Below are positions 1 through 64,000 of a stretch of 64,000 nucleotides of DNA, one piece after another. A model generated the notes under the pieces. It was given only the letters and a program-made list of their open reading frames with translations. It was not told the DNA's origin and made no database searches. The stretch is from Talaromyces rugulosus. Taxonomy: Eukaryota > Ascomycota > Eurotiomycetes > Eurotiales > Trichocomaceae. Position 1 is the stretch's first letter. Each line of letters opens with the position of its first letter. A program made the position numbers and the translations under genes. The DNA is taken from assembly GCF_013368755.1 (NCBI RefSeq), contig NC_049563.1, positions 4,774,001 through 4,838,000 on the forward strand, read 5' to 3'.

Positions 1-75
1 GAAGTGGGTGTATATCGAGCGCCTTTTGAAAGGCTGCTCAGATTGCGGGCAAGAACACCTCCGCAGTCTCAGGCG

Positions 76-576
76 TCAGCAGATACCCGAGAAGGCTTCG
101 CTGGTCATATCCTTGAAGATTGTAGCCATCGTCCCCAAGTACTTGCAGGACATTGTGCGAAGATCCAAGGCCTGACAGCAGGCAACGAGGTGGGCGGCGG
201 ATAATTGTGAAAGTGTCTGGATGGCCTCCAAGGTATATCGTCCGGATATGAGGGCCAGAGAGTTGATAGATTGGTTGCCCATTTCTGCTGTCTGAACATG
301 GTTGCCAACCGGATTGGCCAAAAACCCGAGTTCGGCCTGAAGGGCAGCGACCATAATATCGGTACCTTTCCATATGAAGGATTGACTTGGTTCCTCAGCG
401 ACGAGATTTGGTGGAAGTCCACGACTGGTTGCAGGGTTGATGAGTTCTGCGCACTGGGAGAATAGCATGCAACCGATGGTCTGAAGTGAGTGGCGTGTCT
501 TCTCCACCGCACTGGTGACGGCACGTATCAATATAGCAACACTGACGCTGCTCTCTGGTATCCCTCCTTGATCGTG
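76..576 (-). pseudogene. Phenylalanine ammonia-lyase fragment (C-terminal half of the catalytic domain)
   Basis: The open stretch of about 166 codons matches the middle-to-late part of the aromatic amino acid lyase family. It has the VEKTR segment, the RGLPP segment, the ELG-LANPV segment, the AEM-NQ-NSLALIS block and the CQALDLR block, all hallmarks of PAL/HAL. The part carrying the Ala-Ser-Gly MIO cofactor motif should lie upstream (higher coordinates), but none of the six frames between 577 and 1438 shows it. An in-frame stop at 577-579 precedes the fragment. The reading frame closes at 76-78, and a possible continuation (LTPETAEVF) appears in another frame at about 38-80, so an intron or frameshift may lie there. 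The gene runs off the left edge. Most likely it is a 5'-truncated relic; an unrecognised 5' exon is the alternative. Confidence 0.7.
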
Positions 577-1438
577 TCACGAAACCAACATCATGCCACG
601 TCACGGGGCCACTCCCTTTCGTGATTAGCTAGAAAATACATTTGCCACAGCCGGTTTATTGTCCGGACGTCTTTTGGTATGTGGTTGATGTCGAGGTTGA
701 TTAGCTTGGACATAATGGCTTTGAGACTGGTACGTAATTGACGATGCGAAACAAAATAACCAACAAGTCGGGAGGATTTCAAAACATGGGTCTCTTACAG
801 AAGATCGGCAAACTTTACCAAATAATGAATCACTAGTGTCGGAGAACAGTTGTTTTTTCTCGGGGTATCGTCATATGGGTAGACCCTACAATTGATGAAT
901 GGCAAAAAAACCGCCTAAATAAACCATTTACAAGATTTATAATCGGGCTCGCTCCAAGTAAATATCCCTGTACTTCATATTTTGAGATAATGAGCGCCCA
1001 TGTATATTCGCTGCTTGAGTTAGTCATGGTACCCATGTAGGGTTAGGGTTAGGGCTGAATTCCCGGAATCAAACATTTTCGGCATACTACATGTAGATAT
1101 CTTGTCGTTTTATTGAACATCTCAAATTATGTATCTTTGTGACAAGAATTTTGTCTAGGGTAGTGTCCCTTGAATAGTTTGGACTGCATATACTTCTACA
1201 ATTGATGAGTCATTACTTTGGATGATCATGACGCAGAAGTGTTTGAGGTGACACATACAACCAGCATAGTCATAAGGGTAAATTCTTTCTTAGTCCGCCC
1301 AGTCATAGATGTAGTATTTAAAGACCACTGCCTACCATTGACTCACACCCCCACTGTCATTTTCTCCTATCTTCAAACCAGTCTCATTATTCTTTTGCTG
1401 TAAAAGTTCATCTTCCAGTCTCGATACAACCATTCAAA
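577..1438. other. Intergenic region with telomere-like tract
   Basis: No convincing coding sequence is seen. It contains a short TTAGGG array (listed separately), otherwise AT-rich DNA, and a pyrimidine-rich stretch (about 1340-1430) just before the next start codon, as is common in fungal core promoters. Confidence 0.6.
1038..1054 (+). repeat. Interstitial telomere-like TTAGGG tract
   Basis: The sequence reads TAGGGTTAGGGTTAGGG: two full TTAGGG units plus a partial one. TTAGGG is the telomere repeat of most filamentous ascomycetes. The tract lies between a truncated PAL relic and an unknown gene. Confidence 0.75.
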
Positions 1439-2029
1439 ATGGATTCATCAAAAGAAGACCAAAGCAAGCCCTCCACAGAGAGCCAAAGTGACGTACCTGA
1501 ATTCCCTGAAATAGGCCACTTTGGCTTTTTTTGGAAGAATTACATGACTGCGATTGAGTATAAAAGGACCGAACGCCGCGATCTCAAATCCAATTATGGA
1601 ACGATCATGTTGGGTATTTTCGGGCTCAGCGACACCCAATCCAAGAACGGAATAGAATTTGTTCTTAACCCTATCGGCATGAAGATCGAGTCGCTCTTAG
1701 GTTCTACCGACGACGATAAGCGTATTGCCGGCATGACCGTCGACATTCTGAATATTAGGTGTTCTGTCATATCACACCCTTTCTGGAACGGCGAAGGACG
1801 CGAAGATAAGGTTCAACTGGAAAAGGACACCGGACGCGTGTTGCATTGGTTTCGCTACGAGTGCGAGTCCAAAGGGGCTACTCTGTCATCCGATGTGGAG
1901 GAGTGGATGCGACAATGTAGAAAGACCATGATAGTACATGCATGGAAATACTGGAAGCAAAATGACGCGCCATGCTTTGAAGAATGGGTTGCATTCCTAC
2001 TTAAACATGGCACAGACTCGAGCATCTGA
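1439..2029 (+). CDS. Unknown protein, 196 aa
   Basis: A single uninterrupted reading frame begins at an ATG that follows a pyrimidine-rich leader. The first 20 residues are polar and acidic (Ser, Glu, Asp, Lys). The rest looks globular, with many aromatic residues, a W-x-RYECE segment near residue 135 and a Trp-rich C-terminus (residues about 155-190). There is no signal peptide, membrane segment or known catalytic motif. I do not recognise the family. It could be a lineage-specific orphan, and an additional exon cannot be excluded. The head-on neighbour is the GH43 gene, whose 3' end lies 283 bp away. Confidence 0.55.
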   Translation: MDSSKEDQSKPSTESQSDVPEFPEIGHFGFFWKNYMTAIEYKRTERRDLKSNYGTIMLGIFGLSDTQSKNGIEFVLNPIGMKIESLLGSTDDDKRIAGMTVDILNIRCSVISHPFWNGEGREDKVQLEKDTGRVLHWFRYECESKGATLSSDVEEWMRQCRKTMIVHAWKYWKQNDAPCFEEWVAFLLKHGTDSSI

Positions 2030-2312
2030 TGTGACGGGACACGGAGAAGCCCTGGTATTTAGGGGTTTTGGTTTTTTTTTCTCTTCTTCCTTCTCCTTTT
2101 TTCGGCGGGAGCCTTTGCTACAAAGTGTACGATATCATGCCTTTCTTTCTTTTCTAATTAGTTTTTAGCGATGTTGTTTCTGCCGAGATACTCGCAAGGA
2201 TCAGTGCTAGTGTTGTTATTTATTGAATACCGGCGAAGTGCTTTATTTTATAATACTACTTCCATAATAGAAAAGAGAACATATCTATCCTATACAGAAA
2301 ATATTATACTTT

Positions 2313-3411
2313 TTACGACAATGGCCGAGCAGGAACACCGTCCGTCGTGATGGTAACAGGGCTGATAGAGCCATCATCGTTAAACACCATCCTATCTATG
2401 CAGACATTGCGATCATTGGCAGCATCGTCACCGAGAGGCCGGCGGTGGTAGACGATGTACCATTCGTCGGTATCCGGTACATTGATGACTCCGTTGCTTC
2501 CAGTTCCCTGGGCAATGTTGTCGTCGGGGGAGAGAATGTGGGTGGATGTGTTGGTGAAAGGTCCCAGAGGGCCAGTAGTGGATGTCACATATTCCACGCC
2601 ATAGCTGTTATCACCCCATCTACTCACGAGTTAGTCAGGTTTTTTTTTTCGGGGGAGGGGATTGGTATACACACCCTCCAACACTGTACAAATAATAATA
2701 CACTCCATTTCGTTTGATCATGCAAGGTGCCTCGACATAGTTTGGTGGGGTGAGTTCCTGGTAATCAGTCTTGAACGAAATCATGTCGTCATTCAACTGT
2801 GCACCGATTCCGTGAGACCAGCCGCCCCAGAGAAGATAGGCAGAGCCGTCATCATCAATGAAAACATCCGGGTCGATGGGTTCACCGCCGAACTCGACAT
2901 CGGGGATCAACGGTTTGCCAAGAGCGTCGGTGTAAGGACCAGCAGGACCGTTTGTCGACGTCGCGACACCAATACCCGCGCCGTCACCGGCACTGAAATA
3001 CATGTAGTATGTGCCATCTTTGGACGTCACGGTCGGTGCCCACGCTGCGCTGTTGGTCGACCATGGGATATCCGCAAAGTCAAGGATGCGCTCGTGCTTG
3101 GTCCAGGTGATCAAATCCGGGGACGAGAAGCAGTCGAAGTAGGTTTGCTGATCGTAATCTAGCGACAACGAAGGGAAGACCCAGTACTGACCCTCAAAGA
3201 CACGGGCGTCGGGATCGGCATACCAGCCAGGGAAGATTGGGTTGCCGGATGTTGTCGCATTATCGCCGCTCAGCTTGACGTTGGAACCCATGCCCACTGG
3301 TGTTGCGACACTTAGACCAGGATGCACGAGGAGCGCGGTGAGAAGAACCCTGCATGCACTGCCGAGAAAGGCCCGGGGTGTCGCAAATGCGGAGACGGTG
3401 GGGAACGCCAT
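2313..3411 (-). CDS. Secreted glycoside hydrolase family 43 (arabinanase / xylosidase type)
   Basis: Two exons (3411-2675 and 2619-2313) are joined across a 55-bp intron, giving 347 aa. The first 36 or so residues are a hydrophobic signal peptide, so the enzyme is secreted. The five-bladed propeller of GH43 is evident: WYADPD near residue 63-68 supplies the general-base Asp, IDPD near 179-182 the pKa-modulating Asp, and EAP near residue 227 the proton-donor Glu. The splice restores a GGWGDNSYGV segment typical of the family. Family members cleave alpha-L-arabinofuranosyl or beta-xylosyl linkages in plant cell walls; the exact substrate cannot be read here. The ATG chosen gives the cleanest signal peptide; the frame stays open upstream but without another convincing start. 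Confidence 0.9.
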
Positions 3412-3647
3412 TTTAAGGTATTTAAGCTTGAATGATCTGCTGGGATTGGTGCTTGGCCGATACCTTTTCTCCCACTCCACGGCGACGACGTACTCAATTA
3501 TCAAAGGTCAAAGCAAGCGATTCCCAACTGTTATTTCGGCCGGATCGAAAGTATTTATCAACCAACAGTGGAGACAGACCCCTGCCAAGCTCTTCCCCCT
3601 CTTGAATGTAACGTGGTCGGTATGCTTGGCGTAAAAGAAAGTCGATT

Positions 3648-5259
3648 CTACACGGTGACATCGTGGTCCCTGCATAGCACATCGTTGAACCAGGACCCAG
3701 TTTCATTGATGGCAGCCGCTTGTGGATCATTCGACTTGCTGCCATCGTCGTTGACTGGAATAGTTCGAGGCAGACTGAGTGTTACTACCTGCTCACCATA
3801 GCCTTTTTCACGGCCCCAGAAACACGCGCGGTGCATGACGGACACCATTTCCTTTGCCTGACTCGCCAAGACGGAGTCGCCTAAGGCGTCCTTAGCCTTG
3901 GACCGGCGCTTTCTCGAAGATGCGTCGCTTTCCGGGGCTGTTTTAGCATCGTCTGTTTCGACGGTGGGAGCAGGCGCAGGTGCTTGTTCTTCGTCTATAT
4001 GAGCAAATATTTTTACCCATGGCAACTTGGCTTCAAGAACACCGTCAGTGGAAAAATCCAGACCAAATGGTGGCCACCGCGAGAGTGCCTTTCGGCGCCG
4101 TGTAGGCCGCTCGTCGTTTGCAGTTGCTTCAGCCGATGACAGCTTCTCGTCCATGTCTGGTTGTACGTATGTATCCCATAGATCGACCAAGTCCTCGTCA
4201 ATGATTGGCTTTTGTAAAACCGGCGTAGGATATTCGGATCCGGTGAGATACTTGGGAAACGCATTTGGCGCGTCTTTTCCTGCCGATCTGAGGAGTAACA
4301 TCGGAGAAGCGAATGGGTCAAAGTACTTGGAAGGCGATTGAAAGAACTGCTCTCTAGCCTTGAGCAATGGCACCAGATCAGGCGGGGCAATTTTCCTCTT
4401 GCGCCGCGAGCTTTGCTTGATCTGCTCTATTTGCGCCTGCATAAGTTCCAACTCGACATCTTGCTCAGCGTCTCCCTTCTTGGAAACTTCTGCAATATCA
4501 TTTGGATCCACAGTGCAGTATTCGTCTAAGCCGGTCCAGTCACATATCGGCTCGTACGCGGCGACTGCCCTTATGTTTTGGAATTCTGTCAATGCTAACA
4601 TTAGAGCCAGCGAGCCGCCAACATTTGATCCAACGACGCCCAGTCGTTCGGGGCGAATTGTGTTCAAAACCCAATCGAACCCAGCAAGTGCATCGTGCAC
4701 TGGAGTGGGGTATTGACGAAGAATGCGAGTTTCACTGTTGTTATTGTTGTTGTCGAGTAGATCCTCAGGCACGTATCCTAGGCGGTAGTTTATTGTAATG
4801 ATTGTCGAGCCCGTTATTCTTGCAAGTAATTCCTGCGGATTCGGCCCATTTCCATAATTATTGGCCGATTGGCTGCTGGGCATGGTCGATTCATTAATTG
4901 CATTGTCTGAGAATATTGGCCCCGGGGGTAGATAGATGATCGCGTTTGAGGTTGACTCTACATCGTTCGTTGCCGATCTAAGTATACTGCAGAGGCAACG
5001 GTTAGTATCGTAGCGTGGATCATGGAGAATCCTCAAGCACCTACTTGAGCTTAATATGGCCACTTCCGCCAACAGCCAGTAGCTCAACATCTTCAGCGAG
5101 AGGAGGCAAAGCGGAAGCAAATGCTCGACGTGGAGTACGTGGTGTACTGCGGCGGCGAAAGGCTAAGACGCGACGCGTCGACAATCTGGGGCCGTTAAAC
5201 AAAAGAGAGCCAGCGACATTGTTTGTCAGTCGTGTAGAGCAAGCAAAGAGAAAATACAT
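3648..5259 (-). CDS. Alpha/beta-hydrolase-fold protein with degenerate active site
   Basis: Two exons (5259-5045, 4986-3648) with a 58-bp intron give 517 aa. The fold is that of hormone-sensitive-lipase-like alpha/beta hydrolases: a strand with NAIIYLPPGP (residues 86-95) at the oxyanion-hole position, TIITINYRLGYVPE, a VHDALAGFDWV helix, then VVGSNVGG (189-196) at the nucleophile elbow. The usual HGGG is replaced by PPGP, and the nucleophile Ser of GxSxG is replaced by Asn193. The C-terminal half carries low-complexity inserts (basic at about 265-275; Pro/Ala and Lys/Arg rich at about 410-440). The N-terminus is Arg-rich, compatible with mitochondrial targeting. It is probably a pseudoenzyme with a binding or scaffold role; function unknown. 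Confidence 0.8.
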
Positions 5260-6002
5260 GGCCTCATGTTCCCAAGAGAAAAGGGCAGCATCGGTATCGA
5301 AGTTGAATTGGCGATGATGGTCGAGAGAAAAACAGTCAAGCCCCGAGCTTTGCTGTTGCGATAAGATAAGCCTCACAAGCACATTTCCTGAAGACTAGGA
5401 CCGGATGCATTATTTCGGTCGACGGCAGATTTAACGGATTCTTACTCTCGCATTTATCATTAAAGATTTTGTCCCAATTTCTTAGATGTCAAGCCGGGAC
5501 TGATGAAATTTTAGGCGTGGTATTATGCATCATTTTCAGCAACTCCATTCGAAAGGGAAACGCAATCTAAAACTAAAAGACGGAGGAAACGCAAGGTGAC
5601 AAAAGGGGTATGTGTGTCAATTTTCATAAAATTGTTCTCCGCTCACAAAATATAGCATGAAAACAATTTTCACTAAAACATCGGGGGTTCTCGATCCTCC
5701 TTCCAAGTTCATAAAGTACTCCATGAAAAAATACAGGTGAAATTGACGCCAACGGGAATTCAACAAAAGGGAACATGCAGGGGTGTACAAGAGAGAGAAG
5801 GGGGGGGAAAGCGTATGCTGGAAGTTGAGAAATAGTAGAGACTTCATCATATCCTTACCCTAGGGAACCAACCCGTTTCTTCGCCTAAACAGGTTGCTCG
5901 AGGGCAATTATATATGAGAATGAAGGCCCCTATTTCACGAAACCCCACCATTTGTCGTAACTACATTAAAGCAAGTAATGTTCAACCGTTACCAAGCGTG
6001 AA
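5260..6002. other. Intergenic region upstream of the hydrolase-fold gene
   Basis: This stretch separates two minus-strand genes. It contains the promoter of the hydrolase-fold gene and the 3' region of nimX, with a run of G near 5801-5808. No gene is seen. Confidence 0.6.
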
Positions 6003-7192
6003 TTAGTACCCATTAACGCGGCCGCGGCCAGAGTAGTATGCGCTGCCCTGGGCAAAATAGGGGTGTGCACAAGCCTGTTTAGCAGAAATGCGACGTGCCG
6101 GATCGTATTCGAGAAGCATTTCCAACAGCTCCAGACCGGCAGGTTCTAGCCCAGCAACAAGAGGATGGCTCATGTTGCGCCTCCATTTCGGAAACGAGGC
6201 TTTGAAGTCGGGGAATGAGGTGACGCCCGGCCATGTATTCTCATCAGGCGTACCGAGGAGACTGAGTTCAAGTTAGTAGAGTTAAATTTCAGTGGTGGCA
6301 CTTTTGACTTACCGGAAAATCTTGAAAATCTCGTCAATTTCCGAATCACCAGGGAACAGTGGCTTGCGAGTGCACATCTCGGCAAAGATGGCTCCAACCG
6401 ACCACATGTCCACACCTGTAGAGTACTGCCGCCCACCAAGGAGAATCTCAGGGGAACGGTACCATAAAGTCACGACCTAGAGACAACTGCTGTTAGCCTC
6501 GCCTACCAAATTTTTCTAATCAAGACATACCTCGTGAGTGTAGGTTCGCAACGGGACACCGAACGCCCGAGCAAGACCAAAATCGGCCAGTTTAAGGTTG
6601 CCTTCCCGGTCGATAAGCAAGTTCTGAGGCTTCAGATCCCGATGGAGAATTCTGTGGCTATGGCAGTAACGAATGCCTTCCACAAGCTGTGCCATGAATT
6701 TTTTAACCATGGCTACTCCCAGGCCCATCCGATTCAAGTTCATGTTTGATCCGTCTGGGAGTGCCTTTCCTCGGCCTCCTTGGCTGACTGGTAGGGCTTC
6801 CATGTATTTCTTCAGATCGAGGTCAAGGAATTCAAAAACGAGATAAAGCTTGTGGCCATCGGCATGGACAATATTAAACAACCGGACGATATTTGGATCG
6901 TTCATCTCTTTGAGCAGAGATATTTCGCGGATTGCAGTACTGGGAACACCTTCGTCTTCGGCCTCCAGTCGGATCTTCTTCAAAGCGACAATGCGGTTCG
7001 AATGGGCCAGGTCGCGGGCTTTATACACCACACCGTAGGTGCCTTTTTAATACACCCATGAATTAGCCTATTAACTCAAGTAAAGCCCAGCATGCTAATC
7101 AGAGCAACATGCAGGGATACTGTACAGCGATAACACTGCAAGACGCATCACATACCCTCTCCGATTTTCTCCATTTTTTCATAGTTCTCCAT
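6003..7192 (-). CDS. nimX: Cyclin-dependent kinase 1 (Cdc2/NimX)
   Basis: Four exons (7192-7156, 7042-6531, 6476-6313, 6261-6003) with introns of 113, 54 and 51 bp give 323 aa, the usual length of Aspergillus NimX. All CDK1 landmarks are present: glycine loop GEGTYGVV with inhibitory sites Thr14/Tyr15, catalytic Lys34, the PSTAIRE cyclin-binding helix (46-52), [11 protein letters not shown], the THEVVTLWYR activation segment and the GDSEIDEIF region. It is the master kinase for G1/S and G2/M, acting in nucleus and cytoplasm with cyclin B (NimE type) and controlled by Wee1/Cdc25-type enzymes. A filamentous-fungal insert with a Gly/Asn-rich stretch follows the beta5 region. The first exon is only 37 nt. 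Confidence 0.97.
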
Positions 7193-7871
7193 GATTGAGG
7201 ATTGACGCGACACAAGGCTAATAGAAGCGCAAGTGATAATTTAAATAAATAGCGAGACACAAGACAGGTCGATGGCTATGGTGACAAAGAAATTGGCGTT
7301 GTTAACGAGTGTCGAAACGAAGGAAGGGGGGAGATTGGCGCGTGTAGAGACGGGATCAAACACTACAAGAGCGCTTGTCTGACAACCTGTGGGTTAGTAT
7401 GTACGAGGTGATGTTTTGAGGACTGTTCAGACAGTCATCATCATAGAGCCTGGAAGCGGTGAGGACAAAAGGCACTGTTGACAAGTCCAACTGCACAGGA
7501 ATGAACTCAGCTCGTGGTGGGGTGAGGCTGGCGTTCTGTACACAACAAACAAACCCGCCCTGGGCGCGAAGGGAAGGCGGTGAGGGGCAGAACCACGCAG
7601 GCACATGACCGTGTTCTAGAACAAAGTTTCCTTCTATGCCATCATGATGCATCATTATTGTTTTTCACGCTGTTTCACTGGGGAAACAAAGGAAAAGAGC
7701 AACAAGGTACTGGTGACCTAGGAATTATATGTTTCATACATCAGTGTAGAACTCTGTAAGGGTATCCAAAGCCTGTAAACAGAGCACACAAAATTTCCAT
7801 TGAGCTCAGCTCACCTTGTATGCCCCTCCTTCAGAGCAGCGCGCGCATCATGCACTGGCCGTGTCCACAGA
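7193..7871. other. Divergent promoter region nimX / AlkB-like gene
   Basis: This 679-bp head-to-head intergenic region holds both promoters. The open frames inside it have no recognisable domain. No RNA gene or repeat is seen. Confidence 0.6.
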
Positions 7872-9037
7872 ATGGCTACAATCAAAAATCTCAACGCCCA
7901 TGATCGTCCCCCGGAAAAGGTCCGGGCCACGTACAAAAAATACCAACACGTGCGGTTATCGGAAATTGAACAAGATCCCGACGTGATAGACTTGGAAAAG
8001 TTGGACCAGGATGACCTTCCAGATCCCTTCATTATACTGGAGTCCTTGAGCAGTGAGGGCCTCCGGGAGGCATTTGACGAGTTTATGGGTAAAGGGCACT
8101 TGTCACACAAGACTCATGGAACCGCGTTAATTGAAGGTGTCCCTGTAATTGCGCACAAGCGTGTTTCCGGTAAGTTGCGGAGGAATATATTGAAAAATAG
8201 CCGTAGGAGAAAGAATAATACATGAAGGCTGTGGCTAACTCTACTACAGGTCTTCGTATGATCCCGTCTCTCATCCCTCCAACTATCCAGAGCAAGCTGC
8301 TCTCGCTGATGCTCCACCGAGACCTGTCAGATCCGTCACATCAGACAAATCTCCATCTACACTATGACATCCAGTACCCAAATGTGTCTAACCACGGTAG
8401 TGGGACAGATGACACAAAAGATACACCACAGTCGTACGCTTCATTCTTTGAAGCAGACCCCTCTCTTGCTCTCACGGCAAAAGACCCCAATATCCACAAA
8501 GCCATCACTGTCCAGAATATGCTTGATAAGAAGCTCCGATGGGTCACTCTGGGCGGCCAGTATAACTGGACAACCAAAGTGTATCCCGACGGCCCTCCGC
8601 CTGCTTTCCCGGCAGATATTGCACGTCTTTTGGGTGCAGCTTTTCCAGAAACCGACGCTCAAGCTGCAATCGTTAATTTCTATTCTGCAAACGACACCCT
8701 CAGCATGCACCGCGATGTAAGCGAAAAATGTGATGTTGGGCTCATCAGCGTCAGCATCGGTTGCGATGGCCTCTTCATGATTAGTCACGACGATGGGGAG
8801 GGCTGTGAGGTTATCCGCCTCCGTTCAGGCGACGCAGTATATATGTCAGGTCGATCGAGATTTGCATGGCACGGAGTACCTAAAATCATACCGGAAACGT
8901 GTCCGACTTGGTTGCGTGACTGGCCTGGACCGGAATATCCCTTCTGGCAAGGATGGATGAGCGGAAAGAGGATCAATCTGAATGTTAGGCAGATGACTGA
9001 TGCGAAACCGAACCAAGACGCCGCATTAGCTCTGTGA
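7872..9037 (+). CDS. AlkB-like 2-oxoglutarate/Fe(II) dioxygenase (ALKBH1 type)
   Basis: Exons 7872-8169 and 8250-9037 with an 80-bp intron give 361 aa. The double-stranded beta-helix motifs are intact: H253-x-D255 (in MHRDVS), H307 (in FAWHGVP) for iron, and R340-x-N-x5-R346 (RINLNVR) for 2-oxoglutarate. The length and the ISVSIGCDGLFMI strand agree with the ALKBH1 branch, whose members act on modified tRNA or DNA bases by oxidative demethylation. An N-terminal helical region (residues 1-95) is fungal in character. The start ATG was chosen because the frame upstream lacks a conserved sequence. The exact substrate (tRNA m1A or m5C, DNA 6mA) cannot be told from sequence. Confidence 0.92.
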
Positions 9038-9232
9038 TCTAAGCCAATGCAAATTTAAACACCAGATCTAACGATGGCTTTATGTTAAACTCCAGAGGTA
9101 TGAACCCGGATATTGCCGAGGGGGAAATGTGCAGATCCCCATCAAACATGTCAAATAGACCAGCTTGCACCCTTGGTCCCATTTGGACATGGTAGCCTCG
9201 CTGGTGAAATAGAAATATTTAGAACGGAAGCT

Positions 9233-10949
9233 TCAAGAACCCCCGTAGCGATGAGTAGGAGCGGACGTAGGTGGCGCTGGGTTATTTGACAACAAGGACT
9301 GTACAGAGTTGGGACTCCATGTCGTAGGATTTCCATTTGTGTTTTGTGGACTACCTCTGTAACCTTTGCTGTCCGAGATGCCATGAGAATCCTTTCCGAC
9401 TCCGTTCATTAGCCGTTGTCTTTTTACTTGATGAGCATCATAAGAGCCGTAAGTGGTCGTTTGTTGACCAGAGGTGCCGCTTGAATTGGGTGGCACCTGT
9501 GCGAAGCTGGAACTAGCAGTGTTACTTTCGGGGCTCAATGCATTGCCCCGAGAGCGATATGTCGAATCTGACGTGGGCTCGTCGTTTTCTCCAAACGTTC
9601 CCAGTCCAATTCGTCCCATACTTTTGTCATGGAACACAACCCGTTTCCATTTGGCAAGAAGTTGATCGTAGTCCCATCTCGAAGCACTAGGCCCGACACT
9701 CTCACTATTCCGCGCACCTAGCTCACGAGCAGCGTCTCGCGATAGGGGAAGCATGTCTGGCGGAAATAGTGCGAACTCGCGGGGCCACTGGCAAGAGCCT
9801 AGCCTTTCCACTTGGGCTCGGAGCTGGTTGGCTTCTTGTTGGAATCTAGCAAGTTGTGTTTCAGCCTCTTTGCGCTTCTCTAGCTCACGCGAAAATGCTC
9901 TGGCAATTTCCAAGCGCCAAGAATCACTTTTCACGTCTGTTGGAAGAATCATCCAATTTTGGTAGGCAAGGTCTAGATGTCGCGAACTCATTTCTTCGTG
10001 CTGTTGAGCTGTCCTATTGATCAGGGATGGGTCTTGGAAGGTGCTGCTGCCGCGAGGACCAGCCATGGTTGTAGAAGATACAGATAATTGTTCGTTGCGC
10101 CACTGTTCAATTTGGGTTCGGAGAGCATGCCGAACAACTTCAACCTGGCCCACGCCAGGTGGCTCAAGAGGGAAGGATGCGGTAGTCGGAAACGGGTGCG
10201 ACGAAAATAGTGTAGGAGGGGAGGGAAGCATCTTAAGCACAAGGGAGGGGTAAGTCTGAGCTTGCACGTCGAATTCAAATGGCGATAGCCGGGAGCTGGT
10301 TGTTGCTCTGTAGAGACAGATAAGAATTAGCATTCTGTCGCGCGAGATTGTCAGAATAAAACAAAGGCCAGACTCACGTTGCGGCTTTGATATTGTCCAA
10401 GACCTCGCGCAAAGCAAGCTCCAGTGCTCTGATCGTGTCTGCGTCTTTTGATGTCGCTGCACGAATGGTCGAGTCCACCGGTCCATTCGAGACTGCTCGT
10501 GACTGAAAGGGTGGTGGGCGCGAGGCAACGGTCGCATCTTGCGAACTGTGGTCGGGGATATTGTTTATTACTCCAGTTGAATGCCAGGTTGGAGTGTTGA
10601 ATAAAAACCTGGGGCCTTCTCGTGGCCGTGCGACTGGGTCATGAGCGCTGCCTCCTGTCGAGTCGTAACCTTTTCCACCAACCTCCGGGCTGTCGTGCTT
10701 GCTTGACGTGCGCGCCTGGCGTCGGGTGATGCCACTGCGAATGCGGCGGATTTCGTCGACGTCGTGGATTCCATCAGGCTTTTTCTTGAAGAGGTATTGG
10801 TCAAGGTGGCGTCCTAGCGACGAGGACGTGAAGGCCTGGTGGCAGTATTGGCATTCCTTATCCTTGGACATGGATCCCTTGGAGTGGCCGGCATCGTCTC
10901 CGGCAGTGGACTCCTCGGGACTGTTCGTTTCCTTCTCTGCTTCAATCAT
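9233..10949 (-). CDS. Unknown fungal protein with a C2H2-like zinc finger
   Basis: Two exons (10949-10378, 10307-9233) with a 70-bp intron give 548 aa. Near residues 31-47 there is a CxxC...H...H finger (CQYCHQAF followed by GRHLDQYL), resembling UBZ/LYAR-type or BED-like fingers. The middle part contains a heptad-rich helix (EIARAFSRELEKRKEAETQL) likely to form a coiled coil, with the segment WDYDQLLAKWKRVV downstream. The C-terminal 150 residues are Ser/Asn/Gly-rich and probably disordered. The composition suggests a nuclear protein. I do not know its function. The first in-frame ATG is at 10949, although the frame stays open further upstream. Confidence 0.75.
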
Positions 10950-11875
10950 GGTCTGTGAGGCTATCGAGGCGATACGCGCTTGAAGTCTAGGGCAGGGGTG
11001 GTGTTGGATAGTCAAAGCTGGAGCAAGCCGCAGAGGTGCATGGTCGAATATACAGGCAGGGGTGAGTGGGTGATTAGCAGGCGCACCGAGAAGAGACAAT
11101 GACCTGCACTGCGGTACTAGGCCACGCCGATGATGCTTCTTCAGCGGTGGTTTTCTGCTCGGATGCTCTGCGAGGCCTCGGTGTTGACGGCGTTCAAAGT
11201 TCAAAATTGGGAGCTGAGGAGAACCGGCGATGCTTCAAGCTTGATTCGTACTCACGTGACCCGCTGTGCCGTCTCTGATAGGCCAGCCTCCTCCTCCCTT
11301 GCTGCGTCGATTTCATAGCTCAATGCATACTCTATGGCAATGACTCGAGGGAGATAGTCGCCTCAGCATAACCAGAAATCGCCCATACAAAGTGATGCTG
11401 TATTATGCTGGATTACCCTGGCGTCATCAATTAGCCTCGAGAGCGCATAGAACGGGCCTATGGATGCCAAGCGCGAGCTCCGCTTTTCCCTAGGAATTTG
11501 CGTACGCGCATTACCGCAACCACGATTATTTGTGACGGACATTAAATGCACAGGGACTCGCGGTTTTTGGCAGTCTGCATTGAATAACGGAAAATCGATA
11601 TATGACGAGCGTTTCAAATCTTGAATTGATGCTCTCAAAGAGCGGGATTTTCAGTCCAAATCTGTTTACCCTTAAAATGGCTCGTACCATCGTGTTCGTC
11701 TTGGATTGAAAATTACTATACACGTATTGTTACACCTTCTCCCCACTTCAACCCATCTCCGCCCATACAAGTTACCGAACACTGGATAACCGAGCAAGAA
11801 TAATCGATTAACCGCAAAACTTTTGGTAGTTTCAGGATATATTTTTTCTATCAGGGTGCATTGCTCGGATTGACA
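10950..11875. other. Divergent intergenic region before the FarA/CTF1-like activator
   Basis: This is a 926-bp head-to-head spacer with the promoters of the zinc-finger gene and the Zn2Cys6 gene. No coding potential with a recognisable domain is seen. The part near 11690-11870 is AT-rich. Confidence 0.55.
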
Positions 11876-14315
11876 ATGCGCAACCGAGCTAGCCCCCTGG
11901 TGCCGAAAACCCCGCCCAAAACAAGCACCAGGCAGAGAGCTAAGAGGGCATGCACTGAATGCAATGCACGCCGGGTTAGATGCGATGTCGTTCAAACGCA
12001 ACCATGCTCAAACTGTCAGTCAAGTGGAAGCAAGTGTGAGGTTGTTCCCTCGCGACGCGGACGGTGAGAGTGTATCTCCTGATAGTTTGTTTACTGGTGG
12101 TTCTGACAAGATCTTGGGCAGATATCCACGCAAGTCACGAGAGCAACGTGCGTCCGTAGGGACATCCATGCCAGAACCTGATAGTAACACTGGCCATATT
12201 GATGCTAGTTCAACTTCAGTGCAAATTGTGCAGGCCTCACCATCTGGTACTGGCAGCAGTGCCAGCGTGGATCCCGAGTCCGCATCTAACCACCACGTCC
12301 CAACCCCGGAGAGAGGGAACACGTTCTTTTTTGGGGAGTCAAATCTCCTTACATACGTGACTGGACCACCTTCTGGGAGCGATCCAGCTGGTAATGCAGA
12401 TTTTGCAAACAAACAGCGACTGTCTTATCCTTTGTCAACCACTCCGCGCGGACACATGGAGAACACAACATGCGACTATGTTGAACCAACCCGAGAAAAC
12501 TACTTGCGACAGAATGGCGCCTTCAATTTTCCAGAACCTGAAAACTGCCTCCCGGCAATCAGAGCTTATTTTGCTTGGTTTCATCCCTGTTTTCCCATTC
12601 TTGACCGAGCCGAGGTTGCTCACCGAATTAACACAAGGGATATTTCGCCACTCTTACTACAAGCTTTACTGTTCATTGGCACCAACTATTCCGATGAGCG
12701 ATCTGTATTGTTAATGGGATTCAAGGATCGTTCCGAAGCCAAATCTTTATTGTATAATCGGGCAAAATTACTTTTCGAAGCCGATTGGGAGCAAGATAAC
12801 ATCACAACACTACAAGCTTTATTCCTTATGAGTTTTTGGCGAGGCAGTCGGAGTACAGCTCGAGATGTTCGCTATTGGCTAGGAGTAGCAATTACTGAAG
12901 CGCAGTTGTGCGGTCTCCATCGATCGTAAGTAGAGATTCTTACTGTTCCATTGCAAACACGCTCAAGTGCAACCTTAGGACACGCTTTACGACGCGAAAC
13001 AATCGAACAGCGCGGCTGCGTCGAAGAATCTGGTGGTCCATATATGTACTATTTCTTGATACTATTGTTTGAATCGCAGCAAGCTGACAGGCCATAGGTT
13101 CGTGAGCTACAATCGTCTTCGTCGCTTGGCTTACCACGGCGGATCAGAGATGAAGACTGCGATATCGAGCCGCTCACAGCTGGCGATCTAGAGGAAGACT
13201 ATGATGGGTCTATTGCATCTTCTTTTGGTAGATGTGAGCCTGAGCATGTAGTTTATGTCTTGAAGATGACGCACATGGCTCGACTGCGTATGCATCTTTC
13301 AAATATGCCTTTTTTCCCAACGCCAATACTGATTAGTTTAAACAGTCGGAAGGGTGGTTGACATTCAGTTTGCGCCGAAGCGCCAATATGCAACCACGAC
13401 AGAAGATTTAGAGACAGTTAAACAAGAATTGGAAGAATGGAAAGACACCTTACCAGTTGGTATGCGCCCAGGGGCTAGTGAAGGAAATGTCTCTGTGTGG
13501 TCCAGCTTACTACACTTGTCATACAGGTTGGCTTGCTTTCCCTTTTTCTCATTGCTATTTAAAAGAACGAATTTTAACAGACCCTAGTCACCTACGGATC
13601 TTGATTCATCGAAATGGCTTTCTGCGGAATCAGAGAGCTCAAGACGATCGAGACAAGCAAGCTGCCACTGCTGCCGCAAACCAAATCAGCAGGATTGCAG
13701 AGGATATGCTTTCACAGCAAACCATCCAATACGGCCAAATGCATCTGTAAGTATTCCACTTCCGTGTTTTTCAAAATTCTACTAATGAATACCTTTTTAT
13801 GTAGTATCACCGGGTTATTTGCAGCGCTCTGTATACATGTCATCAACATCCGAACAACCGACGGTGTAAATAAGCGATTAGCAGAAAACCGTGCTCAAAT
13901 ATGCTTGCTAGGGCTGAATGAGATCCAAAAGTATTGGCGAGTTAACAACCTTGTTCTCGACTTCTTCTTTCAATACCTAGATGATTCCACTGCTAGAATC
14001 CTACTCGCTGCCGACACCGAACGCCAGGGGTTCGGAAAGGCTTCTATCGCCTCGTCTGCACGACATCCAGACATGCTCACAGAAAGTGGAGGCCCTACAG
14101 TGCCTCAGAATGCAACTCAAATCACGCCCCAGGAAAACCCGATGTCATTCCCATCATCGACTGCAGATGCGCCTGGACCTCCGGAGGATCAATATTGGAA
14201 TTTCGTACGGATGAATTGGGAGGGTGATGAGAATAACCCTGCGAATAGCGACCTCGGTTTTCTTTGGGATGCGCAACTTTATGCTAACCTGGATTTCCTC
14301 GAGAAATGTATATGA
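11876..14315 (+). CDS. Zn2Cys6 transcription factor, FarA/CTF1-like
   Basis: Seven exons (11876-12063, 12122-12925, 12979-13045, 13098-13287, 13346-13526, 13588-13746, 13805-14315) with six introns of 52-61 bp give 699 aa. The zinc cluster is C26-x2-C29-x6-C36-x7-C44-x2-C47-x6-C54, followed by RRGRYPRKSREQ, the basic linker style of FarA/FarB/CTF1-beta regulators. A fungal middle homology region starts near residue 190 (PAIRAYFAWFHPCFPILDR) and includes GLHRS...RRRIWWSIYVRE and GLPRRIRDEDCDIEPL. Family members activate fatty-acid, cutin or short-chain acid catabolism. The gene points toward the permease gene (convergent) and could control the acid-handling genes to its right, but this is inference. 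Confidence 0.9.
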
Positions 14316-15036
14316 TTTATTATCGTTCTGGAAAGGAATGAATGTACTAGTATTGATCTCAATCGAAAACTTCGAAAAGTAGTAGATTTATGGCGACGAA
14401 TAAGTTATTTATTATATTCTCTACGAAAATACGCCGTTCAAAGAAAATCAGTACCCGTGATTACTTGTTGTAGCTCTCTTACCCGTTTTAGTAATAAAGT
14501 GAATTTACCCTGATGGGAATGACGTAAATTTGACATATCGCAAGAGCATGTTCTAAACTTGGATTTATTAGTTAGCCGATATATTATGTGAATGACATCA
14601 ACACTAAATCCGAACGATTGAACCGTAACTAGGACTCTGGTTGTTGATTCACCATCTAGCCGAAACGGCTATATGAGAAAGCTTTAAACTCGGTAATACT
14701 TGAGAACTTAATCAATTAATATGACACACATTGCAAAGTTCTTCTACATACGATTTAAGTGAGACATTGGCCAGTACGGTTGCCTTTTGAACTTCAATAT
14801 TAAGAACTACCAGGTCATGTACTTAAACTTAGGGCGATATATGCTATATTATCTATTGTAACGGCTGTATATATGTAATCTATAGTGTATAGCGTATTAA
14901 TATATCAAATCCTGCACATCTAGTCTCAATATGTAGCGTCCAAATCATCATCGACTTGAAATATGGCCCACATAAGTATAATATCGATTCACATGTCAAC
15001 AATTGACCAATGCCGCTTTATACTAGATCCATGATC
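14316..15036. other. AT-rich convergent intergenic region
   Basis: It lies between the 3' ends of the activator gene and the permease gene. It is very AT-rich with no long frame, consistent with terminator/polyadenylation DNA. Nothing else is seen. Confidence 0.6.
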
Positions 15037-16864
15037 CTAGATCGTATACCGAAATGCAGGATGTTTATGGCCCAGCCAATGCTCACTTCCTTCGCCGAGC
15101 CGGTGATCTCGCAAACCATTTTCTCGCTGTTTGTTCTCCCATCGACAATAGAAGATTTGTAGAATGACGGTGATGACGCAGAGCACGAGAGAGCCCAAAC
15201 TCACAGAGTGTCCCAACGTGTAGTCAGGTCTGGTCGCAATGTTAGTCAATGAACTGGCTCTTAATATTTAAATATTGAAAGACTAAGATCTTACGCATCT
15301 TGTGATAGATAAATAAATGTAGCAATAAATGCGGAACAGTTAGCAAAGGCAATCTGAAACCCAATGCCTGTTGCCCGAACATAATGAGGCGCCAAATTGT
15401 TGGATAACCATCCCTAGAAAGAAAAATAACGACGTCAGTTGGAAACACTTTTAATTTTTAGGTTTACATTTGTTGTCAAACGTACCATGATCATGGGAGA
15501 GCCCGGGTATACTCCAATAGCAACTAGAAATGTACCTCCATAACGAACACTGTTCGCCTTGGAGGCAAGAAGCATAGTATACCCAGCCATGGCCAGGATA
15601 CAACATACAACCATAATTGGACCTCGCGCCTTAATCTTATCCGAGAGGGTAGATGTCAGAAGGACTAGGATAAAAGCTGCAATGTTTGGTGGCACTGTGA
15701 ACAATTGAGCTGTGGTCGATTTGTACCCCATTCCCGAGATAATAGACGGCAAGAAGAGGGAGTAGCTCTATATTTCTCTCGTTAGTAAGTAATTCCTCTC
15801 AACTATTCTTTATCTTTGTTTTGAGAAAGACAGAGTGCTAAAGGTCCAACTTACATAGAGCGGAATCAAGAGAAAAAACCAAGAAAAGGAGGAAAGCCAA
15901 GTCTGCGGAGAGAGCATGGCCATGCGTACCCAGTGCCAATTGAAATGTTCTTCATTGACGTTCTCGACATTAGTGGCACCATGGGAATCTTGAATCATGC
16001 GCTGCAGCGCCACAGCTCTTTCATCCTCGGTCAGAAACTTGGCCTCTGCAGGAGTATGAGGCATTGTAAAGAAGCAAATAATGCCAAAAATCGTTGTAAT
16101 AATTCCCTCAACTATGAAAATTATATTAATAATGGAATTACTGCAGCTTAGCAGTTAAGCACTCACTGAAAAAGATCCAAGGCCAGTTGTTATAGCCGCC
16201 ATGTTCGATTTTAGCCAAGCCAGTTGCTAAAAGCCCACCAAATGCACCACTCAATGGAGCAGCACAGTAAAACAAACCGATACGATAAAGCATTTGATGA
16301 CGGCGGTAGAACATGGCCAAGTATACAACCATGCCTCCCAGTAAGCCGCCTTCGCAGAGTCCAAGGGCTAAACGGGCGACTACCAGACCGGAAAATGACT
16401 TTGTAAAGCCCAGAAAGGTGCTGGTTAGACCCCAAGCAGTAATCAAACCGGGAAGGAAAATCCCTGCACGGACGTGTTTGACAGCCCAATTGCTGGGCAC
16501 GTCAACCAAGATGTAAGGAATATAGAAAACGACGAGGGCAATGTTGAACTTGTTGCCGTCCAGACCCAGGTCCTCGATAAGACCATCGATCTTTGCGTTC
16601 CCAATATTACTTCTATCGATAAACGCGAATAGCCTGTAGAGATCCCAAAGAAGTCAGTTCTTGACGATGATCTATCCCAGCTGGAGAGCCAACACACCAT
16701 ATGCCGAAGAGCCAAGGAACGATATGGCGGTCGAACTTGCGGTCCAAAATCTTGTCTATATGGTCTGGGATTTCAAATAGTGATTGATCTTGCCGTATTA
16801 CCTCTAAATGGCTATTCTCCGGTTTCGGAAGCTCAATTGCTTCTTCGTTCGGCATGGTTGTCAT
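15037..16864 (-). CDS. MFS anion:cation symporter, Dal5 (allantoate/nicotinate permease) family
   Basis: Six exons (16864-16698, 16633-16167, 16111-15855, 15767-15486, 15413-15295, 15229-15037) with introns of 55-87 bp give 494 aa, a typical length. After a cytoplasmic N-tail, the joined exons give GIWLFAFIDRSNIGNAKIDGL, the signature of the first transmembrane segment and loop of the ACS/Dal5 family. RLALGLCEGG marks TM4 and GWLSNNLAPHYVRATG marks the later conserved loop; about 12 membrane segments can be traced. Members import organic anions such as allantoate, nicotinate, pantothenate or dicarboxylates across the plasma membrane. The substrate is unknown here; nearby CoA-dependent genes suggest a carboxylate. 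Confidence 0.92.
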
Positions 16865-17586
16865 GTTTGCGAGACGAAGTTCCGCATGAGAACCTCAGGC
16901 AACGGGATCAGATTGCAGAAGGAAACACTGAAGCGGTGGCTAAACACAGAAGTAACGAATACTTATTTATAATAAATTCGGGGTCTCCTCCGGTGCAGTG
17001 CTCAGGTCCCATATTTTACTCATACATGTACCCCGCATAATTCCCCAGAGCTCAACCGTAACCAGCCTGGTTTTCCCCGTATAACCGGTCTGTGCATGTA
17101 TTGGAGAATGAATATGCCCCTTGATTGGTCCCTGGCCTTATTTTTCTACAAGCATATAGCCTATGCAAATTGGTGGCCCCAGTGTGTAGCCATGCCTCTT
17201 AAATGATATCGCCAGGCGTCAACATGTCCAGAAAAAATATTTATTATTAAATGTATCCCGTGGCGGATTTTTACGGCGAAAAATATAGGGAATGGCTAAC
17301 TGTAATCCATAACCAGGGTGGGAGGTTATGTAGTTGACGGATAGAGTTATCACCCCCTGAAATTTTAATATTGAATAAATATCAAGAAAAATTAATATTA
17401 ATGATGGTGTTTTTAATGAATATACTTCAACTGGATTGAAATCAAGAAACTGAATTTGGTCTCAATTCTGCTTAATGATATCGCATTTTTATAGATCATT
17501 GATGCACAACTTATATTGTTTAAAATTACTATTTTATAATCCTAACTTTTTCTGTATGACACTATCGGCTCCATATATATTAAGTA
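16865..17586. other. Intergenic region upstream of the permease
   Basis: This is the promoter side of the permease gene and the 3' side of the surface glycoprotein gene. The half near 17220-17580 is extremely AT-rich. No gene is recognised. Confidence 0.55.
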
Positions 17587-18426
17587 TTATTTGGAGAGTG
17601 CAGGCATCTCAACTGGCTCAGAGGGTAACTTTAGCGATGTGTCCGCAAGCTCATTGAGAGGAGCGGAAGTATATGACGGATTATGTTCATACATGTTTAC
17701 CAGCGAATCCCGTGCAGGTTGTTTCTCCATCGGCTCGACAGTAGGATTCTTTTGTTTTCGCCGTGAATACAATATGCCAGCCGCAAAGGCAGCAACGACG
17801 GCAACTGGGACAGCGACACCAATTCCAGCCTTCGCACCCGTCGATAGACCGTGTGAAGATTGGGAAGCCTCTGTACTAGGCGATGAGGTCGGTGTCGGTG
17901 TACTTAAAGCAGTGGTTGACGTTGAAATTGGCGATGACGGCACGTAGGTTGGGGTTGCTATCGACACAGAGGTTGTGGTGGGAGGTTCCGTCAAGTTGAA
18001 AGCAAGGGTATACGTGTTCTCCTCAGTCCCTGATGAATACTCCCCAGCAGAGGGGAACTCCATCCAGAACTGGTTGGACTTGGTGAGATTTAGGTTACGG
18101 ATTTCGATGGTCCAATTGTATGACCACCTACCGGCCTTGTTTCCTAAAACCTTTGTTAGCTATAGCATGTGGGTAATTGAAAACAGTAAAAGCTCACGAA
18201 AGATATAAAACCCATCGCTAGTTCCACCGCCTTGATATAGAAGTAGGTCAAGTGACATGGACTCGCTGTCCGTTGTTGATCCCCACTTGATATCTAGGGT
18301 GTCGCCGATGGTATATACGGGATTGGTGGATGGATGAATGTTTTGATTCGGAGGGTTGAGGAAGTAGTATTCGCTGTAGACCTGTACGACGAAGAGCAAC
18401 CATAGATACCATATGTTCGGTGCCAT
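17587..18426 (-). CDS. Single-pass cell-surface glycoprotein, Ser/Thr-rich
   Basis: Two exons (18426-18198, 18143-17587) with a 54-bp intron give 261 aa. The protein has a signal peptide (about 18 residues). An extracellular domain follows, with features of secreted fungal Ig-like proteins (YTIGDTLDIKWGS, then WSYNWTIEI) and several N-glycosylation sequons. Next come a Ser/Thr/Pro stalk (about residues 125-165), one membrane helix (GIGVAVPVAVVAAFAAGIL) and a 55-residue cytoplasmic tail starting with basic YSRRKQK. The architecture resembles wall-stress or adhesion-type proteins. No ligand or pathway can be assigned. An upstream frame continues past the ATG but does not begin with a better start. 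Confidence 0.75.
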
Positions 18427-19349
18427 GTCCTCGAGGAGTTGTGAAGTGATGTTTGTACGGGTGTGTAAATCTGGTGTGTTGTATATGCGGACATGGAAAA
18501 TCCAAGGAGTTCCATTTGCAAAATAAATTCCGAGAATCAGCTGCTCATTTGAATCCTTGTTTGCGCTAGAGCTATAAATGTAGTAACGATCTTCCTCCTC
18601 TTTGTTGTTAGGCAGCGCCGCAGCATGATAGCGACCGACCAAGGCTTAGAAATGCTATTTAAAATCACTGCTGGTGTTGGTTGGGCCCACCGTTAGTTGT
18701 GTTTTCTTGTAGGGCGCGGTGCATTAGGGCATAATTTAGTTGACGAATAGCGCGGTATTTAAAATTGAATTACTGATTTGAGGAAAGAGAATGTGGCGCT
18801 GTGCAGAACCTCGCTATCCACCATGCGACTAACATTGCCATTTCATTGTCCAATTGCTAATCCTCCGAAGTTAGTGTTGACTGTGCAATTTCGCTAATCC
18901 CAGTTCAACCAGAGTCGGCTTCTACTACGAGATCACCGTGCATAATAATAATGGATACCAACTCAGGAGAGAGATAGCATACCATTAAGAAGCGAAGACC
19001 AATACATAGTCAACACCGTCCTCCTAGAGTTCAGTGAGTCATTGCTTCTAGAACCAGTATTTTCATCGGGGAAGCAGACAATTCCACAGTCCTAAAAGTA
19101 CCTGGTGGGGGGATATGTGTAAACGTGAAATTGAACGGCAGCTGCCCGAAACCGTTGGCCCTAGTGATCATTGGATTAAGGAGTGCTTCTAGTAACGGGT
19201 TAACTTGGGGCGTCCTGCTAAAGCAACATTAGCTAGGTACTTTTCAGAGTTAGATACTACATTTCTCTTATTTAATTACGGACACCAGTTATTTTAGATG
19301 CAATTTTTGAGAAAATAACGAATAACCGATCTACAGTATCCTCCTATAA
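18427..19349. other. Intergenic region without recognisable genes
   Basis: A 923-bp spacer between two minus-strand genes. It contains the promoter of the surface glycoprotein gene. No long conserved frame or repeat is visible. Confidence 0.55.
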
Positions 19350-20393
19350 TTACTTGCTACCGCGAGAAGCAATTTCGTGCATGTAGCCCTGCCACTCTCC
19401 GGTTTCCTTCAGTAGAATTGGGATTTCATCCTCCACCAAGGACTGCAAGGTTTTCTTCTCTCGAGGCTTCCATCCTAAACCTCGAAGGCGATTTGCTCTG
19501 CTTCTGGAATTGGAGCCAATCACACTTCCGGAACCCCCTCCAAAAAGATCACCATAGTTCTCAGGTGGTATTGTCTTTGGCTCTGGGTCCTTGATGCGAC
19601 TAGCCTGGTAAAGAGCGCGCCCTATTTCGGCCGAGCATTCTCCCCAAGAGAGCTCCTCGCCATTCTCACAGAACCAGTATGGATTTGTATTAACATTATT
19701 AGCGCTGGTCTGCTCCATCCAATGCAGCAATGTCATGTAGCCTCTTGCCAGATCAGCAACGTGAATTTGATTCCAAACGGAGAGACCTTTGCCGATCTGA
19801 CCAGCATAGCCGTGTTTAAGCGAGTATCTGACGATTGCTGGAAGCTGAATCGAAAGTCTCCGGTCTCGATTGCTCACGCCATAGATGAGCGGAGGAATCA
19901 TGATGGCCAATTTTGCTTTATCCCCGAGTTTGGTTCTCGCGCTCACGATGGCCAAGTCTATTAGGCGATGATCGGCAGTTTCTGGAAGTGCATCTATCAT
20001 GGCAGGATTTTCGTCGTCATAAACAACGTCGCTTCCATGTTCACCTGTGGCGGTGTCACTGAGTAGACTCGCACCGCTAGTATGGATATAGATAGTGCTT
20101 AATCCGCTCGCCGCTCGGCCAGAAATTCCGGTTAAAACCGCTTGAACAGATGGAAGGTGATCTGCAGTTGCAGAGTGAATGATAATGTCATGTAGCGTAG
20201 TTTGCTTTTGGATAACAGCTGAGTCTTCCAATGTACCTAGTGCCGTGGTGATGCCCAGTTGGTGGAACGAAGCTGCGACCGACTCACGACGAACTAGAAC
20301 AGTGATATTGTTGTAACCATCTTTGAGCAGGTTCGACAGGATTTCTCCCCCGATGAAACCGGGGCCGATCAGAAAGACGCTTCCTTTGGACAT
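19350..20393 (-). CDS. NAD(P)-binding Rossmann oxidoreductase (NmrA/epimerase-like)
   Basis: An intronless gene of 347 aa. The N-terminus VFLIGPGFIGGEIL is a beta-alpha-beta dinucleotide-binding motif of the GxxGxxG type. It is followed by ITVLVRR, whose Arg pair suggests NADPH preference. The segment HTSGASLL and the later LIYG resemble extended short-chain dehydrogenases, but the canonical YxxxK is not obvious, so it may be an atypical reductase or an NmrA-like sensor. The conserved tail LRGLGWKPRE is typical of fungal 'NAD-dependent epimerase/dehydratase' proteins. It sits directly downstream of the acyl-CoA dehydrogenase gene on the same strand (439-bp gap). Confidence 0.8.
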   Translation of the reverse strand: MSKGSVFLIGPGFIGGEILSNLLKDGYNNITVLVRRESVAASFHQLGITTALGTLEDSAVIQKQTTLHDIIIHSATADHLPSVQAVLTGISGRAASGLSTIYIHTSGASLLSDTATGEHGSDVVYDDENPAMIDALPETADHRLIDLAIVSARTKLGDKAKLAIMIPPLIYGVSNRDRRLSIQLPAIVRYSLKHGYAGQIGKGLSVWNQIHVADLARGYMTLLHWMEQTSANNVNTNPYWFCENGEELSWGECSAEIGRALYQASRIKDPEPKTIPPENYGDLFGGGSGSVIGSNSRSRANRLRGLGWKPREKKTLQSLVEDEIPILLKETGEWQGYMHEIASRGSK

Positions 20394-20832
20394 GATGGAT
20401 CAACGAGCTTCTCCTTGTAATGAGAGGACTTTTGACTATGAGAACCAATACTTTCGCTGGCTATTAAATTCCTTAACCAAGAAATCACTGTTTTTATAGT
20501 TCTCACATTTTCATAGGTTAGTAATACGGAACTAGTGGGAGGCGGGATACGGATACATTGATGTGTAACCATGCATAATCAACCCGGGAAACTTTCTGGT
20601 AATCTTCCCTTTATTATTAGTTTGTCTAGTAAATATTTTATAAAGATAAGTAGCAACGAGACTCTGAGTCGGTGGCGCTATACGGTACTTAATTGGATAG
20701 TATATGTATGATCTAATTATATCATCTCGGTTGCAAACAAAACGGATACCGAAGCATTCAAATGTTATGTCAACTGGTGCCTTTCCTAGTACATGTGAAA
20801 TAAGGACATGGCCCATCCATTTTTCCAGCTTG
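20394..20832. other. Intergenic region between oxidoreductase and acyl-CoA dehydrogenase genes
   Basis: A 439-bp tandem spacer, AT-rich. No motif or gene is recognised. Confidence 0.5.
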
Positions 20833-22255
20833 TTAGTAGCTTCTAGGTAGCTGTAGCACCTTCTCACTGATGTAGTTCAGGATCATTTCACGGCTAACAG
20901 GAGCAATGCGCGGCACAAAACATTCTCGTAACCATCTTTCGACATCATACTCCACAGCATAGCCCATGCCCCCATGTGTCATAACGGCACGCTCGCAGGC
21001 AGTGTATGCAGCCTCAGCAGCGAGGTACTTGGCACTGTTACAAGCAGTCCCGACAGCCTGGAAGGAGATCGAGCTATCTGTTTTGGAGGCATCATACATC
21101 CGAGCAGCGTGATATGTCGCCAGCTTGGCTGCTTCAAGTCTCATATAAGCGTCGGCAAGAGGGTGGGCAATGGCCTGGTTCTTGCCAATGGGCCGCCCAA
21201 AAACGTTTCGCTCTTGAGCATACTGCGAAGCCCTTTCTAGAGCGACATATCCGAGTCCGAGAGCTTCTCCTGCTAATAGACACCGTTCGGCATTCATACC
21301 GTGAAGAATCACCTTGAAACCATCGCTTTCTTTCCCAATCAGAGAACCGGCAGGTATTTCATAGTTGTCGAAGAAAACTTCATTTGCGTCAACGGCGCGG
21401 CCTCCCATCTTTTTGATTTTCTTCAACTCCAAGCCGGGGCGACTACGATCCAAGTCAATAGCAAACATAGAGAGGCCTTCATTAGGCTTCTTAGTTTCAT
21501 CCAAGGGAGTCGTGCGAGCCAACAAGATCATGACTGATGCTACTTGTGCACAAGTAATCCAGATCTTCTGACCAGAAACAAGATACGAGTTGCCGTCTTT
21601 GGATTTTGTCGCTGTGGTTGTCAACCGGAGCGTATCAAGACCGGTATTAGGCTCGGTGACGCCAAAACATGTCCGCCACTTGCCGCTGATGATATTTGGG
21701 ATGGTCCTTTCGACCTGTTCCTTGGTGCCAAATTTTGCCAATGGCTGGGTTGCGTAGACATTCGCGTGAATTGACTGGGCACCTGCCATGCCTGCACCGG
21801 ACTGAGTGATCGTTTGCATCATCATTGTTGCCTCGGAAATTCCTGGATAAAGACTTTAGCCCTACTTCATATTATTTTTAAAAAGGCGCTGCTCTTGTAC
21901 CTAACCCAGACCCGCCGAGCTCTTCCGGGAGCGCAATTCCAAGCCAGCCATCCTTTGCCAAAGCCGCGTGAAATTCCTTTGGATCTTTTTCATGCTGATC
22001 GCATTCCTGCCAGTACGTCGACGGGAAATTGGAGCAGATCTGTGAGACCGCTTCACGTACAGTTAATTGTTCCTCAGTAAATCCAGCCAGGTCCATTATT
22101 TGCCGGTGACTGGATGTTGAGAAGCGCGAGCGATACAATGTGGTGTTATTCCATGGCTTTTGTTGTACGCATTGTGCTATTGCCCATCGCGAAGTTGTAA
22201 TTGTGGATCTTGAAACGTGCTTGACCAAGAAGCCTGCACCGCGGGAGGTGGCCAT
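20833..22255 (-). CDS. Acyl-CoA dehydrogenase, probably mitochondrial
   Basis: Two exons (22255-21901, 21842-20833) with a 58-bp intron give 454 aa. The first 55 residues are rich in Arg/Ser/Thr with few acids, consistent with mitochondrial import. The flavoprotein core is complete: GIALPEELGGSGLG, CFGVTEPNTGLD, GQKIWITCAQVAS (FAD/substrate region), RNVFGRPIGKNQAIAHPLAD and THGGMGYAVEYDVERWLRE. The canonical YEGT(N/S)-type segment that holds the catalytic Glu in medium/short-chain enzymes is replaced by IAPVSREM, so the base must lie elsewhere or the substrate class differs; bacterial relatives share this ending. It is divergent from a CoA-transferase gene with a shared 449-bp promoter, suggesting that the two act in sequence on one CoA thioester. 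Confidence 0.92.
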
Positions 22256-22704
22256 TTTGAAGTCATACGAAGCTGCATTCAAACTTGTTACTGACTGCAA
22301 CAAGACATGCTCATATGTTTGGAGAGCTGTTTATTAAAAGCTATCTGCGGCTTGGACGATCAAGGGTGCATTTGATGGTGGTTCACATAAGCAAGCATAA
22401 AGCCGATTAAACTGCGCGATCCCGTTCGGCTTTCGACCCGATGGCTGTTCCTCCAATTAGATCAACGGTGCCGGTTTTTAAAGTAAATGCGGAGTAACCC
22501 CACAATTAATGCTGTTATATAGCCGAATAGTCGGTGATACGTATTACTATCAGCATGTCGAAAGACCGAGCAATGCCGAAGCGTTACTCCAACTCCGCAT
22601 TGACTTGGTCTAGTCGATGTGATTCATCGTTTGTAAATAGAAAGAGTACTCACATACTTTTCCGCTGCTATCATTGACAAAAACCGTCTCAAAGAAACGC
22701 GGCG
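22256..22704. promoter_or_regulatory. Shared promoter of acyl-CoA dehydrogenase and CoA-transferase, with inverted GCGGAGT elements
   Basis: This head-to-head region contains AATGCGGAGTAACC at about 22486-22499 and, on the other strand, CAATGCGGAGTTGGAGTAAC at about 22583-22602. The two copies are inverted around the centre of the promoter. They share TGCGGAGT and GGAGTAAC and contain CGG triplets of the kind bound by Zn2Cys6 factors. The function is inferred from position only. Confidence 0.4.
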
Positions 22705-23982
22705 ATGAAAGGCATCATCTTTCGACCCCTCACCGCTCGACGCTTTACACTCCAGCATCACCATGCATATACAAGATATTCAAGACAGATATGCCGCACA
22801 ATCGCCACTACGACAAAGGATATCAACACTCAAAAGGCCAATCGCCCACTAGAAGGCATCACAGTGGTCAGTCTCGAGCAAGCAATAGCAGCGCCATTTT
22901 GTACCCGACACCTGGCTGATCAGGGAGCCAGGGTCATCAAAGTAGAACGTCCGGTTGTCGGCGATTTTGCTCGCAACTACGATACGCGTGTCAACGGGCT
23001 GGCATCACATTTTGTCTGGGTCAATAGATCTAAGGAGTCGCTCGCACTAGATTTGAAAAACTCGGCAGATCATCAAGTTCTGATGCGTTTGCTCTCGCGC
23101 GCTGACGTTCTCGTGCAAAACCTAGCTCCGGGGGCCGCGACTCGGTTGGGATTGTCTCACGAGGCGCTGAAGGAGAAAATTCCGGGGTTGATAGTTTGCA
23201 ATATCTCGGGGTATGGCGAGAATGGTCCTTACCGGGATAAAAAAGCATATGATCTGCTCATTCAAAGCGAGGCCGGAATGCTCTCGGTGACTGGGAGCAA
23301 AGATGAACCAGCAAAAGTCGGCATATCCATTGCTGACATCTCAGCGGGCATGTATGCCTACTCTAATATCTTGACAGCGCTCATGCAGCGTGCCAAAGAC
23401 GGCCTTGGCCGGAAGATCGATATTTCCATGCTTGAATGTATGGTAGAATGGATGGGTTTCCCGCTCTATTATACCTATGGAAATGCTCCAGGCCCTGCGC
23501 GAGCCGGCGCCTCGCACGCCGCAATCTATCCCTACGGACTCTTCAGCACAGGGGATAATCGACAAGTAATGCTAGGAATCCAGAACGAGCGTGAATGGGC
23601 CAATTTCTGCGAAAAGGTTCTACGAAAACCCGAAGTTACAACAGACCCGAGATTTGTAAACAATTCGCTTCGAACTCAAAACCGGGATGCTCTCAGAGAC
23701 ATTATTCACGAGTCGTTTTCGACTCTCACTGCGGATGAGGCTATCAATCTGTTGGAAAAATCCAAGATTGCAAATGCAAATGTCAACTCTATGAACGACG
23801 TCTGGGAACACCCGCAGCTGAAAGCCCGGGAGCGGTGGACCGAAGTTAACACACCTAACGGCGCTGTGCCTGCTTTGTTCCCGCCTGGATCCTCTGATGC
23901 TCATGAGCTGAAACCAGTTCCTGACGTTGGAGAGCATAATAAATCTATTTTTGAAGAATTAGGAATCGAAAAAGTTGATTGA
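22705..23982 (+). CDS. Class III CoA-transferase (CaiB/BaiF, SUGCT-like), probably mitochondrial
   Basis: An intronless gene of 425 aa. The first 45 residues are Arg/His/Thr-rich without acids, typical of a mitochondrial presequence. The family core begins at LEGITVVSLEQAIAAPFCTRHLADQGA and includes KVERPVVGDFAR. Asp183 in KKAYDLLIQSEAG sits at the position of the catalytic aspartate that forms the mixed anhydride. Family members move CoA between carboxylic acids; the human relative SUGCT uses succinyl-CoA with glutarate or related dicarboxylates. Together with the divergent acyl-CoA dehydrogenase this suggests activation then oxidation of an acid. Racemase-type members (alpha-methylacyl-CoA) are the alternative. 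Confidence 0.92.
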   Translation: MKGIIFRPLTARRFTLQHHHAYTRYSRQICRTIATTTKDINTQKANRPLEGITVVSLEQAIAAPFCTRHLADQGARVIKVERPVVGDFARNYDTRVNGLASHFVWVNRSKESLALDLKNSADHQVLMRLLSRADVLVQNLAPGAATRLGLSHEALKEKIPGLIVCNISGYGENGPYRDKKAYDLLIQSEAGMLSVTGSKDEPAKVGISIADISAGMYAYSNILTALMQRAKDGLGRKIDISMLECMVEWMGFPLYYTYGNAPGPARAGASHAAIYPYGLFSTGDNRQVMLGIQNEREWANFCEKVLRKPEVTTDPRFVNNSLRTQNRDALRDIIHESFSTLTADEAINLLEKSKIANANVNSMNDVWEHPQLKARERWTEVNTPNGAVPALFPPGSSDAHELKPVPDVGEHNKSIFEELGIEKVD

Positions 23983-24201
23983 GTATTAATAGATCAATGA
24001 CTCATGGATGGAATAAACATTGCTAGAGCATTTATACTGGTCAAGTAGACATCTCGGATTCAGATTACAATGTGCATACACTACAGTGTGTAAATTATCA
24101 TTAAAATATAAAGCCCAGCCAAATAAAGCCTTTCAAGGAAAAGGATAAAGCAAAAGAAAACCCATAAAAAATCTGAAGATAGAATTCCATAGGCAACCTA
24201 T

Positions 24202-27200
24202 TCACTGATTCCCATGACTGAGCTTTTCCTCGCTCTCAGATTGCTCTAATTTTGCTTTCCTCGACTTGCGAGTACTAACAAGAGCCTTAATATGTTGAGT
24301 ACCATGAAGATATAGCCACGAGAGGAAGAACACGGCTGCAAAATTAAACCCTATATATGCCCAGAATATTCCCTAGATAGACGTAGTGATTAGCATAGTA
24401 AACTTTTACATAGCAAATACTTGATAGGGACAACATACGAAATTCCGCCACTTGTTCGAATAGGATACATTAAAGCCCTCGGCCTAGGTAGGACACCTCA
24501 GTTAGCTTTATATCCATATACGGCAAGGGGGATTGAATTGGAATGAGCACTCACAAATTGATCGCCGGTTGAGTACTGGCAGAATGAACACATCCCATTG
24601 CCAGAATCCTGGACATAGCCGCCAGACTGCGCGGCAAATGCGCCGGCATAACCTTGACAGGTCATTCCCGGCGGTGGACTGAACTTGGCCTCCTCACGAC
24701 CAATGCACTGAACAGATTGTTTATGCACCACGACGCCCAGATATGCCTCGAGCAGATATTTGAACGGGGTGAGCCAGTACATCCACGATCTCCAGAACGA
24801 AGGAAGCGCCATATAAGGCACCACAACGCCGCAAAACGATACCACAAAAGTGAAAAATGCAGGAACAAGTAGCGATGCGAATAGCTCATTGGGAGATAGC
24901 GCAGCGATGAATTGTCCGAAGCCAATGTAGAAGAGCTCAAAGAGAAGTACGAGGATATATGTGAAACCAGCCGTGAACGAGTCGCGAGGAAATCCAACTC
25001 CCCAGTACCAACAGTTGAAGTATATAGAACCCGCGACGATCGAGTACGGGATTTCGGGGAGAATAGCACTCGTTACAAATGCAGTCCAAGAGTATATTTT
25101 TGCCTTGCCCTCACGCGACTCATACATATTTCGGAAATGTAAGAATCGAGGTTGAAGTTGCTGGATAAGTGGAGGGCAGATGGTGAGGGTCATGAAAACG
25201 GAAAACAATCGTGATTGCATGTCGATGTAGCTGTGCCCTAGCTTCCAAAATGTAAATGTATTAAAAAGACCGGTAAATATGTGTAGCATGAATTTTCCCT
25301 GCATCACACTGTTAGGTTTTCCCTCCGGGCTGTAGGACTGAATTGATGAAGGAGAAACCCACGATAATATATTCAGGGGAACGCCAATAGGTAACGAACG
25401 AGCGTTTGGTAGTAACCAAGATCTGAGTCCAAACTGGCATCGCATATTCTCTATCATCTTTTGTTTCTTCGCCGGTCTTTTGGTTGCGACGTGAGTTAAC
25501 GATTTCTTGGATTTCTTCAGTACGATGTTTGTTTTCTTCAGACTTAGCCCAAACATCTCCCCAGTCTTTGCCTTTATAATCTGGATTCCCGGCCCCGATG
25601 ACTTCCAACATGTACTGATCATATCGTAAGCAAAACTGTAGTTTTATGAGATAGGGGAAACTGAAATATACCTCTGCAGGGTTGGCATCATTGGGGCACT
25701 GCTTGCCTCCGTTCCTTTCAAAATAGTTTAGCAAAGTTCGACTATCTGCGCCGAGCTCTCCATGATAGACAACCCGGCCACCACTCTTTAGCAATACGAG
25801 GTCATCAAATTTTTCAAACAATACAGCCGACGGCTGGTGAATTGTGCACAAAACAGCTTGTCCCGCGTCTGCAAGACGACGAAGGAACCGCACGATATTG
25901 TACGCAGCAAGCGAGTCTAGTCCGGATGTCGGTTCGTCAAGGAAAAGAAGCAACTCGGGCTTACTAGCGAGTTCGACGGCGATTGTAAGACGCTTTCGCT
26001 GCTCTTGGTTCAATCCGGATCCGCCAGAACCAACTGTTGCGCCGGCAAGCGATCGCATTTCCAAGAGATCAATGACTTTCTCACAGTAATCGTACTTTTC
26101 CTTTAGAGGGATCTCTCGAGGCTGTCGGAGTTTTGCTGAGAATCTCAGGCATTCGCGGACTGTTGCAGTGGGTTCGTGAACGTCCACTTGCTCTGCGAAT
26201 CCCGTGGCCCGCTGGAAGCTTTTTGGCAAAGTTCTGTTTCATTGTGAGATATTATACCAAACTCGGGAATAGGGGATTACTTACCGGCCGTTTATTAAAA
26301 AATCACCCTTGACAACTCCGACGTTGACTCTCTGAGCAAGTACATTGAGAAGTGTTGTTTTTCTATCTGAATTAGCATCAAATTTTGCCCATGGCATTGT
26401 GGTGTAAACTCACCCAGCACCAGAAGCCCCCATCATTGCCGTGAGACGACCAGGCTTGACGTAGCCTTGGACGTCATCCAGAAGCCGCTTCTGACCCCCT
26501 TTGACAGGAATATCATAGTTCACATTCTGCCACGTGAATATGGCAGTATTTTGAGCAATACCTTCCACCTGATTTTCCGAGGCGTCGGGTTCGTTTTCCG
26601 TGTTTTGTGCACTACGATTGGTCTGATCGCCAGCTTCTTCGTCCCCCGGAGATGTCTTATTTTTCAGAGCATCGTCTACACCCTTGGGAGCCTGACCTCT
26701 CAGAAAGATAGTCACAGAACTGCCTCCCTTATTAGGTCTTTGCATCTCCATTCCTATCATTGTCAAAGTCACAAAGAAAAGGAACCAGGCAATAATGATA
26801 CCGAAATTGCGCCACATATGAGACCGTGAGTATGTGTACGCCGTTTGAATATAATTTGAGCCCCTCACGATTGTTTGCCCCGGTTCGCTCCCCTGGATTA
26901 AGCAACTTTGATGCTGTGGGGTGGCATTAGGGCCTTCGGGGACCAGATATGGAGGGGTGCATTCGATATTGAGGTGGTGGAATTCGTTTCCCATTAACGC
27001 TTCAAATGCGTACTGGACAGGGTTAATCCATATTAGCCATTTGAGCCATGGGTGCATTTTCCATGGGGGAATTAAGTATCCTAAATGGCGGCTGTCAGGA
27101 ATTGTCAGAGTTATTATCGTGATAATGCATACCAGTGTAGACGATTAATGCTTGTAACGCAACACCAGTGACTCGAGTGGCTGGAATATTATTAGCTATG

Positions 27201-29418
27201 TCCATATCAGTTGATGTGAGTCTTGTTTACGTACCAACATCGAGCGAGGGACAGAGGGCCCCCACTGCTCGAAAAAACGAATATAGTGTCATAGTGAGAA
27301 TGAACAAAAACAAAAGACTGATGAAGAATTGCGAAGCTGTTCGTGATAGGTTTGCCATGCTTTAGTGTGTTAGTCGACTGATTCAATGTTGAATATTGAC
27401 TCTTCTTTTCAGAAGAACGTACAAGTAGACCACTATATCAAATAATACTACTTGAAAAAGGACCAGAGGCATATCGACGACAACCTGGGCTAGGGCATAA
27501 GCAGACGGACGGTAGAATGAGCTACAGAGATTAGCACTTGTTCCGAAATTTGATCCTTTTGGGGGTCCTCACAAGCTTTTATGTTTCATCAAAATTGGCC
27601 GACTTGAAAACGTCGCGGTGAGCTCAGCAAGGGCAAGTAGGGAATTGAAAAGGAGCATGAAGAACATGACTCCTCCTCTGGGGAAGACACCAGTACTATG
27701 TTATAGATATTCATATCAGCATATATTCCACTTTTGTCCTAATGAGGAGAACATACCTGTTTGGTTGAAGATTATAAAACAAACTTCCAACAATCAGGGC
27801 CTGGAACAAAAGCATACACCATTTTCCATAAAGAGACTGTTTGTCTCCAGTCATCACTAGAAATTGGCGCTTTGTAAGCGCAAGGACCTGTTTCTGAAAT
27901 GAAAGGGTGAAGTTCCTCTGTTTGATTTTTTTGCGAGCAGCTTCGCGATCAAGTTGTTGCTTATCCAGCTCCTTTTTGAAATCCTCGACATCCTTGACAG
28001 CCAAGGCCCGCTCATCGCTGTTGAGATAGGCACTTTCAAACTCTTCTGCTGTACGCGGAATTCTATCTTCCCAGCCCGACTTTACTCGTCTAGCATGTGG
28101 ATCACTAACGGATGTCAAAAAGTCGGGGGTTGTCCAGCGCGGAGGGCATTCAAAACCCAGATTCTCAAAGTAGGCTTTAGCATCCACTGTTCGACCGAAG
28201 TAGGCGCATCGGCCTTCTTCAATCAACACAACTTTGTCAAACAAATCGTATAGGCTTTCTGCCGCCTGATATAGCGCAACCAAGGTTGAAACATGTGCCA
28301 TATCTGTCAGACTCCGCAGACTCTGGACATACTCCAAGGCGGTGCTCGCATCCAGGCCTCTGGTCGAATTATCCCAGCACTGTGTGCTTGCTTTGGTGAT
28401 CATAGCTTCAGCAATAGAGACACGCTTCTTCTCGCCGCCAGAAATCCCGTGTATCAATGCATCGCCCACTTTTGTGTCCATTGTGTGTTCTATCCAGAAC
28501 AGTTTCGCTATCGCACTGAGAAAAGTCTTTTGATACTCTTCTCTGCTCTCTCCTTCATTGCGAGATTCTTTCCCGGGAGTTCGAGTTTGGAGAGCAAACA
28601 TGAGGGTTTGTTTTACTGTCAGGGTAGCGTAATGCAGATCATCTTCGGGGTTGTATGATACTGCGTGGATAGTCAGTATTTTGATATTTTTCATAAGAAA
28701 CTGTCAAGGGACTGACCTTCTGATCTATAATTTTTCGCCATGGTCGTGGGATCTGTTCCGCCATAGGACACATCGCCTTCGATACTTTCATACCCGGCTC
28801 TTTGGTTGCCAATGGTTTTCAGGAATGTTGAGCACCCTGACCCTGGTCGACCAAGAACAAGCAGCATCTCTCCCGGGCGTACACAACCCTGGAAAAAAGA
28901 AGTTAGAGGCGGGAATAATGACAGGGGAGAACATCACTTACGGTAAAATCATTCAAGATTGTCTTGACAGGAGCACTCTTGCCCGCCCCTTTTCTACCTC
29001 GAGAAAGCAACCCCTTCAACAGCCGAGGCAGCCCAAGAAAGACATCTCCCACAGACGGCTGAAGAGCAGCACCAAGTCCAACACCTTTTACAGTAAGATT
29101 CTTCCAAATAACACCAACATGCCTCGTCTTTTCCTCCTCTGACTGTGCCTGTCTCTGACGGCCAAACATGCGCGACATCAGCCGCTGGATCTCGGCCCAT
29201 TCTTCGTTCTTTTCTCCGGAGATGCCGGATCTTGTTGAGAGTTGTCGGAGGAGAGTGTTAGAGATGGTTTGGTCAGTGTTTTCGGGATTTGTCTCTTGCT
29301 TTTCAGGGTCTTCTGTGGTGTAGGTTCCTGTGCGAATTGGAGAAAAGCCTGTGGGCGACTTGGTTTCGCTCGAGCCCGAGCTATGCTCATTGGGCTCCTG
29401 TGGGGAAGCCGTAGCCAT
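24202..29418 (-). CDS. PDR-type ABC transporter (ABCG, Cdr1/Pdr5 family)
   Basis: Fourteen exons (29418-28942, 28888-28717, 28660-27757, 27677-27573, 27521-27423, 27359-27235, 27180-27133, 27080-26414, 26362-26285, 26233-25672, 25614-25363, 25298-24555, 24483-24439, 24372-24202) keep frame throughout and give 1482 aa, the normal full size. The order is NBD-TMD-NBD-TMD. NBD1 has GRPGSGCST (the fungal Walker A with Cys instead of Lys), [13 protein letters not shown] and [14 protein letters not shown]2 has GASGAGKTT, a degenerate signature [11 protein letters not shown] and [12 protein letters not shown]. This asymmetry is normal for the family. It works in the plasma membrane as an exporter of drugs or toxic small molecules. 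A TGACGTCA site lies in its promoter. Confidence 0.96.
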
Positions 29419-30348
29419 AATGATGGCTAAAGCAAGTTGTCGTAGGCTATTACCTTCTTTCTATATCAGAAGATAAGGTTCAATAAACGGATATATGAAC
29501 AAATTGCAGAGGAAAACTGGCAACGGCTACATGGCAATTATAGAAATAATAATAATCAATCGCTTATTAATACACAGAATTTCTAAGTCTAGGATCATCA
29601 GGGCCTTTGAACGGTCCCAAACTTGTTTCTCTCAATCGCATCTGCGATCGAGAACCAAAAAAAGATGTCTCATGACGTCACGGCGACAGCGAGTATCAGA
29701 TCGACAAACACGCGCATTTACTGTCGGAGTCGTAGTAAAAGTTATGCATTATGATTATTTAAGATTGGATAAGTTTTCATCTGAGATTTTATTAATTCTC
29801 GCTGCCATAAGTTTGACTTACAGAGCTACAACTACAAAATGTCAATCCGGAGCTTCCGGGTATGACGAAATTGTATACAGCTCGATTTATTTCGATGTAT
29901 ATAGAGACAAACACACTATAAAATCACATGTATTTATTTTTATTTTGATAACATCATTCGGTAAAACTCTGATACGACACTAAAATGCCATTTTCCTACA
30001 AAAGGCATTTGTAGATCGCGGAGGATATCAAGGTGATGATATCATGCCTGCATCAGCAATCTCTCGGTTCGGATCTTGGGCTTCGGATTCGGAAGCGCTG
30101 CATCCGGTATGTTTTTATATTATTAATAGGATATTTATATGCATTTGGATATCTTGGCATCTGCATGGTTCGTGTTGGTGGTGCTGGTACTGGTATTGTC
30201 ACTCCACTACCGTCAAGTGCTTGGATGGTATCAAAATCTTGTCTTTGGATCTAAAATCTATCGTATCGGCGTATAATAGTAAAAGTCCAAAGAAAAATAC
30301 AAGAAAATAAAGTACAACGAGGGGCACAAAAGAAGAAGTTTTCAATAG
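29419..30348. other. Intergenic region upstream of the ABC transporter
   Basis: A 930-bp, AT-rich stretch with no supported gene. It contains the ABC transporter promoter, including a perfect TGACGTCA palindrome listed separately. Confidence 0.55.
29673..29680. promoter_or_regulatory. CRE/ATF-type site TGACGTCA
   Basis: A perfect 8-bp palindrome lies 255 bp upstream of the ABC transporter start codon. Fungal bZIP factors of the Atf1/AtfA group bind this sequence in stress-responsive promoters. Use by this gene is inferred. Confidence 0.45.
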
Positions 30349-31095
30349 TCATCGCAAAACCTGATCCCTGACAAGCATGGTGTTGACCCCATGAAGACTG
30401 CCGTGAATTTTGCGCGCCTCGTTTTCCATGTCCATCTGCAAGACCTGCATCTGTGCATCGAGACTGCACAGTGTTCGAGCTATGGGACCTGCGCGTTTAC
30501 GGAATTCGCACGAGATAAATGCCTGGTGATTCTTGGTCGGAAGGCCGTCAACTTGATGTTGGCGCAGGAACTGGTGCAGACTTGAGAGAGCCTCGACCTG
30601 CTCTTCGTACTCCTTCAACAAGCTGGTTATATACTGTAAATTATCCAAGGCGACGCCATCATAAAGCTGGAGTGTCTCGATGACTGGTTGTTTTTCGCGA
30701 TTATCAAACAGGGCATTGGAGAGAAGGCTTTGTAAACCGATGGTGGTTTCATCTTGATGCTCGTCAGACATGGGATTCCGAGTATTCAGCAGCTCGGCCA
30801 TGCCAGCCCCCATGTATAGTTTTCGCAGCTGGCTGGCATGGGTCGGTCCCTTGCCGTCGTGGACCTGGTACAGGCCAAACCAAACCTTCTCCCAGGAAGC
30901 AATCAGCTTGTCTTGGAAATGCAGCACAAGTTCGGCGTATTCTTCCCTCGTCAAATGGCCCACGTCAGGAACATAGGTCGTTGGGTACGGGCATGGCGTG
31001 CACATCTTGGCTTTCTCAACGCAGATGCCCATCTTCTGGGCAAGCCATGCAGAAGAGGTGGACTCGGATCTGATAGCGGACTCGTCGGTATACAT
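30349..31095 (-). CDS. Unknown protein, 248 aa, helical
   Basis: A single frame from a clear ATG. The sequence is rich in predicted amphipathic helix (AELVLHFQDKLIASWEKVWFGLYQV; LQYITSLLKEYEEQVEALSSLHQFLRQH) and includes four Cys in the first 35 residues (MGICVEKAKMCTPCPYP). There is no signal peptide or membrane segment. I do not recognise a catalytic family. It may be a helical adaptor-type protein. An upstream 5' untranslated intron is possible. Confidence 0.55.
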   Translation of the reverse strand: MYTDESAIRSESTSSAWLAQKMGICVEKAKMCTPCPYPTTYVPDVGHLTREEYAELVLHFQDKLIASWEKVWFGLYQVHDGKGPTHASQLRKLYMGAGMAELLNTRNPMSDEHQDETTIGLQSLLSNALFDNREKQPVIETLQLYDGVALDNLQYITSLLKEYEEQVEALSSLHQFLRQHQVDGLPTKNHQAFISCEFRKRAGPIARTLCSLDAQMQVLQMDMENEARKIHGSLHGVNTMLVRDQVLR

Positions 31096-31954
31096 TCTAA
31101 GGTCTTCGGTTAGGGATATGGTTGACGAGGAGCGGACGCTATTGCCGTGGATGTCAGTATCAGTCGCTAGCCTCGACTACCAAGACTAAGACACATACAG
31201 TGGGATGCGAGAAAGTGGTGCTCGGCCCTTCGTGACGGGGCCCAACGAGGCACCCCTAACAAGTCGCAACATTTTGATGTCTTGCAGCAAAAAGACTCGT
31301 GCCAGGGGTCAGTTTTGGAGAGAAGATGTGAGAGAAGAAGTAGAAGACACAATGCGATTTATGGCGGGCAAGAGGACAAGCGAAGAACACGTGCTGCCTC
31401 GCTATCGACCATTAGGGCAACAACTCTGACCGCGGTCTTTCAAAAAGGGGGGGAATTTCTAATCATCGACATTAAACGGGAAATGGCGGCAATGGCGACA
31501 ACAAAGGACAGCGGCGCCCAACTCAGATCACATCATCAAACGCAAACGCAAACGCATAGCAAACAGGAAACATGATAGCGATGCACATGGATGGTGGAGC
31601 TCTGCTCACCGGCCCTTCCAGAACCAGGACTTTGATAACCTTAGGCCAAGCTTAATAATAAATCTTATAGAAACTCAATTCAAATATGTTCCTTGAAATT
31701 CGTCATGATTTTTGGTCCATCCAGCGAGGCTGATGACCATATTTTTACTCGTACATGAACCCGTCTAACCCGAAACCCCGAAATACAAACAATTATTAAA
31801 ACAAACAAAATAAGTTCGCCGCCCGAAATGCATCAATCATATGTCATCAATCCAAACAGTAGGGTATATCGTCTCTCCATCGTCACGTCTGAGGATATGT
31901 ATGTATCAAGTGTCGACCGCCTCATATATACGTCAACCGGTGTGCCGGTAGTCA
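31096..31954. other. Intergenic region
   Basis: It contains the promoter of the 248-aa gene and the 3' end of the small membrane protein gene. An E-box CACGTG occurs near 31388. No gene is recognised. Confidence 0.5.
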
Positions 31955-32104
31955 TTAATCGTCCCCTTCTTCTTCATCTACTTGCCGTTTTCGCGAGAAG
32001 AACACGGCGTGATTCTGGAGCGCGTAGATGCCGAAACCGACGAGGGCGAGCACGATGAAGAGGATGATGATGATGAGCGCAATAGCGACGTTTTGTTTGA
32101 CCAT
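31955..32104 (-). CDS. Small single-pass membrane protein, 49 aa
   Basis: This short frame starts MVKQNV and consists of one strong hydrophobic helix (about residues 6-29, Ile/Leu/Val/Phe/Gly). A short juxtamembrane segment ending in SRKRQ follows, then an acidic end (DEEEGDD). A Lys-flanked N-terminus, one helix and a charged tail form a coherent small membrane protein, not random sequence. It is too small to name. The basic residues after the helix would favour the C-terminal tail in the cytosol. A chance open frame remains possible. Confidence 0.5.
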   Translation of the reverse strand: MVKQNVAIALIIIILFIVLALVGFGIYALQNHAVFFSRKRQVDEEEGDD

Positions 32105-32900
32105 GATGGCGGTCTGTTTGTTTCTTTTTCGGAAGGAGGTTGATAAGGTTTTTCTGTTCCTTGTATTTGTTAGCCATGGATCGATCTCCAACTGAGTTGA
32201 CCAAGCAATCACTCACCGAGAGACAAAGATGATAGATTGACGTGAATATCTCCCCGCAGAAGCTTATCTTAGCTTATCGAGGAATGAATGCAATTGTAGC
32301 ACAATTTGGCAATGTGCAAAGAGAGAGAGAGAGATCCAAGTCTGTACAAGTATGCAGAGGCTGTACAGCAGAATTCAGATGAAGAATGTGTGTAGGAGGA
32401 AAGAAATTGACAGGCAGGCCAGCACGCAGTCAGGCATTTATGGATGCCCTGTTGACACCAGCCACGACTTTTTTAAGCGGTGGCTGGGCCCTGCCGTCCC
32501 TGTACGCATGCTGATTGGCTGCTGGTTGCCACGAGGAACGGGAGACCCACCCCAGCCTCCCGATAAGATAAGATAAGATAGGATAGTGTTATCGATAACG
32601 ATAAGATAATCGTCCTCATTGTACTACTGAAGGGTCTTTGTACTTCAATAAATAATAATGCCAGTGCTATGTGAAGCACTGGATATCCAAGGCTAGTTCT
32701 ATCTTGTAGTAGGTGATGGCAGCGGAAAGTCTAGCCAGAAGAGGCATGGATCTGCCAACGAGGCTACGAGGCTGACATCGGGATACCCTCATGTTTATGT
32801 TTCTTATTCTTGCTATTTTCATAACGTACTCTCTAGATTTTGTTCTTGGTGAATACCCTACGCTTTCTTTCGTTTGCAGGCTTTTCTATTGAAACCAACT
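32105..32900. other. Intergenic region with GATA cluster and GA microsatellite
   Basis: A divergent spacer between the small membrane protein gene and the phosphorylase-domain gene. It holds a short GA repeat (near 32320-32333) and the GATA array listed separately. A CAG acceptor just before 32880 could end a 5' untranslated intron. Confidence 0.5.
32562..32608. promoter_or_regulatory. Dense GATA-factor site array
   Basis: Within 47 bp there are eight GATA cores on the + strand (starting at 32562, 32567, 32572, 32577, 32582, 32594, 32600, 32605) and one on the - strand (TATC at 32590). The first four form a tandem GATAA repeat. Such clusters bind fungal GATA regulators (AreA nitrogen control, SreA iron control, NsdD/light regulators). 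It lies about 290 bp before the phosphorylase-domain gene. Confidence 0.5.
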
Positions 32901-33761
32901 ATGCGCCCGACAACGTGCGGGGAGTTTGAGGTTGCTATTCTTTGCGCGCTCCCACACGAGGCTGACGCAGTGAGAGCCTTGTGTGATGAAACCTATGATG
33001 ACAACCACAATCACGCCTACAGCAAACCTGTTGGAGATGCTAATGTTTACTCCAATTGCAGGATTGGCAAGCATAATGTAGTTTTATGTTACATGCCCGG
33101 TATGGGCAAAGGAAGCGCCGCAGGGGTCGCGTCGAATCTGCGCATGAGCTACCCAGGGATCCAACTCGCTCTCCTCGTCGGAATTTGCGGTGCTGTGCCC
33201 TTTTCCACGCATGGCTCTGAAATTGTTCTCGGAGATGTCATTATCAGTGACAGCGTGGTTGAATACGACTTTGGGAGACAGTATCCAGATGGATTCCAGC
33301 GAAAGCACGATGCGAACACTACACTGGGAAGACCAAATCGTGAGATTAGAGCCGTTCTCTCGAGTCTCAAAACAAATTATTTGAGCAATAAATTTCTCGA
33401 GCGCATAAATCACCATCTACAGACTCTTCAGACACAAAAATCCTCCTGGGGCTACCCTGGCTCTGAACACGACATTCTGTATGAGGATTCTTATGATAAT
33501 GCAAACGACACTCAGGAAACAGGAAAAATCATCTATCGCAACAGACTTCACGAAGACACTATCAACCCCATCGTCCACATTGGGCCCATCGCATGCGCTG
33601 ATACTGTGATGAAATCCGGGAAACACCGTGATAAACTTGCAGAAGTAGAAGGGGTCATCGGCTTCGGAATGGAGGGAGCCGGAGTCCGGGATAACCTACC
33701 TTGTGTTATTATCAAGGGTGTATGTGATTATGCGGACAGCAACAAGAACAAATATCACTGA
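32901..33761 (+). CDS. Nucleoside-phosphorylase-domain protein (N-terminal domain of fungal NLR type), truncated
   Basis: An intronless frame of 286 aa. It carries the full PNP/UDP phosphorylase superfamily domain as found at the N-terminus of many fungal NOD-like receptors: EVAILCALPHEADAV at the start, PGMGKGSAA, LLVGICGAVP, GDVIISDSVVEYDFGRQYPDGF, GPIACADTVMKS, GFGMEGAGV (active-site Met-Glu) and GVCDYADS (catalytic Asp). It stops four residues after DYADSNKNK, where relatives continue for another helix and usually an NB-ARC/NACHT and repeat region. The following 120 nt stay open in another frame, so a frameshift or deletion may have cut a longer receptor. A stand-alone enzyme is the alternative. 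Confidence 0.75.
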   Translation: MRPTTCGEFEVAILCALPHEADAVRALCDETYDDNHNHAYSKPVGDANVYSNCRIGKHNVVLCYMPGMGKGSAAGVASNLRMSYPGIQLALLVGICGAVPFSTHGSEIVLGDVIISDSVVEYDFGRQYPDGFQRKHDANTTLGRPNREIRAVLSSLKTNYLSNKFLERINHHLQTLQTQKSSWGYPGSEHDILYEDSYDNANDTQETGKIIYRNRLHEDTINPIVHIGPIACADTVMKSGKHRDKLAEVEGVIGFGMEGAGVRDNLPCVIIKGVCDYADSNKNKYH

Positions 33762-35305
33762 GACACGCGCAAATGAAGACTCTCGACCACAAGATCCGCG
33801 TCAGTTACCTTCGTGCAAGTCTATGTACGATGATATAGAAAGAACAGAGCATTCTCAGCCTTCTCACGAGGCTCCCGGTATGCCAAAATTCCTGTAGAGC
33901 AAACCGTTGATAGCTAATAGCACCAGACCAGGGTCAGTTATATTTGACACGGCCGGATCAAAGCGGCCCAGTTTCACCTAGTATGCATCTATAGTTCTGA
34001 CTCTGTGTAAAATAATCGCTTATTCTCCATGAGCAGACACCGACCAAATCCCCCGACCAAAATATCAGCCTTCTCGATCTGTACTACCTTTCCAAGCACT
34101 CGAACTTCTCGGTTTCCTCAATTCACCATACAACGTTTGGGAAACAAGAGCGCTCGCGAATTTTCTTCCCATAGATGATTCAGATATGCGCATGGTGATG
34201 ACGTGGCCGAATCCCCATTAAGGGTTCCCTTTTTGGGGTAGTGGTAAAAAAAAGTCTGACACAAAATGTCAGTCAGAATAATAACATGTAGGACTAAAAG
34301 CCCTTGCCAAAAAAGGTTGCACCCTCTTTTGCCTGGTGGTAAAGAGTCTGTCCCCAACAGAAGGCCCGCACGAGCCATTAGGGAAGCGGTACCGCATATG
34401 GACATCAGGGGTCAGGCAATCATCCCGCGGGGTGCTTGCCCTAATTCCTTTCCCACGACGAAGATCATGAAGCGAATAATCTCAATGGATGTTCAAATAT
34501 GCCATTTATTACGTAGCTACACCACATGTAGATCCTTGCCTGCGCCGTGCGGCAAATGATGAGGGCATGAATGGCTACTGTGGTAGGCTATCTCGAGGTT
34601 GATGTGACAAACTTAGAAGGGAGGTCAGATCATTCCTAGACATCCTTGAATCAAACCCAGTATACCAATACAAGCCTATAGTGTTTATATTTATCTATTA
34701 TCTATCACAAGCACAACCAATTTCTTCGCGTTTACGTGGAATCTGGTCAGTATATATTGTGCCTTGCCTTGAGAATTTTGTGGTGCTTGTTGATTGCTTA
34801 CCATTACGTATTAAAAGAATAAGCAAAAGAATAAATAAACCGCATCTAGTACATTAGAAAATTTTTGGCAAAGCTGAAACACTTGACCTGAATAGGCTGC
34901 GGGTTATAACAATAAAACAATTGTTTCATGCACCCAGATGTCAATGGTGACTTCTGTTTAAACTCCTGGACGGTACTATTGTCCAGATGTCTCTTTGGGC
35001 TTTAAGTTTTTTTTTTTTTTCTTGTCGGGCTCTTCCAACAAAGAAACTATTTCATTCTTCTTTCTGCGCAAACTTGTATCAGAAACCATAGTCTTTCACT
35101 TAAAGACACAATAAGTTTGTATCAGTAAAGATACGTTTTTCTTTGAGCCCACTACATATGTGCATCAATGGATATATAAATGCCTACCTGTCCCATGAAA
35201 CATGGAAAACATCTGAAGACCAGTTGACAGCAGGAAGCGATCTTATCTCAAATTGACCATCGACTTCTTGCGCACACCTAGCATTCCATCGATTTCAAAC
35301 CAAAT
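33762..35305. other. Long intergenic region with possible remains of a receptor gene
   Basis: No complete gene is seen. From about 33760 to 33877 a frame remains open downstream of the truncated phosphorylase-domain gene (SRPQDPRQLPS onward). A second open stretch at about 34036-34221 follows a CAG and reads PFQALELLGFLNSPYNVWE before a stop. Both may be eroded or unjoined 3' exons. The rest is AT-rich, with a T run near 35009-35020 and a TATA-like ATATATAAA near 35173 before the next gene. Confidence 0.45.
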
Positions 35306-36055
35306 ATGGAATCAAACAGATTCGATCAAAAATCTACAGCCACGGTAGAGAAAATACAGAGATTATCTTACATGTGTTTGGGCCACAACAGCAACGATAC
35401 CACTATCGTTGCGAGCACTGATACCGTTACGAACACCGCTCCTCCAGTTGAGTCCTCTGCGAAGAAGAGCAACCTTAACATAGATAAAGCACTCACCCCG
35501 CTACCATTAATTAGAGACATTCCCCAGCTACCCTCCCACCCAAGGTGGTATTGGAAATGTCACAAGTGTCAGCGTAGATGGAAAATGGGTGTCACCCAGC
35601 GATGCTTGTCCTGTAACCACCGCATGTGCAGTGGTGATCCAACAGAAGTAAAAGTCTGCAAGACAGTATTTGACTACGAAGGGTGGCGGAGATGGGGAGA
35701 ATGGAGAAAAGATTTGAAGCGACGTCACGATGAGCAGCCCGATCAGGAGGGTGATGACAAAATAGTAGAATGTATGCGTCCAGCAAAACGTCGCCTATTC
35801 TCAGTGGGACTTCAGTATAAGAAGCACAGTTGTTGGGATGACTGTGTATACCCAAGCCAGTGCTATCATGAAGAGGGGGGACTTACCGGTACTCTTAGTC
35901 CGATTGGGGAAGAGGAAGAAGAAGAGTACGGCGGAGAGGAATTAGAAGAAGAATATTGGTACCTTTGCGAGAAAGAAGCTTTGTTCGATGAAGAATGGTA
36001 CGTTGAGGAAGAAAAGGAAGAGGTAGAGGAAGAAGAAAATGACCCAGGGGCCTAA
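35306..36055 (+). CDS. Zinc-ribbon-like protein with acidic C-terminal tail, 249 aa
   Basis: An intronless frame with a TATA-like box about 130 bp upstream. Residues 1-75 are polar and probably disordered. The centre holds a Cys-rich module, C85-x2-C88-x11-C100-x2-C103-x4-C108, flanked by Trp residues (WYWKCHKC, RRWKMG). This is the pattern of a small zinc ribbon found in fungal proteins of unknown role. After a basic segment (KDLKRRHDEQ, residues about 135-145) the last 55 residues are strongly Glu/Asp/Tyr-rich. The acidic tail suggests interaction with basic proteins or a nuclear role. I cannot name it. Confidence 0.65.
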   Translation: MESNRFDQKSTATVEKIQRLSYMCLGHNSNDTTIVASTDTVTNTAPPVESSAKKSNLNIDKALTPLPLIRDIPQLPSHPRWYWKCHKCQRRWKMGVTQRCLSCNHRMCSGDPTEVKVCKTVFDYEGWRRWGEWRKDLKRRHDEQPDQEGDDKIVECMRPAKRRLFSVGLQYKKHSCWDDCVYPSQCYHEEGGLTGTLSPIGEEEEEEYGGEELEEEYWYLCEKEALFDEEWYVEEEKEEVEEEENDPGA

Positions 36056-36411
36056 CGACGTGTAATGAAATCGTTCCAGAAAGACTTAGATATGTCTGTT
36101 CGGCGGTTTTTTTTTTCTTTCTTCTTTTTTCAGTTTATTTCTGGTTTCCTTGCATTGCATTGTGGTGTTCGAATTTTGATACTGCAATATTTACAACATT
36201 CTCAGCCTGCTGATGAACTAAAAAGGCATAGGTTTTGTTTTGTCTGCTATGATACTGCGCACATACATACATGAATGAGCTGTAATACACTATGGAAAAC
36301 TCTTAAAGTATGTTATTATAAACGTTAACTGGTGTGCTTAATCAAGTTTACAAGAATAGGAAACCGCACGTGAGTCGCAGAAATGCATAATCTATCGAGA
36401 TACACCCTCGC
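36056..36411. other. Convergent intergenic region
   Basis: A 356-bp spacer between 3' ends, T-rich near 36108-36131. It is consistent with terminator DNA. No gene is seen. Confidence 0.55.
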
Positions 36412-37557
36412 TCAACCCAGAATTTTCAGGCCACCCTTGGTATATCCCTGTTTTTTCACTCCGTCACCCTTGGGCTTCCCTCCTCCTGCCCCAGAAGAAT
36501 AGCCACCACCTTTGCCGCCATTCCCGCCCTTCTTACCCTTTTTGTTTCTCGCATCAGATGATGCTGGTCGAACTTCGGTCATGGCCCGTCTCAAAAGGAC
36601 CGGATGCGAGCCGATATATTTGCCCTGCATTTCTCGAGCTGCTTTGAAATAATCGTCGCCATCGCTGAAGCTGACGAATCCGTACCCTTTGCTCTTTTCC
36701 GTCCGCTTGTCGCGAATCACGCGCGCTTTTTGAATAGACGTATATTTGGCAAAAGCTTTTCTCAGGGAGTCGTCCGTAACCTCGCCTGCAAGATTACCAA
36801 CAAAAAGTCGAAAGTGGGCCGGGTCCCATTCGAGAAGTGTGCTGTCAGTCCAATTTTGACCTCCACCAGATCTAAATACTGTTTTCGATCCAGGCTCCTT
36901 GCCGGGTGCCGGAGTTGGTGTCGAAGATGCAGATGCGTTATATGACGGTGGACCCGAGTTGGGGCCTGCAGCAGGTGCGCCAGGTCGTCCGGGTGCTTTT
37001 GCCTGTAAAGCTGGGTCACCTTCTCTGCCCACGTAGGCACTCTGCCATTGCGCGATTTGCGCTTCCGTTTCGGGATCCACTCCACTATCACGCCCGTAGC
37101 CTTTTCGTTCTTGCCCCGGGAGTGGAAAAGGATTCGCTATTTGAGGAACTGATGAAGCGCCATAGTTGCTCTCACCATAATAAGACGCACCGCCTTGGTA
37201 CGACTGTTGCTCATTTTGATATGACGATGGATAGCTAGAGGCCGAACTTTCGTAGCTCGTGGACGGTTGCGAAGGAGCCGAAACAACGGGACTGCTAGTA
37301 CGATATGGCTGGTTGGAAGAGGCTACCGTGCGAGGTGCAAACGCTGTAAAGGCACTGTAACCGGTTGAGGGAGGTCGTGAGGCTGCTGGCTTTGGGCCAT
37401 GGCTGGCAGCTGGACCGAAACTGGTGCCGGGAGATGAATACGAAGGCGCAGACGAGTAGGCTGGTTTGAATGAGGAGGACTTTTGGGAAGAAGATGGTGG
37501 TGGGCGCGGTGGGAGAGAAGCAGGTTGCTTGAGACCTGGAGGTGGCGGCAACGACAT
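36412..37557 (-). CDS. RRM RNA-binding protein, RBM42-like
   Basis: An intronless gene of 381 aa. The N-terminal 200 residues are Pro/Ser/Tyr/Ala low complexity, starting MSLPPPPGL. A single RRM follows (about residues 275-355) with RNP2 LFVGNL and RNP1 KGYGFVSF. The preceding DWTDSTLLEWDP-like segment (here NWTDSTLLEWDPAHFRLFVGNL) and the following LLRRAMTEVRP are typical of the RBM42 group. The C-terminus is a Gly/Lys-rich tail (KKGKKGGNGGKGGG) that can bind RNA. RBM42 relatives associate with the spliceosomal tri-snRNP and stress granules. The start was placed at the first ATG in the frame. Confidence 0.88.
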   Translation of the reverse strand: MSLPPPPGLKQPASLPPRPPPSSSQKSSSFKPAYSSAPSYSSPGTSFGPAASHGPKPAASRPPSTGYSAFTAFAPRTVASSNQPYRTSSPVVSAPSQPSTSYESSASSYPSSYQNEQQSYQGGASYYGESNYGASSVPQIANPFPLPGQERKGYGRDSGVDPETEAQIAQWQSAYVGREGDPALQAKAPGRPGAPAAGPNSGPPSYNASASSTPTPAPGKEPGSKTVFRSGGGQNWTDSTLLEWDPAHFRLFVGNLAGEVTDDSLRKAFAKYTSIQKARVIRDKRTEKSKGYGFVSFSDGDDYFKAAREMQGKYIGSHPVLLRRAMTEVRPASSDARNKKGKKGGNGGKGGGYSSGAGGGKPKGDGVKKQGYTKGGLKILG

Positions 37558-38231
37558 GATGAATGATTCGTTCCTCCAATACAAAACACTCGCGTGAAAT
37601 ATGCACGCGAGCAGCTGATAGTAAATCACGTACCTTCAGCGAGCCCTGCCTAGAAACAAATTCCACGCCTGGGTTTGAAAAGTTGGATCGCAGCAGGTTT
37701 GGTCGAGAGAACGAGCAGAAGTGCTGGTAGAACAGCTGCTGAGTCGGTTCGCTGTCTTTGCTGGTTCTTCGAGTTCAAAGGCTAATTCCAGCTGGCTTTG
37801 AATATACAAGTTGGCGTAAGCACATTAATCGCGATCAGTTTTTGCAAGCGCATCGATCATCAAAGGTGGCGGAAATTGATGTCGAAGTGGATGGTTTACA
37901 TAATCACGCTAGCAACTAGGCTACACCCAAAATAGACTAGTGTGAGATGTATTAACCGGAACGGTTAGAAATGGAAGCATTGCCTTGATTGGTCCATGCT
38001 CTTATAGTTCTTTGTTATTTCATCCTGGGCGAATTCGGCTCTGAGACTTTACTTTATTAAACAAGAGATTTATTAATGCATGTATTTTTTATATTGGGAA
38101 CTAAATATCCCAGCCTTCAGCGTTCAGGGGCGCATAGTTTTTGCCATTGCAGGCTTTGAATCAGTATGTTAAAAAGGTAGAAGTGACTTGTATGATATTG
38201 GAAATGCTAATATTGCTGTGGAACATGGTTC
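37558..38231. other. Intergenic region left of the BVMO cluster
   Basis: A 674-bp spacer between two minus-strand genes, holding the promoter of the RNA-binding protein gene. No gene is recognised. Confidence 0.55.
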
Positions 38232-39984
38232 CTACTCTCTTGTACGGTTGCGATAGACCAGATTGTAATCTGAGATAATTTCCTCGGCCACACTCACGTC
38301 GGTCGGCCTGCCCAATTTCTCACGAATATATTCACCTTTCCACATAAGCCACAGCACAGGAGCAAAGGCGAGGACACTGCCGACGAGGGCAAACATCAAA
38401 AACGCAAATTGGTACCCAATTGACTCGCATAGTCGGACCGCATAAAAGGCAATAGTGCAACTAGTGCTTTGTCGGCAGAAATTAAAGAATTGAGCAACCT
38501 CGGAGCCTTCGACTCGGTACGAATCAATGCTATATGTGTAGCAAACGGTCGCCACGATCTGGATCCCAAAAATACCAAGGAACATTCCGGCTAGGGGACC
38601 AACCCAATGCGTTTTGTATTGCATTGTGAAGCCAAAAATCAGCAAGCCCGCCGGCACGAGAATCGCGCCTGTCCATAACCCTTTAAATCGTACTTCTGGA
38701 GGCGGATTGCTAACACCTAGTCGCTTAGACTCGCGTCGAATTATGTTATCAATAATTCTGCCCGCAAGCAACTATCATGATTACAATATGTTAGCAAATT
38801 TGGCACCATGTTAAGGCTAGTACGTGCGTAAATCTCACCTCTCCAGCAAGAGAGCCAATAGTCATAGTCCCCCCATACGCCAGACCGCTTTCGAAAGAGT
38901 TCCAGCCAAATCGCTGCTTCAAAATGATAGAGTAGGTGACAGCAGGGAAGATCGCCGCGAAGCAGTATTGCGAGGCATAGTACAGGCTAGGGAAGAGCAC
39001 AGAAGGATATAGCGCTATTCGGAAGGCCGGTATAATAACGTGCTTGGCCTTAAGACGGACACCGGGAAACGAGGTCCAAGGCCGAAGTAGCTGACGGTAC
39101 TTGGCTCGCGTGAGCTTGGGAGCATGAATGTTGGTGTCAGAGTAAGTTCTGGGCTTGTAGTACATGGTCTCAGGTAAAGCGACGACTAGGATGACTAAAG
39201 TGAAAAAATTCATGGCAGCAGTAATCCAAAAGACCCAGCGCCAGCCAAGAAACTTGACAACGGGCCCACCGAATAGAGCGGCCAGGTGGGAGCCGGATGT
39301 CAGCATGACGGTGAACAGACCAAGGGCTCGGCCGCGCTGGTGATAGAAAAATAGATCAGTCACAGTGGCTGGACCAAGAGCCATAGATACTGGGAAAAGT
39401 CCGTTTATAGCACGAATGCCAACCAGGGCACCAAAGCTATGAACAAATCCACAGCCCAGAGCAGTGACAAATCCAATAAACGTAGTGAGCAGATAGACGA
39501 AGCGACGACCGAATACATTGGCCAAGGGAATCCAAATGAAAGGACCCAAACCATTGAGAGCCACAGCAATTGTTCTAGAGTGTATTATTTCGTATTAAAT
39601 GGAATTCATGAAAACCAGTTTGGGTCAGATGGCTGCCATACGTTTGATAAGAGGCTTGGATTTCCGAGACTCCAAGATCTTCGGCGAGTGCAGAATACCC
39701 CGGGTTAATCGCAGCTGTATTCCATGTCCCCAGCTAGTGGTAAGTGATTCACGAATCAGCGAAAATTTGATTCCCTCCTTATTGAGGGCTTTACTCACAA
39801 ATGCAAGCCAGCATACTTGAATGAGTATCAGCACCTTGAGCTTCATGGGCCAGTTGAGAGGGTCACCCTCGTCCTCAGATGGACGGGGTACGAGATTGGC
39901 TCTGGGATTGTGGACTGTTGATTTGAGCTCGACATCTTCGACTTGCTCAAACATTTGACCATCCTGGTCAGTTTTGCTGGCCAT
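38232..39984 (-). CDS. MFS transporter (DHA1-like) of the BVMO cluster
   Basis: Four exons (39984-39799, 39733-39642, 39574-38839, 38771-38232) with introns of 65-67 bp give 517 aa. The N-terminal tail has EDEGDPLNWP, a mark of fungal DHA1 carriers. Then follow FLGTWNTAAINPGYSALAEDLGV, ALNGLGPFIWIPLANVFGRRFVY (motif A loop) and GALVGIRAINGLFPVSMALGPATVTDLFFYHQRGRALG. About 12 membrane helices can be traced, with a long central loop. It imports or exports a small organic molecule at the plasma membrane. It is tandem with the SDR gene (350-bp gap) and forms the left edge of the cluster. Its promoter has only weak versions of the cluster operator. Confidence 0.9.
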
Positions 39985-40334
39985 GATGGAGATGTCTTTT
40001 ATCAGGTGAATACACAATGTTTGGATAAGAACCTGCTAGACAATAACTCCTCAACTCGGAGAGCTTGGGCGTTTTAGTAGATTCTCGACATATGCTAACT
40101 GAGACTGGTTCTCTTTCGTGAAAAGGAGTCCGGGACCCAACCGGCACTCTCGCCGAGACTCCGGAGATGTGAGTCCATCTCCATTTTTTGCTCCACACCC
40201 CGGATTTGGCTGTCTGGGGAAATACATTGCCTTAATTCAAGTTTAGGGAAGTTACTTACTACGGATTCATCATTATTATTATTATTTCTTGGCATAGTAC
40301 GCTAGTTGGTAATTAACTAATAATTAAAATCTAT
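39985..40334. other. Promoter region of the cluster MFS gene
   Basis: A 350-bp region between MFS start and SDR stop. It contains two imperfect CGG-N10-triplet elements (40162-40177 ending CCA; 40201-40216 ending CTG) and an ATT microsatellite near 40268-40287. Confidence 0.45.
40201..40216 (+). promoter_or_regulatory. Weak CGG-N10 element in the MFS promoter
   Basis: The sequence CGGATTTGGCTGTCTG keeps the first CGG, A, pyrimidine, T and TGT of the operator found in the other cluster promoters, but it has three mismatches, including CTG for CCG. It lies 217 bp upstream of the MFS start. Confidence 0.3.
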
Positions 40335-41252
40335 TCATTGTTCAGAAACTAGCTGTGCACATGTTGCCCCTGCATCGACTGTAAGAATCGTGCCTGTAAT
40401 CCACCGTGCCTCATTTCCAGCGAGGAACCTGACAGTACCTGCACAATCCCACGCGTTTCCCTCTGTTTGAAGCAGGCTGCGCTTGCATCGAGCTTCCCTC
40501 ACCTCCGAAGCCATTCCTCCGCCAGCGAGGTACATCATCGGCGTATAGAGCATTCCTGTAGCAATTAAGAAGTCTGGTCAGCGGTGAAGAAGTGGTATGA
40601 TATGAGTATAAGGAATCAGATTACCGGGACAAACACAATTAACTCTAATTCCTTCGCGGCCATGCTGAGCGGCCATGGCCCGGGTCATATTCACTACAGC
40701 TCCTTTACTCGTTGGATAAAGGAGGCTCGGGGTTCCTCCCTGTAGTCCAGCAACCGATCCCATATTCACGATGCTTCCCCTAATATTTCCGTCTCCTGGC
40801 TCGTTCTTTCGCATGGCTGGAATTGCATATTTGGCCATGAGCATCATGCTCGTGACATTGACCTCGAGACTGCGCGCCCACTCAGCTACATCCACGTCCG
40901 GTGCTTGTCCACGAGCGCCCATGATTCCGACGTTGTTCACTAGAATGTCGAGCCGACTGAACCGTTCTATAGCTACCTCAACAATGCGCCGGCAGTCATC
41001 TTCGCTGCTAACGTCTCCATTAACAGCCGTCGCGGCTCCCTTTCCTTCGCCAATGATCATTTCCACCGTTCGTTGCGCGGCTGATAGCTCACGGTCCACG
41101 CATACAACAGATGCACCATCTTCGGCTAACAGGATCGCGATAGCTCTGCCGTTGCCAATCTCATCCCCGGCGCTGCCTGCTCCTGTAACGATGGCAACTT
41201 TACCAGATAGGCTGCGCGATGGGCGGAGTGGAACAGAGAGTGAAGAAGACAT
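40335..41252 (-). CDS. Short-chain dehydrogenase/reductase of the BVMO cluster
   Basis: Two exons (41252-40625, 40555-40335) with a 69-bp intron give 282 aa. It is a classical SDR. The dinucleotide motif is TGAGSAGDEIGNG (23-35), slightly longer than the usual TGxxxGxG. NNVG (106-109) follows, then catalytic Ser166 and YPTSK with Tyr179 and Lys183. VCVDRE after beta2 puts an acidic residue in position to favour NAD. The C-terminal TGTILTVDAGA is typical. In the cluster it is placed to interconvert an alcohol and the ketone on which a Baeyer-Villiger enzyme acts (inference). It is head-to-head with the hydrolase gene; the 183-bp shared promoter holds a perfect operator. Confidence 0.92.
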
Positions 41253-41346
41253 AATTCTAGTGTGTAAAACTTCAGTCTCGAATTGTCTATCTATCGTGGT
41301 TGTAGTCCTTAAGGTCTGGTTGCGTAGCGGGGTCGTGAGGGGGCAT

Positions 41347-41362
41347 CGGACATCAACGTCCG
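41347..41362 (-). promoter_or_regulatory. Cluster operator 1: CGG-N10-CCG in the SDR / hydrolase promoter
   Basis: Read on the minus strand: CGGACGTTGATGTCCG. The CGG/CCG triplets form an inverted repeat with 10-bp spacing, the geometry known for the yeast Put3 Zn2Cys6 factor. The inner TTGATGT is identical to operators 2 and 3. It lies 95 bp from the SDR start and 74 bp from the hydrolase start. Confidence 0.7.
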
Positions 41363-41435
41363 GGCTGTTGTGATAACTGAGATGCAATCTGAAGTATTCT
41401 TTACCTCGCACAAGCATCCTTCCACTCTAAGCACC

Positions 41436-42540
41436 ATGGATTTTTCTCGATATGGAGCCCCAAGCAAGGAATGGCTCGAATTCGTTGTTGAAAATCCGGC
41501 TGCCGCTCAAGATGGACTCAGCAATAATGATCACGCTACTCAACTTCGTGCCACTGTGAACTCGGCCCGAGGTACAGCATCTAAAAATATGATGAGTCAG
41601 TCTGGTTTAATCGACACAGTCGATATACAGACATTACCCATCCCGTCTCGAGGGAATCACTACATTCCCCTTCGTCGATACTCGTCTAGCGATACCCAAG
41701 AATCACGACGGGGTCTCGTATACTTTCATGGCGGCGGCTTTCTTTTCGGGTCGGAAGAGACCGATGACTATCTTTGCGCTACTATGGCTAACACTTTGGG
41801 TGTAATAGTCCTAAGCGTGATATATAGACATACGCCAGACTGGCAGCACCCTTCACAGCATGAAGACGCCCATGATGCGCTAGCATACATAAAAGCAAAC
41901 GCGTTAACGCTCGGAATCGATGAGGGAGTAGGAGTTCTAGGGATATCTGCCGGGGCAGGGCTTGCAGCGGCAACAACACTGCGCGACCTCGATATTCCAG
42001 AGGATAGATTTATCAGAGGCGTAGTACTCAGTATTCCATGGCTAATCCATGTGGATAATTACCCATTTGAGTTATTCGCAGAACCTCGCTTTTCATCGCA
42101 ACAGCAGTGCCGTGACGCACCTGTGATTCCCTGGGCTCGTTTGAAGATGTTTAGCGACCTGCTTCATGCAGACAAGAGTGATCCGCAGCTAAATGTAGCA
42201 CTTGCACCAAACGAGTCACTGCGCAGCTTTCCTCGTACCGCAATCTTAGTAGCAGGAATGGATCCGCTGAGGGACGATGGACTTGTTCTTGCCACAAAGC
42301 TACAAGCCCTTGGGTAAGTCTCTACCGTCAGAGAAATAAGACTTGCAGACTAAATCATTCAGTGTTCCTACCAGTGTTTCCGTATTCCCGGGCCTCCCTC
42401 ACGGCTTCAGGAGATGGGCTAGCCTTCCAGCCACCAGGTCTTTCGATTCCCGCATGCTGGAATGTATTCGATGGACGTTGGGGTTGGATGAGTGCCCAAA
42501 AGAGGACTTCGAAGATTGGTACGTGTATGGTGACGAATAA
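41436..42540 (+). CDS. Alpha/beta hydrolase (HSL-like esterase) of the BVMO cluster
   Basis: Exons 41436-42313 and 42363-42540 with a 49-bp intron give 351 aa. Active-site motifs are intact: HGGGF oxyanion hole (98-102), nucleophile Ser171 in GISAGAG, the Asp of AGMDPLRDDG and the His of GLPHGF after the splice. This is the hormone-sensitive-lipase branch of esterases. In the cluster it is a good candidate to open the ester or lactone made by the Baeyer-Villiger enzyme (inference). An in-frame ATG at 41382 would add 18 residues; the later ATG was chosen because it leaves more promoter between the two genes. Confidence 0.9.
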
Positions 42541-42780
42541 ATGAATCCTTCAATTTTATATTTGTGTAAATATGAACTTCAAACCTATGAGGCGAAGACA
42601 TAAAGACTCATAGGAAGTCAATACACCACTTATACGTTTCAATTTCAAGGTTACATATGTAACTCAAATAGTGAAGAAACCTTTCAAGTGTCCCCTTTTC
42701 TAACACAGTTCAAACAACAAAGCATTTTGTGTAAGAGTTTATAGAACTCGCTTTTTATAAATTCATTGATTCGGTCATTT

Positions 42781-43552
42781 CTATTCATCCAATGTAGGGA
42801 TTGGTGCCCGCCCGTATCGAAATTTCACCCCAAGAATGCTTGCCAGCCCTAGACAAAGACTTTGAAGTTCCTCTAGATCGTGCCTCGTAGCACCATTGAT
42901 AAGCATTCCCTTCATGTGATGCTGTAATTGATTCTGGCAATCCATTCCGTAAAGCGCCGAAACCATAGCATATCCCGTTGTCAAATCATCGATGATGCCG
43001 TCAAAGGAGAGGATGCGTCCATATAGCACTTCTAAAAGTTTTACTTCAGTTAGTAAATTATGATCTATTATCTTGGTTTTTGAATACATCCGTACCTCTC
43101 ACGACGAAGGCGTAGTCTGGACTAGCCCTCACTGACGCCTCCGGATCAAATGCTTTATTCCGAGAGTAGATTCGAGTCCAGAAAGCTTTCCCCCTCGTTC
43201 GAGCTACTTCCTCTGACTCCTTTGATCTTGGCGATTCCTCCTCTCGGAGATGTTCCGGGACGCAGTTAGCGAGAGTACGCATTGCGTTGCCCGTTCGTGC
43301 AGCGCCAACGATGCCGGTGGATTTGATTAGACCCTCACGGAGTCTGCGAACATGGGAGAAACAATCATCTGGAGACAGTTTAGAGAGTAAATTGGCGTCT
43401 AGATGGCCGTATACTTGAGGGATGACATCAGGGAAATTAAGTGAAGAGAGAGCAACCACCACACACATATACCACCTTAGGCGGTCTGCTGAGGGTAAAG
43501 AGAAAACTGGCTCCCAGAATGAGGCTGGTAGAGTTGGAGTTTCAACAGACAT
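42781..43552 (-). CDS. Carboxymuconolactone-decarboxylase/AhpD-like protein
   Basis: Two exons (43552-43096, 43031-42781) with a 64-bp intron give 235 aa. The C-terminal half has the CMD fold signature: YGMDCQNQLQHHMKGMLINGATRHDLEEL, where helices surround a conserved His and the NGAT turn. The paired CxxC of peroxidase-type AhpD is absent, so a redox role is less likely; a lyase, isomerase or decarboxylase role fits better. The N-terminal half starts with the LP--FW--FSLPSADRLRWYMCVVVAL segment common to fungal members. It is head-to-head with the ABM gene; the shared 237-bp promoter carries operator 4. Confidence 0.8.
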
Positions 43553-43667
43553 GATTTATGACTTTAGAGGTGTGATCTGTTAATTATTATGAAAGGGTTT
43601 TCCTCCGCACTTTCTGTATTTAGACCGTTAAACCCGGCATAATATGTGGAGTTTTGCGGGGTGGGAA

Positions 43668-43683
43668 TGGACATCATTTTCCG
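43668..43683 (-). promoter_or_regulatory. Cluster operator 4: CGG-N10-CCA in the CMD / ABM promoter
   Basis: Read on the minus strand: CGGAAAATGATGTCCA. One triplet is CCA instead of CCG, but the spacing and the inner TGATGTCC match operators 1-3. It lies 116 bp from the CMD start and 107 bp from the ABM start. Confidence 0.55.
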
Positions 43684-43789
43684 GCCCATCTCCGGAGGTC
43701 TCCGCACGTTGCTACAAATGCCCCCTGGGAATAACACGGATATTCTCCCGGTCATTCTTTCTTGAGAAATACTGAAATAATCGGTTGCC

Positions 43790-44600
43790 ATGTTTATCAT
43801 ATCACCCCTCTCCAATTGCGCGTCCGTCGCAAAACGTGATAGAGTATGTCAAGAAATTGGAAACCCAATATTCGGCGAAGCCACCGACTGACTAGCTACC
43901 TCATAGTTTATTGAATATCTCTCCAAAATTGCTCCAGTAACATACGGAAATGAACCCAAATGCCGTGCATATGCATGGTTCCGAAGTGCAGAGGACAACG
44001 AAACAGTGCCGCACCACTGGCTCCGTGGATTAGAAGTGTGAGTATAACTTCTTGTTATGCATTAAGTCCATTGTATTGATAGATTTCAGCTATGAAGATG
44101 TTGAATCAAATACTATTACTCACCGTGCGAGCGCCGAGTATAAAGCTTTCCGAGCAGCTGTCAGCGCTGAGAGACTTCTTGAGCGTCCGAGTGATCTCCG
44201 TTTCTGGAGACCCTCATCCATCGGCTTTCTTAAACGCAACAATGACGGCCAGGGATCCGACATATTCCAAGAAACACCTCCAAGTCTAGGTCTGCAGTAT
44301 ATTGTCGTTGATGAGCTAACCCCGCGGTCGACTTACAAGGACGCCGTCTTGGAGCAGTTGAGCCGGATGGCGAATGTAGCAGAACAAGATGAGCATGTCC
44401 TCAGTTTCTGGGTGCTGTATCGCGGAGAAGAAGAGCAAGACCAGGATATATTAGTATTTTCTAGATACAAGGACAAAAGCGCGTGGGTCCAGTTCTGCGG
44501 CCATGAGACTTCTTCGGCGTGGGGGGAAGTGCATGCATTGAGCGATGAGCAGCGGAGGACGACGTGGGTAGAGTCGGGAGTAGGTTTTGTGGGTAGGTAA
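43790..44600 (+). CDS. Dimeric alpha/beta-barrel protein (antibiotic biosynthesis monooxygenase-like)
   Basis: Three exons (43790-43843, 43907-44037, 44090-44600) with 63- and 52-bp introns give 231 aa. The splices produce FIEYLSKIAPVTYGNEPKCRAYAWFRSAEDNETVPHHWLRGLEVYED, the first ferredoxin-like repeat of an ABM/dimeric barrel protein. The second repeat spans about residues 125-225 (QYIVVDELTPR..., LSFWVLYRGEEEQD). Such proteins act as cofactor-free monooxygenases, isomerases or stability factors in fungal pathways. The 18-codon first exon is supported by phase-0 joining and by a start in the shared promoter, but it is the least certain part of the model. Confidence 0.75.
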
Positions 44601-44999
44601 CTTAATATAGATAAATCTACTTTAATTGATATTGAGGTGTTGTGTTGATGAATCCAAAGTTAATATTTCCCCTAAGATCAAAATGTATTGGGATTCAACG
44701 TGATCAATTGATGTGGAATTTTGTCCAAAGTAGCCCTACTAGGCTTTCAACCCAAAATTCTCCTCATCTTTTCCTGACAGACTTATACCTGCGCGAGAGT
44801 ATTTGAATGTTTAGAATAGAAAATGAGGATGGGCAAATTTCTCGATATTGCCCTTTGGAAAGCCACCAGTTGGTATTTTAGCTAAAGAGGAGCTTAAAGT
44901 ATTGTTATTTTCGCTACATATTAACCATTGGCTTCAATGTTCCTTTAGAATGCGTATCTCTATATGTAATAAGCAACGCTGTCCTGATATATGTATTCT
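44601..44999. other. Convergent intergenic region
   Basis: A 399-bp spacer between the 3' ends of the ABM-like and cyclase genes. It is AT-rich; no gene or motif is seen. Confidence 0.55.
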
Positions 45000-46212
45000 T
45001 CACAAGATAGCAATCGCATTAGGCGGGGAGGCAACCGCTCCGGTATAATTCAACGGTGATGAGGTGAAGAAAAAGGACCAGCGTCCATTTTGGGCACATA
45101 ATTCAGCCAACACATCAAGGTCGAACAATTCTCCCAGAGGTGTGCCCCAACCAGCGAGCAAAATGGGGTGAAGATGCCATTCTTTCTCTGTAGGCGCTAT
45201 TTGAAGTTAGTAAGAATGAAGCAACCAAACGTGATCCCAATAAACCGGTTACACCTACGTCGGACTTCAAACCCAGGTGAGTCACTTACCACAGCCGCAA
45301 ACTGTTTCTGCCAAAGCCATTCAGTTGTTTCACGCGACTGACCTAGGCCGCACCATTCGCGCACGCTGGCGACTCTTTCTCTTCCTGCTTTATCTAGCTC
45401 TTTGTAGGCAGCAACGTATCCAGTGCGTAGGAATAAAACGTCTCCTGGGAGTAGATCAACGCCTTGTTCTTTAATCACGTTTAGAACGTTTTCGAGTGTG
45501 ATTGCGTGACCCGAAAAATGGTGTACATCAATACCATGACGCTTCGCGTACGACGCATAATCAATCAGAACACCACGGCCAGCGAGTCCTCGTGCTGACC
45601 AGCTCTGTAAGCCATTGATTGCGGTGCGGGCAGAGGCATGTATATCCGCTTGGGTGGTTCTATTGTTCATACGGTGAAATATAATTAGCCCCAACTGTGA
45701 TATAACATCTCTGGATTTTTCCATTACCCATTGTAAAACTTCTTGTCTTTTTGGTAAGCAAAATGACGTAAACTATCCCATTGCGAGCTGCCTTGGGTGT
45801 TGAAAGTGATCTATATTTTATTAGCGTTCGAGACTGTCTCCCGACCTGAACATGGAACGTACCACGTCGTCATTCACTACCAGTGGGTTTTTATCGATGA
45901 CCTTTTGTTCAAATCTGGCTCGTCCTAGCAATGGAGGGTTGAATAAGTCGAGAGGCAAGCTGAACAGTTATTCGCTGTTGGTTTCTGTTACAGTTTTATT
46001 TCTGAATATCGTACTCACTTTAGACCAACTCTCTCGCCTGTCTTGACTTCTTCCTTGATTGCTCTCTGTACGAGCTCATCGGTAAGATAATTTAGTGATC
46101 CCAGTGAACTTTCGGGTCCATCTCCCCATAGTCCCCAAGCGGAGTTTGGAGGATCGCCGTCGTGCAAAGGAAGTTCGTCAAAACGTGGTAAGACCTTGGG
46201 TTGAGGCACCAT
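45000..46212 (-). CDS. Metal-dependent cyclase/hydrolase (kynurenine-formamidase-like fold)
   Basis: Five exons (46212-46019, 45959-45863, 45810-45728, 45659-45259, 45196-45000) with introns of 52-68 bp give 323 aa. The order of conserved blocks is that of fungal 'putative cyclase' proteins: LPRFDELPL, GSLNYLTDELV, DDVITFNTQGSSQWDSLRHFAYQ (metal-site region with Trp-Asp and Arg-His), GRGVLIDYASYAKRHGI, DVLFLRTGYVAAY, AAVVSDSPGFE, then EKEWHLHPILLAGWGTPLGELFDLDVLA. Relatives hydrolyse cyclic amides or lactones or act in polyketide ring chemistry. Here it may act on a lactone or enol intermediate. It is head-to-head with the EthD-like gene, with operator 2 between them. Confidence 0.9.
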
Positions 46213-46630
46213 GATGAGCGTGGTTTCTCTGAAGATAGAATTAGCCACAACTATTCTCTTCTGATCCTTATTTTTCTCAAATAATCCATAGACCATTTGA
46301 TCATTAATTCATACTTTTTACCCCACCATAAACTGCCTATTCAAGCCGGATATTGATGTCCGGGTGGGACGGTCTTTTTCATCCGAGTTGAATACGTTCA
46401 TCAAAGCATTTCCGCTAAATAACACTGCAAAATGCAGGCACTTATTACTAAGGATATTCTAGGATCAAAGGCTCCACTAATGCAGTAGCACTTATATTAG
46501 AAATAGAGTCCTAGCTTACCGAGTATCATCCTGCAGTTTTAACGAGTGTTGTTTTCGATATCGCGAAATACAACAGTATCATTTGATATCCAAACCATAT
46601 TTGAACGGATCAAACTTTTAGGAGTAAACA
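46213..46630. other. Shared promoter of cyclase and EthD-like genes
   Basis: A 418-bp head-to-head region containing cluster operator 2 (46347-46362). It is otherwise AT-rich. Confidence 0.6.
46347..46362 (+). promoter_or_regulatory. Cluster operator 2: CGG-N10-CCG in the cyclase / EthD-like promoter
   Basis: The sequence CGGATATTGATGTCCG is a CGG/CCG inverted repeat with 10-bp spacing; the inner TTGATGT equals operators 1 and 3. It lies 135 bp from the cyclase start and 269 bp from the EthD-like start. Confidence 0.7.
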
Positions 46631-47254
46631 ATGGCTGTCCCTGGAATCCTCATGCGTCTTTCTGAGGGGCTTTCTTCTACCACACTTCCTCTTCCAGGTA
46701 TCGAGGCACTCTACACCCTTAGAGCAGACGATAACGAAAAGCCTCGAAACAATACAGTCTACTTCCTCAATGACATTTCGCCCCTTCTTTCTGCTAAAGA
46801 CCAATATGACGACGATTCAGCTACCAACAACGACGTGTCATGGATCATATGCTCTTTTATCAACGGAAGAGACATTTCTACCCCTAAGGATGGAGCGCCG
46901 CAGACAAGCCCCCACAAACTGCCAACACCAGCTGCCCTAGAGTCTGTTTTAGTTGTTAATGGGTCAACTCCACGACCAGACAAGGAAGCCGACTACCATG
47001 CGTGGTACGACCAGGAACACGGGGCCAAATTGACACAAGTCCCAGGCTGGACGGCAGCAAGGCGGTACGCGCACGTCAAGTCCTATGGCGCATCTGAGAC
47101 AGCAAGTTTCTATGGTTTGAACTTTTACGAGGAGGAAAACGGGCTGGGTGGACCAGAATGGAAAGCGGGTGTGACGGACTGGACGTTGCGAATCAGGAGT
47201 AATGCAGCTAAGCCGAATATCCGGAGAGTGTGGAAGGTTATGGCCACCCAATGA
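46631..47254 (+). CDS. EthD-type dimeric alpha/beta-barrel protein, 207 aa
   Basis: An intronless gene with two ferredoxin-like halves. The first (about residues 1-90) includes GILMRLSEGLSSTTLPLPGIEALYTLR. The second (about 115-205) has DYHAWYDQEHGAKLTQVPGWTAARRY, the D-x-x-x-WYD-EH---L--VPG signature of EthD/SnoaL-neighbour barrel proteins. Members occur in alkyl-ether and aromatic breakdown and in secondary metabolism, often as small cyclases, monooxygenases or accessory factors. It lies in the cluster head-to-head with the cyclase gene and is probably co-regulated with it. Confidence 0.8.
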   Translation: MAVPGILMRLSEGLSSTTLPLPGIEALYTLRADDNEKPRNNTVYFLNDISPLLSAKDQYDDDSATNNDVSWIICSFINGRDISTPKDGAPQTSPHKLPTPAALESVLVVNGSTPRPDKEADYHAWYDQEHGAKLTQVPGWTAARRYAHVKSYGASETASFYGLNFYEEENGLGGPEWKAGVTDWTLRIRSNAAKPNIRRVWKVMATQ

Positions 47255-47662
47255 TGGCGTAACTCTTTAATTTTCTTGTATGTCATTGTTTTTATTTCTT
47301 TGCATTAAAAAACACAAAAAGCTCAGTTATTTGCTATTCGGATTTTCAAATATTGCGGGTTTTCATATATTAACTAAGACTGGAGTACAAGAATGGTGTA
47401 AATCTATTGAAATGGAGCAGAGGTTGAGGCTGTAAGAGAGAGTAAAAAGTAAGTGATACAGTTTATCAATGCAGTGATATGAAATGAATTTATTTGACTC
47501 AGAAGCGAGATCTACAGTTGCAAAATAAATAACTATTATCATCAATCTGTAGATACCAATATCAATTGATATCAGTTATCAAGTTGGAAGCATAGTATAA
47601 TTAACACAAATTGAAAACTTTGCTGTCTACAAAAAGAGCTATGTACCTCTATCCCTGCCTAT
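47255..47662. other. Convergent intergenic region
   Basis: A 408-bp AT-rich spacer between the EthD-like and BVMO 3' ends. Nothing else is seen. Confidence 0.55.
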
Positions 47663-49642
47663 TCAATTATGAATTTCCGGGAGAACAAACAAACGCCAAT
47701 ATTCAGCAAAGTCCAATGTCTGAGTAGCTCCAGCGCTTCCTCCTTTGCTTTCTCTCTGGGTAAATCCATTTCCAAGATAAGCAAACCGGTTAGCCCTGGC
47801 TACCTCCATGCGGTCTATATGGAAGTCTTCCCAGCGCGGGTTCTTAATGGCCTCCATAAAATGAAATGAAGTGCCACCGTAGATGGCGACAACTGGTCCG
47901 TCGACAGTGCCGCGCTTGTACCAGCTTCGACAGCCACGCGTCCATACCGTTCGGTCCAAGTACTCCTGCATATGCTGGTTGTATTCCTCATTGGCATCTT
48001 TCCTCACTTCAAAGCTGCGAATCATCTCCGTCTGTAGCTTTTCTAGCCATTTATACACGTAAACAGCAGTAGCCTGGATTCCCAATACCAGCGACCCGTT
48101 GCTAATAGGGCTGTTTGGTCCGATGAAGCAGAAGTAATTGGGCATATCTGGAACCAGAAAACCAAAGTATGCCTTTGGTTGTTCAGTCTCCCACAATTGA
48201 CCCAAGTCAACTCCGTTGCGTCCAATTACTGGGAAGGATGGTCGGAACGAAGTGTCAAATCCGGTGGCACACACTATCACGTCGTATTCCTTCACCTCTC
48301 CCGATCGAGTCACAATGCCATTCTCAGTAACCCGTGCCACATCATCCCAGTTTAACTCGACGTTATCTTGCGTCAGAGCTTCTAGAAATCCTGGTCCTGG
48401 CGTCTGTCTCCGACAGCCAACAGGGAAGTCGGGTAAAAGATACTGCAAGGCCTTGCGCCCCTTAGGACTGTCACCAAGGCGTTCAGTCATGCTTGCACGG
48501 AATAGTTCCTGGGCCCGTTTCTGAACGTCGCTTTCGGCGATGGCACGCTTGAAGTTTTCGATCCGGCGATCCATAATTGCCACACGGTACTCACGGAGTA
48601 CTTCGGGATCCTTGAAAATTTCTAGAGTGCCTTCCGTGAAATTATACTCCGCATCCATATCCGGGTCCTTGGCTGTAGGCTCGTTGATTCCAGGTGCTGG
48701 TGATATCCATGTTTGTGTTCGAACGTACACGTCCATCGAATCAACAACCTTGGCCAGCTGTGGGACGATTTGAATTCCGGAAGAGCCAATTCCAATACTC
48801 GCCACCTTCTTCCCCGTGAAATCATAGTCCTGGTCCCACCGGGCGGAGTGAATTAGCTTTCCTTTGAAGGAGTGTAGACCCTCAATGTTTGGCCACTTCC
48901 AATTGCTGCGGGTAATGCAGTTATCAGTATACGTTCAATCGAGGCAGGGTGTGTTAACCAACTTGAGTACGCCACCAGCGTTGATAAATACATCGACATT
49001 ATCTGTGAAGACAGTGCCGTCTGCTTGTTGCACTTTGATGTCCCATTTACCATCATTTTCATTCCAGATAGCTGATTTAATAGTATGCTGATACTTGATG
49101 TATTTATTGCAGTCATACTTGTCAGCCACACTGTGCATATAATCATGGATTTGCTGAGAAGTTGCATAGTAGTTTGGCCACTCGGGATTGGCGGCAAAGC
49201 TGTATGCGTAGTTATGAGCTGGTATGTCACACTTGCAACCAGGGTATCTAACAAAAGATCTCAGGGTAAGCGATTATAAAATAGCAAAGATGCTGTCCAC
49301 TTTCAGTCTTGCTCACCTGTTTTCTAGCCATGTTCCCCCAAGATCTTCGTTCCGCTCATATAAGACTAGTTCTGCGTTTTTATCTTGCATGCTCTCACTG
49401 AATACGATGGCCATCATGAGTCCCGAGTAACCTGCTCCCATGCAGGCCACTCGTATTGGACGTCGGGTTCCAATTGGCTGTTCGATGATTTTGTAGGAAG
49501 GGTCCAGGTGAGGTGCAGAGTCTTTAGACCCCTCGTTGGTAAAGACTGAAGAGCCATTGCGGTTACCATTGGTTTGCACTTTTTCGTGGAGTTCTGCAAA
49601 AGCTGACTCAACCGGCGCAGTTGCAATTATGGAAGGTGCCAT
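47663..49642 (-). CDS. Baeyer-Villiger monooxygenase (class B flavoprotein)
   Basis: Three exons (49642-49317, 49247-48963, 48905-47663) with introns of 69 and 57 bp give 617 aa. The FAD Rossmann motif is GAGYSG (69-74). The BVMO fingerprint FKGKLIHSARWD (217-228) fits FxGxxxHxxxW[P/D] exactly. The second NADPH Rossmann motif is GIGSSG (242-247). LNNWKWPNIEGL appears only after the second intron is removed, which confirms the model. The long N-terminal extension (60 residues) and the overall size resemble phenylacetone-, steroid- and acetophenone-type enzymes. It inserts oxygen beside a ketone using FAD, NADPH and O2, giving an ester or lactone. It is head-to-head with the cluster activator, with operator 3 in between. 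Confidence 0.95.
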
Positions 49643-49965
49643 GGCGGAGACTCAGGTATGGCTGTTGGTGTTGGGCCGATTGTCTGAAACATAGCGGTAT
49701 AGCCATATTTTAACTGATATATACCCTTCAACTGTTTTTTGCTCACAGCATGGAAAAGCCAATGTCCGAGATGTGGAGAGGCGCCGGACTTTGATGTCCG
49801 GACAGCCCTAATAAAGCTAATCCACATTAGGTCTAGAATGTGGAGACCCCGCATCGTATTCGTCGCTCCTGCAGCGCTGCAGGGATTCAATGTTGGCAAT
49901 GCTCCTCCTAATCCATCGATCTCTAATGGCCGTCATTGCATCCTACCGACAATGAAGCTATTATC
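49643..49965. other. Shared promoter of BVMO and cluster activator
   Basis: A 323-bp head-to-head region with operator 3 near its centre, implying control of both the enzyme and its own regulator. Confidence 0.6.
49785..49800 (+). promoter_or_regulatory. Cluster operator 3: CGG-N10-CCG in the BVMO / activator promoter
   Basis: The sequence CGGACTTTGATGTCCG shares TTGATGT and the CGG/CCG triplets with operators 1 and 2. It lies 143 bp from the BVMO start and 166 bp from the activator start. Confidence 0.7.
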
Positions 49966-52628
49966 ATGACCACAAATCCGATCAGAGCAATCCAGAAGCA
50001 CGGCCGTGGGCCCCAAGTGTCTCGCTCTGGCCCAGGAGGCGGGACATGCAAAACATGCACGCCTTGTCGTCAGAAAAAAATCAAATGCGATGGCGGCCGG
50101 CCGCACTGTGGTGACTGCACTAGTAGAGGTCTCAGATGTGTATATCCACAGGATACCAGAAGAGAGCCCCGGCCGTCCAAGGCTCGTGTTCAAAGCCTTG
50201 AGGTCACGGTTGCAGCGATGCTAAAGCATATGAAAACATCAGGCATCGTTCCGGCTCATGTGCAGCTTGGAGACATATTACTTCCTCCCAATGAAAACGA
50301 GGGAAGCGATAACAGTAACGATTCATCTTTGGAAACGGATTCTCATGCTCTGAACCAGCTACCCCAACACGCAAGCCTCGGTCATCTTGCCTCAACGGCA
50401 GCTGTTGCAAGCCCGCTACCAACACCGTCTACTTCCGTGTCAGGGGCGAGCAGGAGGGGATTATCACCAAATTTTATTCCTCATCCACCCCCGGCAAATT
50501 TCGGCTTCACGGGGAACCTACAGGAGTTTCCAGTAGCTGAAGATCTGCAAATACACAATGGCGGCAGTCCCGGTTTACCTATGGAGGAAGCGAGCGATCC
50601 ACTGGATATGGGTTCCCAGGCACATCAAGAAACGAGTTTGGGGCCTAGTCCCACCAGGATACCCGCTATCTCTGAATATTCAGCACCCCAAGGCCAATCC
50701 AAGGCATCACCACTTGTAAATGCTACAGCTACTACTACTGGTGCCGAAGGAGGCTCTGGTATGTCCCCTTGTGAAGCGCGTGTCGCTGGTGCATTTCACG
50801 AACACGGGTGTGTTTCCTCGGTTCATGGTCTCGCTAGCATTATGAATCCCTCATCAAGAGCGCAACATAAAGAGAATATTTCCAAAATGACATGGAGGGG
50901 TGAAGCCGCTGTGGCAGCCTCCAAGTCTAGACTCATCAGCAACGCCGCACTCCAGCGACAACGCGAACCACGCATATTTCGCCAGCCGTCTAATATAGTT
51001 GATCTTGATGGCTGCGATCCAGAGCTAGCTAGGCATCTATTAGATCTTCATTTCAATCGACAACACTATGCCTACCTCATCTCTTACCGTCCGGCTATTA
51101 TTGAAAGTCTTGCTAATGGCGGTGGACCTTGGGTCAACAAGCTTTTACTCAATGCCATATACTACTCTAGCACTCTTTACAGTGACAGGCCATATCTACG
51201 ATCTGACCCAGATGATCTGAATAGCATTGGTGCTAGATTCTATCAACGATTCCGGCAGCTACTGTCCGATGAGATCGATAAGCCCAGCATTCCTACCGCC
51301 GCAGCTTTGCTGCTTACCAGTGCGACATTAGTCTCTCATGGCCGGTCAAGCGCAGGATGGAATCTTTCAGGGATGGCATATCGAATGATTATTGATATGG
51401 GGTGTCATCTCATGCTTGGGCCTGACTATCAGAGCATGTCCAGCCAGGACCATGATCAGCTCTTGCGGCGTGACTTGGAGCAAGAGATGCGTAAACGACT
51501 CTACTGGGGAGCATTCATCACCGATGCTACCCAGGCTCTATACCTCGGCCGCCCCTGCATGTTTGCTGCCGGAGAAGCGAGGGTTCCACTACGGTTTCTA
51601 GACACATTCGAAGAACTCGAAGAATGGGAGCCATATGTTGACCCTCAGTCCCCTGTCGAGCCACCACCATCGTATATGCCACAGCCTGCCCATGCTCTCT
51701 CAACATTTAGCTCTTTGGCTCGCCTTTTCCAAATATCAACACGGATCACCGAGCTTTACGGTATTCAAACTATCAAATGCAGCTCAGAGTATCTTCAAGA
51801 CAAGAAAATTAGCATTGAGAAATCCCTAGAGCATTGGAGTATCGCGCTGCCAGATCACCTAAGATTCGATCCGGGCAAACCATTCACGCCACCGCCCCAT
51901 CAAATAACACCCCAGTAAGTCTTATCTATAATTCTTCTCAACATCTAAAGTTCAATCCACCTAATATATAGCTTTATAGCACAACCTTTCACGCTCTGAC
52001 TATCCTTCTTCACCGTGCATATTTAAAAGAAGGCCACCTTCGCCGTCATTGTGACGAAGGGGATCGAGTACGAAGTGAGCAGGCGTGTATACACAGTGCC
52101 CTGGCAATCGAAAAGCTTGTTCGCTCGTACAAAAACGCTTTCACGCTTCGTCGTGCCCCATTCCTATTATCTTATGCTGTTTACTCTGCAGTTATTGTCA
52201 TCCTCCGTCAAGAGCAACATGACCGCGAGCAGTTTACCGAGGCTATTTCTTTTTTCTGGACCTGCCTAAGCGAGCTGCAGCATGGTTGTAACTTTGGCCT
52301 CGAAAAGCCGCTCAATATCCTTCGAAACATGGTACACGAGTTTCAGTTCAACATCCAAGAGGGCAGCATGGGAGGCAATGATATATCAGGACTGCTAGGT
52401 CTAGATGAAACTAGTCCACCCTCCAGGAGCCAGCAGCCCGGAGATAGGCCTGTCCTAAGCGCATTATTACCCGGGGAGGAGACTGATTATATGGGTACAA
52501 TTGATCAACAAGATTTACCTTTTAGCAACTCATCGCCAGGCTTTCTTGTGTCGTTGAACCAGCTCGAAAACGATATATCTGAAGATGCTCTATTTGGGTT
52601 ATTCGCACCCTCTCAAATGTTCCCATGA
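49966..52628 (+). CDS. Zn2Cys6 transcription activator of the BVMO cluster
   Basis: Exons 49966-51914 and 51980-52628 with a 65-bp intron give 865 aa. The zinc cluster is C31-x2-C34-x6-C41-x6-C48-x2-C51-x6-C58. It is followed by a linker and a likely coiled-coil dimerisation helix (KARVQSLEVTVAAMLKHM). The middle homology region begins near residue 355 (PELARHLLDLHFNRQHYAYLISYRPAII) and includes AYRMIIDMGCHLML and RKRLYWGAFITDATQALYLGRPCM. Such factors bind CGG triplets as dimers; linker and coiled coil set the spacing. Four nearby promoters have CGG-N10-CCG(A) sites, so this protein is the obvious candidate to bind them. The first in-frame ATG was used. Confidence 0.93.
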
Positions 52629-52682
52629 TGACTGTGGGTGTGGAAACAGCTTTTGAGATTTCGGAGAAATTGTACATTTGGG

Positions 52683-52715
<33 letters not shown>

Positions 52716-54460
52716 AAAATTCAATATCGAACGAAGAGCTTCCAAGCGCCTCAACCTGGTGATGTGCATTGTGGTGGTGAGAAAGCCAAGGGTGTAGCCC
52801 CTGCACCAGAGGCATGGGACACCACCGGGGTATATATGGTAATGATCGGCAAAGCTAGAATCACGCATAGAGGGAGAGCTTTGCAGATGTAGCGTGGATG
52901 TGTCGAGCGAGAGAACGACTTAGGGCTACCGGCTAGGGCTGCGTGTATGCGTGCTGCGGGAGAGTTTACGGGGCAGCGCTAAGCAGGCAGCTATCTAGCG
53001 TACGTATATGCATGGTTCCCTAGGGCTGCCTATAGGCTATACCTCATTACAAACGCGTACGGTGTCTCCGCCGACAAAAACTCAGTCCGTCAAGAACCTC
53101 CAATCCACCACAATGGTTATCTCATCGGTTCTGCTAGCACCGATCGTTCCCCTCCTGGGATAGGTGCTCTATATCGCGTACTGCCTGGCCGTGGAACTAC
53201 GCCCAGGCGCGCAAGGCCGAGTTCACAAGGCCGACGGAGATGCTGGACTGTATAAACAAGCTCTATGTAAAAATAATGTACAACTACATCGGAAAGCGGA
53301 AAATCAAAACATCCGAAATTTCGGAATCCCGGATTAATAATATACCGGGTGTCCGTATTTGGTTAGCGTCAGACCGCCGGCAGGTCCAGAAGGGCAAAGA
53401 TGACTCAGCCGTGTACCCCCACTCCCCCACCACGGCGGGCAGCATACAGAAAGAAGCCGGCCGGAGAAAGAATGCGGAATTGACAATAATATGAAATACT
53501 TGATGGTAATGACAATTCATTGGAGGCCTGCCAAGTGAAACTGCAATAATGCCCTTTGTCGCAGCACTCTTAGGTGCAGCATTTGATCATCCAGCAAAGT
53601 CTGGTTAAAAGTCCATGACGTGGGGCTCGCCGCTCACCGGCGACGGTTCTATCATCATCGTTGACGCACTAATTACGGATAATCTTCTTCTTCTCAGTAT
53701 TATTTTTGCTTACTTCATTCAACTTTACTAAGTTAGCGGGATTTGCCCCTCCACGCCGCCCAAGCTGCAAATGCCCTTGGCTGCCCCGCCGACGGTGTTT
53801 AATGCCTCAATTTTTGCCGGACAAGAGTGTTCCGGCAAGGTCTCCGGCCTTGCTCAGTCGTGTCCGCGTTTCGGCTATTGACGATGCATCGGGTGTTGCA
53901 TAGACTGGCTTGCAAAATAATAATAGAAGAGCATCGGTGTCCTGTCCTTTATTTTAATGATCAGTCGGCGGTTTCTGCGTCATTCCATGCGGTCGATGCA
54001 AATGCCCCGCCATCGCGTTTGTCCCCACCATATGACGGCAACACTGAGATGCTGTGCAAGCTGGAGGAACAGCAATAATAATAGTAATAATAATAAATCA
54101 CAGCCGACAGCATGCGTGATTGTAATTCTAGCAATTGTAGATACCAAGTAGCGCGCTCTAGTGCGACGTCTTTCTTCCGCCAGGTCCGAGACAAGCAGTA
54201 GTAATACTAATCTTATGGGAAGAAGAAGCAAGTAATAGCCGTTGCTCCTCACCGGGACCTTTGGTGCTGTTTTAGTTCGCTGACTACTTCTTGCTTCCTT
54301 CTCACCCGTTCGCTCTTCTCTTCTTCCTCTTTCTCCGTCTCCAACCGCCTCCTTTGCTCTTCTCTTTTCTGCCCTGTGGACTTGTCCTCTGCAGAGTCAT
54401 CTATCTTCTTCTTATTCGCCTTCCAAATACTCTCAACTACGGTTGAACGATAGTATCACC
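52629..54460. other. Long intergenic region at the right border of the cluster
   Basis: It separates the cluster from housekeeping genes. It contains a TA microsatellite, a CCGAAATTTCGG palindrome at 53313-53324, an AAT-type microsatellite (about 54074-54096) and a CT-rich promoter stretch (about 54290-54420) before 6-phosphogluconate dehydrogenase. A short frame starting at about 53113 (MVISSVLLAPIVPLLG) is probably chance. No gene is supported. Confidence 0.55.
52685..52713. repeat. TA dinucleotide microsatellite
   Basis: About 14 uninterrupted TA units lie just downstream of the cluster activator gene. Confidence 0.9.
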
Positions 54461-56462
54461 ATGGCGCAAACAGCAGTGTGAGTAGCCTAGCCCCTCATCT
54501 CCGTCTCCCCCGAAGCCCCCCGCATCGTCAGCATCTTTTTTTTTTTGTCTCGCTGGCAACAGAAGATGAACAAACATAAAAAACAATAAGAGGAGAACGG
54601 GGAGAAGAAAGCCATCTACCATACGGGACATCTCGCCGCAGAGAGATTCACAATCTCTAGTGTTTGATGGAATCCACTGGCGTCGATCTCTTGAAAACTT
54701 CTCCTATCCAACCTTTACTTGCTTCTATTCTGTCTTTTTTATCCTTGCCGCGCCCAGCATGATCAATTGACTGACTTCAGCGCCCGCCTGGCCGGCTTGA
54801 ATGTCGGCGCTCCGGCGCGGTTCGTTCCCAGTGGTGATTTTGGTCTTATCGGTCTGGCCGTCATGGGCCAGAACCTGATTCTGAACGCTGCCGACCACGG
54901 CTTCACGGTTGTTGCGTACAACCGTACTGTCGCCAAGGTCGACCGCTTCCTCGAAAACGAGGCTAAAGGTACAGAATAAGAAAAAAACAAGAACTGAAAA
55001 CGCGAGGATATGCTTCTAACGCTCGACAGGCAAATCCGTCGTTGGTGCTCACTCCATCGAGGAATTCGTCTCCAAGCTCAAGACGCCCCGCCGCATGATG
55101 CTCTTGGTCATGGCTGGCAAGCCCGTTGACGACTTCATTGAGTCCCTTCTTCCCTTCGTCGAGAAGGGTGACATCATTATCGACGGTGGAAACTCTCACT
55201 TCCCCGACTCCAACCGCCGTGCCCAATACCTCGCCGCCAAGGGCATTCGCTTCGTCGGCACTGGTGTCTCCGGTGGTGAAGAGGGTGCCCGCTACGGTCC
55301 TTCTCTCATGCCCGGTGGTAACGAGGAGGCTTGGCCATACATCAAGGATGTCTTCCAGAGCATCGCTGCCAAGAGCGATGGCGAGGCCTGCTGTGACTGG
55401 GTCGGTGACGAGGGTGCTGGTCACTACGTGAAGATGGTCCACAACGGTATCGAGTACGGTGACATGCAATTGATTACTGAGGTTGGTTCTTTCGTCTCTT
55501 TTCACGTCCGGGCAGATTCCTAACGTCCTATAGGCCTACGATATCCTCAAGCGCGGTCTCGGCCTCACTCCCTACGAGATCGGCGAGGTCTTTGACAAGT
55601 GGAACACTGGTGTCTTGGACTCCTTCCTGATTGAAATCACCCGCGACATTCTCAAGTTCAAGGATGAGGATGGAACCGCCCTCGTCGAGAAGATTCTTGA
55701 CAAGGCCGGCCAGAAGGGTACTGGCAAGTGGACTGCCATCAACGCCCTCGATCTCGGCATGCCCGTTACTCTTATCGGCGAGGCTGTCTTCTCTCGCTGC
55801 CTCAGTGCTATCAAGGACGAGCGTGTCCGCGCCAGCAAGATCCTTGGAGGTCCTACCCCCAAGTTTGAGGGTGACAAGCAGACCTTCATCGACAACCTCG
55901 AACAGGCCTTGTACGCCTCGAAGATTATCTCGTACGCTCAGGGTTTCATGCTGATCCAGAACGTGAGTTTTCACCTGTTCTAAAATATTACCCTGAATTT
56001 CCACTAACAAGAATCATGCAGGCCGCCAAGGAGTATGGCTGGAAATTGAACAAGCCCTCGATTGCTCTCATGTGGCGCGGTGGATGCATTATCCGCTCCG
56101 TTTTCTTGAAGGACATCACCAACGCCTACCGCAACAACCCCGACCTCGAGAACTTGCTCTTCGACGACTTCTTCAACAAGGCCATCCACAAGGCCCAGGA
56201 CGGCTGGCGCGATGTTGTCAGCAAGGGTGCTCTGTGGGGTATTCCTACTCCTGCTTTCAGCACCGCCCTCAGCTTCTACGACGGCTACCGCACCAAGGAG
56301 CTCCCTGCCAACCTCTTGCAGGCCCAGCGTGACTACTTTGGTGCCCACACTTTCCGCATCAAGCCCGAGCACGCCAGCGACAACTTCCCCGAGGGCAAGG
56401 ATATCCACGTTAACTGGACCGGCCGCGGCGGTAACGTTTCTGCCTCTACTTATGTTGCTTAA
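54461..56462 (+). CDS. gndA: 6-phosphogluconate dehydrogenase, decarboxylating
   Basis: Five exons (54461-54477, 54832-54968, 55030-55481, 55534-55962, 56022-56462) give 491 aa. The first exon codes only MAQTA plus two bases; the first intron is 354 bp, the others 52-61 bp. Joined sequence gives [18 protein letters not shown] (NADP site GLAVMG), then [31 protein letters not shown] and [18 protein letters not shown] with the catalytic Lys, and ends with [18 protein letters not shown]. The enzyme converts 6-phosphogluconate to ribulose 5-phosphate in the cytosolic pentose phosphate pathway and makes NADPH. Codon use is strongly C-ending, as in highly expressed genes, and creates long but meaningless antisense frames. 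Confidence 0.97.
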
Positions 56463-57383
56463 GGTATGTCTGCTTCGATAAGGGCAGCTGTTACTTTTTT
56501 GTTATATAAAAAACCAAAAAAAAAGCCCCTGCGGTTTTGACTACCTCCCAGGCGGAAAATATCATTAGAATGGCGAACGCATCTACTCTTGTAATTAGAG
56601 ATAGTTATCTATGCTATGCGTTCAATCACGAACAAATGAATGGATATAATGGTTTTCTTTTGTCATGACATCATGATACCCTTTCCTTTTTCGGAACCTC
56701 GAAATCGATTGATAGACAGCATGAGATATCGTTAGGAGGCTTAGTACTAGAAGAAGAATACTGGAAAAAAATATTGTTAAAAATAAACAATTGGACAAGA
56801 TGTCCCCGGCTTCACATACTTTACAGGAGATAAGAATAATTAGCATTGTTGAATAGGATAGAAATAGACATCCAGCCTAGTCCCGATCTAGAAGCGGCCC
56901 CACACCTGCCAATGACAGGCGATGACTTCGCTCTCTGCTCCTGCGTCGCATCAATTATTCCCCCCTCTGTCGACCTCTTCTCGTTTCTCTCCGACCACAG
57001 CGAACGAACGAGTGTTGCCTCCAGTGCTCTCTTGTCTTTCGTCTCTGCTTATTTTTTTTTTTTTTTCGCTTACAGGCATCGTTGCATTTTTTGCGAGCTC
57101 GGTTGAAGCACAGTTGTCTTGTTTTCTCCGTCCAAACCTCCCCTTCACGTCGCTCATTTAGTCATTTAAACAAGCTTGTTTCCCTGCTGTCAAACAACGT
57201 ATCTATTTCCGCTCTTATTTCGATCGGAGCCGCACCATCGCAGGACTATACACCGATTCACGGCAGTTGTGATTATATGACAAGCTTGTGGCATCTCGTA
57301 TCAAAAGCCTAGACCATCGCATTTCTGACTCGCGTGCCATCTCGCTCTATTCTACACAATAGATTCAAGAACAACGGTCGTTA
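56463..57383. other. Intergenic region 6PGDH to LSM12
   Basis: A 921-bp tandem spacer: 3' region of 6PGDH, AT-rich centre, then a CT-rich leader with a T run (near 57052-57066) before LSM12. No gene is recognised. Confidence 0.55.
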
Positions 57384-58266
57384 ATGGCGGATAACAAGCG
57401 TCAGAGTGTCAGCGCCAAGGCACAGGGCCAGCAAGCAGCAACCTCTTCAGCAGCTATGGTCCCCTCCGATGAGGCATTAAACAAGGCAATCGGCGGACGG
57501 TGAGCACCACAACCATACACTATGTTGATTAAATTCTGATGTGTTTTCTTATGGTAGTATCCGGATCACAACGATAGCTCCGAATGCGTCGACCATTGAA
57601 GGTACTCTGTTTACCGCCTGCTCCATCACCAGCCTCGTTGCGATCAACATATCAGCCCAGAGCTCCAACCCATCAAGCGCACAGCAGTCCGGCGACTACC
57701 ATATCATACCAATCTCCCGCATCCAGTCCTTCCAACTTCTTTCTCTTGCGTCGTCTGAAACTGATGGCGCTTCCGGTGCTCCTCCGCTCCATGCGCTAGA
57801 CACGCGTGCCCTCAAGACTCGCGAGGCCAACGCAGTCGCCAAACTCCAGGAATCAGAGGCTCGACGGGGTAAAGGCGTAACCCGAGAGGCACAGGATATT
57901 TTCGATGCCTTTAGCCGCACCATGCCCGCCAGATGGGATGGCGCGAACATCGTTATCGCGGATGCGGTTGTGATTTCGAAACCGTACCGAGTAGACGACT
58001 GCAAGGCCTTGGTTGCAGGCGACTCTGCAGCTCTGACACGGGTCCGCAAAGTGGTGAGTACAATATACACATAATATCCAATATTTTTTTTATCTTGATA
58101 TTAACTTGGTATATAGCTGGAAATGGAGCGCAAGAAGATCGAGCTCCGCAACGCCAGCACGACAATCGGCAACACAAATCATTTTGCGCGGAATTCCACA
58201 CAAAACAAAGAGCGTGTAGCCGTGCCCACTCGCCTGGATTCGCCAGCCCCAAGAAAGGGTGGTTAA
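57384..58266 (+). CDS. LSM12: LSM12-like protein (LSM plus anticodon-binding-like domain)
   Basis: Exons 57384-57499, 57558-58053 and 58117-58266 with introns of 58 and 63 bp give 253 aa. An N-terminal low-complexity segment is followed by an LSM-like barrel (about residues 38-100: RITTIAPNASTIEGTLFTACSITSLVAIN). The AD domain follows (about 125-215), with TREANAVAKLQESEARRGKGVTREAQDIFDAFSRTMPARWDGANIVIADAVVISKPY, the most conserved part of the family. LSM12 proteins bind RNA and ataxin-2/Pbp1-type partners in the cytoplasm. The tail is polar. Exon joins restore RVRKVLEMERKKIELR. Confidence 0.92.
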
Positions 58267-58942
58267 AAATAAACCAAAAAGCCCGCCATCTGATGGCGTC
58301 GACCTGTTGAAAGGGTCCTTGGTTTAATGGAGAACAGAAACAAATATTTCTCGCTCGCACGTGGCGAAAGAGAAGATTATACATGTAGTTCCATGGGCAA
58401 AAACTATCCTTGTCTATCTATCTCTAGGGCTATTGGCGGGTTGGAGAGAGAGAGAGAGAGAGAGAGCAACCCTAAGAAAAAGAGAGTCGGACTACAGGGG
58501 AAAGTGAGTTGGTTGATTTGCTAGGACCAAATGAACGAGCAAACGGAAACTATTATTTTACTTTATTTTGTATCTGAAGATGCAATAGATCCCAAGATAT
58601 CAATATAATCCTACTTTCAATATTTGAAACTTACATATAATGTATAAAGGGTTCTAGTAGACGGGGTGGCTTTTATGTGATGCATATCAACTGGGCCATA
58701 GATGATGGTCCAGAAGAATCAAAATCACATTGATTAAAAAAATCTACATATCAATTTAGTTAACAATCTGTTATCACATACATTTCACCTCAAGACTATT
58801 TATCTCATCTTGGGTCTTTTCTTTTTCTTTCCAAAATCAGTATTAAACACCGGCTGAGCCCCCTTTTGTTGTTGTCATTTTTTTACCCTTTATACTTCTC
58901 GTCGAAGACAAAATAAAAAAAACACAGGTGAAGATTTCCCAG
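58267..58942. other. Convergent intergenic region with GA microsatellite
   Basis: A 676-bp spacer between 3' ends. It has a GA microsatellite at 58444-58466 and AT-rich terminator-like DNA. No gene is seen. Confidence 0.6.
58444..58466. repeat. GA dinucleotide microsatellite
   Basis: About 11 uninterrupted GA units downstream of LSM12. Confidence 0.9.
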
Positions 58943-61121
58943 TTACTTCCACGGACGAGTAATAGTCTCAGGCAAATTCATCGCCGCGCTAATACACGAC
59001 AAATGGCTAAACGCCTGCGGCACATTGCCCATTGCCTCACCGCTAACGGCGACTTCTTCGGAGAAGATGCCGAGGTGGTTGGCAAAGGAGAGCACGTTGT
59101 CGAAGGAGGCGATTGCCTTGCGCTGGAGGTTGTCGCCGTTGGGTAGCGTTTTGGTATATTTCAGGGCCTGCGAGTTGTTTATATCAGTCAGTTATATATG
59201 CTTAGGCAGTTTATACAAAAGGAAGAGGTACCCGGAACATGGATTCGATGGCCCAGAAGGTGATCATGATAAAGGCGCCTTCTCGCCCGCCGACACCTAT
59301 TAGAACGGTTAGTCTCAATGTAACATGTATCCTCAGGGGGGACGGGGGACACAAACCATCATGTGCCTTTTCATGGTCGTATCGGAAAACCATATTAGCA
59401 CTAGTCAAGCCGTTCTTCTCTGGAGGCTCGAGGACCCTCTGCAGCGTGCTCAAGAAACGTCGATCATTCGGCTCGACGAAAAGGACCAAGGGGGCAATCA
59501 TCAGTGCGGCGTCAACGACTTCTTTGTTCTCATAACTCTGGCAGAAAAATCCTTTTTCGGCGTTGAATCCCTTTGTCATAATTTCGTCGTACAGTTCGTC
59601 GCGGACGCGGATCCAGTCCTGTCGGTCCGGGCAGGGCAGAGTCGAGTGTCGTTCTGCCAGGCGCACTCCCCGATCGAGAGCAACCCAGAGAAGCATCTTC
59701 GAGTATAAGAAATGCTGTGGCTTGCCGCGAACTTCCCAAATGGACATGTCGGGCTGGTTGCGCACTTCTATGACGTAGTTTACCATCCGACGAATCCCGA
59801 GCCATTGGTCGTACTGGATGGGTTTGGCATTGCTGTTGTACATGTAGATACTGTCCAGCAGTTCGCCGTATATATCCAACTGTGTGTGGAAGGCCGCTGC
59901 ATTGCCGATACGTACTGGCCTGCTACCGCGGTACCCATCCAAATGATTCAGTTCATATTCTGGAACTTCAGAGTCTCCTCTTATGGTGAACATGATTGGC
60001 AGGAATGGCTTATGTTCATCTTTCGTCTCTTGGTTGACCAGTGGAGGAAACACACGGTCAAATATAAACGTGATGTACGCTTCTGCCTCTTCATCGTAAC
60101 CGTTTTTAAGAAAGGCGTATAGAGTAAAAGCCGTATCTCGCACCCACGAGTATCGGTAATCCCAATTGCGCGTGCCACCAATGCTTTCGGGTAGAGAGAA
60201 TGTCGGCGCCGCAATGACAGCCCCCGTCGGCTTGTAGGTCAATAATTTGAGAATGAGTAGGCTTCTTTCCACTGTCTCTCTGTAGTGACCGCGGAATGTG
60301 CATTTGTGGCTCCAATCTGTCCAAAACTCAAAAGTTTCCGTTTCGAGACGAGAAAGATACGACGCGATCTGAGTAGGTCCCGGCATCGCCTTCTCTGGGC
60401 TGTGTAGGACAAATATTAGATCATGTCCCTCTTCGATACAGATCTCAGCGACAAGGCCAGACCCCAGGAACCCCGGTCGGTCTTCCAACTTGAAGACAGT
60501 CTTCGGGTGACCCTGTCCTTCCTTCCTGCTGTCTACCCAGATGTCTAGCTGCAGACGTTCTTGTAAACTATCAAAGTATACGGTCTGCAACTTGTTCTGC
60601 GTAGTCTCGTTGGACAGGTTGCAGCGAACAGTGTGGCCGTCTCGAGCATAATTGAAAGATGGAAAAAGTTCCATCTTCATTGTCATCGCACCGCGACCGC
60701 ATTCCAATCGACGTATGACCCCGGAGTGCCTAGCGCCAGTCTTCCAGCGATTTCCGCCTGGTTCGGTGCAGGCGCAATATCCAGATAAATGTCGGTCCGA
60801 ACCCGGCGGCTTGGTGTTGGAGACGGGGAAGAAGTCAAACAGATTGACAACTCCTTCTTCGTGGATCCATCTAGTTTCCAAGATATTGGTATAGGGCAAA
60901 TATCTCTGCTTGCTAATGGGCGCATCTTGGCCATGTTCTGCCATGATACTGAAATGGCCGCCTTTGTCCTTGTCGAGCAGCCGGCAGAAGACAGACGGGG
61001 AGTCAAATACAGGCCAGCACAGAAAGTCCAAGCTCCCATCTTTGCTCACTAGGGCAGCCGTGTGCATATCACCAATGATTCCATAGTCTTCGATGGGCCG
61101 GTATCCCCGAGATTCGGACAT
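58943..61121 (-). CDS. Glycoside hydrolase family 15 protein (glucoamylase/trehalase-like)
   Basis: Three exons (61121-59357, 59296-59232, 59167-58943) with introns of 60 and 64 bp give 684 aa. It begins with the domain that precedes the barrel in this subfamily (YRPIEDYGIIGDMHTAALVSKDGSLDFLCWPVFDSPSVFCRLLD). The (alpha/alpha)6 barrel follows, with SLPESIGGTRNWDYRYSWVRDTAFTLYAFL (acid-catalyst region), GYRGSRPVRIGNAAAFHTQLDIYGELLD, and a C-terminal end rebuilt by splicing (EEVAVSGEAMGNVPQAFSHLSCISAAMNL) that contains the base Glu region. There is no signal peptide, so it is probably cytosolic, unlike secreted glucoamylase. The architecture matches bacterial GH15 trehalase/glucodextranase-like proteins. 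Substrate unknown. Confidence 0.9.
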
Positions 61122-62363
61122 GTTGATGCAGACGGTGTTGGTGGTTTATGCAACGCGAGCAAGATATGTGGTATCCTGTTCTTCCTTCCCTGTTGTTGTT
61201 CGTGTGCAGAAAAAAGCTATAGTTGTAGTTTGTACGGTCGCTCCTAGCAGTAGAAGTAAATCATTGCCTATCGTCTAGAAATAGCACTGGCCATCATAAC
61301 ATGTCATGGCCAGCCGCCGGTGCTTCCGGCCGGCGACGAGGGTATGGCATCATGATCGCAGCAATATCCACTAGAAGCAAGCCAGCTTCTGGTTACATGT
61401 GGCTCTCTAACCTTTGGATTGCGGTAAGGTGCAGCCAACAATGGCGTAAGCGTGTCTTGATACAGTGACAAAGTGGGCCGGGAAATATTGTTGAACTCGC
61501 TGCAAGGCATCATGACAGGCCAGCCAGCCGCTCTCAAGTCCTGTCAGACAAATTCCCGACCCAGTACTGGCAAGGTTTGGATGGTTGTGAAGCCGGACAT
61601 CAGTTCCTAGACGCTTTTTGATAAGGAAGGAAACTAGGTGGGTCCTCGGAGCCCGGAAATGCGGCGACCCCGGATTGGCCGTGCCAAGCCGGCACTACGG
61701 GCGGGGCGGAGTGGATCTCCGGTACTGGGTCACGGGACTCTCTGACTCTGCTATTCCTCTGCGAGCCAATTATCGCGCGATGTGTGGGGCAGCAGATTAA
61801 TTAGCCTCGCGGCCTATCTCGATTAGGAAGGAAGGGCACAGCGGGTGGCAGCCCTAGGCGCCTAACCAAATGGGTACTAGTACGGGGAATGCCCAGCGCC
61901 AAGCCTCCTGATCACCTGCAAAAGCCTGACGACGCTCCTTCTCCTCCCAGCAACAGCAACCCCCGACTCTGCCGCTGCTGCTTTATTGTCGTGGATGACT
62001 CCCACCATCTCTTTCCTTTGATTCCCCGGTGGGCATCGGTCACTCCCTTAGAACCTCCTTTTCTTTTTTCCCATTCCGTTTTGCTTTCTGCCCATTCCAC
62101 CCTTTGCGCTGTGGTGGTCTTCTGTCGGGCGGTCTGACTTCGGCGCACGCGAGCTTATTCGCCCCTTCAAGTATCCGAGCAGCCCTTGCGTCCAACGCGA
62201 TATTCACCTGGGTCCGGCCATCCTAGAATTTTATCTCCTCTCCTTTTTATTGAAGCTCGATCAACGTCTCGGCCAGTCCCGCCTACACGAGGCATACGCT
62301 CTTCCCGGTCTTCCGATGTGTTCAATCCCGCTTTTCTAACGTTACAGCCGCTGATTCCTCAAC
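61122..62363. other. Divergent intergenic region GH15 / transporter
   Basis: A 1242-bp head-to-head region with both promoters. The right half (about 61890-62340) is CT-rich with scattered short frames and may be a long 5' leader of the transporter gene. No domain or repeat is recognised. Confidence 0.5.
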
Positions 62364-64000
62364 ATGACGGTTGGGGCCTCACGAAACATCACCGGCCACC
62401 ATCGCCGGCGGAGCTCCATCCTAACAGCAGCCGGCCCTTCACAGCTTCATGCTGCGCCTGTCGAAAATTATGTCGAAAGAGAAGGGCGCTTAAGCCCCAG
62501 GGAAGACGGCCCCAAGGGCGAAGACCAGAGGTCGCTTACTAACGAGGATACCGATTCCTCTGATCTATCATCCATCGCCGAATCACTCGACGGCGACTCT
62601 GATGATGCATTGAACGATGATGAAGAGACCGGCTTGACAGCAAAGCAAAGAAACGACCGACGACGGCGGAGGAAGAAACAACGGAAGCGGCTTGATGCCA
62701 AAATCGCCGGCGTCAAGTCCAAAACAAGCAATGTGGTCGCGGATAAGAACGTCGCCAGGAGGCTGACAATAAATGCCTGCTTGATTGGCCTGTGGTATTT
62801 GTTTTCGCTGGCAATCTCAATAGTAAGTTCCCCGTGCCGTCGAGGCTAGCAAGTCAGCTCTCCCAAAAACAGAACAAAATATTGACTCTTTCTTCACAGT
62901 ATAACAAATGGATGTTCTCAGAAGACGAGGTCGTCTTCCCTTATCCGGTCTTTACAACCAGCCTTCACATGCTTGTCCAGTTCACACTCGCCGCGCTCGT
63001 TCTCTACTTCATCCCTACTCTCCGTCCAAAATCTCCGCCAACGGCAGCTTCTAACGAACCTCTCATGACCAAGATGTTTTACCTAACACGCCTAATTCCA
63101 TGCGGCACCGCCACGTCTTTGGATATCGGCCTGGGCAACATGTCCCTAAAATATATTTCCCTTACCTTTCTCACCATGTGCAAGTCATCGGCACTCGCCT
63201 TTGTCCTTCTCTTTGCTTTTATCTTTCGTCTAGAGTCACCATCGGTAAAACTGATAATTGTTATCGGCACAATGACCGTAGGTGTTATCATGATGGTTGC
63301 GGGAGAAACGGCTTTTGATGTGCGAGGCTTTGCATTAGTTATCGCTTCGGCCTTTTTCTCTGGCTTTAGATGGGGCCTTACTCAAATCCTTTTACTCCGG
63401 AACCCCGCAACCTCCAACCCATTCTCCACCATGTTCTTCCTCACCCCTATCATGTTTTTCTCCTTGATGGCCATTTCCCTCAGTATTGAGGGACCACACG
63501 ATATTGGCGATGGATTGAACACTTTGATCAACTCTCACGGATCCTTGCATGCGTCGCTACTTCTCATCTTTCCAGGAGCGTTAGCGTTCTGTATGATAGC
63601 GTCCGAATTTGCGTTGCTCCAACGATCTTCAGTCGTCACCCTGAGTATCTGCGGAATCTTCAAAGAGGTTGTGACGATCAGCGCCGCGGGCGTCATTTTC
63701 CACGATAAATTGACGCCCATCAATGTGTCTGGCCTCCTTGTGACTATTGCAAGCATTGCGACGTACAACTACATGAAAATTAGCAAAATGCGATCTGAAG
63801 CCCGCGACGAAATCGATCCGGAGCCAGAGGTTGAGGAATATAGCATCTCGCCGGTCACTGAGGCTCCAAACCGACAGCGTCCTATACCAAACTATGGACT
63901 TGGCCTAGGACTCGGCACTCGCGACGGCGAAAACCGAGGAGCTTACCAGTCCGTCCCTAATGATACGCTTGATCCCTACCCGCAGAGTGGTGGAGAGGGC
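62364..64000 (+). CDS. Nucleotide-sugar / triose-phosphate-type transporter (SLC35C2/Ymd8-like), 3' end outside window
   Basis: Exon 1 (62364-62822) and exon 2 (62900 to the window edge, still open), with a 77-bp intron, give at least 520 aa. The first 130 residues are hydrophilic: Ser/Asp/Glu-rich, then a basic stretch (KQRNDRRRRRKKQRKRLDAK). Membrane segments start at NACLIGLWYLFSLAISIYNKWMF, the hallmark first helix of the TPT/drug-metabolite-transporter family. Later landmarks are TSLDIGLGNMSLKYISLTFLTMCKSSALAFVL and GLRWGLTQILL-like FRWGLTQILLL. About ten helices are seen, followed by an acidic C-terminal tail. These proteins work in Golgi or ER membranes. The exact substrate cannot be predicted. 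Confidence 0.9.

What the first reader, a model, noticed from the sequence alone, without database searches (positions are those of the whole stretch)
40201..49800. A conserved CGG-N10-CCG operator in four divergent promoters of one gene cluster
Read directly: CGGACGTTGATGTCCG (41347-41362, minus), CGGATATTGATGTCCG (46347-46362), CGGACTTTGATGTCCG (49785-49800) and CGGAAAATGATGTCCA (43668-43683, minus). All four share CGGA and TGATGTCC at the same spacing; three also share TTGATGT and the closing CCG. Each sits in a different head-to-head promoter, and together they cover all eight divergent genes. A weaker match (40201-40216) precedes the MFS gene. CGG inverted repeats with fixed spacing are the known target form of Zn2Cys6 dimers (10-bp spacing as for yeast Put3). 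The conserved inner bases suggest a distinct, cluster-specific site. The activator at 49966-52628 is the natural candidate, and operator 3 would give it autoregulation.
Basis: partly seen in the sequence, partly recalled or inferred. Interest (0 to 1): 0.88.

Follow-up and report, generated by a model that had tools for sequence, protein, structure and literature searches.

The report
Shared operator of fungal gene cluster
Four two-way gene switches in one mould gene cluster carry the same short DNA signal, found almost nowhere else in its genome and kept in the matching cluster of a distant fungus, so it is very probably the landing site of the cluster's own regulator.

Summary
The degenerate 16-mer occurs 4 times in the window (0.01 expected) and 6 times in the 35.76 Mb genome; the strict form occurs 3 times, all in this cluster. 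An independent test came from a fungal contig filed under a bacterial MAG (L033). It carries 7 of the 9 genes (activator 51% identical). A matrix built from the window sites finds the motif in its four divergent promoters (sum 73.2; 0 of 2000 shuffles reach it, maximum 42.9; the ABM/CMD copy is weak). De novo word searches in either promoter set recover the same motif. The eight sites give YGGACATYRWNNWCCR: GGACAT in 8 of 8, full CGG-N10-CCG in only 6 of 8. The inner bases are thus a half-site, CGGACAT, facing a looser CCG. Best reading: a cluster-specific operator bound by the resident Zn2Cys6 activator (49966-52628), serving eight genes including its own. Binding is inferred, not shown. Not supported: the MFS site at 40201, and a specific Put3 analogy (Ppr1 and Gal4 match better). 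A well-supported new member of a known kind.

The parts
41347..41362 (+). Operator 1, CGGACATCAACGTCCG, in the SDR/hydrolase divergent promoter; 95 bp from the SDR ATG, 74 bp from the hydrolase ATG
43668..43683 (+). Operator 2, TGGACATCATTTTCCG, in the CMD-like/ABM divergent promoter (weakest window copy: TGG instead of CGG)
46347..46362 (-). Operator 3, CGGACATCAATATCCG, in the cyclase/DAB divergent promoter
49785..49800 (-). Operator 4, CGGACATCAAAGTCCG, in the BVMO/activator divergent promoter (would give autoregulation)
49762..49768 (-). Extra half-site CGGACAT beside operator 4; the orthologous L033 promoter also carries an extra CGGACAT (L033 9578-9584)
38232..39984 (-). MFS transporter (MFS_1), 4 exons; promoter lacks GGACAT
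40335..41252 (-). Short-chain dehydrogenase (SDR), 2 exons
41436..42540 (+). Alpha/beta hydrolase (Abhydrolase_3), 2 exons
42781..43552 (-). CMD-like protein (PF02627 only at E 0.057, below cut-off), 2 exons
43790..44600 (+). ABM-domain protein (PF03992), 3 exons
45000..46212 (-). Putative cyclase (PF04199), 5 exons
46631..47254 (+). DAB, a 207-aa protein with no Pfam or NCBIfam match at E up to 1
47663..49642 (-). Baeyer-Villiger-type flavin monooxygenase, 3 exons; nearest solved: cyclohexanone, steroid and phenylacetone monooxygenases
49966..52628 (+). Zn2Cys6 + Fungal_trans activator (865 aa, 2 exons), candidate binder

Best explanation
The motif is the operator of the cluster's own Zn2Cys6 activator. 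One copy sits in each of four divergent promoters, so one bound activator can switch on both flanking genes, eight in all, the activator gene included (positive feedback). The consensus is YGGACATYRWNNWCCR: one extended half-site (CGGACAT, then Y R W) and a minimal second half (CCG) ten bases from the first CGG. I infer that one subunit of a dimer reads CGGACAT in detail and the other anchors on CGG. SHOWN: sites, near-exclusive occurrence in the genome, placement, conservation in one orthologous cluster, activator domains, activator and enzymes side by side in both clusters. INFERRED: that this activator binds, that it activates rather than represses, the autoregulation, and induction by a pathway compound. 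The enzyme set (SDR, BVMO, alpha/beta hydrolase, cyclase, transporter) suggests breakdown of a cyclic or aromatic ketone.
For: Near-exclusive in the genome: 3 of 3 strict and 4 of 6 degenerate hits in the cluster. Of 56 genome sites (those within one mismatch of the refined pattern, plus one) scored with the eight-site matrix, the four are ranks 1, 2, 3 and 5; the matrix contains them, which favours them. Orthologous cluster in L033 (7 of 9 window proteins found by tblastn; SDR and MFS not): a matrix from the four window sites alone puts the best site of its four promoters at ranks 1, 2, 4 and 7 of 45,270 scored positions; sum 73.2 against shuffle maximum 42.9 (0 of 2000) and 0 of 2000 random L033 stretches (maximum 43.0). 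De novo word search in L033 alone gives the same word, 0 of 100 shuffles. Flanks outside the 16 bp do not resemble each other by eye. The activator's six cluster cysteines and K37 K38 are invariant in the 19 sequences I aligned (itself and 18 relatives picked from 120 listed); the KK pair aligns with Gal4 residues 17-18, and Gal4 Lys18 contacts CGG (passage in PMC5559640).
Against: No binding or expression data. Only one orthologous cluster could be read as DNA. The L033 ABM/CMD copy is weak (10 of 1000 shuffles match it). Five off-cluster genome sites score 20 or more, one of them (22.5) above operator 2 (21.3); two of the five are not clearly inside coding sequence (L038/L051 intergenic; L021 about 50 bp upstream of a likely ATG). 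The fully palindromic form CGGACATNNATGTCCG is not cluster-specific: within one mismatch 6 places, 3 here and 3 elsewhere. The activator's domain is nearer Ppr1 and Gal4 than Put3, so N10 spacing is not predicted from its sequence. Some relatives in the list carry no precomputed zinc-cluster domain, e.g. T. islandicus P0002, perhaps by gene-model error.
Confidence: 0.8

Rival explanations
1. The site is a real, conserved operator but is bound by another factor encoded elsewhere (for example a trans-acting Zn2Cys6 protein or a repressor), not by the activator at 49966-52628.
For: No binding data; the activator's closest solved relatives do not predict N10 spacing; genomes of this kind hold many Zn2Cys6 genes (general knowledge, not searched here).
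Against: Strict sites are confined to this cluster, as expected for a pathway-specific rather than a global factor. The activator's own promoter carries one of the two best sites (first with the eight-site matrix; second with the four-site matrix).
Confidence: 0.13
2. Recognition is essentially of one extended half-site (CGGACATYRW) by one zinc cluster, as for fission yeast Pho7 (its tgp1 site is TCGGACATTCAA), and the facing CCG matters little.
For: GGACAT 8 of 8 and Y R W behind it, against CGG-N10-CCG in 6 of 8. Extra lone CGGACAT in the BVMO/activator promoter of both fungi. Pho7 motif read in passages of PMC5559640.
Against: CC at fixed distance is 8 of 8 and CCG 7 of 8. The activator has a conserved stretch after the linker aligning with the corresponding part of Ppr1 and Gal4, and Pho7 itself is a poor match (E 0.42).
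Confidence: 0.15
3. Chance resemblance, or four promoters copied from one another.
For: CGG-N10-CCG alone is as common as chance.
Against: 0 of 200 and 0 of 100 shuffles in two separate promoter sets, 0 of 2000 in the cross-species test, and no similarity by eye in the flanks.
Confidence: 0.01

Closest known systems
Put3 / proline utilisation (yeast), CGG-N10-CCG
   Same: Inverted CGG triplets 10 bases apart in 6 of 8 sites; a Zn2Cys6 pathway activator
   Different: Here the inner bases ACAT-YRW are strongly conserved and asymmetric. The activator's domain profile matches Put3 at E 3e-5, against Ppr1 4e-10 and Gal4 1e-9. Put3 spacing is recalled.
Ppr1 / Gal4 DNA-binding domains
   Same: Zinc cluster, linker and following stretch align with a single one-residue gap
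   Different: Their sites have 6 and 11 bases between CGGs (recalled); here 10
Pho7 (fission yeast), TCG(G/C)(A/T)xxTTxAA; tgp1 site TCGGACATTCAA
   Same: A zinc cluster reading bases well beyond CGG, with the same stretch CGGACAT in its tgp1 site (passages of PMC5559640)
   Different: The pho1 site 2 and tgp1 sites hold a single CGG (passage); Pho7 is a distant sequence match
TerR of the terrein cluster, TCGGHHWYHCGGH
   Same: Cluster-encoded Zn2Cys6 regulator with its own extended motif in its cluster promoters, one of them bidirectional (abstract and section headings, PMC4360782)
   Different: Direct CGG repeat; biosynthetic cluster
hxn nicotinate cluster of Aspergillus nidulans
   Same: Co-induced fungal catabolic cluster with a resident regulator (start of abstract in the search listing only, PMC5746545)
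   Different: Regulator is Cys2His2

Membership tests
Zn2Cys6 (Gal4-type) transcription factors | CX2CX6CX6CX2CX6C cluster (PF00172) | tested here: met
   PF00172 E 1.9e-10, 41.1 bits over cut-off 21; the six cysteines invariant in the 19 aligned sequences, query included
Zn2Cys6 (Gal4-type) transcription factors | Fungal_trans middle region (PF04082) | tested here: met
   E 2.7e-21, residues 360-624
Zn2Cys6 (Gal4-type) transcription factors | Binds CGG-containing DNA | not testable with these tools
   KK pair of Gal4 retained; no binding assay
Put3-type operator | CGG and CCG exactly 10 bases apart | tested here: inconclusive
   6 of 8 sites; each of the other two has one changed base in one triplet
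Put3-type operator | Cognate protein of Put3 type | tested here: not met
   Ppr1 and Gal4 score better than Put3 with the domain profile
Cluster-specific operator of a resident regulator | Sites concentrated in the promoters of one cluster | tested here: met
   3 of 3 strict and 4 of 6 degenerate genome hits in the cluster
Cluster-specific operator of a resident regulator | Conserved in orthologous clusters | tested here: met
   4 of 4 divergent promoters of L033 (one weak), the only orthologous cluster readable as DNA
Cluster-specific operator of a resident regulator | Regulator needed for expression | not testable with these tools
   no expression data

The most novel reading that the evidence does not exclude
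The operator is strongly asymmetric: one zinc cluster reads a 7-10 bp half-site CGGACATYRW while the other only anchors on CCG. This code has been kept, together with activator and cluster, between a Talaromyces and a Helotiales-like fungus, defining a one-cluster regulon, unreported in my searches, in which a single dimer serves two genes at each of four divergent promoters.
Probability: 0.4. Interest if true: 0.5.

Novelty: new member of a known kind. Interest (0 to 1): 0.42.

Why it matters
Many fungal clusters have a resident Zn2Cys6 regulator with no known target sequence (general knowledge). Here the likely target is pinned down by sequence alone to 16 bp, conserved between two distant fungi and almost confined to one cluster, so binding, autoregulation and the substrate of the pathway can be tested directly. 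It also shows bases beyond CGG carrying specificity, which bears on how near-identical zinc clusters tell their sites apart.

Tried and rejected
Weak MFS operator at 40201: rejected. A second N10 pair at 46370 scores 5.1/3.4 with the motif: rejected. 37870-37885 (TCGACATCAATTTCCG, score 17.7; about 0.13 expected per window, both strands) lies between the MFS 3' end and a neighbouring gene: left open, not counted as a site. A fully palindromic consensus CGGACATNNATGTCCG: not enriched in the genome at two mismatches (88 per strand, control 96) and within one mismatch 3 of 6 places are elsewhere, so dropped in favour of the asymmetric form; in G001, the mixed record of L033, it gave 24 per strand against control 11, with 2 of the 3 places within one mismatch in the cluster. 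The refined pattern at one mismatch is also at background (36+24 against 32+36). Regulon outside the cluster: I looked at the surroundings of 15 distinct off-cluster genome places (L001, L006-L011, L012 = L042, L021, L038 = L051, L039, L043, L044, L049, L050). 14 of 15 lie in an open frame of at least 90 codons (not proven genes; some lie in frames on both strands; the L012 place may fall at the end of an exon); of these, L021 lies upstream of the likely ATG. L038/L051 is intergenic. L045 (G001) reads as bacterial by eye. Spacing prediction from the linker: inconclusive. Viral contigs gave no relative. Literature: searches returned nothing; (CGGACAT anywhere) was swamped by primers; some searches gave only general precedents. 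In those eight searches I found no paper on this cluster or motif. Enzyme substrate: not settled.
Full report
What was claimed and whether it is there. The four sites are present at the stated coordinates. The degenerate pattern CGGANNWTGATGTCCR is found 4 times in the window against 0.01 expected, and 6 times in the whole 35.76 Mb genome, 4 of them here. The strict pattern occurs 3 times in the genome without mismatch, all here; at up to two mismatches the genome is close to its backward control (117+117 against 97+111). CGG-N10-CCG by itself is not enriched (7 seen, 9.4 expected).

Surroundings. Spliced models, made by eye and without RNA evidence, give nine genes: MFS, SDR, alpha/beta hydrolase, a CMD-like protein (PF02627 only at E 0.057), an ABM protein, a PF04199 cyclase, DAB (no family), a Baeyer-Villiger-type monooxygenase whose closest solved relatives are cyclohexanone, steroid and phenylacetone monooxygenases, and a Zn2Cys6 + Fungal_trans activator. 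Eight of them form four head-to-head pairs, and each of the four intergenic stretches (183 to 418 bp) holds one site. The host is a Talaromyces by its nearest named activators (T. proteolyticus 80%; T. islandicus 87% over 90% of the query). That six contigs and 35.8 Mb fit T. rugulosus is recalled, not tested. The cluster is flanked by what read as an RNA-binding protein gene and a 6-phosphogluconate dehydrogenase gene (my reading; no family search was run on them).

The independent test. Relatives of this genome are not held for DNA search. The scan of genome contigs with the activator alignment returned one locus, L033, from contig NYXK01000081.1, titled a Deltaproteobacteria MAG. It is fungal: its genes are split as by introns, and the activator piece held for it (P0080) is 81% identical over 527 residues to that of Oculimacula yallundae, best of 17 named activators compared, i.e. 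Helotiales-like. It holds orthologues of the activator (51%), BVMO (77%), cyclase, DAB, ABM, CMD-like protein and hydrolase, 7 of the 9 window proteins. The SDR and the window's MFS gave no match there; a different MFS is divergent to the hydrolase. A matrix made from the four window sites only was run on L033. The best site in each of the four divergent promoters ranks 2 (hydrolase/MFS), 1 (BVMO/activator), 4 (DAB/cyclase) and 7 (ABM/CMD) of 45,270 scored positions; ranks 3 and 5 are the opposite strands of two of them. The sum, 73.2, is reached by 0 of 2000 shuffled promoter sets (maximum 42.9) and by 0 of 2000 sets of stretches taken elsewhere in L033 (maximum 43.0). Singly, three promoters are matched by 0 of 1000 shuffles and ABM/CMD by 10 of 1000. 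A word search in L033 alone returns CGGACATTGAAGTCCG, 0 of 100 shuffles.

What the eight sites say. Columns 2-7 (GGACAT) and 14-15 (CC) are identical in 8 of 8, column 1 is C in 7 of 8, columns 8, 9 and 10 are Y, R and W in 8 of 8, and 16 is G in 7 of 8. Full CGG-N10-CCG holds in 6 of 8. Both BVMO/activator promoters also carry one lone CGGACAT next to the full site (window 49762-49768, L033 9578-9584). The flanks do not resemble each other by eye, which argues against copied promoters.

Specificity in the genome. The refined pattern CGGACATYRWNNTCCG has 4 exact hits, 3 in the cluster; at one mismatch it is at background (36+24 against control 32+36). Its fully palindromic cousin is not specific: within one mismatch 6 places, 3 of them elsewhere. 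Of 56 sites scored with the eight-site matrix (those plus one), the cluster's are ranks 1, 2, 3 and 5; rank 4 (C3:2573296) lies in a 395-codon frame. That matrix includes the window sites, so this ranking favours them, and the 56 are not a scan of every position. Of 15 off-cluster places looked at, 14 lie in open frames of at least 90 codons; L038/L051 does not, and L021, though in such a frame, is upstream of its likely ATG. These two remain possible outside targets.

Who binds. The activator is the best candidate because it is in the cluster, its own promoter has one of the two best sites, and it is kept with the cluster. Both lists are cut at 120 rows and clustered at 90% identity, so the other 24 are not evidence of absence; Talaromyces proteolyticus, for one, shows no such match. 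Locus tags are consecutive in P. longicatenatum, A. ustus, O. yallundae and C. chaetospira, but seven apart in Diaporthe batatas. A profile of 15 DNA-binding stretches matches Ppr1 (E 4e-10) and Gal4 (1e-9) best, Put3 at 3e-5. The KK pair that aligns with Gal4 residues 17-18 is invariant in the 19 aligned sequences, which I had picked from 120 listed.

Mechanism. Most likely a dimer of the activator sits on each operator, one zinc cluster reading CGGACAT in detail and the other anchoring on CCG, and drives transcription both ways; on the BVMO/activator promoter this would be positive feedback. Extended reading beyond CGG has precedents: Pho7, whose tgp1 site is TCGGACATTCAA (passages, PMC5559640), and TerR, TCGGHHWYHCGGH (abstract, PMC4360782). 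Binding, activation, feedback and the inducer are inferences.

Verdict. It is a clean new example of a known kind, a cluster-specific operator of a resident Zn2Cys6 regulator, with an unusually informative half-site.

Noticed in passing
L033 / L046-L048 (NYXK01000081.1, 69,289 bases): A contig filed under a Deltaproteobacteria MAG in the genome collection is fungal (split genes, activator 81% identical to Oculimacula yallundae). Another contig of the same record (L045) reads as bacterial by eye.
   Followed up: partly
L042 4773-4788 (G000:C6:2882272-2882287): CGGACATCAATGTCAG, one base from a perfect palindrome, lies inside an SDR frame of a second SDR + BVMO (38% identical) + hydrolase cluster in the same genome. 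Roughly nine such scores are expected per genome, extrapolating one hit in 60 window shuffles, so probably chance.
   Followed up: partly
window 37870-37885: TCGACATCAATTTCCG scores 17.7, between the MFS 3' end and the neighbouring gene; about 0.13 expected per window.
   Followed up: partly
window 40159 and 43690: CTCCGGAG palindromes in the MFS and CMD/ABM promoters, plus several CreA-like SYGGRG boxes (consensus recalled) in the cluster promoters; not tested against chance.
   Followed up: no
P0236: Aspergillus cavernicola has a protein with both flavin-monooxygenase (PF00743) and ABM (PF03992) domains, possibly a fusion of two cluster genes or a gene-model error.
   Followed up: no
L033 4733 onwards: In the orthologous cluster a different transporter (MFS_1, 34.2 bits on a partial frame) replaces the SDR opposite the hydrolase, yet the operator is kept between them.
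   Followed up: partly
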